From Branchiostoma floridae (Eukaryota > Chordata > Leptocardii > Amphioxiformes > Branchiostomatidae), in NCBI RefSeq assembly GCF_000003815.2, contig NC_049994.1, positions 8,095,065-8,159,064 on the forward strand: a stretch of 64,000 nucleotides of DNA. The letters are read 5' to 3'. The notes under the pieces were generated by a model. That model was given only the letters and a program-made list of their open reading frames with translations, was not told the DNA's origin and searched no databases. Positions 1 to 64,000 of this stretch are shown piece by piece. A program made the position numbers and the translations under genes. The first letter of the stretch is position 1, and each line of letters starts with the position of its first letter.

Positions 1-1620
1 AAAATAAGTCAAAGTTTTTTATAGTAAAAAGATTTTAAAAAATAAGTGGAAACCAAGTAAAAACATTTTTAAAATAAGTCGAAACCAAGTAAAAAGATTT
101 TTAAAAATAAGTCGAAATCAAGTAATAACATTTTTAAAAATAAATCGAATTTTTTTATAGTAAAAAGATTTTTAAAAATAAGTCGAAACCAAGTAAAAAC
201 ATTTTTAAAATAAATCGGAACCAAGTAAAAAGATTTTTAAAAATAAGTCGAAAGTTTTTTTTATGGTAAAAAGATTTTGAAAAATAAGTCAAAAGTTTTT
301 TATAGTAAAAAGATTTTAAAAAATAAGTGGAAACCAAGTAAAAACATTTTTTTAAATAAGTCGAAAGTTTTTTTTTTGTAAAAAGATTTTAAAAAATAAG
401 TCGAAAGTTTTTTTATAGTAAAAAGATTTTAAAAAATAAGTCGAAAGTTTTTTTATAGTAAAAAGATTTTTAAAAACAAGTCGAAACCAATTAAAAATAT
501 TTTAGAAAATTAGTCGAAACCAAGTAAAAAGATTTTAAAAGATAAGTCGAAAGTTTTTTTATAATAAAAAGATTTTAAAAAATAAGTCGAAAGTTAGTAA
601 AAAGATTTTAGAAAATAGGTCGAAACCAAGTAAAAAGATTTTCAAAAATAAGTCGAAACCAAGTAAAAAGATTTTAAAAAATATGTCAAAACCAATTAAA
701 AATATTCTAGAAAATTAGTCGAAACCAAGTAAAAAGATTTTAGAAAATAAGTCGAAAGTTTTTTTTATAGTGAAAAGATTTTAAAAAATAAGTCGAAACC
801 AAGTAAAAAGATTTTTAAAAATAAGTCGAAACCAAGTTAAAAGATTTTTTTTAAAAATAAGTCAAAACCAAGTAAAAATATTTTTAAAAATAAGTCGAAA
901 CCGAGTAAAAAGATTTTAAAAAAATAAGTCGAAACCAAGTAAAAATATTTTAGAAAATTAGTCGAAACCAAGTAAAAAGATTTTAAAAAATAAGTCGAAA
1001 GTTAGTAAAAATATTTTAGCAAATAAGTCGAAACCAAGTAAAAAGATTTTTAAAAATAAGTCAAAAGTTTTTATAGTAAAAAGATTTTTAAAAATAAGTC
1101 GAAACCAAGTAAAAACATTTTTAAAAATAAATCGAAACCAAGTAAAAACATTTTCAAAAATAACTCGAAACCAAGTAAAAACATTTTTAAAAATAAGTCG
1201 AATTTTTTTTATAGTAAAAAGATTTTAGAAAATAAGTCGAAAGTTAGTAAAAAGATTTTAGCAAATAATTCGAAACCAAGTAAAAAGATTTTTAAAAATA
1301 AGTCAAAAGTTTTTATAGTAAAAAGATTTTTAAAAATAAGTCGAAACCAAGTAAAAACATTTTTAAAAATAAGTCGAAACCAAGTAAAAACATTTTTAAA
1401 AATAAATCGAAACCAAGTAAAAACATTTTTAAAAATAAGTCGAAACCAAGTAAAAACATTTTTAAAAATAAGTCGAATTTTTTTTATAGTAAAAAGATTT
1501 TAGAAATTAGTCGAAAACCAAGTAAAAACATTTTTAAAATAAGTCGAATTTTTTATAGTAAAATGATTTAGAAAATAAGTCGAAACCAAGTAAAAAGATT
1601 TTTAAAAATAAGTCGAAAAC
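1..1620. repeat. AT-rich 33-bp minisatellite array
   Basis: About 50 degenerate copies of a roughly 33-bp unit of the form AAGTAAAAAGATTTTTAAAA followed by ATAAGTCGAAACC run from the window edge to about 1620. There are two main unit variants: one with CCAAGTAAAAA and one with GTTTTTTTATAGTAAAAA. A second polymorphism swaps GATTTTT for CATTTTT. The array is cut by the window edge, so its full length is unknown. The small minus-strand reading frames inside it are repeat artefacts. Confidence 0.95.
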
Positions 1621-1822
1621 ATCCTGCATGAGTAACTTTGATATAAAACAGCATCCCCTAATCTTGTTCCCCTGTTTTGAATAACACAGATCTCGATCAC
1701 CAACAGTTACTTGCCCTAATCCACACCGTGAGAAAGCCACCAGGTGCAATCCGAAGAAACAGTTGATTGACATTTGAATGACAGGTCGTGACTTACTCGA
1801 TATTGCCCGGATTAAGCTTAAG

Positions 1823-1859
1823 GTGCCCCCAGAGAGACCCGGCGCGGGTCTGGGGGCAC
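1823..1859. repeat. GC-rich perfect-stem hairpin
   Basis: The arms GTGCCCCCA (1823-1831) and TGGGGGCAC (1851-1859) are exact reverse complements. An inner stem GACCC/GGGTC and a 4-base bulge surround a GGCGC loop. It stands out as GC-rich in a very AT-rich setting. It could be a short foldback end or a cruciform; no gene is adjacent. Confidence 0.6.
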
Positions 1860-2246
1860 GTAGGGGTTACTATCTTTTCAACCCTGTAACGTAGGCATTT
1901 TTCATCCTACTACAACAAAACTTGGACACAACTTACAGAAGTATATGTACATAACAGCCATCAAGTTATATTTAAGGAAATAGATCTAGTCAAAGGTTTG
2001 AATAAAATTACGGCCATCACCAACAGTTACTTGCCCGTTAGAAAAACGTTTTGAAATTGCATGATGTATATAAATGGAAAGATGTCATTCGAAACAAAGG
2101 AAGGTAAGAAGACTTTCGTTGGCTTTTCGTTGTCTTTGGGCTTGCTGGTATACTTAGGACTTTTGAAACAGCTCATATCACAACAAAATAGGAAATGTCA
2201 AATAATCAATAAGCTAATACATATATAAGATGTGATCTTATCCGCA

Positions 2247-2450
2247 TGGAAATTGTCCGTTTGTCACATGGACTTTCTATATTTGTCAACCTTCACAGAT
2301 ATAGTCTGTTTGTATACAAACTTTGTAACATGGATATTCTACATTTGTGAAACCTCGCTGAACTTGTCTGTTTCTGACATGGTTTTTCTGACAAAGTGAC
2401 ATTTGTCAACCCTCACTAAAGTTGTCCGTGTTTGTGACGTGGAACTTTCT
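2247..2450. repeat. Degenerate ~60-bp tandem repeat
   Basis: Three to four diverged copies contain TTGTCYGTTTGTNACATGG, then TTTCTAYATTTGTCAACC and YTCACNNA. They lie head to tail at roughly 2247, 2305, 2365 and 2425. No protein-coding signal is evident. Confidence 0.6.
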
Positions 2451-3900
2451 TTCCTCTGCCTCCTTGTTTCAATTGTGAAAAAAAGCGACCACAAAATCAA
2501 CTGACTAAACCCTGATTCAACATTTTCTAAGTTTGTCGAGATATTTACAAAACCGGACTTGTCATGCAATACGTGTTTTCCACGTATGTTTTATACATGT
2601 TATGTAGTTGTGGCTGATAGATTTAGTATAGCATGCGCCAGTCCCCACCACAGCCTAAGGAATGTTTGTAGAATATGTCCAAGCTTTCGAGGTTGGTGTA
2701 ATTTTTTTTGGACATTTTTTTGTCAACTTGGCAGAAACGAGGTCAGGGCAGTAGGACGCTGTCAGGAGCAGGATGATCATGAAGAAGGGACGAAGAGGAG
2801 CGGATATATGAGATGAAGCGATAGGTAAATGCACTTTACCTGTCCTTTTTGGCCGGGTTGTTAAAGGGTCTTATCATAATGATATTCAAAAAAAATATTG
2901 CAACTAAGGCTTGCAGTAAAAAAAACAATTTCATCATCACGGACGCTTCTAGTTGAATCAAATGTCAAAGTTTGCGCTACCAAAGAATTATTTCTGTACG
3001 AAGCAGAAACACTGTCACAACGATCGTACAGATACTTTGAAAATGGAATATATCTTGTCGTATGCAGTGTCTGGAAAAAGTGTTTGGGTTGTCTCCAGAG
3101 GATTGCGCCCCAGATTTAGGACTTTGTGTGTACATTAGAAGGTACGGGTATATCTTATTTTAAAACAGATATAATTCCAATTTGATAACTTCAAAAAACA
3201 TGTATTATTGTATTTCTTTTCATTCTTATTACCTGTTTGAAAAAGCAGGTCTTGATTCTGGTAGGGATGTTTGTGATTCCGGACCGTTTGCGATCACGTT
3301 TGCTATGCATATGGGGATAGATATTGTGAGTCATTGTGCTACAGCGCGCATTAGAAGTTTGCAGCAGTTTTGTGGTTTGTTTAAAAAAAATATTTACACC
3401 CCTTTTTGACAGGAGTAGAGTGGTCCTAGTTTATCTGGTAATTCTAGAGCAAACCAGCTGGGCAATAAATACCCCTGTCAAGCTGGTCAATTAGGCACCA
3501 CTGTGTGCAGGGGTGAATCACTATGTACACATTAGGGATATGAAGCCAGTGGCTGCACAGATCCACAACTAGGAGAAAGAGGAACTGTGACCATCCCTGT
3601 CACCTCTGTATGGATTGAACCAATACACTAGTATACACATTGGGGATATGTGCCAGGTGCAGGTGTAACAATAGGAAATAAAAATGCAATGGTGAGGTAC
3701 AAGAAGGTGTAGTTTTGGATCTCACTGTTTACCATAGGTAGATATATAAGAACAATGATGGAATAATTTTGCCAAACGTCAAACCCTAACAACCTAACAT
3801 GATAGTGCAAGAGTTTTTTCTTTGGCAGGTCTTTAGAAGTGTTTTTGAACGTCGATTTTAATTTTTATGTTAATTCCCTAACATGAGTTACTCACGCGCA
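2451..3900. other. No recognisable gene
   Basis: The region has short open frames but no domain similarity, splice structure or codon bias that I can support. Two related stretches around 3520-3545 and 3630-3655 share a motif like ACACATTRGGGATATG. Otherwise I see nothing. Confidence 0.4.
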
Positions 3901-3929
3901 AACCTGTTCTCGTATTTGCTGGAACAGCT

Positions 3930-4800
3930 AATATTACACTCTAGTTTCATTTCAAGATTATATGCTTGGAGTTGGTTTATAAAATTTCGGCATTGATTAT
4001 GCAAATTAGATCCCAAGTTACAATTAATTGATATCAGCATACCAAAAATCATGTTGATCCTTTGATCCATTCTTGAGTTATTCTCTTTTCAAGTCTTTAG
4101 ATACACCTCTTACTTTCTTCCCTCTTTCTCAGTTACATATGTGACAACTTTGAAAGTACTATAATGGAATGCTGTGGATTTATGAACTTTTCCCAATCGG
4201 TTATGCAAATTAGCTGTTAATTTGCATAATAAATATCACATTATATAAGTCTTCACTTAGGCTATTTACATGCCAAAAATCATGACGATCCGTCAACATG
4301 TTCATATTTTCTCATTAATTATGCAAATAACGTCATCATTTGCATGATTAATATGTATTGACATTTCTCTCTTTCTCAGCTACATATGTGACAAGTTTAA
4401 AAGTCCTATCATGGAATGTAGTGGATTTATAAAATGTCCTCATTAATTATGCAAATTAGCTATTGATTTGCAGGATTGGTATCTCATTATGTATGTCTTC
4501 ACTTACGCTACCTACATACCAAAAACATGATGATCCGTCAACATCTTCATATTTTCTCATAAATTATGCAAATGAGATCATCATTTGCATAATTGATATC
4601 TTGTGACAATTCCCTCCTTCCCAGCTACATATGTGACAAGTTTCAAAGTCCTATCATGGAATGCAGTGGATTCATAAACTTTCCTAATTAATTATGCAAA
4701 TTAGCTGTTGGTTTGCATAATTAGTATCCCATTATGTAAGTCAACACTCATTCTATCTACATACCAAAAATCATGAAGATCCGTCACCACGTTGTAGAGT
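3930..4800. repeat. ~246-bp tandem repeat rich in octamer ATGCAAAT
   Basis: The marker CAGYTACATATGTGACAA recurs at about 4130, 4378 and 4623, a spacing of about 246 bp. A partial copy precedes it from about 3930. Each unit holds several TTATGCAAAT or ATTTGCATAAT motifs on both strands, plus CCAAAAATCATGNNGATCC. The octamers match the POU/Oct consensus by sequence, but the region is most simply a satellite or the inner part of a transposon. Confidence 0.85.
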
Positions 4801-5980
4801 TATTCTCGTCCGCTAGGGGGGCCAAACTCACAGCACTAACTCTCTGCTCCGAGGGCTATCTACCACTCAAAAATCATGACCACAGCATGTCCAGAAGACG
4901 AGATATAAAAAAAATTGAGTTTCCCCTACAGTACCTTAGCAAGCCGCTAGGGGGCCCATTATCGAACTTGATCTTCGTTTTCCCGACCCCTACCCACCCA
5001 CCAAATATCATCAGGATCCATCCAAGGCTTCTTGAGTTATGCTGTTCACACACACACACACACAGACACACAAACACGCCCAAAACATAACCTTAGCCAT
5101 TCTGGCAAAGGTAAAAATCCGTTGTTCCCTTCTGGAGTTATGGAAAAGTCCTTTCACCAACAAATCCTACCTATTTTGCTAACTGGTTGGTATGGTCCGG
5201 CGCCAGTCTGGAAACTGATATGTGGGGTCAGGGAGCCTGACCCTTGGGCCTCGGGAACCCGTCAACTGTTGTCAGGTACAGCTGCAGCTGGAATCAACCA
5301 AACCAGGCTGGGGGGTTATAACATTAATGCTTCAGAAGTCTTTGACAAGAATGCCCCTGCTATCCCTAAACTAGCTGCTAGGGGGCCCAAACTTATGTCA
5401 CCAACTCCTGAGCACAAGAGCTATCTAACACCCAAAATTCGTGACCATACCATGTTTAGAAGATGAGAAAACACGCCCGGAAGTTGCGCTGCAGTACGAA
5501 GGGAAGCCGCTAGGGGGCCCATCATCGAACTTGACCTCCGTTTTCCAGACCCCTACCCACCCACCAAATATCATCAGCGTCCGTCGAAGTCTTCTCGAGT
5601 TATGCTGTCCACGGACAAAATTTTGCAAGTAAACCGGCGCCTGCACTTCCAGGAAAGCCGCTAGGGGGCCCAAACTCGCAGCAGTCACTCTCTGCTTTAA
5701 GGGGTCCCTACCACTCAAAAATCACGACCGCAGCAAGTCCAATACGCGAGATATCAAGCATGCAGGGTCCGTTGCAGTACCTTAGCAAGCCGCTAGGGGG
5801 CCCATTATCGAACTCCCCCTTCTTTCTCCAGACCCCTACCCACCCACCAAATATCAGCCGCATCCGTCGCAGTCTTCTGGAGTTATGCTGCTCACAAACG
5901 GGGGGAAAGCACACAACCGGACCGAAAATATAACCTTTGCCAGAATAGCCATTCTGGCAAAGGTAATTATAGTAAAAAAA
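4795..5980. repeat. Cluster of a dispersed repeat (AAGCCGCTAGGGGGCCCA family)
   Basis: The sequence AGCCGCTAGGGGGCCCA, followed by CCCCTACCCACCCACCAAATATCA and GAGTTATGCTG, is found near 4941, 5504 and 5783. Further partial copies lie at 5375 and 5650. The cluster ends at about 5933-5962 in a palindrome of CCTTTGCCAGAAT and ATTCTGGCAAAGG. A half copy of that palindrome is at 5090-5110, and a truncated copy of the family is at 28530-28600. It looks like a repetitive, possibly non-autonomous element. The long frames here are in both strands and are not genes. Confidence 0.8.
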
Positions 5981-6332
5981 AACAAAGATCAGATTAGAGA
6001 AACGTGTTGGATTTTTCAAAATTGGTCTGAAATTTTCAAAGAGATACTAAGATTGTCTTTTCTTGGGCAGCCTGAAAACAATGCAATCTTCCAAGCTTTT
6101 AAGAATGTAGTTTTGGGCCCAACTTTGTATCACTATAAGTGCCGTTCTGGTAATTTTTTGGCTTGACAATTTTACAATGTACATGTTTAGAATTTTGGTA
6201 AAAAGTAACATGCAACAGAAAGCATGCTTCGTTATCATATCCAGTTATTATATACGTCCATAGTACACATAGATGTTACGAATTCTATTTCTGTATTGAT
6301 GTTTTAATTTTACCTGGTGTTACAGTGTCGTG

Positions 6333-9300
6333 ATGTCAGAAACTGCCCTGCCCCCCGAGACAGACAGTCAGTCAGAAGATACACAGATGCAAACCTCTCT
6401 CCTGGAGGAGATCCAAAAGCTACTACTTGTCCAGCAGGAAGAGATAAACAGGAAGTTTGAGGAGAAGCTGGACCAGACAAAGGAGGAGTTGGGGAAGAAA
6501 ATGGAAGAGACCTCAATGCTAATGGAACGCACAGAAGAAATCAAGGACATACTGTATGATGTTTCCGATCATCTGAACGACATCAAGGAGGCTTTGAGAG
6601 GACAGTCAGAGAGGGAGGCCAAGGTCAGAGAGTTGGAAAGGAAAGTGACGAATCTCCGAGACAAAGATATGGACGTGATCAAACTCGTGGAGGAAATAAA
6701 GAAAATAAAACGTATGTGTAAGCATCTGCCATCCTTAAAGTTGCAGTCGGAAAAATGCTGTCTTTTGCAAGGTTACACATGTGAAAGAAATTGTCACTTG
6801 TTGAGGATTTAAGTATAATCTCAACCTGGACAATCAGATCAATAACTGAATGCTAGTGGTAGTACGGATAGCTGTTTAAACAATGTTATAAAGAATCTGT
6901 TACATGTATATTTTTCTTAGAATGCCTCTCTGAATACCTTTAACACAAGCATCCGAGTGAAGTCCACTTGGACCCCGGGCGTAAATTTTACAGTGCCATT
7001 TGAACATTTTTGATCTGAAGAAAAATTAAGTCCGTGACTCAGTCAATATCTGCTAACTTTTTTACGAAATTGGTACTATACTGTGGAAATTATAAAGGAA
7101 AGTCTGTGTTCAGTCCGTGTAGGGTCCAAGTGGACCCCGGCAAAATGTGCGTAAGACCACTAAACTTTCAGAGGATAACAAACATAAAACTTAATCCCCA
7201 CAACAGCTTTTGTGTCGTCATCATAATTATAATATGACGACATTATGACGCTATTTAGCTAATAAGGGCAGGCACCTTCAATTTTGACCAATGATGTCAT
7301 GAAATTAGCGTAAATTAGAAATTTGGAATCATAAAAGTTACATTGAATTTTATAGGATTTCATTGATGTAAGAAAACACTGGTACATAACCAAGAAAACC
7401 TTATCGGAATTAGAATGTTTTTACAGTAGACATTGTCAGTGAAATTCAATCTAATATTTAATGAAGGTAATGAGCTTGTAATCTCTGGGTATTGTTTCAG
7501 GAGATGCGGGTGCCTTAAAAGATTCGTTTCAAGAAGATCCGCCTGCGGCTCTCATGGAACTGCTAGTAAATATGAACCAAAACCTCGATGCCATATTGTC
7601 GACACTGAAACGTGATCCTCGCGGTAAGTACCAGTATACCATACAGTGTTGGTACAGGGTTTCTGCATCTAACATTGGATGCAGAAAACTCTAGGTGCGC
7701 ATATATATATATATGTCATATCTTTACTGCAACCAGGTATTTTATTGAAAGGCTGTAATTCAATTGCAAGCTACTAATGCTATGAAAAGATGTGATGGAG
7801 TTGGATACTGTTATGTTCATTGGTCTTCTTGTAGAGATTTGGGCTGAAACAAGAATTGATTTTACATTTCAATTATCAGAATCAGAATATTTTCGGATAA
7901 AGGTGTCGACGAAATTCCTGAAAATGGTGCGAATACCTATATGTCCAGTGATGTGTCAATTTCCTAATTTGTCCGGAAATCTACCCCTTTCGCGCAGTGG
8001 TAGTCCATTTTTGACCTGGTCCATTTAACTGGGGTGCCGCCAGAATAATCCATTCTCGACGGGGGTGACTTTTCAAAAATAAACTTTGTAATGTCCATTT
8101 CGCCTATAGAGGGAGATGCAGTGAGATATGTTGTATTTTCTCGGGAGCAAATGAAGGCCTTTCTAATCTCTTGTTTAATCCCCTAAAGTTGTGGAACTTC
8201 TAGCATTCATCTTAAAGGTTTAAATTTTACAGGGCGTATGAACATGTTGCCCCAGGCCTGACTGTCTCACTAATACCCCAGGTACATAAAACATTGCCAT
8301 GCATGATATGTATTTTTTGCCTATCTATCTTACTAACACACCCGGTATATTACAACAAGCCATGCTGCGTGGCATGCATAATTTTTGCCTATAAGTAGAA
8401 TTTAGACCATCTATTCAACTCTATTTGCCTGCAGAACCTGCTCAAAAGCAATATTCAATCTCTTTTGCAGAGGAAGCTAGGCTATCAGATGCTATCAACG
8501 TGATAAAAAGAAGGCTGAAGGCCATTGAGTTGCCACGTTTCGCAGAAATATTGGGGTTTTCAGACCGCGAATTTAGCAATATTACTGCCCGACGTCCGAC
8601 TGTCCACCAGCAGAAAGATTTACTTTTCCGACAGTGGCGTGAAAAGAATGGCAACAAAGCCACAGTCGAAGCTCTACAAGATGCATTACACAGACTGACA
8701 GATACGTCAGCAATCTCTAGATCCCGCGCAGGTAATCCATACCAGGGTGTTTCGATCTAGATATAGATTTTAAAAGGAATTTATATATAACGATATATAG
8801 GTATGTTTGATTTATGGAACTCGCTACTTCGACCCTTAAGAGCAGTATTGTTATCCATCTTCACTTTCAAAGTCATGTACACAACAGAATACCACATGAG
8901 CTGAAACGTCATTATGTCTTTTTCTTTCTGTTCACATTGGTATGCAAATTTCCATTTCTTATTTCATTTTGATTATGCTTTCGAGTTGTATTAGGGTTAT
9001 CGTTGAATAATTGATTTGCTTTATTTTGTCTTTTGTAAGTTAACTTGCGTTACTACTCGTACGTCCTTGTGATATTACCATTTATCTTATATATTATTTA
9101 TTGTTGTTATTTTATTGTTTATCGATTACTGTTATGTTGCATGTACATATATGTACGAGGTTTTTACTCAGGCATCTTTAAAAGAAGCCAGCCAGGTGAC
9201 ATATACCCCTGGATAAATAAAAACAAGCAGACAAGCCAACACCAATATGATTAACAGAGGTTTTTGTTATCAGGTGGAGGGTGACTATATAATTCAGTCA

Positions 9301-10184
9301 GCAAAATGTTGACTATTGAAGAAATTTGCATTGCATTTTTTGTGTCAGAGATTTGAACAACTTTATTGCTTTACGTTCTGTCAATAACTACGTGTAACTG
9401 CTTGCTCATCAAGCATCTTTGCCAGTCAAAGTCAACCTTAATTGTAATATACATACCCCTAATAACTCAACTGTAGTACTACATTCCTCTCGTTATCATT
9501 CCAAAGTACTTACTATTACTGTTTTCTACTCAGCTCAAGCTTCATTGCCGGACATACTTCGCAGACCAGGCACCTCGGTACAGATGTTGGGCACACAAGC
9601 TTTGCGTGGTGATTCGAAAGGTGGGATCACCATGCTATAAAAGAGTTTTTTTTGTCTTCTTCAAAAGACATTTACCTATCTCTTTCTACTGTTAGCATTG
9701 TATTAGAGTGGCATCTTGCAGTATTTATTCGTTATCAACACAGTTAGAATACATTTTCGGGGTTTCTTGAGCTTGTAAGAGGAAATAAGATTAACCCGAA
9801 ATGCACATTGTTGTACGAAATGATATTGGAGGCAAATTCCCGCCGCAATACCATTTTTTATATTTCAATCGATTTTTTATCTGCTTCGTGTTTTGTTCCA
9901 TTTTGCATTTTCTGTACATTTAATCTCGTTCAATTTCACCCCATTTTACTCCATTTCGTACTGTCTGTTTCCCTGCGCAAAATGTACGTTTTATACTTTA
10001 ATACTTGATGATGAGATGTCACGAACGATTGGTATTCACATAAACCCTCGTTTCCATTTTCAACAACCGCAATAGATTATGAAAGCCACCATGTGCACCT
10101 GGCGATGCTGTTATCATAAATCTGATGTTTTTTCTCTCATGTCTCTTTGTAGCAGCGGTCAGAAAAAAGACTAACAAGAAGTAA
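6333..10184 (+). CDS. Coiled-coil + Death-domain protein (5 exons, complete, 305 aa)
   Basis: The coding exons are 6333-6711, 7501-7623, 8435-8731, 9534-9620 and 10153-10184. All introns are GT-AG and in phase 1, and the sum is 306 codons including the TAA at 10182. The first ATG after the acceptor at 6325 is 6333 (the upstream GTG is not used). Residues about 20-130 are a Glu/Lys-rich coiled coil (LLEEIQKLLLVQQEE, EEIKDILYDV). Exon 3 (about residues 169-268) is a Death domain: helical pattern with LPRFAEILGFSDREFSNI, QQKDLLFRQWREKNG and ATVEALQDALHRL, the usual Leu/Trp core positions. The tail is basic (AVRKKTNKK). Death domains are homotypic adaptors in apoptosis and NF-kB-type signalling; the coiled coil suggests oligomerisation. 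There is no signal peptide or membrane segment, so it is probably cytosolic. Specific orthology is not assigned. Exon 5 could start 3 bases later (CAG/CAG choice). Confidence 0.85.
6950..7420. repeat. Intronic dispersed repeat, copy 1
   Basis: It lies in intron 1 of the coiled-coil/Death-domain gene. It shares long stretches with 11112-11595, for example GGCGTAAATTTT, CAGTGCCATTT, TGTTCAGTCCGT, TTACATTGAATTT and TGTAAGAAAAC, all in the same order. The family is unknown. Confidence 0.75.
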
Positions 10185-10312
10185 TGCAACCGAGAGCACT
10201 GTCAGAGGTATACCATTGGAACTTGGAAAAACCAACGTCATCATTTCAATCTTACCGGTGTGTTCTCGATCTCATTTGTCTGAACCAAGGACGTATGATA
10301 TGTTAGTACGCA

Positions 10313-10925
10313 ACTTGTGGGCATGCCCAACCAGGGTAAAATCACTTGCATACACGTCACTGGTAAGACCCAACCCTTGAATATGCTGCAACTGTATGGG
10401 ATCCGTATACAAAGAAAGACAAAGATAAACTGGAAACGGTACAGAACCAGGCTACCAGATTCTATAACAGGGATGCTAGTGTTACCAAAATGAAAACAGA
10501 TCTGCAGTGGACATCACTTGAAGACAGAAGAAAAATGTCCAGAATTTGCATGATGTACAAAATGACCAATAAACTGGTGGACGTACCAACTGATATATGT
10601 ACCAGCTCAAAAGAGAATAAGAAACAGCCATGTCTTCAAGTATCAGAGTTACCAACCTAGGATTGATGTGTTCAAAAATTCGCATTTTCACAGAATTATC
10701 GTAGAACCTACTGTGCTTTGTTATCACCATGCAAAGTAGGGGCATCCTCTCTGGATAGTTTTAAAGAACGCTTGCAGATAGATGTGCAAAGTTAGGTGTG
10801 ACGGATCGTTCAGTGTAATATAACCAGCTGCTGCCGCGCCGCGTGCCTGCGAAGCTGGTGTGTTCCGCCGAAGAGCGGTTATACTGGCTACATGGATATA
10901 GATACGTATGGCTTGCTTTGGTGAC
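10313..10925 (+). mobile_element. CR1/L2-like LINE 3' end, degenerate
   Basis: The conceptual reading carries the conserved C-terminal reverse-transcriptase signature of CR1/L2-type elements: CPTRVKSLAYTSLVRP, then LEYAATVWDPYTKKD, then LETVQNQATRFYNRD and WTSLEDRRKMSRI, then SSLDSFKERLQ. The frame is broken by one extra C in the CCC at 10374-10376, and by later stops and shifts. The 3' flank (CGTTCAGTGTAATATAACCAG) is shared with the tail at 18130-18410. The copy is 5'-truncated, as usual for LINEs, and sits just after the stop codon of the Death-domain gene. Confidence 0.85.
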
Positions 10926-11111
10926 GTTACATTGTAATTTAATAGCAATATAGGGCATATGTACTTCAATACAAGCTTGATTAAATCAGAAAGTAGAAAA
11001 TTATTTTATTGTGAGCCCACATTTTTGTTAGCTTTATGTACATATTCGTAAGTACAGCAGTATTTCAACAATTATTAGAGAAATGTTTGAAAGCATACAA
11101 TTGGCGCACGT

Positions 11112-11595
11112 TTGAAGAGTGGGGTGCGTTTGGACCCCAGGCGTAAATTTTGCAGTGCCATTTAAACATTTTTAATCTGAAGAAAGATTCTTTCCGTGAC
11201 TTTGTCAGTCAATATATCTGCTATACCTTCTCCTACGTTTTGATGAAGATTGGCACAATACTGTGGAAGCTATAAAGGGAAATTTGTGTTCAGTCCGTCT
11301 GGGGGACTCAAGGAAATATACGCGCGCAGTTTTTAAAACACACTTTTGAGACAGCTGAAATAAAGGTGGGCAAAGTCAAGCTGACATGTAAAACTAAATC
11401 TTCGCAAAAACTTGTGTTAGCGTGACGACATTGGGCTGCCATATTGGGTTGTGACCAATGAAGTAATGAATAAGCATAAATTATTAATTTTGAATCATAA
11501 AAATTACATTGAATTTCATAGGATGTAATTGTTGTAAGAAAACAAGTGTACTTTACCAAGAAAAGCTTGTTTATATCGAAATTGGCAATTTTTGG
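11112..11595. repeat. Dispersed repeat, copy 2
   Basis: This is a diverged second copy of the 6950-7420 sequence in the same orientation, about 4.2 kb downstream. Both begin near TTGGACCCCRGGCGTAAATTTT. No coding capacity is seen. The following 11600-12550 is unassigned AT-rich sequence with no feature I can support. Confidence 0.7.
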
Positions 11596-12559
11596 CAAAA
11601 AATATGCCTGCCGAAATTCTGTTGCCAGGACAAACCCCAAAAATGCTAAACGTAGTATTGACTAAAACTTTTTGCTAACAATATTTTGTAATAAATTACC
11701 AAGTCTGGTAGATTTAGCACTTGCCGTTCATAAGTTAAGTTATGCGATATAAAAGTTGCTGAGGTCCTCAAATTTCCCCTCCCTGGTCAGAATAGGGCTA
11801 GTGCTAAACGTGGTCCTATTAGACTTATGCATAAATTATGATAATGAGTTGGAATTAGCATGTAAAATTTTCCTCTTACATTGATGAAGCAATGTATGTA
11901 CAGTAATCACTGATAAGAATTGGAACTGAAATTTTATGAACAAAACATTTTGCGGTCCGTTTGGATCCCACTCGGTCATTTTGACTTTTGTAAAAAAAAA
12001 AAAGGTCGCGTGCTTGGGGGTTAAGACAGCTGCCTCAATTTTAATTCCAATTCTGTGTACTGAAAATGTGTAAGATATCATTAGTTTTCACTGTCTACAA
12101 AAGTTAGATACAGGTGTACTTTGCAAAAGAAATGAAAGGAACTTTATCATAGCAGTGTTTGTGAGCCAATGCTTTGCCAACCATATGTCTGCTGTACATA
12201 TATTATGATTCCAGCAATACCGTTTTTATTGTGAAGTAGTTTAGTTTGGTGAAAATCTTAAAAGAGTTTATAGGTTGCGTTACATAGTCACGCCTTGATA
12301 TCTGTGAACCAGGAAGATCTTTTTCTGAAACGAATGTAACAGGATGATAAAACTATATTTGTGACAAGTCCATTGCAAATCCATCTTGTTCTTTGTTGTC
12401 TCATGTACATATTCATATATGTGTCAGGTTTGCTTTGTAGTTATCTAGATTTATATTATTACGCGAGACAGAATAGGAGATTATGAAAAAATCGAGCGAG
12501 CGAGAAATAGAAGCAATGCTAGTGCGCGCGTGCGAAAGAGAACTAAATCGTTACAGATC

Positions 12560-12910
12560 ATAATTTGACAAAGTGTAACTAAATACCCGTGAAAGCGGCT
12601 GAATTGTTGCATGTATTTTTTTCCTGGTAATGCTAAAGACATAACAAAGAGCAGGTGCTTGTCATCATGGATAGATTGGACTTCCTGATCATTGGTAAGT
12701 CAACAGTACGTTCAAATAATAGTAATTGTGTAAGACCACGTACTTATAGCATTGGTCTACATAGAAACGGCAGGGACGTCGCCAAAACGTGACAAAAGGC
12801 TTCTACTCTTGTGGACAAACTGACAACACTCCGATGCCCTTTAGTGTTTCTTTGAGGCACCGATGTCTGGAGGGTATGTCTTACTCGGAAAAACGCTCAT
12901 AGAGGAAGGT
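12560..12910 (+). pseudogene. Decayed CARD gene start (relic of a third paralogue)
   Basis: The stretch 12560-12730 aligns with 21640-21800 upstream of the CARD gene at 21847. Shared sequences are AAAGTGTAACT, AGCAGGTG, GTCAACAGT and AAATAAYAGTA. After a deletion, 12765-12910 aligns with the second half of the CARD exon: AAAAGGCTTCTA, CTYRTGGAC, GGGTATG, CTCGG, CTCATAGA and GTGAGTA. The CARD start is missing, and the reading frame has shifts and a TAG, although a splice-donor-like GTGAGT survives. A short ATG frame at 12677 with a GTAAGT donor may still act as a 5' exon of the next gene. In the 21.8-kb paralogue that donor is CTAAGT. Confidence 0.75.
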
Positions 12911-13127
12911 GAGTATTTCTTTATGTAAATGATGTGAATTAAGTTGGCCGAGGTGTAAAGCACATATAAGTAAAATGCTACCCTTTATTAGGGATATCTA
13001 CATTGCAGCAAAGCCACTGACAGACTACCCCTATGGATACTACTGTTTGAGTAGGGGAGCTCTTGTATGCCCATCGTTGTAACCGCTATATAGGGAAGGA
13101 AGCTTGGAATATTTTTGGTGATTTTGT

Positions 13128-13235
13128 TACCTCCGGGAATGGAGGAGGGTCACCCCCTGATGGGAGGTTTTGAAACTGAGTTTGTTCTGTTTGCAGCTGT
13201 ATCTCACGATCGGTTCGGTGGATCATTACGTGCTT
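13128..13235. repeat. ACCTCC..GGAGG repeat family, copy 1
   Basis: TTACCTCCGGGAATGGAGG is followed about 70 bp later by TCACGATCGGTTCGGTGGAT. The same layout occurs at 14052-14175 and 26234-26345. It is a dispersed, probably non-coding repeat. Confidence 0.5.
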
Positions 13236-14051
13236 TGGCGCAGTCCACCTAAAACGTCGGGTTTTGCATGGCACTTTTATCCATAATCTGGATTTTTTTT
13301 ATTAAAAGGAGCTCGAGAGGCTATGGTGCAAACTTTCCGACTTAAGATAAATTTTAATTTGTTCGGTTCGCTCATTTTGTTGGTCTAGGAACAATTAAAG
13401 TATACTTTTATGGCTTTTTTTGGTTGAGAAATAATGGCTCCACAATACATCGTTAATCTACGTGACACGTCTAGCTTTTGTGGTGCTTTGAATACCTACC
13501 GTTCTTTTTAGTCTTTCATATTGAAAAACTTGTTTTGCTTTGGTCTTCGCAGCTATGAATCAAGCTTCTTTTAAATTTGATGGGTTAGCCTGACATTTAG
13601 CATGTCGGTTGTAAATAAGATATCAGACACCTCACACTGCAAACGTCATTGAGAACTGTGTCCTGCGCACTCTTGTTTGTTTCACCTCTGGGAGATGTGG
13701 CTGTATTTAGCCTCAAAGTGTTTGAATGTGTGCTCGTGTATGTGTTCATGGTCACGGTCCACGAACATTTTCAAGTCTTCTATTTGCCCCAGCCCCTCAG
13801 ACCTGACAGATGCATTCGGTGATCTCATCGGAAACCGTGATCCGGACTATTAGTATCAGACAGAATTTGAAAGAAAAGGGGATTTTTTGACAGATAAGGG
13901 GCCGTATTTTCAAAAGAATATTCCGCATCTTACAAAGTACTGAATCCGAATCAGACTGCTTCTCATAGATGCAGTTTGTATCGTAGCAGAAAGGAGGCGG
14001 TGATGAACTTTCTTTCTGCGAGTTGTCAACGTAGGAAGTTCCTTCCCTGTA

Positions 14052-14175
14052 GTTACCTTCACGAAATATTCATGGTGTTATATTTTCACTTCACTATAGC
14101 GTTTGCGCGTGTGTGTCTTTGAGTTTGTGTGTCAAGAAGTTAACTCACGATCGGTTGGACGGATTGACTAGATAA
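14052..14175. repeat. ACCTCC..GGAGG repeat family, copy 2
   Basis: TTACCTTCACGAAATATTCATGG is followed by a GTGTGTGTCT tract and CTCACGATCGGTTGGACGGA. The order of elements is the same as at 13128 and 26234. Confidence 0.5.
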
Positions 14176-14241
14176 ATAAGCATGGGCAACAGCAATATAA
14201 CCCAATTAGATAACTGTAGTTGATGGCATGTTTATTGTCTT

Positions 14242-14399
14242 TGTCGGATAATCGATTTTACCTTACTCTGTTCCAGGTTTCACATTAATACATATAAAGT
14301 TACAAGCATATCTATCACATTGTCGAATAATCGATTTTACCTTACTCTGTTCCAGGTTTCACATAAATACATATAAAGTTACAAGCATATCTATCACAT
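14242..14399. repeat. Recent 79-bp tandem duplication
   Basis: 14242-14320 and 14321-14399 are near-identical, differing at only two positions (TGTCGGATA/TGTCGAATA and CATTAATA/CATAAATA). The duplication ends 42 bp before the CARD start codon at 14442, so it lies in the immediate 5' flank or 5' UTR of that gene. Confidence 0.95.
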
Positions 14400-14441
14400 T
14401 GAATACATCAACAGGCTTAAGAAACAACTCCAGTTTGAAAG

Positions 14442-17400
14442 ATGGATCCAGTACACAAGAAAATATTGAGGAGACACCGGATGGCCATTGTCCAGGATTT
14501 GAATGTAAATTATGTCAAAGATAGCCTTATTGGAAGTGAAATCTTCAGTACTGAAATGTGGAAAGACATTGAGGCAGCAGGGAAGGGGACAAGGCTTGAC
14601 AAAGCTTCCGCTCTTATGGACGAACTACCGCGCCGTGGGCCTGGTGCTTTTGCGGCTTTCTGTGATGCACTGAAGGAAGTGTACGAGCACCTTTCGAAAC
14701 TGCTCACTGAAGACGGTGAGTCGGCTTTATAAAATAGAGATGTATTACGCACAATGTATACTTTTGTGCCACGTTAAAATGATGTACTTTTTTACATTTT
14801 ATGGGTACTAACAATACTGTATGAAATGTTCTATTGTGCCTACCTCCAATGAAATAGAAGCTAATTTTTAATGTTGCACATAGTGAAGTGATTTGATGAA
14901 GGTTAAGCATTCAGGTAAATGTAACTTGCTCATATAGACATAAACAAAACTGATTAATAAGCTTAGTTTAATCAACGGATTGTCGGTCGACGATAAGAAA
15001 GAGTAAAGTAAAACTAAAAAGGAATGTATACATTGATGAAGATAAGACAAATAGGAAAGGATGTTACAAACGATATGCTATTGATATCTTCACAGAGATT
15101 GACCCACTGTTTTCTTGAGGAAATGAAGGAAGGAAGAAATAGCGTTTGAAATTCAACAAATTAAGAATTAGTTAAAATGATGATCATTCTTGATTTCCGT
15201 TACAGCTGAAAAGGCATCGGATGAACGTCCTGCAAGTGTAAGTGATAATGTTTTTGCTTTTTTACCTGATGTAACATTCAACTTCAAATTGATAATGAAA
15301 TCAGATAAGTGACATTATAATGACATCAAATGCAGTTATCATGACACCAAAGTTATCATGATTATAGTGACTATTGAATATACAAAAAGATGATAAATAC
15401 TTTTGTTATCTACAACAAGGTGGCCCGCATACCCCGGTCCCAGGATGACCATATGGTTTAAAGGTTTAAAGATTATTGTTCCTTTTTCAGTCTCACACAG
15501 CAAAAATGTCTAGCGAGATCAGCATCATCAGGGAAAAGTACATAAACATTCTGAAGAGGAGAAGATTACCGATAATAAATGCTCTGAAGAAAGTAGTGCG
15601 ATCAAAAAGGCACCGAGACAAGAGGACACCAAATATGCTAACATCATTGACAGACATTAAAGAAGCCCTTAAAGAAGCTTATACATTCAATGGATCCGAG
15701 AGATCGGTTTTGACTGATATTCTCGACGTGGTTGAAAAATTGAAAAGCATCAGGGATGAGCTGCAGAAATATGGCCCCGAACAGGTCTCAATATTGAATT
15801 CCATGTTGTCAGACGGAGCTGACTTCTCCACTCTCTATGACGATATCAAAGATGGTATAGGCTTCAACTACTGGAGAGATCTTAGCATGCAAGGGATGGA
15901 TCGTGAAGATGTATTGAAGTTTGGTTCAGCTTGGGTTTTTGTCCCTTTTCTCTGTGACATTGCTGAAGAAGCACTTCGGGCGCAACGTATCTCGCATGCA
16001 GTGTATGGTTCTGCTTCCAGTAAAGGTAAGTTCATCTTGACTTCTTGGATATGTGAAGTGTGCATAATTTTACAGCCTCTGAATGGATTGCGATAATATT
16101 TGGTTTGTAGGAATGTGTTGGAAAGACGAAGGTCAAGGTTGGTAGTACTGCAAAAGAACTTCCGATTGTTATTTCTTTCGTCTGGACATGCCATGGCCTT
16201 TCTTTGCTGGTGGCAAGTACATTATTGTTCTAATAATATCAATGATGATAACTAAAGGAAAGACTGATTTCCCTATTATTCGGTATACAGGTAGTTACAA
16301 GATGCATGACATGAAAGGTTTTAATTAGAATTATTATTGAGCAGTTTCTTTAAACCCAGTGTTTCTCATAATGTGATTTACGGCAAGTGGAACATTACAA
16401 AATACTAATCATGCAAATGATTAATAAAAAACGTGCTTTATTCCTTTGTAGTAACTGGTGCGAATTAAATACTTGTTACTACGTTGATTAAGGTGTATGT
16501 CGCTATGTATAGATAACGTGTCCGTGCAAGATGTTTCCATAATTTGACATATACAATATATGTAACTTCGAAAGAAAAGACTATCTTTTAGAATAGATTA
16601 TATATGCTACGTACTGTCTTAATTGTGTTGGCTGTACTTGTTTGGTCGTAACAACAAATGTGATGTTTAGTTTCATAATTGGTAGCTTCATCCAATATTA
16701 GTATAATCTAGTATCCCATGTATGCAAATTTCACATGTATTAGTAATGAGTAGTACCACCGTCATCTTACTTGACTAACTTGACACTTCATTAATGGAGC
16801 CTTGTGTTACAGTTAGAAGACAAACCATCGGTCCTGAGGGAGGACATATTGTTGTAATTGGAGATGGTGTCCGCATATCGATGACCATACCACCTGGTAG
16901 CCTTCAAACGGTGGAGCATATCAGCATAGGATTGCAAAACTCATCACCCAACGTTACAAGGATACAAAAATCTACGCAAGATAAGGCTTCGCCATTTTCC
17001 CACGAAATTAATTTCAAACCATCGAATATTCAGTTCCATCATCCGGTGGACGTTAAGGTTTCTTTCGACGACGTTCCTAAAGATGATACTTTTCTCCTGT
17101 TTTGGGAAGAAGTATCTACTGTCCTTAACACGACTTGGCAGGACCTTTCAAAGTTGTGTTCACTGGAACAGTCTTCCTCAGAAGTGTTCTTCCAGTTGGA
17201 ACACTTAGGCAAGTACATTCTCGTTGCTTTAGCAACCTCCATGTTCCAGAATTCGGTCAGCAAAGTGGTACTTGAAAGCTTGAATGGCAAATCATTTCTA
17301 TGCAGTTTCACTCCCTACCTTGGGGTGGTATCCGGGGGTAGACATCCTCTGACAATCATCTGTAAAGAAGGATGTAATGTCTCTTCTTCAACACCGAGAA

Positions 17401-17747
17401 TATACCGACGATTTGGACCAGTTAGGACCTCCGAGTTCAAGCTTTCTGACGAAGAAAAGCTTACAGTCGAAATAAAGCCTGACACTTTGGTGGAGAAATG
17501 TTCCGAGTCCTATCAGATAAACAGAACCACTTGCGATACAAAGGAAGGGCAAGCAATGGATTTGCTAGTCAAACCAAGGAAACACCAAAGTCTCGAGGCT
17601 GGACAAGTGGTGATATCTGTGTGCAGAGAAAACGAAATGAAGAAGGTCTGTTTTATTCCGTTGGGAGAACAAAGTTTGACCGCCGCCTCTCCGGCTGATC
17701 AGCCTTTGTCGGCTTCTCGTAGTCTGCGCGAAGAGCAGAATGACTGA
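14442..17747 (+). CDS. CARD + novel helical domain + ZU5 + UPA-like protein (4 exons, 591 aa)
   Basis: The exons are 14442-14715, 15206-15237, 15491-16025 and 16813-17747. Phases are 1, 0 and 1, and the sum is 592 codons with TGA at 17745. Residues 1-90 look like a CARD (MDPVHKKILRRHR start, GTRLDKASALMDELPRRG, AFCDALKEVYEHLSKLL). Residues about 103-280 form a helical domain I do not recognise, conserved in the paralogue at 21847 (motifs STLYDDIKDGIG and CDIAEEAL). Residues about 282-420 are a ZU5 domain (IGPEGGHIVV, IPPGSL, ending FQLEHLGKYILVAL). The remainder resembles a UPA domain (SKVVLESLNGKSF, HPLTIICKEGC, GQVVISVCRE). ZU5-UPA modules occur in UNC5, ankyrin, PIDD1 and the FIIND of NLRP1/CARD8. 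At the ZU5 end HLG replaces the HFS-type autoproteolysis site, so self-cleavage is unlikely (inference). No C-terminal Death domain follows. It is probably a cytosolic signalling protein. Confidence 0.82.
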
Positions 17748-18129
17748 AAGTACTCGCAACAACGTTTCAATTTGCAGATCCATTTTATCACTGATTTTCT
17801 TCGTAACTTATAGCTGTCCTGTTTACGTTTAAGGGACTGATTGGTTTTTATATTTTGGTGCCTTGCGGTTAGCCATCAACTTCTATAACAGGTTTTCTGC
17901 ATGTGTTACCTGGTATCTATGGGTTCGGAAACACTTTTTGTACATCAAAGAATGTGTGTGCCTGAAATGGAAATCCCGGTGGTATGTTTTGCTATGGACA
18001 TGCTTTAATGCTAGCAAGGGAAGTGGGAAGCTGCCCTGTCGTAGGCAAGGCTACAAGGCGTTGTTTGTTAATTTAGTTGCTCAGCCAAATATGTGCTCTT
18101 ACTGTGCGAAAAATGTAAGACTGCCGATT

Positions 18130-18410
18130 TAGCTCTTTCTAAAACCATCATTGAGTTTAATTCGTTGCTATCACGTACAGTAGGAGCATTCTCACTAGAT
18201 AGCTTCAAACAACATTTGCAGTCAGATTACAGATGTGCAAAGGTTATGTGTGACAAGTCGTTCAGTGTAGTATAACCAGCTGCTTGATATATAACAAATT
18301 GGCATGTATGGGCATGTAGCCGATATAGGTGGCGCTTTTGCGCCGAGAATACAACCCCAAACGTGGCTAAGAAAAAGGTGTCTAAGAGACATCAAAACGT
18401 AAGCGTTTAG
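18130..18410 (+). mobile_element. CR1-like LINE tail
   Basis: The reading ..SLDSFKQHLQSDYRCAK.. ends at a TAA near 18273. It is followed by CGTTCAGTGTAGTATAACCAG, matching the 10313-10925 element. It then continues into a GGTGTCTAAGAGACATCAAAACG motif also seen in the foldback at 25225. Only the last part of the element survives. It lies about 400 bp after the ZU5 gene stop, and an AATAAA at 18491 could serve as a polyadenylation signal for that gene. Confidence 0.7.
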
Positions 18411-18639
18411 TTGTATAAATTTTGTCTTTTGGTATAGTGATACAAGCGATAGGTGTATAACTTCTAATGTTCTGTACTTTCTGATTCGTGAATAAAATGT
18501 GGGGAAAAATTGACATAAAAAAATCTTTAAAAATGAATCTTTGATATCCTTTATTCTACCAGCCTGGTAGAATTATTTTCATACATTTGTAAAATATGTT
18601 TTTGTATCTCTATCCATAGCTATGATATCAAGCGCACAA

Positions 18640-19690
18640 TCTCAAGCTTGCTTTAAGATAACGTTCATATACGTACGTTTAAAGTCCAAGCCGGGGACAC
18701 ATTGTGCCGAGGCTAGTCTGAAAGCAAAGTCTGGCTGAGCCAAGTCTATGTTCAAAATCTATGTAATGTATCAAACAGCCCCATAAAAGTTACTACCCTT
18801 ACAAAAAATTGTGATGTTGTTTTTGGTGTGTGTGTCTGTGTGTGTATTGAATTTTGCGGCCAGCATACCTCTGTAAGGACTGTAGTGATATTTGGTATGT
18901 GAATAATGGTTGGGAAACAATGGTCGGGGTCAATTTTTGCCACTCCCCCCCCCCCCCCGCTCCCCTGGTGTGTGCCCTTAGTACTGCAGCAGTGAAAGCT
19001 TGCGGATTTTGTATGTTCTGTGCAAGAAATATGCAATAGATAGCGCCATACACGTACGACTTAAGTTCAAGCCGGGTACACGTGATTTAGGTTTGAACAC
19101 ACATGAAGCCTGACCCTTCTACTTTGTGCCACGCCAATGCTCACAGTTCGCCTTGGTCTGTCCGAATTTAAACAGGTCCATAAATTTTATTTCCTATTGC
19201 ATTTATTAGCATTCGTTTTCTTCTCTCAAAAATCAGCCCATTACATATCGAAATACAAATAAGACAAATATGATTTAGGACTCTAGTGGTACCTACGATA
19301 ACAGGACCTTTTGTCAAAAAAAGGAAAATTTACTCTGGGCCTCGTCCAATATGAGCTGGTAAAGAAGAAAGGGAAAGGAGGTGAACAATTTATCCGTTGG
19401 CAACCTTCCTTGCAATAACTGACATAACATGGTTGTCATTTACTATAAAATTGCACTGGCCATGCACCACTCCTAGGTCATGAGATTTGTGACGACCTTC
19501 CACCTAGACAAAGACATGGAGAATTATAGAACAACAACTTCTAAAGTTCGTTCGCAATGTTCAAATTTTAACCTCCGTATTTGTTCAAAGACGCAAAGTT
19601 GAAGTCGGGGACACGTGATAACACGTGGATTCTGAACCTCAGTCTGAATGCCGGTCTGAGCCAGATCAAATGTGCAAGAGTCAAGTGGGT
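18640..19690. repeat. Three copies of a short dispersed motif
   Basis: Around 18655, 19048 and 19585 the sequence reads close to ACGTACGTTTAAAGTCCAAG then CCGGGGACACGTG. Two copies continue into GTCTGAANGC and GGNCTGAGCCA. Between copies 1 and 2 are a GTGTGTGT tract (18820-18845) and a poly-C run (18946-18958). No gene is seen. Confidence 0.5.
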
Positions 19691-19699
19691 GCGCGTGAA

Positions 19700-21640
19700 C
19701 GTGCGTACGTTGACTATTAGGTCGGGGGTAACAGACATTTATGCAATCGGCATAATATATATTGTTGCAACTGATGCGGCGGAAACCATAAAAAACGTTA
19801 CAGAGTATGTTACTTACATACAGTCACTTGTTGCTGATGATATCTAAAACACGTAACAAAATGTGTTTTATATCGACTCGAATGTGAACGCTTTCGTTCA
19901 CATGAAAATATACCCAACTAATCGAAGTAATGTTTCCCATTGGAGTATCTAAAAAGCTGTCTTCACCTCCTGTACATATTTATCCATAGGGAGTGTATAC
20001 TGAAACCTGCTCTTCCCCATCAGTGTCACTGACGAAAGATAGTAGATTCTATCTAAAACCCCTGGCCGTTTTCAATTCAAATCTAGTTGCTTGAGTAACT
20101 GTTTTAAATTTTTGGCGTATAACCTGGATTTCGACATTAACAAATAGATCGTTTGACTAACGGGTTCTATGTATTGAACTAAAAAATTCTATCATTAATC
20201 GTTGTCAAGTTGATTTTTGTCACAATGTAAAAGACACCCTAGAAAGAGCTGATATTATATTACGGGGCCTGTTGCCATTCTGACCACTTTAAACGTACCC
20301 TATAGCTAAAGGTATTTCTCAGAAGGAAACAAAAGCCTAACTCAATTTAGATCCTAATTTGATCATGCTTAACTCAATTGAGTGAGTAACTCAAATAAAC
20401 GCGTTAAAAGTTGCACGATTGTTGAAAACAAAGGTTTTCCTTGGGTCACATTAATTTGATTATACGGATGACATACTCGGTCGCTAGAAAATTGATGCGA
20501 GTGTGGGAAATAAATGGCGAAAGAATTATGTTGTCTTTATTTTGCGCTCTTATTTTTCAATCGGTCGGTAACATTTTATGCATAGTATACAGGTCGTCTT
20601 GAGTGACGTTGTCACCCTGAATGTACATTTGGAAAAGGAACTTGAAAACAATCCGTCTGAAGAAATAAAAAAAAACTCTTTCCTACCTGACTCTTACTAT
20701 GAGACAGTTTAGGTAAAATTCAGTGGAATACAGACTAGCTAGAATTCAGTGGAATAAGTAGTATTTGAATTTGATGGCACATTGATACTGAGGCTTTTTT
20801 GAGTATCAGTGTTCGTGACACATCAACTGAATATCTAGTAATCCCGTAGTATCTGTGTCTAAATATATAACTTACAAATATTGATTTTTACCATTCAACG
20901 CCTATAATGGCTCGTACAAACAAGTGAGGAGGCACATCGGGTTGCTATTTACTAAATGATAAACTGGCTTTCTTCAGCCGTCACTGGGTCATGACCTCAA
21001 GGTAAGTAAACAAGTCCTTTGCATTCTTCTTTTCTTTACACACTGGCAACTGAAGAATTCTTTACCCCCCTCAGCCTTTGCTACCGCAGGCTCTTATGAC
21101 TGATAAAATCTGGTAAACGTGATCAACTTTGTTTCCAGCCAACTGCTCTGTAAATGTTTCCATCTATACTGTAAGTCGCAACGTTAAAACTTGTTTCTTG
21201 GACGTAACTGATCGGAATGCAAACTTTATCAAAATATGCCAAAAATAACGAAAAAACGTGATGACATTTATCAGAATCTTGTTTGTAAATACCATACGAA
21301 AACTCCAGGGCCTGTACCTTTGGACCCTGTGTAAATAAATTTTCTAAACATTTTCCATTTAACTGCCTCAAAAGAACGCCACTACTTCAAATTCATAATA
21401 CTATGCACATACTATTAATATTCATCTCCGAGTTCAAGAGTACTTGTTTGTCACCAGTGGCTGCTAACTGTACCTCCAGACCGATTCTAGGCCAATAGAA
21501 AGGTCAGGTGATGAAATAGGACTACGTTCCCACGCCAGGTATAATAAATACCATGTCCACATGCCTGAACGTACACCCTAACGCACTGTAATGGAATGCA
21601 TCTGAACTGTCTGAAGCAAATGAAAACATTTTTGATAAAG
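19700..21640. other. Intergenic, no feature supported
   Basis: The sequence is AT-rich. A small hairpin TGTGAACGCTTTCGTTCACA lies at about 19885, and a short AATTCAGTGGAATA duplication near 20720-20755. I find no exon with coding signal. The last 100 bp (from 21640) match the 5' flank of the decayed CARD relic at 12560, so they are probably proximal promoter or 5' UTR of the next gene. Confidence 0.4.
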
Positions 21641-21846
21641 TGTAACTCAAAAATCGTTGAAGTGGCTCAATCAAACGTTAGACACCTTTTTACTGCTAAA
21701 GTCGAAGACGTCACAAAATAGCAGGTGTTTGTCACTATGGTTGTAGATTGGACCTCCTGACCTTTGCTAAGTCAACAGTGCAAGTGCAAATAACAGTAGG
21801 ACCGCGTCCCTACACCAGGATTACCCGTTACTCTGAAGCTCTGAAG

Positions 21847-24800
21847 ATGGATCCAGCGCACAGAGATATTCTCCGCAGACATTGGAGGGTTATTGTTAGT
21901 AATCTGAACGTAGATCGTTTCAAAGACATGTTGAATGTGACGTCACCTGGGCATTGTGAAGATATCTCAACGGCAGAGAGGGGGACAAGGCTTGAAAAGG
22001 CTTCTAGGCTCATGGACTCCCGTGGTCCAAATGCTTTTTGGCATTTCTGTGAGACACTGATGACTGAAGGGTATGACTTCCTCGGGAAACTACTCATAGA
22101 TGATGGTGAGTAAAATGACGTAAACTGTGGAAACATGCTTACAGTAGTATGAATTGTAGCTTGCTGCTGTGTACACATAGTTACAATTAGGAAGAAAGTT
22201 CGGCTTCCTTTTGATGATTTGTTTGGTCTTGGGCGACTTGTCTGTAGCAAGGCATTAGCCTTCAAGTGTTTGATTACATTTGTGTATGTACTCGTATCTT
22301 AACGCTGCCGCTAAAGCCGTCTACTTGGCCGAGACTAGTCCAAATTGTTTCTTTACCAGCGTCTTTTACATACGAGGGGTGATCAATAAGTTCTCGGCCT
22401 AACCCAGACACATTAAGCACAACTCAAATTTTAAGGCACAACTTCATAGTATGAAGCCTTTTATCAAAAGCCCCCAAATTACAAATCATTGGAGTCATTA
22501 CTTTCCCGGCATTCGTTTTTTTCTAGAATAGAAGTTAAGTGGCGAGAAAAAGAAGGGTGAAGTGTGATCAGACAATTTGACCCACACACCTTAGGTTGCA
22601 GATCAATTGTCCACTTTTCTTCGTTATCCCTTACCTAACTTTACTGAGTGTCGCCTACAAGGTAATGATCACAATAATTTGAATTTTGGTACACATTTAT
22701 ATAAGACTTTATACGTGTACGTGGGATTATGAATAAGTCCTCGGTTTTACCGAGAAATAATAAGCACAGCTCAGATTTCGAAGCCTAGATGTCAAGTATA
22801 AAGTCTTATATAAATATGTACCAAAATTCAAATTATTGTGATCATTACTTTGCAGGCGACACCCAGTAACGTTAGGTAAGGGATAACGAAAAAAAGTGGA
22901 CGATTGACCTGACCTGACTGTGCGGGTCAACTTGCGCTGCTGGAAGTCAGACACCCAATTCCTTTTGCTTGAAATAGGAAGAGAATCATTATCAAACATT
23001 TTGACAATGTCTTTTCTTAATTTACGGCATGGGGAACTAGACCCACACATGTCTGATCACAATTCACACCACTTTTTTCTCGCCACTTACCTTCTGATTT
23101 GCAAAAAACGAATGCCTGTAAAGTAATGACTGCAATGATTTGAAATTTGGTGGGTATTGATAAAAGGCTTCATACTATGATGTTGTGCCTGAAAATTTGA
23201 GTTGTGCTTATTATTTCTGGGTGAGGCCGAGAACTTATTGATCACCCCTCGAATGTTAATTCATGGAACGAGCACCAGGTCTGCTTACGTACAGGGGTCA
23301 CAAAAATAAAGTGCCGAAATTACCCTACTTAAGTCAAATACTCAATTCAGCTCTTTTTCCGCTCAATATGGGTCCCCATTTTCAAAACCTATGAAGAATT
23401 GCTACTTACATGTAAGCCTTCTTTGCAAAGATAAGACTTTCATAATCTGAACAACGTGTGTTATTTAGGTAGAGAAGAGGATCAATTGAGACCATATATG
23501 CAAATGAGGGCATTATTTGCATAATCAATATGGACATTCATAATGCATTACTCTAAAGGTTAATATCATTTGGTTTGTAAATCATCATTTCTATTTATTT
23601 TCTACATAAAAGACGATCACTGACGTTTTGATTTGACCTCTGATCTCTCACGTTCACTTTACCAGTTACCTTAGTTAATTTTGTTACTTTTCTGTTTAGC
23701 AATTGTATAGTTTTGTTGGTTATGTTCGTTTTTATTATATATATATTTCGGATTCCAGGAAGAATAGCGATACTATTTCAGTGGTATCGCTAATGGGGAT
23801 CGTAATGAAATAAACAAACAAACAAAATTTGGTGAAGGTATGAAGTCGTGAAAATCTGGTTAAAACTAACTATAATCGCATGTACAAATTTTCATGTATA
23901 AGGCCGTACGCTAATCCTTTTTTTTCGTTACAGCTCGACAAATCCTTGCTGACCGAACGGTGAGTATAAATATATTTTCACCTTCTTCATCGTTAAGCAA
24001 GGACTTACAGAAAGTATTCATTTCCCATGAATAATTAGTTGATCTATGAAAATAATATGAAGAATTTTATTTACATTGTAGTGCTCTAAGACACATACTG
24101 TGTATAAATCAAGATGCATACCCGAGCCTTTAGAGCCATGGGCAATAGAAAAAATATAATCAGAATACGACTTCATGATGGCGTCATATTACGCGTTAAC
24201 GGCATCATAATAACGGTAGCGATTTATTCTTATGTGTACACCATCCTGTACAAATTTGGTAGTCATGTGCGGGGCTACGGATTGGAGGGGTCAATGCAAA
24301 ACAACTGCCCCAAACCAGGAATTAAAATACTCGGTCTACATAGGTTTACATGGTTGCTAAAGGTTTACTCAAAACAGTGAGACACTTGTCAGACACAGAC
24401 ACTGTTTGAGCTTAAGTACATTTTATGTAGTAGTTAAGTATATAATGATTTCTTTCAGGTCAACATCAGAGAGGACTATCGAAAGATGATGAAGCATAGA
24501 AACTTTGCACTGTTAAGAGCATTAAACAAAGTAGCACTGTCCACAAAGCGTGGTGGAAGAAAGGCATCAGAACAGAAAATAACAAAATTGAAATACATCA
24601 AAGAAGCAAGAGAAAGAATTTCCTTTAAAAGAGAAAGTTCACCAGAGCTTGACATATTTGCTGAGTCCGAATCGTTGGCTTTAGACGAAACCCTCGACTT
24701 AGTTAAGAAATTGAAGCACATCAAAGACGAGTTAGATAGAGATGGGTCTTTTCCTGAATATGTGAGTAGACTGAATTCCGTTTTGGCTGAAGGTGCCGAC

Positions 24801-27366
24801 ATTTCCACACTCTATGACGATGTGAAAGATGGAATAGGCTCGCATTACTTAAAGTCTTTTTCCCTACAATCTCTGGATCCCTCAGACCTAAAACAATTTG
24901 GCTCTGTTTTGGTCCTCATTCCATTTGCCTGTGATATTTCTGAGGAAGCAGTAAAAAGGGCAAGTAAAGGTACGTGCGCTATCATTTTAAAGCAATAGTC
25001 AACAGACTTTTAAGACATTTGATATAACAGTTACTGTGGTGATGCTATTGTACATAGTACATTGTACATACATTAATTAAATTTCTTGTTGTATGCATAT
25101 ATAGCACTATGTACAAAGAAATAGATTTTAAAAAAAATCAGCAGGACTTGAAATAACATACTTATGTTGGTTCTATTAGGATTTACCTCACGCCGTCAGT
25201 CATTTATCATTGTCAGACAGATTTTTCAAAGGACATAAGGATTTTCTTTTACACAACCAGTTTATCTCACCTGCTGATGTTTCGATGTCTGTCATGCATC
25301 TTCCTCAGAGCTTCTAACTGGAGTTCTGCTTCTCGCTGCTATATGTAGCCGATGTAGGTGGCAATTAGTTAGAAGCTCTGAGGAAGGTGTCTTTAGACAT
25401 CGAAACGTCAGAGGGTGAGAAAAACTGGTTGTGTAAAAGAAAATCCTTATGTCCTATGATCTACCAACCTGATGAAATTATTTTCGGAAGAGATTTTTCA
25501 AGATGATTTTAAAATATATCTTTACAGTACCAAGAACACCAACACCAGATGACGAGGAACATGAAAGGTTAGTAAATATTTGAATACTCTATACACAAGA
25601 AGCCAAACGGGTAACGGAAAGTACTTGCAGGTTATGTCTGAAAGTTAATTAAAGATTTAAAACCAGATATTTTAGATCCTAATTTCCTGTGCCAGTATTT
25701 TGCATTGTTTGGCAAATGTCGTAATCACAAAAAAATAATGTAACATGTATACCCAATACTTCGCGAAGTTTCTGTCATTATGATAACATTTGCACCACTT
25801 TTCAAATGGTGCTTGAAGGGTGTTTATATGCGGGTATTATAGACTCATATCTGTTTTGAATTAGTTGGACCGATGCAGGGATCATACTAGTGTAACGACG
25901 AACGTTAGGTGGCAAATGTTGTTTCTTCTGAAGGGTATTGGGGATCAAGGAAACATGAAGTCCTGTCATATTTCTTTCTACAGACCGTACGATGGTGGTG
26001 AGAACGCACAAGAAGTGCATCTAATCACATCAAAAGTGGACATCTTAGCTGAGGAAATGAGAAAGCTACATGGCAATGTCGATAAGAAGTTCGACCAGAT
26101 GGGTAGACAGATCCAACATGTAGCAGGAAAGGTCGACGACTTGGATACAAAAGTAAATGACATCCAGGCCAGTCTACAGGCTGATTCAAGACAGCATTGT
26201 GAGCAACATTTGAAAACATGCACACGAATGCTTAATTACCTCCATGAAATGTCATGGAGTGGAGGTTATATTTTCTGTTATGTGTCTCTGTCTGTGTAGA
26301 TGATTACTCAAGAACGGCTGGATGGATTGGTTTCATACTTGTTGTGTTGGTGGGCTGTGATGAAAGCTCGAATCGATGTGATTTTGGGCGCCGTATCTGT
26401 CGTTATAATCGATGTAATAATATCAGAAATCCCCCCTATATCTGCGATATATTGGAACAGGCATCGTGCTTTAAGTGTTTGTTAATGGGCTTAGCTCCAA
26501 GCAGATAGTGAGGTGATTTGTATGACAGTTTTTTGGGAACCCCAAGTTTTTTTGAATATGATGATTAGTTTTATTTATGTCTGCTTAGGATATCATGGAG
26601 ATGTGAAGCGTAAGTATAATTGTAAGAAGTTGAGGTACATTTAACGGTAATGCTTAACAGGTATGGATGTCTCACATACTGTACTGCTGATTTGAGTGAC
26701 ATGGTGATTAAAATGCCATTAGGTCCTCTCACCTTAGATGGGTTGGGTGTCAGAAGTTTTATGGGCGATATAGATGTTCTGATTTCGTTACGATAAGGGA
26801 CAGTTGTTAGTTGTCTCTTTCGTAGCCAATGGTACTTGTTTTTTAGCAGACGGGGTTGGCGCCAAGTATTCATCTTACAGTTGATGTAGGGCTATCAGAG
26901 GAAAGTGTGCATCTCATTTTTGTACCGTGTGAACAGCTGATGTTATGACATATTGGTGGAAAATCAAATCATCATCTGACTAAAGTTGGCCACATCCCTT
27001 CTTCTTTCTGAGTTTCCCAACTTCCTCCCACCACACCGCTCTGAGGCACATAGTCGAACCTCAATAAAGCTGACAATCTTAGACAGTTTAAATGCCAAAC
27101 ATCAAGCTTAAGGAACACCACGCTACCATATGCCGTCGACCTCTTAAACGCACATTACACAATTAAGTGTCACATTTTAATAATTACTAATCAGATGGAC
27201 ATCCTCTGTGTCATTAAATAAATACACCGCTACTTTCCCATAACATTTATAACCATTACTCTCAAATACAACCGACTATAAACATACATACCATACACAA
27301 AAAAGCAATAAATATTTCATGGAGGTATGAGGTCCCCGAACTCTAGTTTTTTTATTCATTTGCTAA

Positions 27367-27402
<36 letters not shown>

Positions 27403-28594
27403 ATAGTTCTGTTTCTTTTCTGATCAAAATGTTTCTTTTTTCTTCCACAGTGAGTCGGCCACCAAAGGCAGGAGCAGAACGCAATCCAGGTTATAACTAA
27501 TTACATATATAACTACTATATAATTACTGCGATCCTTAAGCTCATTTTGCTGATGTCATAGGGATGAATTCTCCGTCCGGAGAAAAAAACATACTTTTCT
27601 TTTGTTTGTCTTGGTTTCCAGCATCCAGTCCAGCATTGTCAATAAAAGATCGTCATATCAGTGAGTTGTTTTAAAAGTAGCGATGTGACCTGAGACTTGA
27701 GTTAGACTCACTTTCCTTCATCCGTTTGATAATGGCTTTCAAAAAGTATTATGTTTGCAACGATATGCCTTTTTTATTGCATTTGGTGACCATTGATTTG
27801 GTGATCATTGATTTGGTGACCATTGATTTTTTGGTGATCATTGCATTGACCATTGCTGAAGTGGTGCCGATGTGAGAAGAGAAACGCTAAAACTGTAATT
27901 CTATCCACTTTTTAGAGCTTTTTAGGTAAACTTTATTCCTATATGGCAAAGTATCCAAAATTTAGAATTACGGGCTATTGCTTTTTAGGGTTATTGTCTC
28001 TAAGTTATAATTGTTTTTTTTTTGTAACAGAAGGGCTGTAAGTGACGTGATTCTCTATTTGTATATCACCAGTCACATATCTAGGTTGTAGATATAGTAA
28101 ACATTTCCATTTACTTCATTCTCTTTTGATATAAAGTTAGACAAAGTGCATCTTTGCTTTATCCAATTGAAAATTAATAATGAATTGTTCAATGCCATAT
28201 CAGGTATCAGGACATTTTTATTACAAATTTCTGAAATTGTTACACCAAGTTCTAAAAATTTAACGTTATGTTTCCTTACTATTTCCTTCACAGTAAGGCG
28301 ACCTTTCCAGGTTAGCTATTTGGTTAAATAGATCAAGTATATAGAAATGAAAAGTTGATATTTTACGCTATAATTGTATTTTGTGACAATGTCACCCTGA
28401 ACGACCCCTTCCTTGAATTGAATTGGATGGTGTTTGGTTATTCCACTCACCGTAGGCTCGTTCTCCTCTGACACCATTGTCACTATTCTTGTACTCATGT
28501 TTATATATATACTATTGAAAGTCGCGAAGGTTACCATTATCGAACTTCACCTTCATGGACCCTACCAAATATCATCCATCCAAGGCTCTTTGAT

Positions 28595-28632
<38 letters not shown>

Positions 28633-29187
28633 TAATGAACTCTATTTCGATTGGAAATACGCTTGAATTTTGTGGCGATCATAAATATAAACATTTGCCC
28701 GCGAAATCAAATGAGTTTGCCTTAAAATGAGCTGGTCTATTTATCAAACCTAAAATAGCTATTTATGCACAATGAACAATCCTCGCCTTTGTTTGGTAGT
28801 GACGGCTCGTGATTTAGACGGGACATCTAACACTGCCCTCTTCTATATTTAGATTACTAGCATATCTGAAACATCATATCTTTTATTGCTCTCTTGCATC
28901 TTGGTAGTTCTTCGTTGACTAATTAATTTCCTCCATTCTCAAAATATCTGCCTACAGAGCGTGATATTGTTCACGGCGTAATTTATCTGTCTACCTCTTT
29001 CTTTTTAGGTTCTACCTCGGCCTCATTTCCCCCAATAGGACGCGGACAAGGCCAGCCGTTGGTAAAGGATTCCCAAGGTTGGAAGCATTTTACTGTCACT
29101 GACTTTTTTCTATCGCTCCAGGAGACACACATATCTCTTCTGACAGAATTGCAAGAGCATTACTCTATATCATTTGTAATCACATAA
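21847..29187 (+). CDS. CARD + novel helical domain + coiled-coil protein (8-9 exons)
   Basis: Supported exons are 21847-22105, 23934-23959, 24459-24969, 25528-25567, 25984-26198, 27451-27489, 27622-27660 and a terminal exon 29009-29187 (TAA at 29185), giving 435 aa. An optional exon 28294-28310 would shift the frame to a TAG near 29036 and give 391 aa. The first three exons have the same order and phases as the gene at 14442. They encode a CARD (MDPAHRDILRRHW, GTRLEKASRLMDSRG) and the same unrecognised helical domain (STLYDDVKDGIG, CDISEEAV). After this there is no ZU5. Instead there is a coiled coil of about 60 residues (VDILAEEMRKLHGNVDKKFD, VAGKVDDLDTKVNDIQASL) and a Pro/Ser/Gly-rich tail. 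There is no in-frame ATG upstream of 21847. CARD plus coiled coil fits an oligomerising adaptor (inference). The first five exons are well supported; the small 3' exons are less certain. Confidence 0.75.
22373..23251. mobile_element. Long-TIR mariner-like foldback, nested
   Basis: The ends CGAGGGGTGATCAATAAGTT (22373) and its reverse complement (ending 23251) extend into inverted arms of about 215 bp. Inside them is a second inverted pair, 22609-22714 versus 22796-22901. The ~80-bp centre (ATAAGTCCTCGG, ATAATAAGCACAGCTCA) again resembles the terminal repeat. The left flank is TA; the right flank reads AA. The tip resembles mariner ends (compare 57402). It lies in intron 1 of the CARD/coiled-coil gene. 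It has no transposase, so it is a non-autonomous element. Confidence 0.9.
25225..25470. repeat. Foldback repeat with LINE-tail motif
   Basis: An arm starting GGACATAAGGATTTTCTTTT and containing ACACAACCAGTTT is repeated in reverse complement at the right end (AAACTGGTTGTGTAAAAGAA). The middle carries TAGCCGATGTAGGTGGC, as in the CR1-like tail at 18310. It is intronic in the CARD/coiled-coil gene. Confidence 0.8.
26234..26345. repeat. ACCTCC..GGAGG repeat family, copy 3
   Basis: TTACCTCCATGAAATGTCATGG runs into TCAAGAACGGCTGGATGGATTG. A matching TTTCATGGAGGTATGAGG lies at about 27318, so the copy may extend over 26234-27340 as a ~1.1-kb intronic insertion. Confidence 0.5.
27363..27400. repeat. 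(TA)n microsatellite
   Basis: A run of about 15 TA units sits 50 bp before the exon acceptor at 27450. Confidence 0.95.
27780..27862. repeat. Short tandem repeat TTTGGTGAYCATTGA
   Basis: Four to five copies of a 15-18-bp unit (TTTGGTGACCATTGA / TTTGGTGATCATTGA) lie head to tail in an intron of the CARD/coiled-coil gene. Confidence 0.85.
28525..28630. repeat. Truncated copy of the 4.8-5.9 kb repeat plus (CA)n
   Basis: ACCATTATCGAACTTCACCTT, ACCAAATATCATCCATCCAAGG and a (CA)15-like tract match the layout at 4950-5075, including its CA-repeat tail. The family therefore carries its own microsatellite. Confidence 0.7.
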
Positions 29188-30780
29188 ACAGAAATTCTCT
29201 ACTTTTGTTTTTGTATCGTATGAAACCAAAAGACTGTGAATACCTTGATCAAAATGATATTGTAAACCTCAAAATGCCAATGTCAGAACTTTATCTGTAT
29301 AATAATGGTTTACTGTACACCATCTATACATAAATAATAGAAAGAGCAAATGTGCATGGATTTTTGATATTCGTAAAAATAAGTCTGTGATGTATTGAAG
29401 TATTGTACTCTTTTATTCATATACCATTCATATACCACAGATGCCGTTAACATGGCACCTTTTTCTTCCTGTTGATTTAGCCTCAAGAGGAGCAATACCA
29501 AAGAGGAAGAAGTGATCGTACGGATGTAGACTTGAGCCATGTAGATTTGCTTTTTGCACATTATGCCCTATCTTTGTAGGACTAAGTACTTAATAGTCAA
29601 ACCTCTCTGGTGCAACAGCACTTGTAATTGGACGTCGTATTATGAATGTGGGTTAGACACAATCTACGATGTATACACTTCATTACAGGTATTTGATTTG
29701 TTTCAATAAAGAGAGATCTCTTAAGTATGTGCTTATACAATCTACATATCTTTACTTCAACGAATGGAGTAACACGTGGAAGTGGTTTTTGAAACTATGT
29801 AATACATTTAATGATAAGGATTGTAGATTTAGTTACGATATGTGTTCAAAGACAGTTTTGATCATGTTTAAGTTTAGCAATGTAAAAATATGTGAATATC
29901 AAGCAGGTTATCATCAAGAAGCTTGATCTGATTTTATATCTGATACAGATGACGATATATTTTCATAGATAAAAAAATCATATGAAAGTTTGTGAACAAA
30001 TAATGTTCTTTCAGTGTGGTTTAGCTTTCAGGACGTCTTCGTCAGACTAAGTTTATAAGCAGCCTCACAGGATAGTGCTTTGCGTTAGCTGTGAAGACAT
30101 TTCTTTTCCGGAAGGAACGAATGTAATTATTCAAGATGACACAATCACAAGTGTGACTTTTCTTAGGTGTGTCAATTTTATCAATTCTAAATCCATCTTA
30201 TCTTGATTAATAAGCTTAGGTTGTTTGTTGCCTTATAAGTCAGGTTAAGCAGCAATGCGTTCTCATGATGTATATTGTAACACGAGACAGAATAGAAAAC
30301 TATACTTTTCCCCCATCAATTGATTGAGTATTCCTATCAAACTTTGTAAAACATTAACATTCCCCATTGTCATACCCACATTAATATTGTGCCTTTAAAC
30401 TGTGTCTGCATTTACACGCACTTTAGTTATAAGCTATCAACAATACTGCACTACAAAATGCTCTAATGAATGGGACATAGTTGCCCAATTGAAACATACA
30501 AGCATAGAATTTCATTGTTATATCATTGTCATGAATAGTTCATTCGAACGAAACTACACAGGGTAATTTTGTATTTAAATGTCGTTCATAACAATTGCTG
30601 ATAGACATACATTATGTTTTCAATAAATATGCTTCAAACCCTTAACATGGTGCGTTGCATTATTGTCTTCGTGTTTTTTCTCCTTTATATGTCTCTGAAA
30701 TGCTGATGTTGAATGATTAAAAAGTCTTAACCCACATGCACAGAACAGCGACTATAAGATATTTTCTAGCTCTAACTCTG
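29188..30780. other. 3' flank and intergenic region
   Basis: This follows the CARD/coiled-coil gene. AATAAA at about 29705 is a possible polyadenylation signal. No coding exon, RNA gene or clear repeat is seen. Short frames lack any support. Confidence 0.35.
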
Positions 30781-30782
30781 TG

Positions 30783-30980
30783 TCACCAGTTGCCTCGTGA
30801 TTTGGGTTCTTCTTCCCGGTTCTTCCACTTCTTGACGCACGAGTCGAGCACAAAGAGAAGGAAGAGGCTGACAAAGATGAAGGCAGCACAGCCGACAGCC
30901 GTCTGTTCCAGGGTGCCGAACTTGTTAAACGTGGACAGGCCCTCCAGAATCCTTCCCACTCGGGTACTGTTGTCAATCGT
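30783..30980 (-). CDS. Terminal exon of an unrecognised single-pass membrane protein
   Basis: On the minus strand a good acceptor (CTTATTCCATCCCAG, just above 30980) opens an exon ending at a TGA at 30783-30785. It encodes about 65 residues: TIDNSTRVGRILEGLSTFNK, then a hydrophobic segment AVGCAAFIFVSLFLLFVL, then a Lys/Glu-rich tail (DSCVKKWKNREEEPK). The local GC content is clearly higher than the flanks, which supports coding. A membrane anchor with a short basic cytosolic tail is the likely role. I could not find its upstream exons with confidence; they should lie at higher coordinates, before the methyltransferase gene. The family is not recognised. The plus-strand frame over the same bases is a shadow. 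Confidence 0.6.
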   Translation of the reverse strand, partial: TIDNSTRVGRILEGLSTFNKFGTLEQTAVGCAAFIFVSLFLLFVLDSCVKKWKNREEEPKSRGNW

Positions 30981-32639
30981 CTGGGATGGAATAAGTGTAG
31001 AGTTGTACTCAACTAAATTTGACACATGTACAAAAGTACGAGATATCACCTAGTTAGGACTATGAGAACCCCCTCTTTTTATATTTCGAATGGAATAGAC
31101 CGTTAAGCACTGGCATATTAATGCTACTATTGATATAATGCTTGTGTTACAATTATGTCAATGTTAGCCTGGGCAACAAATTTTCCACCGCTATAGATTT
31201 TTAGAAGCCCTTCGACGGCTAAAGAGCGCCACTTTGCGATAGTGCATAGAATAGCAATTAGGTCAGGTTGGTGCGAAATGTTAGTGAAATCTAAAGACAA
31301 TGATATTGTTTACATACTAAATTTGTCATAGCATACGAACTGGGCATAAGACTGAGTGGTGAGTTCGTTATAACAACCGGAAGAAGCTTATTTTAAATCG
31401 AATGTTTTAAAGCTTTTTGGTCAATTGCAGGCATCACGTCCGCTACCCATAACTGCAGTTTGTATCATACCAGAAAGGGAGCGGTGATAGACTGTCATTT
31501 TCCCCTCGTTTTGCAGAGACATAATTTGAAAATATGTCCTCGAACCACATGGAAACTTACATTTGCATCGTTAACGTAAAAACAACTGCTGTATGCACAT
31601 GCATTTCAAGAAAACTTTATTAGAGTCTCCACTAAATTGTAGAAGTTTACACTTCTTACTATGGTTTACTAGAGCAGCTTGGGCGCATTAGTCCTACAGA
31701 AGTAGATGTATAGAACTCAACAACAAAGCGTATTTCTCAAGAACCTTGTCTGTGGTCGGTCTAGTCATAGTCTAGCTGAGATCCTTCGACAGCAAATTGT
31801 GCAATGAATGTTTCCACCATTTAATTGCTATCTGTGTGATATACTAGACTACGTTATGTTTGACATAGGACATTGTGTCTTATTTACAAGATCAACAAGT
31901 AACATACACAGAATAAACACAAAAGTGAAGTCTTTCAATTAATTGAATTAATTCCATACATACCATGGCTATTCAGTCCTCTAACAACTAATAGAATAAT
32001 GTGGGCAGACACCGTCTATAACGAAGATTCATCAAGAAACTCCTGTAGTCAACTGAGGTCTTTGGGCACTCTTCAATATCTTTCGTATCGATGACGGCAC
32101 ATTGTCCGGTTTACATACAGGATGACACACGTTTTCTCGACTCGCAAGCAGGCAACGGACATGAACAATGCACCAGTAACAAGTCATAAACAGACAACAA
32201 GGCACGACTAGCGTGCCGAATTTATCATTATACCACCTAGCACGTTTAACCAGTCTAACGACTTTACTTCATCGCACGTTATGGGCTAGAGGCAAGGGGC
32301 AGATGCTGTATTCAATTGTGTTGGGAGGCAGAGGGGTAGGATTTTTGCTAATTAGTTCTCCTGTAGCTTTCTATTCCGACATAAAGACATTAAAACGATG
32401 CATTGGGCGCCATTTAAATGGGAATCGATTTTCGTCAAATTTTGAGAAAAAAAAGGAGAAATTTCTTTCTTCTACGGTCGTTGGCCAACAAGACCAACAT
32501 TACAACATATTACCGAAAATGGGGAAAAGGTCGCAAATTGTGATTATCGCAAAACGTACCAACTATCGTGACACCACATACACTAGCCTTGCGTGCAACT
32601 ATAGTGATACTACTATACTCGGCTACCACTTTCTGAACT
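30981..32639. other. No exon found; one dispersed repeat
   Basis: CAGTTTGTATCATACCAGAAAGG at about 31455 repeats a sequence at 13973. I saw no convincing upstream exon of the minus-strand membrane protein here. Confidence 0.3.
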
Positions 32640-32785
32640 TTTTGAATACAATAGTAAAAGACGCTTTGGCTGTGATGAAATGTTTTGTCACTTCAATTCT
32701 TGTTACAACGTTTATGTTGTTTATGTTCAAAGTTTGGCATCTTGCTTTTGGCCACCATTTTCTATTTTCACTGGCAGCACTATAA
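32640..32785. repeat. Dispersed repeat shared with 60240-60385
   Basis: TTTTGTCACTTCAATTCTTG then TTACAACGTTTATG matches TTTTGTCACTTTAGATCTTG then TTACGACGTTTATG at 60258, with further matches following. This makes the 190-codon plus-strand frame over 32213-32785 unlikely to be a gene. Confidence 0.65.
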
Positions 32786-32969
32786 TTAGAGTCGCCAATA
32801 AAATTTACTTGAGAATTGAAGGGTAATGTTGAATAGACGGTTGATTACATCGCTTGGTGAACAAATTGATGAGATATCTATAGCATGATGAATGACATCT
32901 TTGCCCTTTTGCACAATACGGTCATTAGTGTATTTTTGAAATGAACATTCTTTATGACAAGACAAAACC

Positions 32970-33925
32970 TGCATGATTATACTATTGAATACTTTGTCTT
33001 GTAATAATATCTAAGCTAAGTATAATAATTATTTCCATTTTAAAATAGCCGCCAACATCATCAAACCTCATATGTAAGAGTACTTTACTGAATATACACG
33101 TTAAACGTCTGTTGCCATGCCAATTTTATCATAATTTCACTTGCAATGAGTTGATTCATACTTATTGTTGGAATAGTTACAATGTTTTACAACATTTATA
33201 GACATTGCTTTCCCTTTAAAATAAGAAATGCTTTTTGTACGAATATGCATGTTTATCTTGAATGTTTCTTTTGATACATTGTCTAAGACTAATACACGTT
33301 TCATATATGTATGAACTAATAATATACATGTATGGACGTTTCGTTGGCCATTGATTAAACGAAAACGACGGCATTCTTTGTATATTTATAACACACGACT
33401 GACTCATCCTAATGAAAAGATAAAAACGGAATGATTATACCATTGAATACTTTGTATTCTAAGAAAATCTAAGATAATTCTGATATTTTTCTATTTTATG
33501 ACAGCCTTTGATATCATAAAACCTTGCCTGTAAGAGTACTGTACTAGACATACATATCGTCTGTCGCCAGTATCATAATTTCATAACAAGACAATAATTA
33601 TATTATCATAATATCATAATTTCATTTACAATGAGTTAATATATAGTAATTGTTTCATAGTTGAAATGTCTTGGCATCATTTATAGGTATTCTTGAACTT
33701 TTTAAAGGATTAGAAATGCTATTTTTGTACATGTGTTTAACTTGAATGTTTTAGGCGCACTAATACACCTTCCATACAAGTATGAACTAAATATACATAC
33801 ACATTTTCTTTTTTTGGCTTTTACATCTGTGATAACGTTCAACGAAGACGTCATTATTGTTTGAGTATTAATAGCATTTTCCGTTGCTAGGTACTCAACA
33901 CACAACTGACTCAACAATTAAAATA
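32970..33925. repeat. Diverged ~458-bp tandem duplication
   Basis: Copy 1 (32970-33425) and copy 2 (33428-33925) both start with ATGATTATACYATTGAATACTTTGT. They share GTAAGAGTACT, ATAATTTCA, ACAATGAGTT, AGAAATGCT, TAATACAC and CAACTGACTCA in the same order. AT-rich, no coding signal. Confidence 0.85.
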
Positions 33926-34379
33926 TGTCCAACATGTTGTGCAGAGGTTAAAATCCAGTCAAACCATTGACTGTTATATCATTCAAGACAAAAATAGCAC
34001 AAACCAATGATATCTACAGGACTTGTATCTTAAAATAGGTTTAACGTTTATTTTTATCCTTCTTGATGTGAATCTAAATTTAGTTGTCCTTGGTGGTAAC
34101 TTTTTTTCCGAACAGCCAACGTAAATAATTAGCCACAGTAATGAGTACACCAGATAAGGAATGTGTCTTAAGACATCTGTTAAGACGTTAAGCGAAGTGT
34201 GACCTTAAGAAGATAACATACTTTGTTACGCACATTTGTGCCAGGAAAAAGTTTTTAGAGTGGAAGGTGAAGAGTATACCAGACGACATGTTCTTTTCCC
34301 ATGGTCGTGTTAGACTAAGCCACGTGGGAAGATTTATGGGACACAGTCTGTGGTTTTCTTGTTACTGTATGGGTCATGT

Positions 34380-34690
34380 GAGGTCCTGTGGCGTAACGAC
34401 CACATAACATAGTGTTATAATCCAGATGTCATGGGTTCGAATCCGTTTATAAGCCAACAATTTTGTGTCGTAGGGAAATGAGCTTTACACGAATTTTGTG
34501 ACTTCACTCAGGTGACAATTAATGACCTAAGTTCGGTTGTGGACGCTCTACGACGAATAGAATGTAAAATGCGCGAAGAGCGTGTGTTTTTGGAGAGCCA
34601 TACTTCGGGCACGTTGAAGAACCTACCACACTTGTCGAAAAGAGTAGGGGTCCTTGCCAGTGTGAGTGGTTCAAGACCTACAGTCCCATG
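34380..34690 (+). mobile_element. tRNA-derived SINE, plus orientation
   Basis: The tRNA-like head has GTGGCGTAACG (A-box-like) and GGGTTCGAATCCG (B box). The body has CCACACTTGTCGAAAAGAG and GTGAGTGGTTCAAGACC. Related bodies lie on the minus strand at 34790, 42690 and 56480. The folded tRNA is degenerate, so this is not a working tRNA gene. Confidence 0.7.
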
Positions 34691-34789
34691 GCCACACCTG
34701 GGCTAATTACTGTTGTATTGAGGTCACCTGAGTTAGCGCTGAATGGCAGCCTCCTGGCGTAACGCAACAGGGTTTGTACTGTACAATAC

Positions 34790-35060
34790 AAGCTGCATAT
34801 CCAGACTGATTTCTTTAAACCACTCACACCGGGAAAGACTCCTACTTTTTATAGATAAGTGTGTTGGGTTCTTTTACGTGCTTCAGGCGGGACTATCCTC
34901 AAACACGAGACTTTTTATGGTCCCATCTGAAGCTACACGACTGTCGTACTCATTTTTACCTGAGTTAAGTGAGAAAAAGTCACAAGATTGATGACACGGC
35001 AGGATTCGAACTTCGGACCCCCAAGTCCCGAGCCAAACACGCCGTTTTGTTCCCCTTGTG
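34790..35060 (-). mobile_element. tRNA-derived SINE, minus orientation
   Basis: Read on the minus strand it has CTTGGGGGTCCGAAGTTCGA (B-box region), then CTCAGGTAAAAATGAGTACG, CGTGTTTGAGGATAGTCC and AAAGAACCCAACACAC. With the plus-strand copy at 34380 it forms a head-to-tail inverted SINE pair. A poly-T run at 35080-35095 follows. Confidence 0.7.
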
Positions 35061-35169
35061 GTCAAACGTTTATTTGCTTCTTTTTTTTTTTTTTTATAAA
35101 ATCCAACTTTTTCCAGACCGGGGACCGGTCCGAAAGCTGCCCGCCCGGGCCTCAGTTTGGGTGACGTAG

Positions 35170-36865
35170 ATCTTACATTGTCGCAATGACAAAGGGACTA
35201 AATTACCCTACTGTCAGTAGTCCCGAAGTGAAACACTCTATTCGGTTTATTTGCTTTTGTCGATTGACTTGTGCACTAAGGTATTGAATCATTGACACCC
35301 GCACCCATATCAACAGAACGATGCAGTGTTGAACACAAACAGGGAAATTTTATCACTTTTTGGTGCCCCTCTCACGTGAGATACGCCTGGTGCTCGTTCT
35401 ATGAGTTTACAATCATAATGAGTTTGATAGTGTAAGAAAGGGAATATGATAAAAACTTAATATACCAAACCTTTTCTGCCTTTCTGTTTAGGGTACCAAC
35501 CCCCCCTCTCATATAAGTAATGAAAAGAACAAACGACTAGATACTTTTGCGTTAGAAATCGCATTTTAGATGTTTATTCCATAAACAGCGTACTTCGATG
35601 GTAATGGCGTTAAGATGATATGGTGACAAATTAGACAACATCAATGCTTGAAAATAGTACAAGATGATAGCAAATTCTTCCTTATCTTCTATGAAACAAT
35701 TTTATAGTAAGTCATGGCTAGTGACTGTTTGTGAAAATAAGCAATTTGATGCGACTTTCGTATTTTTTTTCCTAATTGTCAATTATCAATGGCAATGTCA
35801 AAGCAATATACCAACTACAACATTTGCATAGCGACATACTGCAATAAACAAACCTGAAGACTGTGATTGTTACTTTTGTACATTCATTAGTGTCCTGAAT
35901 TTGATTATAAACGGTAGTTGAAATGTTGAAGGGTATGTGGTTGTGAATAATAAAACAAATATTGTTATTATTATACTGCTACGGTACCTACTGTTTACGT
36001 TTCTGTACGTAGGCTAACATCATCGCAAACAACTGTAATGCAATGGCAACATTCTAGCAAAAATTACAATTTAAGTCCACAATAATATGAATGGTACAAA
36101 GGTGCAAAGTATGGCAACGAATGTTACAATAAGTGTGAGAGTGATTGTCAACATATGGTGCCTCCTAAACGTATCTATTTATGATATTGTATCATTTTGT
36201 ATCATGATGGCGTAAATTATTGATAAAAGTAGTTTGACTACAATGATACAAGACAAAGCACTGCAACTCATCACATAATGATAAACAACTCACACAACCA
36301 ATTAACGAAAGTCAAATCACAGTTAAAAGCACTCAGTCTGTTTTCTTTCAATTTCTGCACGGTTTTAAGATCATTTCCTATACATGTAATTCAAGGGCAA
36401 TTACAACGACAAGTCGAGTACATAGCAAACAATGACAAAGTCCATATCAATAGATCGCTAAATTCAACAAGTGACTAAAAATTTGAAATATCTATGACAC
36501 AGTTTTATGTCTTCTTCTACAGGTAAAATGCTACTACCAGGGTCAATTTGTATAGTTCTAATCTAAAAAAAACAGCGTCGACTTGATACACTCTATTAAT
36601 CTTCTTTAAAGTGTACTCTAGAAAGCGATCGTCTGAAACTTGAGAAACCTTGCAAAATATCTATTGTGTACCTTTTGATGATAAGTTGAATAGTCATTCG
36701 CAATTTCTCTATATCTATAGTGAAACGTTTTAAAATATGGCAGTATTGTTTCATATTATTTCTGAGCAAAGAAAATTGCCTAGTCGTAGATTAAAAAAGC
36801 CACTGTTCTGGTATTAACGCATGATCTAGATATTAGATCATATGTATAGCAGTTGACATCAGTTA
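35170..36865. other. AT-rich region without a gene call
   Basis: No exon, RNA gene or clear repeat boundary seen. It lies downstream of the methyltransferase gene (minus strand). Confidence 0.3.
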
Positions 36866-37092
36866 TTGTTTGTCATGAGCCAGTACTTAACACTTACAGT
36901 GATATGCATAGTGGCATTTAACCGGGTACGTACAGTGAGTTAAAAGTACAACACTGAGAACATGGCCACATTGGCAATGATTTCTTTTTGCCATAAGCCA
37001 GAATATACCTCAGGCAACGTGCATAGTGGTATTCAACTAGACATAGTGAGTTGAAAATACAACACAGAAATATCGCCACGCATTGGCAAAGT
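36866..37092. repeat. ~113-bp tandem duplication next to the methyltransferase 3' end
   Basis: Two copies contain CAGTGATATGCATAGTGGCATT / CAACGTGCATAGTGGTATTC, AGTGAGTTRAAARTACAACAC and CATTGGCAAWG in order. It probably falls in the 3' UTR of the gene ending at 37221. Confidence 0.75.
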
Positions 37093-37220
37093 TTCCGTCT
37101 CTTCTTCAGCATACTTTCTGAAAGTTTCAGAGACCGCTGTGAAGACGACAAACACACAGAGGGGTCCGTGTTCATTTTGTCAACGGACGCTCAACTCAAA
37201 TGTTATTCTCGATGGAACAT

Positions 37221-40200
37221 TCATTTTTGGCAAAGGTAGTGGCACTCTTCCGGGACCTCCGGAACATCCATGACCCCCAGGAGTCTCAACCCAGACTCCT
37301 GGAGCATGGTGCAAACCGACTGCTTCCCCCATATGGTCCCCAACCCCTTCCCCTTAAAGTGCATAGACACCGGCACACAGTGAAGAAGGCTAGTGGAATA
37401 CATGACCGGACCAAACGGGTTACCAACATTTTCTGAAATCTTAGAATTCCCCTTGATCTCGACCAATGAGAAGAGACCACCTGGCTTGAGGATACGGCGG
37501 ACCTCTTGGAGAGCCTCTTCCGGGAATGCCACGTCATGGATGGCGTCGAAGGCTGTGACGTATTCAAACTTGTTTGACCAATCAGCGGGCAGCTTGGCGG
37601 CATCGTGTGCAGCGAAGAAGGTGTTGGAGAGGTCTTCGGCTGCTGCCTCTTTGGTGGCGGCTGCCATGGCCTTGGGGTCGAGGTCAATGCCGTAAAACGT
37701 GCTGTTGGGGAACCTTGAAGCCATGATCAAGGAAGGCGCCCCCCTCCCACACCCAAGGTCGATGACATGAATTCCGGATTCTGTGTAAACAAGGAAAATC
37801 AATATTTGAGTGTTGATTGTACAAACAGTACACATATCCTCACTCACACATATCCTCACTCACACTTGTGCAAGTCTTACTCTCAAAACAATTATAAATT
37901 GAAACTAGATATCTAAGCGTAAGCAATGTTTCGCTGCAACTATCATGTTAGGTGAAGATGGAAAATTACAAGATTTAGTATTTATGAGTTTCCTTCGCAA
38001 TTTTCGGCAACGGCTTTATTATTATTTTCTTAGGGGGGCGTCGAAAGATTTGCAACATGGGCTGAGGTTTTCTATACAGGGAAAGTTTTTTTTACCGCCG
38101 TAAAACTCCATTTCTAGACATAACGCCGCCCCGTCCCCCCAGCAAAAAATAATAAACGCCGCTGCTCCGCAAGTCGGCGAAGAAGGCTAATCAGTATCGA
38201 TATTGTTGCTTTTGTTCATTTTTCGGCCATCTTAGTGTACTCATTATCTAGCCTGGTATCCAAATGATGAGTGTACTCGGGAGCTATATACGGCTGGATA
38301 CCGGGCTACTCATTATGGGACATTGAGATATAGAATTTCGTACCACTGAAATCAGCATGCTCTGACCAAGCCGAAACATTGACATTAACACTATTACAAA
38401 GATTTGCATAGATTTACATAAAATGTGCATAACGTACCCAGCTTCTCCTTGAGCCCTGGGATGGTGGGGATGAAGTGGTCCACTAGGGTGTCCTCGTGAT
38501 GTGACCTGCGCACTAGGTACATCACGTCCTGCAACGTGGAGTACGTCGAGTACGGGACTCCTGCAACATTACACATGAATTCTGATAAATGTCAAATCAT
38601 CATTATCAGTATCATCGTTATCATAATTGTTATATTTACCATCACCATCACATATCATAATCACTTTGGTATTATCACCATCATTATCATTACTATCGTT
38701 ATCATCGCCATCTTAATTATTACCGTCATCATCATTATCGTTATCATTATCACTACCTTTAAAATCGCTATCATTATCATCACCATCGATATCATCTTCA
38801 TTCTTCTCATCCTTATCATCATCAACACCATTATTATATATCATCATCATTGTAATCATGACATTACCAAAATACATGTCGAACAAAGCGTACTGTGCTT
38901 ATCATAGCCAATGGTTTATACCTGCATTTATTGAAAGACACCGTTTAAAGCTAGTATTTGAGTTAGGCTCGTGTATTTGAAATAGATCTAGTATGGAAAA
39001 TAGGTTTAAAGCTAGCTCAAGCGTTCTTTTGAGTTTTGTAACGCAAACTTTAACTTGATAATACAGAGGCCGTTTCAAAACCTTAGAATCATTTACACGG
39101 AGCGAAACGTTCTTACGGTCGGTCACCCGAAAGACAAAAGTCTGCTAAAGTTTAGAAGGATGTAAACTATGTGTTAACTACTCCGTCTGGAGTTATCCTG
39201 TGCTATTTTAAGGATGGATCGTGATGGAAACGTTTTGTTGCGGTCTTTCATAGACTGTCGAGAACGGTTCGCCAGATAGTCTGTTTTGGGAAGCCAGTCT
39301 GGCCTTGGTGAGGTTATCTTAGAATGGAGTTTCCAGACACCCATTTCTTCGCTTCTCTCCAAGGCCAAGCAAAAGAGAGAAAAACACATGGCATTAGGGA
39401 GTGCTGAATTTTTACTGTCAAACGCTAGTTGCTCGGTATGGCATTGAAAAATACTGACGTGTCATTAGTCGAATTGATGTTGGATTGTTGCTATATGGAT
39501 GAGCGTAATATCTCTGTGCAAAAATTGAGCTAAGTCGACCTTTGGTGCTACCATTGTTTGACCCTTACAGACAATTGATCATAAATACTTTAATGCTGCT
39601 AAAGCTAAGAGCACAACCCGCCGTACGTGCAACTTGTCCGTACGTTTTTTGGGGTGACATAAGCCCGCCACTTATTTCTAAAAATAGCAGGGAGGGAGTG
39701 CGTCAACACGGCAACACAAAGTTTTGCCTGCATTTGAAGTTCTACGGCGTGTCTGCGTGCTGCCAAATCCGTCGGATTCCGTACGAGTTCGAACGGAGGC
39801 GGTACTTACCACTTACGGATCCCCCCCCCCCCCCCACAAAAAAAAAAATTGCCAACGGATTTGCACGCAGACAGCACGCAGTTGCACGTACGGCGGGTTG
39901 TGCCCTTAACTTAAAAGTCATGCGATCATGAATAATTAAATGCTGTTGTTAAAGATACGTACCAGTAGGACCGTCCTTCGCGAAGCACTTGACCACCTCG
40001 CCTGTGGCCTGAGCGAAGCAGTCGGCCAGCTGACAGAAGGGAGTGACTGACCGCCTGAACTGGGACAGCAGGACGGGGATGCGGTGTCTCGGCAGGAAGA
40101 ACGTCTCCTTCTCCATGTCCACCACGTCAATCACTCCAGACGTTGCCATGGCACCCACCCACTCGCGAACGTACCTGTGTACGGTTTATACATATATAGA

Positions 40201-43200
40201 TTAAAACAATTAAAGTGTGTATGACACCCGTCAATAGTTTAATTAGTTTGGTAGGTCACAAACAAACTAAACTCTTTTTTATAACTATTGCCTGACGTTT
40301 CGGGGACCGCTTTGTAAAGATTCGTGGAAAGTCACTGTGTAAATGTAAATATTTTGTACTTTTTACGTTTGTGCTCGCATCTGTAATAACTGTAAGCAGC
40401 GACACCTAGTGCTGCAGTACAATGAGAACCAGAGAGAATTGCCATTTGTAAAGTGACAGACGGTCTTTGAAACTTCTAAGGTGGAATAAAGCAATGGGTT
40501 GTGTAAAAAGAGTATCTTCATTCAGTGTTTATGACACGAGAAAACAACAATTTCGTTATGAGGACAACATACAAAACACACAAAGCGTCTAAAAGATTTT
40601 TTCAAATAATCAATGATATTATTTGTTGAGCACTATGTCAAATGGCTCGGCCGTAGCTATGTCGCCAACGTGCCGAAGTTTCAGTAAGATGCCCCTTGAA
40701 CTAAACTTTGATATGTGATTTGTCTTATACAATATAGTTTGATCGAAATGCGAAACTTTCTTGTAGGAATTAACCCCCAAACTTTCTAGAGTTGCTGTAA
40801 GTAGCTCTGGTAGTACTTGGCTAAACCATTATTGAAGCAACTATCCGTGTGCAGCTCCCAATTTAAGTGTCATTGTACCATATCATACAAGCAGCACCAT
40901 TAAGTGCAGGCTCTATTCAAGAGCAGCTGTAAATAAGACTAATCAGCGTTCGTGTGCCAGACATTATTTTCTAAGTTTAAATCGGGAATGCATGTCTTCA
41001 TTTAGCAGTTAGTAACGCGGGAGGGGTCAAAGTACAATACAACACATGTGTATAAGACGTACTAGTAGCCCCGTATCTAACGGGACATTCTATTATACAT
41101 AAGTGTTTGTCTTAGATGCGTTGTATAAGACGAAAATAGTGACCTACTGACGTAATGTAATGATAACAGTTCAGTGTTACGAAAAAAAAATAATTTTTAA
41201 AATTTCCTGTGTTTAAAGTCCTTGGGTTACTATATCTAAAAAAAACTTATTTATATCTGAACATTTATGATATAAAAAGACTTGTTATGACCGAAGTCAG
41301 CATAAATAGATACATTGTTTGTATCATCTGTTCTTTTCACAGCTTAGTTTGACACACATCCGTTTGTTTGATATTAAACACTTGATATCGCTACATAGCC
41401 ATCCTGTTGTAAGTATTTGTCGGCTAATATTTACCATTTGATAGCAGGGCCACCCATTCGGTGTAAAGCTAATGGGTTCACACGTGCGTATACATGTATA
41501 CTAGTATTCATGTCCGTTTGAACCTTTATTTCGAGGTCCGTATGGAATTCTTAGACTCTACCAGGCTCCACAGGTCGCTTGAAAAAATTGTAGAAAAAGG
41601 ATAAATATAGACAGATACCCAGACGAGTTAGCTGGGTCGCGAACCATTCTCATTGGGGTCCTTTGGTATGTTTCGCATCGATATTCAGCCAATTTCTACT
41701 AATATTTTCTATCGACCTGGTAGAGGCTGAGAATTCCATACGGACCTCATACGGACTTGAATATACGTACGCTCGTGTGAATCCCATTTACTAGCCCTGG
41801 AATTCTATGTACATAGAACATTTAACATGACTGTACTTTAAAAAAAGAGGAAAAATTCAAGACAAAAATAACGAGCGTCACTCAATATCATCGTCTCTAT
41901 ATCATTCTCTATCACATATCCTTACAACAGGCACATACTTAGCTTTAATTTCTAAACTTACCACTGATTCTTAATTCCTTCTCATTCTTACGTTTTTACA
42001 TAATTTCGCATACTTTCTAATTTTACACTGACCCTCTATTTATATATATGCCGCGTCCCTGAAATAATCTGTTGAGTCCGTTTATAAACAACTAACATCC
42101 TGGCCTCTGTGATAAGAGAGATACTGCTATTTTTATCGATACAGGCGATTGACCATTGACACAACTTTAATGGTGTCTGTTTGCAGTTTCTCTCAAATGT
42201 TCTGAACATTTTACATTGTTTTGGGAAATGAGATAAAATGAGATGTGCGTTGTAGGTACATATTCAAGTTTGCATCAGCACTTCATTTCTTAACAGGCAT
42301 GAGTAACTGTTACTTGGGCTATTTGCACTACTGTATCATCAGGAACATGAAATTTGACCTAAGGGACTTGTATTATCACAAGTAAGATTGTATCACTCCG
42401 CCCCATATGGCATGGCAGACGGGGGAAAAGTATAGAACTATAGATATAGGTTACTGCGTTGTCGGCATATATCATATGGCCTTAGCTTCTTCGATCAATA
42501 TTGACCATGGGGGAAATGCTAACTGATATCAGCGTTGATGGACAGATACAACAAGTATCGAGACATGAGAGCGTAACAGTTGTACGTCCCACAATATATG
42601 TTTATGTGCCAAGAGGGAGGACTAACTGACTCAATAGGAGAATTTGAAGTAGGGTTGCGAGGGGTGCCTGGGAAATGCTTTTTACTACTTAGATCGGGAT
42701 GGTTTTTATCTAAATTCTTATTTACACCGGGAAGGACACCTAATGTGGTGTGTGGTGGGTTCTTTAACGTGCTCAGGGTATGGCTTTCCCCAAACAGGGG
42801 GTTTAGCTCCATTTAACGTCTTATCCGAGGGACGCCCTAACCGAATGATAGGTACTCATATTTACCTGAGTGAAGTGAAGTAGGTCGTGTTAAGTGAATT
42901 TCCCAATATCATATCAGAGGATTCGAATCCAGGATCTCTGGGTTCTGGGACAAAACACGACACTTTTCTTGTAAAACGACTCCAGAATCCATTTCCGACG
43001 CCCGGTAACACTAATCTTCCCCATTTTCGAATCCTGAATCTTTCTCACATATAACACGCACTTGTAGAGCCAGCGCGAGAGGTTACCTAAACATTTTTAT
43101 TTATTTTTCCTTACAGTACTAGTCCTGTCTAATGTTTTAATGTTTTCAACCGACAATTGGAATGACTGCGCACTCGCGTATACGGATAAAATGTCATAGA

Positions 43201-43921
43201 CCACGATAGGTTCTTTAAGCTGTTGTTCGTACGTGGGAAAATATGCTAATGAACAATTTTATATGGCAATGACCTCTTGCCATTCTCCAATTCAGGGTCA
43301 ATAACCCGCCTATTTCTAGGTGTATATGTCTATCTCTCCTTTTGATTGGTTTATAACTCTTGTATCTCACTTTTTGATTGGTCAATGTCATAATTCACCG
43401 ATTTAGATTATGCACCCTTCACTTTGATTGAATGGAGTCATTTATTGTATCATTTTGCAAAAAAAAATGGCTGAAAAATCTATATTCACCCCTTTTGGCA
43501 CTTTTATGACGTGATGATTACCACACAATACATTTTCTCGGTACAACTTTTTTCATTATGTTCACTATCTCCGGAGAGGAAAAATGTTTTTCCTTTTCTA
43601 AAACTAGCGATTATCGATGTATATAAGCGCGCTGATGTCCTTTACAATTTTTCATGCCGCGTACTATTAAAGTGTGTACACTGACCTGACTCTCATGCCG
43701 GCGGCATCGGCGATCTCCTGACACGTGGCCGGCTCTTCCAGCCGCCCCATCACTTCGAACAGCCCCGCCCGGGACCCGACCGACATCGCCATACACACGA
43801 ACCCCGCCTTCACGATCTCAAACATCTTCATGGCGAACTCCATGGTGGATTCCTCTCCCGATGGTTGGCTACCGGGCGGGGGCATCATGAAGTCGGGCTG
43901 CTGATGATCAGGAGTGCTCAT
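37221..43921 (-). CDS. SAM-dependent methyltransferase, winged-helix + Rossmann type (4 coding exons, 376 aa)
   Basis: The exons in coding order are 43921-43686, 40174-39963, 38560-38438 and 37780-37221. Intron phases are 2, 1 and 1, and the sum is 377 codons including the stop. Residues about 25-80 form a winged-helix-type dimerisation region (MKMFEIVKAGFVCMAMSVG, GLFEVMGRLEEPATCQEIAD). Exon 2 has YVREWVGAM and exon 3 has GVPYS and IPGLKEKL, as in uncharacterised Rv2258c-like enzymes. Exon 4 carries the class I fold: motif I VIDLGCGRGAP, the acidic loop FYGIDLDP, an AHDAAKLP strand, AFDAIHDV and the post-motif LKPGGLFSLVEI. It is a probable small-molecule methyltransferase in the cytosol; the substrate is unknown. 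All SAM-binding motifs are intact. Upstream a CTCTCCCATAG acceptor precedes the ATG, so a separate 5' UTR exon exists (see 49716-49822). Confidence 0.92.
38590..38875. repeat. (ATC)n-type imperfect microsatellite
   Basis: ATCATC/ATTATC/ACCATC units run for almost 290 bp inside intron 2 of the methyltransferase gene, next to the exon-3 acceptor. Confidence 0.9.
39604..39911. mobile_element. Short-TIR foldback MITE
   Basis: The left end AAGAGCACAACCCGCCGTAC (about 39605) pairs with GTACGGCGGGTTGTGCCCTT (about 39890). Inner inverted bits (CGTCTGCGTGCTG-like) and a poly-C/poly-A junction (39820-39848) are present. It is in intron 2 of the methyltransferase gene, 50 bp from exon 2, and has no transposase. 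Confidence 0.8.
41466..41793. mobile_element. Foldback MITE (TGGGTTCACACG family), copy 1
   Basis: AATGGGTTCACACGTGCGTA at the left pairs with CTCGTGTGAATCCCATT at the right. Inner arms GAGGTCCGTATGGAATTC and GAATTCCATACGGACCTC also match. It lies in intron 1 of the methyltransferase gene. Related copies lie at 52595-53096. Confidence 0.9.
42690..42965 (-). mobile_element. tRNA-derived SINE, minus orientation
   Basis: The minus strand reads CAGAGATCCTGGATTCGAAT (B-box region), then CTTCACTCAGGTAAATATGA, and AAAGAACCCACCACACACC. It matches the body of the 34790 and 56480 copies. Confidence 0.7.
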
Positions 43922-44005
43922 GGTGTTGGGGTAAAGTTGTCAAATCTATGGGAGAGAAAATATGAAGGTAAAACAACGTGCTAAGCTCCCCGTGGTACAA
44001 GTGGT

Positions 44006-44168
44006 GTAGTCTCCAAGCAGATCCTACGGTGCCTTAGAGATAGTATCAAAGCTGGTCAAGGAGTATAGCCGGCACCGGTGCCCGTTTGACTCTCCCTTTG
44101 GCCGGCTATACTCCTTGCCCAGCTTTTATACTATCTCTAAGGCACCGTAGGGTCTGCTTGGAGACTAC
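44006..44168. mobile_element. Foldback MITE with 8-9 bp target duplication, copy 1
   Basis: The arms TAGTCTCCAAGCAGATCCTA and its complement extend for about 65 bp to a CCGGC core. The direct flanks CAAGTGGT(G) and CAAGTGGT(A) look like a target-site duplication of 8 or 9 bp. A sister copy is at 48986. That size of duplication suggests a Mutator-like or hAT origin (inference). Confidence 0.88.
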
Positions 44169-44831
44169 AAGTGGTAACGCAACCCTGCTCATTAGCCGTA
44201 TAGATTGATTCCATGGATCCGTCGGTCTGAGTTTGAAAACAGGGTCGACCACAGCTCGGATATGCTGTAAGGGGTACGTTCGTCATTTCAGATTGTTACG
44301 TAAAGTCAACGGCCCCGCGTATGACCGAGGAGATTTTATATCTCCTATATCTGATATAAAAGCTCCTTGATATGACTGACCTTTAGATATAAGCCTCAAA
44401 CCTCTGTACGCGCACGCAAAAGAACCCAACACATATATCGAAAAGAGCAGGGCTCACCCGATGTGGTTGGGTAAAGCGTGCTACGTGTGCCTTAGGGGGG
44501 CACTCTCACCAAACTTGCGTCAAGCTTGTGTCACTGCGGGAGTCGAAAGATACTCAACGAATTTCAGACATAAAGAAGGGATTTTCGTACTTTTTGTGTA
44601 TTTTTTCGTCTTCTAAGCCATACTTTAACATATTACGCAATATCTTGATTATAAGAAATCGAAGAAAATAACAAAACAGTGACGCCGTGAACGAACTCCA
44701 GTGACGCAAGCTTTACGCAAGTTCACCGAGATTGCACCTTTAGCTAAGCCGTCTACAAGGTAACACATTGCCCATCTACAAGATAGCACTTTACCTTAGC
44801 CTCTCTCTCTCCCCCTCTCTCTATCGACGTC

Positions 44832-45139
44832 CGTCTCTCAACAGTGCTAAACACGAAAATGATAGGAGGCACCGAATAAGACTGTTCTCTGACGTACTTT
44901 GGGACGATCTCTCAACAGTACTGAACACGAAAATGATCGGCAGCACCGAATGAGTATGTTCTCTGACGTACTTTGGGGCGATCTCTTAACAGTACTGAAC
45001 ACGAAAATGATAAGAGGCACAGAATAAGACTGTTCTCTGACGTACTATGGGGCGATCTCTCAACAGTGCTAGACACGAAAATGATCGGCAGCACCGATAA
45101 AACTACAGTCTGGTCTCTGACGTACTTTTGGACAATCAA
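44832..45139. repeat. 74-bp minisatellite, four copies
   Basis: CTCTYAACAGTRCTRAACACG recurs at 44835, 44909, 44983 and 45057, exactly 74 bp apart. Each unit also holds GAAAATGATNNGNGGCACCGA and TTCTCTGACGTACT. A CT-rich tract (44800-44822) precedes it. Confidence 0.95.
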
Positions 45140-45574
45140 GCAAGCGTAAATACGTCACATTGTTAGGGGTAAGTGGGACAAGATGTTGACAAGAATATTG
45201 CAATTAAAATGAACAAAAAGGCAGCTAATGACTCTCTGATTGGTATCCATGGTATCATGCAGACGATTGTTATTATGTTTCAATGAAGTGGTTTAATTAG
45301 CTTCACCTAGCAACGGATTCCATAAAAAGATGGGAATTTCGGTCTTTGATTATCAATGGCAGTTATCAGCAGCAACCAGATCAGGGTATTTAAATAACAC
45401 ATTCATACAAAAAGACCGTTCGATCGGTCGGACGCCGACCCTTCTTTTTTTCGTCTTCTTTCTTTTGAGGCTATCAACTTCTACATGCTGAAGCCTTTAT
45501 ACAGGTTGTAAGGTTTGCATTGTAGTGCCTAAGCTAGTGGTACACAGGTCAGCAAGTTTCTTTCATGTATCTTT

Positions 45575-46310
45575 TAGCAGAGTTTATTTTCACACGAAGA
45601 GGTTGCTAGCCCCTTTTCTGTAACACACAGCTCCTCGTGTGTGGGACCTTCTTTTTTTATACTTCTGAAAGACAAATGCAGCCCTAAACAAGATATCTTA
45701 CTCCCGATGATTTTTAATTTAGGACGCGGTCACATAGGTCGTGCGATCGTCGCACGATCGCTAACTTTGGGCATTTTGGAGGACAATAATGTACGTCTCC
45801 TATAAAGTTTGACTGTCTTGGTACACAGAATGCTGTTCTGGATCCATATCAGTAGTATAGTTGGTTCTGTTATACACCCTCACATTAGGTGAATATCGAT
45901 CGGACGACGAGCTCGAGTCTGCGAGCTCTAAATTACGAGGAGGCATGACCCTGACGGGAAGGGGGAACTCTGCTATTTCTTCGTCGGCATCAGGGTCATA
46001 CCTCCTCGTAATTTAGAGATCGCAGACTCGTCGTCCGATCGATTTTCGCCTAATGTTTATTTTTACACGGAGAGGTTGCTAGCCCTTTCTCTGTAACACA
46101 CAACTCCTCAAACGTAGGATCAACGTTTTATGTCCCTTCTAAAAGACAAGTGCAGCCACAACCGAAATATCTTAGCCCCGGGGGGTATTTCAATTAGGGC
46201 GCGCTCACCTAGGTCGTGCGATCATGGTACGATCGCTGACTTTTCAGTATTTTGGAGGACAAAATGTACGTCTCCTGCAAAGTTTAACCGTCTTGGTACA
46301 AAAAACGTCC
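45575..46310. repeat. Direct ~255-bp repeats flanking a long palindrome
   Basis: 45575-45835 and 46056-46310 are direct copies (GAGGTTGCTAGCCC, CTGTAACACACA, GGTCGTGCGATC, ATTTTGGAGGACAA, TGTACGTCTCCT). Between them 45892-46052 is an inverted repeat with arms ATCGATCGGACGACGAGCTC.. and ..GACTCGTCGTCCGATCGAT. Just beyond copy 2, read on the minus strand, TGTGGCTCAACTGGTAGCAG resembles a tRNA 5' half. Confidence 0.85.
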
Positions 46311-47254
46311 TATGTAACTACGCCCTTGCCAACTATTGTTAACCTGTGAGGCTGCTACCAGTTGAGCCACAGTGACAACCAACCCTCAAACACATTGATG
46401 CTAAGTATCAGATAGTTGACACGCAGACAGACAAACCAAAACAAATACCATACGTTTTCATGGATGTAAGGCTGTCAGATCATAAGTCGTGCGATCGTTG
46501 TACGAATTTGATGACATGGGAATTTCTAGCTGGCTGTGACAGAACCATCAACCGAAAATGATCTAAGCCAGCCCTTTGGGTGGTATTAAAAGACAGATGA
46601 ACTTTGTAAGGCTCCCCCCCCCCCCCAAAAAAAAAAACACCACTCACTTATAAAAGCATCTATCTGTCCAAAAACCAGACCTTCTTCTGACATTAGTTGC
46701 TGGTGCCTGTAGTTATAGAAACAACACTCTAGCTTCAAGAAAATGTTTCTTATTTAAAAGGCCAAGACGGAGCCCGACTGTGTCTTTAATGAGGGTGGTT
46801 TTAATTTACTCCCACGTTTTAATAATTTGTTTAATTTAGTCTAACTGGGGGATGAGAGACCCTGTCAAGGGTGATCTATTAATCGAAAGGAGAGCCAATT
46901 CAAGCGAAGGCTGCTTTCCAAAAATAGCCACCGTTAATGAACTCATTAAGTCTTAAGCTATCTGTAGCTCAAACATGTTGAATGGATTACGCAACACCGA
47001 GCACAAGAAAGCAAAGAATGCAGAAAAGGCCGGTATGATTTGGATACAACGTATGGTTGTTGAAAGGGCTTATCTATTTTCGTATTTTCTAGAAGCTGAT
47101 CACTTGGTCGCCCTTCATTAAACGACTTCCACGCAATAGCACAGAGGCAGTAATTGTCAAGGAAAGAAACATCGAATATAAAAGAATAAGCAAGCGTTTA
47201 TTCAAATCAATCCCTTGCACTTAAGCGCACAATTTTTTTTCCTTGGTCTTTAAT

Positions 47255-47480
47255 ACAGTGTGTTTGGTCCTGAACCAAGAGGTCCTGGGCTCAAACCCCG
47301 GGACGTGCCGTCGACGTAAGGCCCTTGGGTAAGGCACTTAACACGTCTGTTTTCTCTCCACACAGGAGTAAAAAAAATTGGTACCAACGGTTGGGGAGGT
47401 AAAAGGTGGTGGAAAGAGAAGGATGGGCCTTATCTACCAATACCGTGCCCTAGAGAGAGGGAAATGGATAAAAAAACACT
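47255..47480 (+). mobile_element. tRNA-derived SINE-like copy
   Basis: GGTCCTGGGCTCAAACCCCG (B-box-like) is followed by CCCTTGGGTAAGGCACTTAA, a core also seen at 52009 and, on the minus strand, at 56670. The head is too degenerate for a functional tRNA. Confidence 0.6.
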
Positions 47481-47617
47481 ACGTCCTCAAAAATTCTATG
47501 AGACTACTTATACCTTTTTTTTAAAGATATCATAATCTTTTACACATATATTAATATCTTATAAAGAACACTATCGTTAGAGTCATAAATGGCTGATCAT
47601 GATCATCAAAGTTACTT

Positions 47618-47925
47618 AGGCCATGTTAAACTATTTAGATGACATCCTCTGGAACTCTAAAAATGATATAGATTTCATAATTCTTCTTCGCCAAACTTTT
47701 CTTTGATTCGTTCGGTTGCATCAGATTTGGGATTCCCTGGGGATGTTATCCATATGGCTAAATCAACGTGGACATTTATAATTATGGCATACATTTACCC
47801 ATCTCGCATCTGCTTTGCACGATGTACAGTATGATAAGAAACGTCTTTTTTTTTGCAAAAGGATGGAAATTGATGCGCGCGCGGAAGTCATCCATATAAT
47901 CAAATCAACATGGCCTAACTTCGTA
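47618..47925. mobile_element. GGCCATGTT-ended MITE, copy 1
   Basis: TTAGGCCATGTT at the left pairs with AACATGGCCTAA at the right. Inner ends carry GATGACATCC and the complementary GGAAGTCATCCATATAATC. The TTA/TAA flanks are compatible with a 3-bp TWA target site (Harbinger-like, inference). Confidence 0.75.
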
Positions 47926-48537
47926 CACGACCAGTACAAAATTACCTGTTGACGTTTGGGTGATCGTCTGTCTGTCTTCTCCCTCAGGGTAACACCAACT
48001 GGTTACGGATAATTTCCAGTCCAACAATAACAAGAAAAGACTGTCGCAACGGAAAATTAAAAATGACATCAATCGCCTTGTTCATAGATCCCAAGGCAGA
48101 TCTTCCCAAACCCATAGTGACAATCCCTGTTTTCTGTTAAAGATACATGCACTTTGTAACACGTAGGCCCACAACTAAAAAAAGGTCCCGAAACAAACAA
48201 CGATTTGTAATGGCGACTCTGATAAATCTTAAATAAAACATTGTTTAGAGACCTTCTCAAGCTTGTCTTAAGCACTTATATATCTCAAGTGTATATATCT
48301 CAAGATTACAATTGTTGCATTCTTAAAATCATTTTGAATTCAAGTTTGCATTGTACATTTCTATTAAGCTTTATATTATGCCAGAGCTTCTTTTCTGTCC
48401 AGTCCAACAACAACAAAAAAACAACAAATATCAATTTGAAATTACAAATAAAACAAGGAAGCTAAAATGACCTGAACATCAAACCCGAAAAAAATCTGAC
48501 AAAAGAGACAACCCGATTAAAAAACGCATAAAAGGAC

Positions 48538-48830
48538 CCCCAAAACAAGCCGGAAGCCTAACCTCTGCTTGGAGAGCAGAAACGTATGTGGTCTCTAGGT
48601 CTACACTCAAGTGGTATGCTAAAAACGTGTACAGAGGAATTTCAGGGAGCAAACTTTACTCACAAATAATCTCCTTTGAGTAAAGTCTACCTTCAAAACA
48701 AGCCAGAAGCCTAACCTCTGTTTGGAGAGTAGAAACTTCTATGGTCTCCCAGTCTACACTCAAGTGATATGCCAAAAAATGTGAAATTTCAAGGAGCAAA
48801 CTTTGCTCATAAATAGTCTCCTTTAAGTAT
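48538..48830. repeat. ~154-bp tandem duplication
   Basis: AAAACAAGCCRGAAGCCTAA occurs at 48543 and 48697. Both copies share CTCTGYTTGGAGAG, GTCTACACTCAAGTG and GGAGCAAACTTTRCTCA. Confidence 0.9.
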
Positions 48831-48985
48831 AAACTCGCTGTATGTACGAAATACACATCAAGGGAGACCTTAGATGACCTGTTCACACTTGGCAACCATC
48901 CTGATTATTTCTTCATCTGACGACCTTATCCAGAAGTTGGCGCAGTCTTAAAACAACAAATGTGGTAAAGTACTTTCTAGTCAAC

Positions 48986-49178
48986 ATTGGACTAATCTCC
49001 AAGCAGATCCTACAATGGCATAAAATAGTACCAAACTGGCCAAGGAGTGTAGTCAGCCAAGAGGTGTCCATTTGCCATGTAGCTGCCCGGTAGCCAAACA
49101 CACTCCTAGGCCAGCTTCACTCCTCTGCCAGCTTTTGATACTATCTTATGCTACCGTAGGATCTACTTGGAGATTAAC
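48986..49178. mobile_element. Foldback MITE with 9-bp target duplication, copy 2
   Basis: TAATCTCCAAGCAGATCCTA at the left pairs with TAGGATCTACTTGGAGATTA at the right. The flanks ACATTGGAC / ACATTGGAC are an exact 9-bp direct repeat. Same family as 44006-44168. Confidence 0.9.
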
Positions 49179-49715
49179 ATTGGACTAGTACGAAGCCTCG
49201 GACAACAAAACAGCAAATACGGGACATATAAGTCAGCACATGAAGCGGGAACTGAAGTAATATTTCGCCTATAATAAGTGTAAATAATATTCTATCATAA
49301 TGCCTTAGGCTAATACTAGTTAGGTTGTAGAAATTATTGAACAGTTATACTAAAGAGCTTGCACAATACACATATCTAATAGTATCTAAGCGGTTGACGG
49401 TACGTTTTAAAAGGGAGAACAGAATGCTTTACAAGTTAAAATAAAGACATAAAAATAGCATTAATAATGCAAGAAATGGATGATGCGACTCTTTGATAGC
49501 AGTGAAGATTTTGAAGCTCATCGCGTCAACATCACAAATCAACATCAAACACTTTTCTCCTGTCTTCAAATTAAATTGACTAATCAGAAAAATAATTGAT
49601 CATCGTAATTAAAACTATTAATTTCTTTCCCTATTAGACTTATAATACATATGTTCTATCTAACATTTGGCTATTCAAAAGAGCAAGCAAAAAAGACTTT
49701 TTCTGAAACACATAC

Positions 49716-49822
49716 CGTATACAGCGAACAACACGCCTGAAGAGATGCAGCGCAACTGTAGCCAGCGACGTAAAACTCGCGTTTAAGGCCCTAACACGTG
49801 TGTGGGGCCTCGCTTATATAGC
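49716..49822 (-). promoter_or_regulatory. TATA promoter and candidate 5' UTR exon
   Basis: On the minus strand CTATATAAGCG (TATA box, about 49822-49813) is followed by a GC-rich stretch with CACACGTG and then a strong donor ACG/GTATGTG at 49716/49715. There is no long frame, so it looks like a non-coding first exon of about 70 bases. The nearest downstream minus-strand acceptor-plus-ATG is that of the methyltransferase (43921), about 5.8 kb away, so it is the likely promoter of that gene (inference). Confidence 0.6.
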
Positions 49823-50009
49823 TAGGAGGCGGTCACTAGTTGTTTCTATACGCTGACTCGCCCCTTCCTTCCGATACCCTGATTATACATGTACGGTGGT
49901 GGTTAGCGACCGATAGAAGGGGTGTGGCGCTATCTTATTGGATGTTGTTCAAAGCAAACACGACGTAATGTTTTCCACAACGCTCTTTATGTAGTTAAGA
50001 GAATGTTTT

Positions 50010-50235
50010 TATGTAAGGCCACAGCGAGTTAATTTTATGGATGGCATCACCGCGTTCCACCGTTTTTTATTATTTTTTGGCTGATTTCAGAACTAGAAAC
50101 AATTTTTTCTTCTTTGGAGATGGTAGATATGAAGAGAAATTAACAAAAATGGGCAAATACTTGTAGTGGTAACACTAGGGTGGTAGCCATGACTGTAGTT
50201 TTGAATCTAGTTGTAAAAGGTAGACTGGTATAACT
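50010..50235. repeat. Dispersed repeat, copy 1 (pair with 59876-60130)
   Basis: AAGGCCACAGCGAGTTAATT, TTATGGATGGCATCA, CTGATTTCAGAA, GACACTAGG-like and GGTAGCCATGACT occur in the same order as at 59880-60070. Confidence 0.8.
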
Positions 50236-51279
50236 TACCAAGTGGGCATTCCCAACTACACTCCACAGTGCTGCCTAACTAGTTTCGCGTATACAACTAT
50301 ACATTGCTACTTCGCTAGTGTCACAATCATTAGAGTACAACACGACATATTTTCCCATTTCAGTACTTTGGCATGTTGACGATCTCCGGAGAAGAAAAAA
50401 AGACTTTTTTTCTGAAATAAGGCAAAACGTAATGTTGATGTCATCCAGTAAATTTTGTCTTGAAACCAACACCCTTTTGAGCATGCAATGTGATGATATT
50501 TCTCGTTTTTTTATAATTCCCACATCTGCCGACGTGCCTTTGTGTTTTTACATTATTATCTTACCATAATGAACAAATTATATCCTTATAATTTGTAGAA
50601 TTCTTTCGTACAATCCACAAACTTTTATTTTATAATTAATGAAAACATAGCAGTTTTGAAAATCTACACTGCCTGCCTTCTAAAGTTAGGTGCTTGTTAA
50701 AAAGGTGCTTGTTAAAAAGGTGCACTCCCTTGAAGCGTCCTCTATCGACATTTCTTTGAAAGCCACCTGTATTGATCCACAATAGCCTTGTTATGCAATA
50801 TTTACTGACTGTGAGACTTCCGCTGAGTTTCTATATTTAAACCACGTATTCAAATTTATGACACATTCGATTTGAGGTTTGCTTTTTGATTGGCTAACAG
50901 GGATGGCGAGACAAAAGGCAAAGTCAATAACGCCACATATGAAGTGACTCTCCTGACAAAACCCTGGTTTACCTAGTAAACCCTTACCTCTCCACAGTTA
51001 GGCTATTTTGATTCAGTTATATGGATGACATCCGCTGAGAAGGCAAAAACTAATGCGAGCGTGCGAATGAAAAAAGGGTTGCCTCACACCACCCCCACCA
51101 CCACCACCCACCTCAAAAAAGTTGCCAGTCATTATGAAACCCAAGTGGTCAGATAACTAATTGATTAAACACACTGAGTATGGTATATAGATTACAGGAC
51201 AAGAGATCTGTCATTTTTTGTTCTCCCACATCTTATTCGTTGACCTTGGAATTGACGTTGGCATTTTATGAAAAGCGTC

Positions 51280-51400
51280 TCATAATTATACAAGCTGGAT
51301 ATCTTAAAATAATTTCTTGACTTTCACAAGACATGCGTCTTGAAGAAACTCTCTCACAAGCTGGATATCTTAAGACAGTTCCATGACTCTTGCAAGACAT
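51280..51400. repeat. ~62-bp tandem duplication
   Basis: ACAAGCTGGATATCTTAA occurs at 51292 and 51356. Both copies are followed by a Tyr-rich AGNTTCTTGACTY and CAAGACAT. It makes the 51340-51792 frame less credible as a gene. Confidence 0.75.
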
Positions 51401-51919
51401 ACCGACCGTCAACATATGCGTCTACAAGAAAACTCTCTCTGGACGACTTTCGGAAGAATGGCCTCAATGCTTTCGTAAAGCCTGTCGTGCGACAACCGCC
51501 AACCGTTCCCCGTGTCTATCACATTACTATAGCGAACTACTCGGGCTTGTTCTTTATATACACCACTCTATCGCGCAGTTATCGCGCAGTTACCTTACAG
51601 AGGACACAAAGAAATACGAGCGTTAGAACAAACAAATCATACAGGGCTGTAAAGGACACCAGTTTACCGTGCAAACAGACTCGCGCGTATCAAGTTTTAG
51701 TAGAAACAAAACCTGACTTCCGACCATTATGGGGCACTACACATGTTGTATGGGGAGATAAACATAGGCCAGTATTTTCTTTGCACCTGTAAGATTTGAT
51801 GTTAACGGTAGACGTGAAAGGAACGGTAGCCAGGTCATGACCTCGAGAACAAAGCAGTCGTGGTTTCTTGTTTTTGTTTGGAGACCTTTTATGTATGTCT
51901 GGGACCAAATGGCTACCAA

Positions 51920-52590
51920 TTCGTGCGGCGCAATTTGGTCGGGTGTTTGGTCCAGAAACCATCCGTCCTGGGTTCAAAACCTCTGACATGCGCCGATGTT
52001 GTTCCCTTGGGAAAGGCACTGTACACGACTTGCCTCCCTCGCGGCTCTCACGTTGTCGTCTTTAAAACGATTTTTTATTGTCCATCTGATGTCTGCCTAC
52101 CTTTTGTTTAACTGCGACCTAAATTCTGTACCAGAGGGTAGAGGTTCGAATCCTACCCTTAAGCCCCTGTGTAATGCCATATTACTTGAAAAAATGTTTC
52201 TAGGAAATAAATCAAGCTATAGCCACTATTATTTGTGTCAAATATCTAACACCGTAAACAAGCTATACCATGACCACATATCCATACTGTACGCAGAGTT
52301 TGGCATTTCTGTTGCGTGGTACGAGGTTGTTTGTATTGCACATCGGGCAAAATTCCTTTTGGTGTGATACATCAGGTTTGTACTGAAGAGTCAAGCTGTA
52401 ATTCACTCACTGGGAAGCAACCCTACTCTTTTCAACATGGTCCGTGTTTTTTTTTCACGTGCTAGAAATGCTGCTATCCTCAAACACGGGACCTCCATTT
52501 AACATCCTATCCGAGAGACGTCCCTAACTCGGTACTCATTTACACCTGAGTGAAGTGAGAGAAATCGTATAATGTGCCTTTCCTAAAGGC
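51920..52590. mobile_element. Two SINE-like fragments
   Basis: At 51930-52035 on the plus strand, GTGTTTGGTCCAGAAACCAT, CTGGGTTCAAAACC (B-box-like) and CCCTTGGGAAAGGCACTGTA are present. At 52400-52580 the minus-strand SINE body appears (CGTGTTTGAGGATAGC, CTCAGGTGTAAATGAGTACC). GAGGTTCGAATCCTACC at about 52140 is another B-box-like site. Confidence 0.55.
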
Positions 52591-52594
52591 TCAA

Positions 52595-53096
52595 ATTATT
52601 AGAAATTGGACAATATAGACAGATAACATGCCAAACTAGTTAGCTGGGTCGCAAACCACTTATCGGCCAGCTGTCATGTTATCTGTCTATATCTGTCCAA
52701 TTTCTAACAACCCGTGGAGCCTGCGCTGGTAGAGGCTAAGAGTAAGACTTCCTGGCGGAACCCATACAGATTCATACGCAAGTGTGAACCCAGGTGAGTT
52801 CACACGTGTGTATATATTCAAGTCCGTTTGAGGTCCGTATAGAAGTCTTAGCCTCTACCAGGCTCCACAGGTCGCTGGTAAAAAGTAAACATTGGACAAA
52901 TATAGCCATGGCAGATAGCATGCCAAAGGATTCGCAAACCATACTCCTCGTTCAGTCAACTGATCTGGCATGTTATGTGTCTATATTTATCAATATCTAC
53001 TGTTTTTCCAGCGAGCTGTGAAGCATGTTAGAGGCTAATAATTTCATACGGACCTCATACGGAATTAACTATATACACACGTGTGAACCCATCTTA
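52595..53096. mobile_element. TGGGTTCACACG MITE family, two abutting copies
   Basis: A partial copy (52595-52795; inner palindrome AATTGGACAATATAGACAGA / TCTGTCTATATCTGTCCAAT) ends with TGTGAACCCAGGTGA. The second copy (52795-53096) starts GTGAGTTCACACGTGTGTAT and ends ATACACACGTGTGAACCCA. Both share GAGGTCCGTAT and GCTCCACAGGTCGC with 41466-41793. Confidence 0.85.
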
Positions 53097-53099
53097 AGT

Positions 53100-54600
53100 T
53101 GTATGGGTCTCACTTAGTGCGTCCTCATAGAAAAAAAAACTGCAAGCAGATACAACTAGAAATTAATTTCTCTGTACTTACTTTGACTTGGTCTTCTCAC
53201 ACAAGTGTCCTCCGTTCGGTATCCACTCAAGAAGTGAAACGTTTCGTAGATTGACACGATAAAGTAAAGCCAGACAAACCTAATCGTTACTGAAAAGCTA
53301 TTTACGTCATTCGAGTCATTACACCTTTGTGGAGAAAATGCCTCAAGGTAAAAACAGAGACTCCTCGTTTCAGCTTTTTTTAGGCTAAAACTACAAAAAG
53401 GCGTTAGTATCTTTTGCCACAACGACAAAAAATAGCAAGAACGCCACATAGCAAATACAATAATTTTGCTATAGGAATTGAAGCTAAACGTTTAAACAAA
53501 TCGTCTGAAGGATTTCAAAGAAGTCCTTTTGGCCTAATTTATTTTACATGCTGTCTTTGCAAAATAGAATAAGGCAAAGGTTTTCTGCTAAGTAAGTTCT
53601 TTTCAATTCTGTTGCCACGGTAGCAATGACGTCAGTTGAACAATAGACCAAAGAAAGTTGTCCTCGCTTCAATTATTTCACCTAGGACAATATCTATATT
53701 CAAAGTCTTTCATGTTCTCTCAATATGTAGTGTATAAGTGAAAATATGGCATTGCATTGTTTTGTTTCTCATTGTGTTGTATTGTATTGTTAGTATTTTA
53801 TAGAGAATATATGTCTCTTTCCGGCTAGCGGACTATTTATCCCCAGAAGTCCGAAGCGGAAACTGATGATACCTGGTTTAACCGCAACATCAGGCATGTC
53901 ATATCTACTTACAGCGAGGATTAGGTCTAATCTTTCTAATCTTTTCCTTAAGCGTGGCAGGTTTTCCTTTTTAGGACGTAGTCTACTGTGTTCTTCTTCT
54001 GTAGTGGTCTGAACACTCTACAGCTGCAACTTTTATCTCCGTTAAAAATGGAGGCATATCTTTTTTGTTACTGCGCACGTGTCTGGTGGGATATTTGGAT
54101 GCACAGCAATGATATTTCGTACGTAGATACTTGTTGTTGCCTTTACGGTCAAGTTCGATTTTGGGCCTCCTAGTGTTTGAGAAGGGTACTGCAGCAGAAG
54201 AACTATATTTTGTATCCTCTATCCTGGATATGCTGTGGTTTTTGAAGAGAAAGACGTGGCCGCTTTAAAAATGAGCAAGGGACAGTTTTATCTCGTTTAT
54301 GTGGAAAAAACGCATTTCCTAAAACAGGACCCCAAAGTGTTCGAACCCCTGACCCTTTGATACATAAAAAGTATCACTGCATTTATTTCTCTCGTGTCTG
54401 ACGAACGGGCGTTTACTAAAAGCACAATTCTGCTCTCCACAACTTACAAGTAACAGTCGAGAAATGTCGACCGCCAACTCAAACTATTAAAAGCTAAATG
54501 CAAAACTATTAACAAACTTAGTAAACTAAAACATATCTAGAAAACAAGAGAAGACCCAAAATATTTTTGTCATTTGTTCCATTACATAAGTATGCACTCA
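53100..54600. other. No gene supported
   Basis: AT-rich. A TTGTATTGTATTGT stretch is at about 53765. Short frames in both strands lack domain or splice support. Confidence 0.3.
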
Positions 54601-54619
54601 CACGAACACTGACGAGGGC

Positions 54620-54832
54620 ACATGCAGACACAAGTACACACATACACGCACACGTACACACACGTCATCACACAAGCACACACACACACACACGCACGCA
54701 CTGACACCACGAACGCAGACACTGGCGCAGACAAACACAGATATAGACACACACGCGTACACACACACACTGTGTCTCTGTCTCTCTGTCTCTCTCTCTC
54801 TCTCTCACACACACACATACACACACACACAC
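54620..54832. repeat. (CA)n / (CT)n microsatellite
   Basis: Mixed ACACGC, ACACAC and TCTCTC tracts run into the gap. All frames here are low-complexity artefacts. Confidence 0.95.
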
Positions 54833-55149
54833 NNNNNNNNNNNNNNNNNNNNNNNNNNNNNNNNNNNNNNNNNNNNNNNNNNNNNNNNNNNNNNNNNNNN
54901 NNNNNNNNNNNNNNNNNNNNNNNNNNNNNNNNNNNNNNNNNNNNNNNNNNNNNNNNNNNNNNNNNNNNNNNNNNNNNNNNNNNNNNNNNNNNNNNNNNNN
55001 NNNNNNNNNNNNNNNNNNNNNNNNNNNNNNNNNNNNNNNNNNNNNNNNNNNNNNNNNNNNNNNNNNNNNNNNNNNNNNNNNNNNNNNNNNNNNNNNNNNN
55101 NNNNNNNNNNNNNNNNNNNNNNNNNNNNNNNNNNNNNNNNNNNNNNNNN
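54833..55149. other. Assembly gap (317 N)
   Basis: Unknown bases. The microsatellite on its left edge is the likely cause of the break. Confidence 0.99.
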
Positions 55150-55327
55150 AAAGGAAAAAAAATAGCATTAAAAACAGTTTTCATAGTTTTCAATCGGCGC
55201 TGAAAAAAAACCTTTGCTATAAACAGTAAAAAGATAAACATATCCCAAATATCATCGAAACGACAAGCAAAATTTCTTTTACAAGGAATAAATCGGTGCT
55301 AGAAAAAAGAAAAAAAAATTGCACGTA

Positions 55328-55450
55328 CCTTCCGTGTAATTTTCCGGGTTGAAATGAATTGAGTGTATTACCCGCGTGTCTGTCCCTCGGACTAGGCCCA
55401 CGGACCATAGAAAACGACACGCGCTTGAAACCTCTTGTTCGCCCGGATTT
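55328..55450 (-). promoter_or_regulatory. Possible minus-strand non-coding first exon
   Basis: On the minus strand a GC-richer stretch (AAATCCGGGCGAACAAGAGG, then GGACAGACACGCGGGTAATA) ends in GAAG/GTACGTGC, a plausible donor near 55328. There is no TATA or downstream partner that I can assign. Confidence 0.2.
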
Positions 55451-56479
55451 AAGCCAAACGTAAACAACACTTGAAACATAGTTGTTTTTCCCTTCAAATC
55501 TTTCAAGTCACGCCTGAATACAGCTGTCAAATATGATACCAGCGACACGCTATTTAAAAATATTGCCATAAAGAAAATATTGAAGTGTTCAAGGATGTGA
55601 AAAAACGGGCTATACAGGTAAATAGGTGTTGGGTTGAGCATACTTTGACCACAAAACAAAGGTAATGTATTGAATTTTACGGAGAACAATGCATGCGTTT
55701 GACCATTCTACTATCTACATGTGTTCCCTTGTCAGAGATACATACGTATTATAATAATAAGTATGTATGGAATGTTTTGTTTGCGTCATAATAGCGTAAC
55801 ATTGTACCTCTTAGCTTGTGGGTCAGGCCCTAGTAAACACAGTACGGTACAATTGGATCAATGGGTCATACTGCCCAGTTTGGAGTGTATTGACCGCTCT
55901 TCTGCTAGCATAAGTGCGATCATTGTTTGAAGGGGCCTTTTGACTGGGCTGTACCTCTCCTAACTCCTAAATCCCCATCCATCTCCCAAATGTCCAAGTG
56001 TCACCAACTCACCAAACTTCAACATCTTATATCAAATTCAGTCATAACAGTTTCAATTAACGAAAGTATACCAGGCTTAATAGACGTGTATTTGGGGCAG
56101 CTACAAGCGTTCAAGAGTCCAGGAACAATAGCAGTAAAGAGAAAAAAAGATGGAAGCCAAGCTATTTTCAAAGCAATAGGTGCAAAGTACAACAAGAAAC
56201 TGTAGGGGAAAAATTTGTAGAAATGAACATTGGCAGAAATTAAAGATAGTGGAACCAGCACGCCTGGATAGGATAGGATCGGAAATTCTGGGTGTCTGCT
56301 GCAAAAGAGGTGTATACGTGTAGATGAAGTTTTAAACATAGGCGGCATATTTTGTTTTGGCCATTTTATTTGTTTGTTTGTTTGTTTGAATTCCACATCC
56401 AGTAAACCACCTCAAGGCGTATCACACCTAGTTTATCCTGAAGAGTATAGATTTTCAGACATACTTATTTGGTCCACTC
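55450..56479. other. No gene supported
   Basis: The short plus-strand frames of 69-92 codons and the minus-strand frame 56019-56396 overlap each other and show no family signature. A GTTTGTTTGTTTG run is at 56370. Confidence 0.3.
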
Positions 56480-56765
56480 ACACAGTAAAGGACCTCAACT
56501 CCTTTTGATAAGTGTGGTGGGTTCTTTAACTTTCTTGAGGTGTGGCTCTCCTCAAACACGGGACCTCCTTTAAATTAAATCTAACTTCCTATTCGAGAGA
56601 CGTCCCTAACTAAAGCTAGGTTATCATTTTCATGAGAAAATTCGTCTGAAGTGTCCTTCCCAAGGACACGGTGTTGGTGGCATGTCAGGTCAACAATACT
56701 GGTTAGGCTTTTGAGTCCTACCACCCTGACTGTTACGCCACCGCGACGCCCTTCCAATAAACTAT
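56480..56765 (-). mobile_element. tRNA-derived SINE, minus orientation, most complete copy
   Basis: Minus strand: GGCGTCGCGGTGGCGTAACA (head, A-box-like), CCTTGGGAAGGACACTT (core), GTTAGGGACGTCTCTCGAAT, CCGTGTTTGAGGAGAGCC and AAAGAACCCACCACACTT. The order of blocks defines the family seen at 34790, 42690 and 52400. Confidence 0.75.
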
Positions 56766-57401
56766 GAACAATTGGGTCAATGACTTGTTTTTTCACTCAG
56801 ACCGGTCCTAGTGAACCCAAGTATGCACGGGGCGGAACTAAGCTGTAGAGTGGTGTCCATTAAGTGGAGAAACGTTCACAGCGGACGTTGACCTGATGAG
56901 AAGTGTTTTCAAATTCTATAACCGTTACGGCATCGATAACATAACAGTATTGCCCCCCGTTTACAATATGCCTGTAGTTAGACTAAAATCCTGTTTCTAT
57001 GCTACGGTCACATTTCACCGGTACCCTTAGGGTGTAACGGTAGCCCGGACGGTGGCCGGACGCTGAAGCCACAAATATGTCCAAGAGGACTTCCAGATAT
57101 GAGGGAGGGGGGTTGATTTTGAGTGTTTTCACGTTTAGTGTCTATTTGTATCGCTTTGTCCGGGGTTGATCTTAACTGCGAAAATGATCCAATGTTTTAT
57201 GTAATATGAAAAGTTTTGTGCAAATTCTTAACCGAGGGCTAATTGCAAGTTGCATGAAAAAGGGACGGACAAAGAATGTAGAACACTATTACATGGGTAC
57301 ACTCTAGTCTAAAATTTAACTCTTAAAGCTTTATTCTAACGTATTGATGAGTCCGGCGTCAGTACGTAGGGTATTGTCGGGTTTCACGTGTAGTGTCTGT
57401 A

Positions 57402-57977
57402 CGAGGGGTGTTCAATAAGTAATAACTCTGACCCACTTCCAGTTGTCTGATCTAGATGAAATTTTGCATGTGTAATGATTCATATCTCTATAGCTGATGT
57501 TGCAAAAAGAGCTCTGAACTAATTGTGGTTTCTGATTTACTGGTGTTTGAACTGAGTTAGGTGTGAAATGGACCAGGTGTGAAATGGAGCCAGTTGAGTG
57601 TCGCGCAGTGATCCGGTTTTTGTATTTGAAAGGACGCACACCAAAGGAGACTTTTGATGAAATGAAAGAAACTTATGGTGATGATGCCCCATCATATGAC
57701 CTTGTAAAACGCTGGCATCCTGAATTCAAACATGGCCGGAAGTCTGTGGAAACAGCTCCCAGACCTGGTCGTCCCTCTTCTGCCATTGATGAGGCATCTG
57801 TTGGAGGACCAACCTGGGGTGTCCTACAAAATAGTGTCCAGAGCTGCATCAAATGATGGAAGAAATGCATAACTCTGGGTGTTTCCTATGAAGAGAAAGA
57901 CTAATAACTGTGCCAAGTTTCATTAATCTCCTGCTATGGGAAATGAGTCAGAGTTATTACTTATTGAACGCCCCTCG
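57402..57977 (+). mobile_element. Internally deleted mariner transposon (576 bp) with TA target sites
   Basis: Terminal repeats CGAGGGGTGTTCAATAAGTA and its complement (ending 57977) extend to about 34 bp with one or two mismatches. TA flanks them at 57400 and 57978. The inside retains the two ends of a mariner transposase, so the element is a deletion derivative of an autonomous copy and can move only in trans. Confidence 0.93.
57584..57904 (+). pseudogene. Mariner transposase remnant (HTH_48 plus C-terminal end)
   Basis: From the ATG at 57584 the frame encodes the N-terminal HTH_48 DNA-binding region typical of Mos1/SETMAR-type transposases: MEPVECRAVIRFLYLKGR, DDAPSYDLVKRW, FKHGRKSVETAPRPGRPSS. 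After a junction near residue 80 it jumps, in the same frame, to the family's C-terminal end (SCIK, stop, WKKCITLGVSYEEKD, TAA at 57902). The TGA at 57854 replaces a codon that is usually Trp. The DDE/D catalytic domain is entirely missing. The remaining protein could still bind the terminal repeats, but nothing here shows that it is expressed. Confidence 0.9.
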
Positions 57978-57999
57978 TATGCTGTGTATCGCTAAGCAA

Positions 58000-59480
58000 G
58001 TATGGCGAGTATAGAACGCGGGGACTCTTGGGGCACTCAACCAGTTACGCCACATGCACCGACCCTGTAGCACATATATTGTCGTCTCCATTTGTTTTCC
58101 AATATACACACCTCACGGTAGCCTGAGTATACCATCCGGAAAGTAGTTCGCTCCGGCGTTTATTATACGCTATATACAGTCGCTTCTAGCTCTGACATTC
58201 AGTATATACACTACACACGTGTACATTTGCTTCTCTGCTGTTCAGAAGGAACATGGGGGCAAACTACTACCCAGATGGTACCCAGGCCAACGTCATGGGT
58301 CTTCGTGTAGCTCAAAAATTGAATGTAGGAAGATATCCGTAGGAAGAAAACAGCTGCATACTTTGCGACAAAAGAATCTCGAAGTGGTTTGTTGGCACAC
58401 ACACCAGAAGCTTATCCTACCGTAGGACCTACCTGAGAGGTATAATTTGTCTGACGTAAATAGGATTGTGGTTACTATTGTGTATAAATAGGTCTTTGTT
58501 GTAGTCTCTTTAGTGTTAGGCATTTGTAGGTCTCCCATGCTCTCCCTTCTTTCTAAAAATAGCATTGATGTGTTGTCACATTTCTACTCTTTCTCTCATC
58601 TTTTTCTAGCGTGAACGTTTATTTTCAAGTTCATGTTCAAATAGGCATTGCCAAGTACATTGCAGAAACATAAGGAAAATAAACGTGCCAAAGGACTATT
58701 GAATGACATTATTATTATAACAAAAGAATAGAACGCAAATACTAATTGGGGCTGTATCTAGGTTTGACTTCTTTGTTTTGAAGCAGATTCTACTATTTTC
58801 CGTCATTTTGAGAAAAAAAGTGGATTTCTTGTCGTCCGTAAATGTGGGAAAGTTAGAGTAGGTCGTAGGGATTTCTCTTTAAACAATGTTGTTATTTCAT
58901 TGTAGATTTTAATTGTATTTCGCCTTCCACCGCGTTTTAAGATGTTTACAAACTTTATTCACACATTGTTGTTCTCATTTTTGCCCTCCCTCTATATGGG
59001 TGATTCCATTTGTGAGACGTCTACAAAAAGAAAACTCAGGGTATCCAAAAACTTTTATCTTGTCGTCAAATTAGGAAGACTAATGCTTGACTCACGACTC
59101 GACACGTCAAATAATCGTTCACTTAACGTATTAGCAGAGATTTCCGACAAAATTTGCCAACACGTGGATCGAACACCCCCCCCCCCCTAGGTAGCATCAA
59201 TGGGTAAACATCATTGTTGAACATTCTATTTACCTGTTACCACTTACGTCATACATGGTGACCTCGCCTTAGCCCATAAATTAACTACAAATGAGTTGTA
59301 GCTGAGGGATTATTTCAATGATAACAACTTTCTTTCAAACTATCCACAACGTTGTAATGAGGGATTTCCGTGCTGTGTTACTTCTGATCGCCTTTCTCGT
59401 CCTACTTTGTAAGTCGTAATTTCTTTGAACCACCGGTGCGTTGTAACGAGTGTACACGGTGTGCTTTTCAAATTATATAC
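58000..59480. other. No gene supported
   Basis: Short frames only. A poly-C run lies at 59177-59188, and CTACCGTAGGACCTAC (58418) is a short palindrome related to the 44006 MITE family. Confidence 0.3.
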
Positions 59481-59483
59481 ATT

Positions 59484-59873
59484 AGGCCATGTTGATTTGA
59501 TTATATGGATGACATCCGCGCGCGCATGAATTTTTGCCAATTCCAAAAAAAAAAATGTTTTCAACCATACTGTAAATCGTACAAAGCAATTCAACTTCAA
59601 AATAAGCAAATAATGCCGTGGGTTGCAAAAAATAAATATCGAAAAGCGTATACTACTGTCATAGAACATTACAGTGTCAAAGAAAATATGAAAGAACAAA
59701 GTGAATCTATTGTTTGGTATACTATATTCTGTGTGGTCAGTACTTTGCTCAGCTTTACTGACCAGTTGATTTCATAATGAACTTTTTTATCAAACTTTTT
59801 GTTCGCACACTCGCATCGGTTTTAAGATACACAGAAGATGCCATCCATATTATCAAATCAACATAGCCTTAGC
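59484..59873. mobile_element. GGCCATGTT-ended MITE, copy 2
   Basis: TTAGGCCATGTTGATTTGAT then TATATGGATGACATCC at the left pairs with GATGCCATCCATATTATCAA then ATCAACATAGCCTTA at the right. Right-end fragments also occur at 60905-60940 and a left end at 50999. Confidence 0.85.
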
Positions 59874-59875
59874 CT

Positions 59876-60405
59876 TATTAAGCCAAGGCCACAGCAAGTA
59901 AAGTTTATGGACGACATCAGCGCGCTCATTAATTTTCGCCTGATTTCAGAAAAAAAAGTGAGAGTTTTTTTTCTCTTTGGGATGGTAATATAGACCAAAA
60001 GGGGCAAACATGTTGTGTTGTAACCTAATAATAATACTTCTAGAAGTGACACTAGGGAGGTAGCCATGACTAGCTGCAGAAGTGAAACTTGTTAGTTGTA
60101 AAAGTGCTAATATGGAAGCCAATGAATATAGAAGCCATAAGTGCAGTTGCCAACTTGGCAACTTGGATAGTACCGCACTAGTATCACTTTTACTACTGTA
60201 ACACTAGTTCACTTATTGATACGAGAATGGATGTCGTGTTAGTTGTGATGCCACGTTTTGTCACTTTAGATCTTGTTACGACGTTTATGGTGTCTATCTT
60301 AAAAATTTAGCCATCTTGTTTTATTTACCCATCTTGTTTTTTTGACGCTATTAGTTTTGCACTCTGCATAAGATGCCATCCATAGAATTTACATGTTGAG
60401 GCCTA
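59876..60405. mobile_element. Related MITE copy (pair with 50010)
   Basis: The left end has AAGGCCACAGCAAGTAAAG and TATGGACGACATCAGCGCGC. The right end has AAGATGCCATCCATAGAATT and GTTGAGGCCT. The inside includes the repeat shared with 32640. Confidence 0.6.
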
Positions 60406-60409
60406 TAGG

Positions 60410-61500
60410 CGATTTTCCCAGTCCCTTTAGTCACATACAGAGCCTTGTCTGAATCCCTATGACTATAGATAACACGAAAAGGTTTCAAAAGGGTGTAATT
60501 TGCTACATACATCGTTGCCAGAGACATGAATAGTTTAATCTCTTACAATGTGGCTTTTTTTGTCAGAACGATTTGGCTGTCTGGTGACTTTCCATCCGGG
60601 ACCTTCCATTTATAGGTTACGAGAGGTCATGTCACGCGTGAGTAGAGTCATATCCAAGCAGATGTTTGGGGTAAAAAATCACGTTTCTGGCTTTCTGACA
60701 TTTATCTATTGCAAAACGAACAGGAATGGGTAAGGTGTCTTTTTGAACTCTTGAAAACATTATAGACCTTTTCTATTGTGTCAGACTGACTGTAGAATAC
60801 TTAAGTCGAGTTCAAGGTCACGGAAGAAGTTGTGAAAGCGCAAATGAAGAATCTATGTAACGTATTCTATTCGTAAGCTCGAATCACTTTTGCCGTTCTC
60901 TGAGGATGGCATCCATATAATGAAATCAACATGGCCTAGCATCTTAACGTCAACCGATCCCTAAAACTCACGTTATTGTACAGAGAATACCGGGCGATTA
61001 CTACCAGAAAATGCTAATAAGAGCTTGCTGATTCGTCTGCCGGTGGCGGTCTTACTGTTATTTGGCAGAAATGTTCACAAAAATGATGACAAAACACGTA
61101 CGAAGTTTTGGTATTAACGTGCTATTATTGTGTTGCCAGAGCACAAAAATATATTGGTAAATAACATGGAATGGAAATTAGAAAATTCAAAGAATATCAA
61201 TAGGTAATACACAACCTAATTCTATTATCTTCTTAGAGCAAATGTATCAGTATATAAATTTACGCATACAGCATTTGCGACACAACGTCAAAACTACATT
61301 CTGAGACTTTTCTTGAGACTTAAAGAAAAAAAAGCCAATTTAACAATTTTGTAGCCTCTAAGTATTAAAGTTTTAGACATGCATTTTTTCCATATTTAAC
61401 GGAAGTATGGTATATTTTTGCTACCATTGTGGCAATAACCACGGATTAAGACTATTCAAAAATCTCTTTGGAATTTCTTTGAAGTTGAAGTAGAAGAAAG
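60410..61500. other. 3' flank of the dioxygenase gene
   Basis: No exon seen apart from the one ending at 61502. A MITE right end lies at 60905-60940. Confidence 0.35.
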
Positions 61501-61501
61501 A

Positions 61502-61624
61502 CTACTTCCCACGTTTTTTGTCCAAACTTCTTTGGCTCACAGATGGCTTTGCGATCGGATCCCAGATGTCCTTCTCATCAGGATCGATAGGTGTCGCGCA
61601 TGTCTTGATAACAGAATTAGCCAC
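61502..61624 (-). CDS. Alternative terminal exon of the dioxygenase gene
   Basis: A clean acceptor (GTCTCAATCCACAG) opens a phase-0 exon of 40 codons plus TAG at 61502-61504. It encodes VANSVIKTCATPIDPDEKD, then IWDPIAKPSVSQRSL and a basic tail (DKKRGK). It is clearly homologous to the terminal exon at 61968-62084 ([27 protein letters not shown]). Both enter in phase 0 from the same upstream exon and both end in a stop, so they look like tandem-duplicated, mutually exclusive last exons of one gene. The alternative is a leftover last exon of a lost duplicate gene. Confidence 0.75.
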   Translation of the reverse strand: MANSVIKTCATPIDPDEKDIWDPIAKPSVSQRSLDKKRGK

Positions 61625-61967
61625 CTGTGGATTGAGACAGGTTGTAATTTTCCGATTCGTTACATTTTGCAAGATTTAGATTGCAATCCTTTTGATACTG
61701 GCGCTATCGTCCATTGTCTTTGTCATTTGAGGCCTTGCAATTCTTCTAAATATGTTCATCCAGGAAATATAAACTGCCATGTAGTTTCGAACAACAACAT
61801 ATTGTAAATTGCGTATACAAAAATTTATATTGCTTTGCTGCTAGTGGCGAAACACTTTCTTTGTGACGTTGAAACCTATTGTATGACTCCAAACGTGATA
61901 TTGGAAATCTACGCAGTTTCAAATAACGACCCCTTGTGAAGTTTGGGTGAATTGCAGGTTAGAGTCG

Positions 61968-63981
61968 TCAGCGCTCGGTCTTCTCAGTGATCTTCTTGAG
62001 GCTAACTTCCGTTGCCGGATCGAAGAAATCTTTCCCGGTAAGATCCGTTGCAGTTGTGCACTTCTTGATAGCAGTGTTGGACACCTGTAAGAGAGTTCCT
62101 ATACAGATGATGGTTCAAGTATTACTAATTAATTTACTTGTGTAGCGTGGGTGATGGTACTCTATGGCCCAGTTGTTCGTACCTTTGACATGGGTACGTA
62201 GCGTGGGTGATGTTGCTCTATGACCGGGTTGTTCGTACCTTTGCCATGGGTGTGTAGGTGGGTGATGGTGCTCTATGGCTTGATTGTTCGTACCTTTGAC
62301 ATGGGTCTGTAGGGTGGGTAACTGTTCTATGACTAGATTGGGTTGTTCTAACTTTTGCCATGGGTGTGTAGCGTGGGTGATGGTGCTCTATGACCAGGTT
62401 GTCCTTACCTTAGACATGGGTGTGTAGCGTGGGTGATGGTGCTCTATGACCAGGTTGTCCTTACCTTAGACATGGGTGTGTAGCGTGGGTGATGGTGCTC
62501 TATGACCAGGTTGTCCTTACCTTAGACATGGGTGTGTAGCGTGGGTGATGGTGCTCTATGACTGGGTTGTCCTTACCTTAGACATGGGTGTGTAACGTGG
62601 GTGATGGTGCTCTAACGGTTGTCCTTACCTTAGACATGGGTGTGTAGCGTGGGTGATGGTGCTCTATGACCGGGTTGGCCTTACCTTAGACATGGGTGTG
62701 TAGCGTGGGTGATGGTGCTCTAACGGTTGTCCTTACCTTAGACATGGGTGTGTAGCGTGGGTGATGGTGCTCTATGACCGGGTTGGCCTTACCTTTGCCA
62801 TGGGCACGTAACGTGAGTGATAGCGCTCTATGACCGTGTTGTTGGTACCTTTGCCATGGGTGTGTAGCGTGGTTGATGGTGCTCTATGACCAAATTGTCC
62901 TTACCTTTGCCATGGGTGTGTAACGTGGGTGATGGTGCTCTATGACTGGGTTTTCCATACATTTGCCATGGGTGTGTAACGTGGATGATGGTGCTCTATG
63001 ACGGGGTTGTCCTTACCTTTGCCATGGGGACGTAGCGTGAGTGATGGTGCTCTATGACCGGGTTGTTGGAGGCCCGATTGTACGCCACCAGGAAGGCCCA
63101 GCGCCGCCTGTCGCTGTGGTTCTGCTCGCTGCGGTGGAGCAGGTTACAGTGGAAAAACAGCGCGTCTCCCGGCTCCAACTCAACATGCACCAAGGGGAGA
63201 AACTTCTGGATCTGAAATTTGAAATCAGAAGGACATGTAGTGAATTTATTGTCAATGCGAATAAAACAAGAGGACGCTCTATCAATAGATTTTTTTTTTT
63301 ACTTTGACTTTATTCAGATTTACAATTTACCTGACAACATACAACAATATTGTAGCTAGTCTTCCTCGTGGCTCTTGATAACAAAATACCAGTACAAAAA
63401 CTTTGACATACAGGAACACATAAAAAACATATAATGTACATTCTTACCTCTGTAACACGTTCCACATCCGCCCCGACCTGGTCTCCAACCCTCACGTGAT
63501 CAATTCGACCAACCCGGTGGGAGCCTGGGATCACCTGTCAACCAATAAAGGAAATCGTAATTTTCTACAAATAAACTAATCACAAAGCCAGGAAAACTGA
63601 AAAGGAACTGCCCATATTAAGGATACCTTTGCAAAGCAATTTGCTTCAAAGGCCAATTGTGATTTTGAGGTCACTGATTAGATGGAGACCTTGATAGAGG
63701 AATGTTGTGTTTAGGATTACCAACATAGATGAGCTTCTATCTGATAGTATGTTGGTGATAATTATATTACAATGCTAACCTTTAGGTATACATTGTTGGA
63801 CAATCACTGTCGCCTACTTCAGGATCAGTAATGACCAATCGCTTCAGAATATGTACTCGCCCAAAGGGCGTTGCCAAAAACCAAGCACACCTTGAGACAG
63901 CCATTCTCTTGCGTAGCCTGGTCCAAGGCGATGAAAACAGTCCCCATATCGGGGAAGATACAGCCGTTCTCGTACCAGTAC
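61968..63981 (-). CDS. Phytanoyl-CoA dioxygenase-family protein, proline-hydroxylase-like (partial, 3' four exons)
   Basis: The exons in coding order are 63981-63891, 63534-63448, 63211-63017 and 62084-61968 (TGA at 61968-61970). After the incoming phase-2 join, all later junctions are phase 0. The 5' part lies beyond the window edge. The visible part of the 2-oxoglutarate/Fe(II) oxygenase fold is [50 protein letters not shown] (its His is the likely distal iron ligand), then [12 protein letters not shown] (its Arg likely binds 2-oxoglutarate) and [15 protein letters not shown]. The proximal HxD pair should be in the missing exons. The family hydroxylates small substrates. Similarity to animal proteins named L-proline trans-4-hydroxylase-like is from memory, so the substrate is not certain. 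Confidence 0.9.
62130..63016. repeat. 56-bp minisatellite built from an exon end and its splice donor
   Basis: About 15 copies of a 56-bp unit (a few are 48 bp) fill the last intron of the dioxygenase gene. On the minus strand each reads as the last 14-15 codons of exon 63211-63017 ([15 protein letters not shown]) followed by AAG/GTAAGGACAACC. The true exon end at 63017 is the first, diverged member ([11 protein letters not shown]). Many copies keep a good donor. Because 56 is not a multiple of 3, using another donor would shift the frame. Confidence 0.92.
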
Positions 63982-64000
63982 CTGTATTAAGGGCATAATA

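Follow-up and report, generated by a model that had tools for sequence, protein, structure and literature searches.

CARDs and Death domains serve in homotypic assembly, and ZU5 domains and coiled coils brace or oligomerise. CRADD/RAIDD is the CARD-Death adaptor of the PIDDosome, and human PIDD1 has a ZU5-UPA-Death arrangement with a PIDD-type autocleavage motif, (H/S)FS. Cleavage at SF/S is described for CARD8 and NLRP1 in a portion of PMC3210808. According to the relevant part of PMC7878771, human PIDD1 is recruited to the distal appendages of centrioles by ANKRD26 through its UPA domain. In cilia and sperm, SPACA9 (PF15120) is a microtubule inner protein that binds in the tubulin lumen. The sections of Gui et al. 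2022 (PMC9564825) on this protein call its fold unique among human proteins, and they list Q20, Q21, T61, R64 and N123 as tubulin contacts and Q20, Y117 and H37 as SAXO contacts.

We analysed a stretch of 64,000 nucleotides of the Branchiostoma floridae genome (NC_049994.1, positions 8,095,065 to 8,159,064, on the contig labelled C16 below), which is referred to as the window. What appears to be new here, as far as the literature searched shows, is the fold of a ciliary microtubule inner protein set in CARD/ZU5/Death adaptors. The open-licence papers searched contained no report pairing SPACA9 with a death domain or with amphioxus, or naming the motif STLYDD, and SPACA9 was absent among the broader matches listed.

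CARD Genes of the Window

Gene C (14442..17747; all features in this section are on the + strand unless marked) has four exons with GT-AG borders, and the joined frame is open for 591 residues. Exon 1 (14442..14715, with a donor GT at 14716) encodes a CARD (Pfam E 3e-18). Exon 2 (15206..15237) is a putative 32-base linker encoding AEKASDERPAS, placed by its AG/GT borders and its frame. Exon 3 (15491..16025) encodes the middle domain, copy M1, and the joined frame puts it at residues 103-280, just where the earlier note had it. Exon 4 (16813..17747, stop at 17745-17747) encodes a ZU5 domain (23.4 bits in Pfam, where the cut-off is 21; E 7e-5) and a downstream region that is possibly UPA. The earlier note had read the two genes as CARD, domain and then either ZU5-UPA or a coiled coil. 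The CARD, the ZU5 and a coiled-coil exon stand, and the UPA label is unconfirmed because a Pfam scan of gene C gave no UPA match. At the place of the autocleavage motif, where autocleaving relatives have (H/S)FS, gene C has EHLGKY (positioned by eye); therefore, autocleavage is not expected. No Death domain was found after this ZU5.

Gene D starts with a divergent CARD (21847..22105), which shares 50% identity with the CARD of gene C (E 7e-21) and scores under the Pfam CARD cut-off (E 0.014). Its middle domain, copy M2, lies at 24459..24969. An exon with tentative borders at 25984..26240 is an open frame with coiled-coil-type Pfam matches, and it matches the family coiled-coil profile weakly (E 0.004). 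The gene model, with its putative end at 29187, is tentative, as the phases of the domain exon and the coiled-coil exon do not fit together by eye, and a scan for a counterpart of the 32-base exon of gene C gave two poor candidates only.

A third member of the family, gene B, the second in the cluster described below, probably has its 3' part in the window. The two exons assigned to it are a coiled-coil exon (6330..6740), recognised by tblastn to paralogous coiled coils and by profile, and a Death-domain exon (8395..8757; Pfam Death E 9e-7), which shares 46% identity with the Death domain of its neighbouring paralog. The CARD and middle-domain exons of gene B would lie 10-11 kb upstream of the window, giving a join across ~16 kb. 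Two other open frames were seen in the window. One (1060-1503, +) has apparent KSKPSKNIFKN repeats, judged by appearance, and the other (37221-37859, −) resembles by eye a class I methyltransferase (VIDLGCGRGAPSL...).

Conservation of the Middle Domain

M1 and M2 share 46% identity across 164 residues (E 1e-42, one comparison), and each occupies one exon, with entry in phase 0 and exit in phase 1. Of the six intact copies found in the genome, five have, by eye, the entry phase 0 and five the exit phase 1. All 15 pairs of these copies give dN/dS values of 0.22-0.48, with dS >1 in 14 of the 15. The domain is thus selected coding sequence under purifying selection and not a product of chance. Its conservation in both paralogs, in one exon with the same phases, had been taken as a sign of function, and these values agree; the predicted model also has helices only (modest confidence), as expected of a mostly helical domain. 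The motif put forward as the strongest, STLYDD[IV]KDGIG, is indeed common to the two window copies, but to those only. What stays stable over all six is [FY]G.[AV][LW]V[LF][IV]P.[LA]C.

Relationship to SPACA9

In a structure comparison, the predicted structure matches SPACA9 over the whole domain. Four long helices form the bundle and short helices its two cap insertions, which is also the topology of SPACA9 (PF15120). The six intact copies were built into a profile before the structural model existed, and this was compared to the PDB. SPACA9 chains took ranks 1, 2, 4, 5 and 8 of 13 (E 0.021-0.31), each covering almost the entire profile; azurin at rank 3 was judged to be chance. By hhalign, the profile scored 29.1 against three SPACA9 chains (probability 30%), above all 400 of 400 column shuffles (best 23.7), which preserve composition and not helical periodicity.

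A genome search with the Pfam SPACA9 model detected no family copies. Its matches were a pair of ordinary SPACA9 genes on C8, both multi-exon, and a further paralog that serves as an intermediate. The intermediate is a 365-aa open frame around C16:8041394-8042029 (whole frame 8041358-8042455) lying ~53 kb before the window, with a long tail that is disordered in appearance. Its domain alone scores 29.6 bits with Pfam SPACA9, passing the cut-off of 25, and the domain profile detects it with E 2.3e-5. A plain protein search with it returned only itself. By hhalign, the family profile scored 41.4 against the intermediate (probability 85%, best shuffle 20.6) and 46.8 against the SPACA9 chains and the intermediate together (probability 92%, best shuffle 23.0). 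At the sequence level, then, it is through the intermediate that the domain is tied to SPACA9. No CARD was found near the intermediate in ~14 kb upstream or ~33 kb downstream. The intermediate and the family domain are both single-exon, which would fit descent from an intron-free SPACA9 copy.

Taken together, the domain is almost certainly a divergent helical bundle of the SPACA9 fold, related to SPACA9. Directly, Pfam SPACA9 matches one of the six copies, not a window copy, with E 0.043 and under the 25-bit cut-off, and it does not match the other five; because of that score, we class the domain as related by fold and not as a member of the SPACA9 family. The earlier note had recognised no named domain here and proposed an undescribed one, to be given up if a firm match to an established domain appeared; SPACA9 is such a match, in fold and, via the intermediate, in sequence.

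Several other identities were considered. TRADD-N, described in part of PMC8195603 as an RRM-like alpha+beta sandwich fused to death folds and ZU5/FIIND, was ruled out by secondary structure, the model having helices only (modest confidence). Matches to FAM186, DNA_pol_D_N, TRF, Cas12a (PADLOC, E 0.003) and azurin (E 0.0046) were set aside as chance because they are scattered over copies, partial, or to an all-beta fold. A DED match to one of the six copies (Pfam, E 0.068, under the cut-off) is probably chance as well. Neither a death-fold chain nor a Bcl-2, TIPE or HeLo fold was recognised among the 50 structural matches listed. The prokaryote contigs gave one match, to an ORF of pyruvate-dehydrogenase type by eye, judged to be chance, and the viral contigs and plasmids gave none.

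The Family in the Genome

Searching the genome (513 Mb, 431 contigs) gave at least seven matches to the domain, six intact and one broken. Four intact copies stand in tandem in one C16 cluster, of which the window contains two and the sequence before it the other two, and C6 and C15 carry one intact copy each, so the domain is present beyond this locus. A search with a distant family member returned these again, together with two further matches of E about 1. The broken copy (C16:1617393-1617757, −) lies on the same contig 6.5 Mb from the window, and is 85% identical to M1 over 96 residues with a frame break.

Neighboring modules were located by tblastn and by small profiles, which were built from the same family exons and so confirm the set without testing it. 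CARDs were sought in the stretches around the copies, and one lies upstream of five of the six intact copies. For the C6 copy, none was found in ~16 kb upstream, a stretch that includes a run of ~2.5 kb of N. Downstream, there is a Death domain in 4/6, a ZU5 in 2/6 and a family-type coiled coil in 3/6, with weaker coiled-coil matches in two more. At its own cut-offs, Pfam confirmed all four Death domains, four of five CARDs and both ZU5 domains. Within this genome, every one of the six intact copies has a CARD and/or a Death domain beside it, as anticipated for a module that adjoins death-fold domains. Reading consecutive exons on the same strand as a single gene, the likely architectures are CARD-domain-coiled coil-Death, CARD-domain-ZU5 and domain-ZU5-ZU5-like-Death. 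In the last, on C6, the second ZU5-like exon matches ankyrin-3 (E 2e-4) and nothing in Pfam; it ends in NHFSRY (C6:22793690-22793707), aligned to the matching place in ankyrin-3. An additional, weaker Death-type frame (C6:22795317-22795637, E 3e-10) lies ahead of the main Death exon of that copy.

Possible Roles of the Domain

The best explanation as a whole is probably that a SPACA9-derived domain became lodged downstream of a CARD in a small adaptor family of the death-fold kind, of which it may form the docking part. The ancestor would be a SPACA9-like gene. The CARD, with the Death domain where present, would nucleate partner assemblies, the ZU5 or coiled coil would oligomerise or restrain the adaptor, and the SPACA9-fold domain would set where, or on what, the adaptor assembles. 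The docking surface may be the cap, remodelled from the tubulin-contact face of SPACA9 to a basic face. At the first cap insertion site, all six copies have a basic stretch with a net charge of +3 to +7, compared to -1 to 0 in three SPACA9 chains and +1 in the intermediate. We propose the docking role because the related fold, SPACA9, docks on tubulin by its cap; by that analogy, targeting through the changed cap surface is a tentative suggestion, to which we give less than even confidence. Docking at the centriole would have a precedent in human PIDD1, though by a different domain, the UPA.

Another reading, itself rather doubtful, is that the domain lacks any specific partner outside the adaptor and acts between the CARD and the modules C-terminal to it as a structural spacer or a homotypic oligomeriser. 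Uncharged residues, mostly hydrophobic or small, do occupy 24 of the 27 invariant columns of the six-copy alignment. Moreover, SPACA9 copies pack in arcs and spirals on microtubules, as a section of PMC9564825 describes, and side-by-side packing would therefore be an old property of the fold. However, a mere spacer would need neither a basic cap loop in six of six copies nor the invariant K57, K85 and E159.

It is improbable that binding to microtubules, centrioles or axonemes, as in SPACA9, has been retained, with CARD platforms tethered there or sensing damage. The fold equals that of a tubulin-lumen binder (portion of PMC9564825), and a basic cap loop could suit acidic tubulin. The contact residues were followed with a numbering of the printed chain index minus one, adopted because the named residue letters then fit. 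Y117 is retained in five of six copies and T61 is replaced solely by Ser in all six, but Q20, H37, R64 and N123 are lost in every copy and Q21 in five. Each copy is identical at 0-2 of the seven contact residues (6 of 42 cells in total, the alignment at Q20/Q21 being uncertain), compared to an identity of 15-20% elsewhere in the domain; the sequences thus give no sign that the SPACA9 interface has been preserved. The two C8 SPACA9 genes, in contrast, both retain T61, R64 and N123. Both have Phe at Y117, and the single exon found that covers H37 has Phe there as well; single contacts are not decisive, since this genome's own true SPACA9 genes have lost Y117. SPACA9 works inside the lumen of the microtubule, and a large protein of several domains would have little room there. 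PIDD1, a ZU5-UPA-Death protein, does go to centriole distal appendages via ANKRD26, but it gets there by its UPA and not by a SPACA9-like domain (relevant part of PMC7878771).

It is very unlikely that the domain is a new helical module with no relation to SPACA9, its match a helical-bundle coincidence. In favour of that reading are a structural model of low confidence and the result of the family searches, with nothing over curated cut-offs in Pfam or NCBIfam and only Cas12a (E 0.003) in PADLOC, for which no cut-off is shown.

If the SPACA9 derivation of the domain is true, then a signaling module of 'unknown' kind has a named origin, and a cytoskeletal protein was recruited into cell-death-type signaling. 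A fold called unique among human proteins would recur here in several copies, too diverged for Pfam, as a building block of adaptors. Direct tests would follow of whether CARD/ZU5/Death adaptors assemble on microtubule structures. As a speculation, and not a probable one, amphioxus may have captured a SPACA9-like gene behind a CARD and so gained an adaptor family tying caspase- or NF-kB-type signaling to microtubules, centrioles or cilia. Such a family would parallel, independently, human PIDD1, which couples centrioles to caspase-2.

Comparison with Known Systems

The family domain shares with SPACA9 its fold, a co-linear sequence and a motif in the last helix like YGGVVSLIP. It differs in sitting within CARD proteins, whereas SPACA9 stands alone, in occupying one exon instead of several, in its basic cap loop, and in having most of the tubulin and SAXO contacts replaced. 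The intermediate paralog is like the family in having one open frame through the domain, and it matches both SPACA9 and the family; it is unlike the family in its long tail and in having no CARD found nearby.

Two relatives on C16 and a third on C15 resemble CRADD/RAIDD in having a CARD before and a Death domain after the middle domain. They differ by the intervening SPACA9-fold domain and coiled coil, and the family Death domain matches CRADD chains with E 0.43 only. The ZU5 in gene C and in the C6 copy is the likeness to PIDD1, UNC5, ankyrin, CARD8 and NLRP1. Gene C departs from these ZU5-type scaffolds in having EHLGKY at the cleavage place, no Death domain found, and its ZU5 after a SPACA9-fold domain, while the second ZU5-like exon of the C6 copy carries an HFS motif, as in the autocleaving ZU5 scaffolds.
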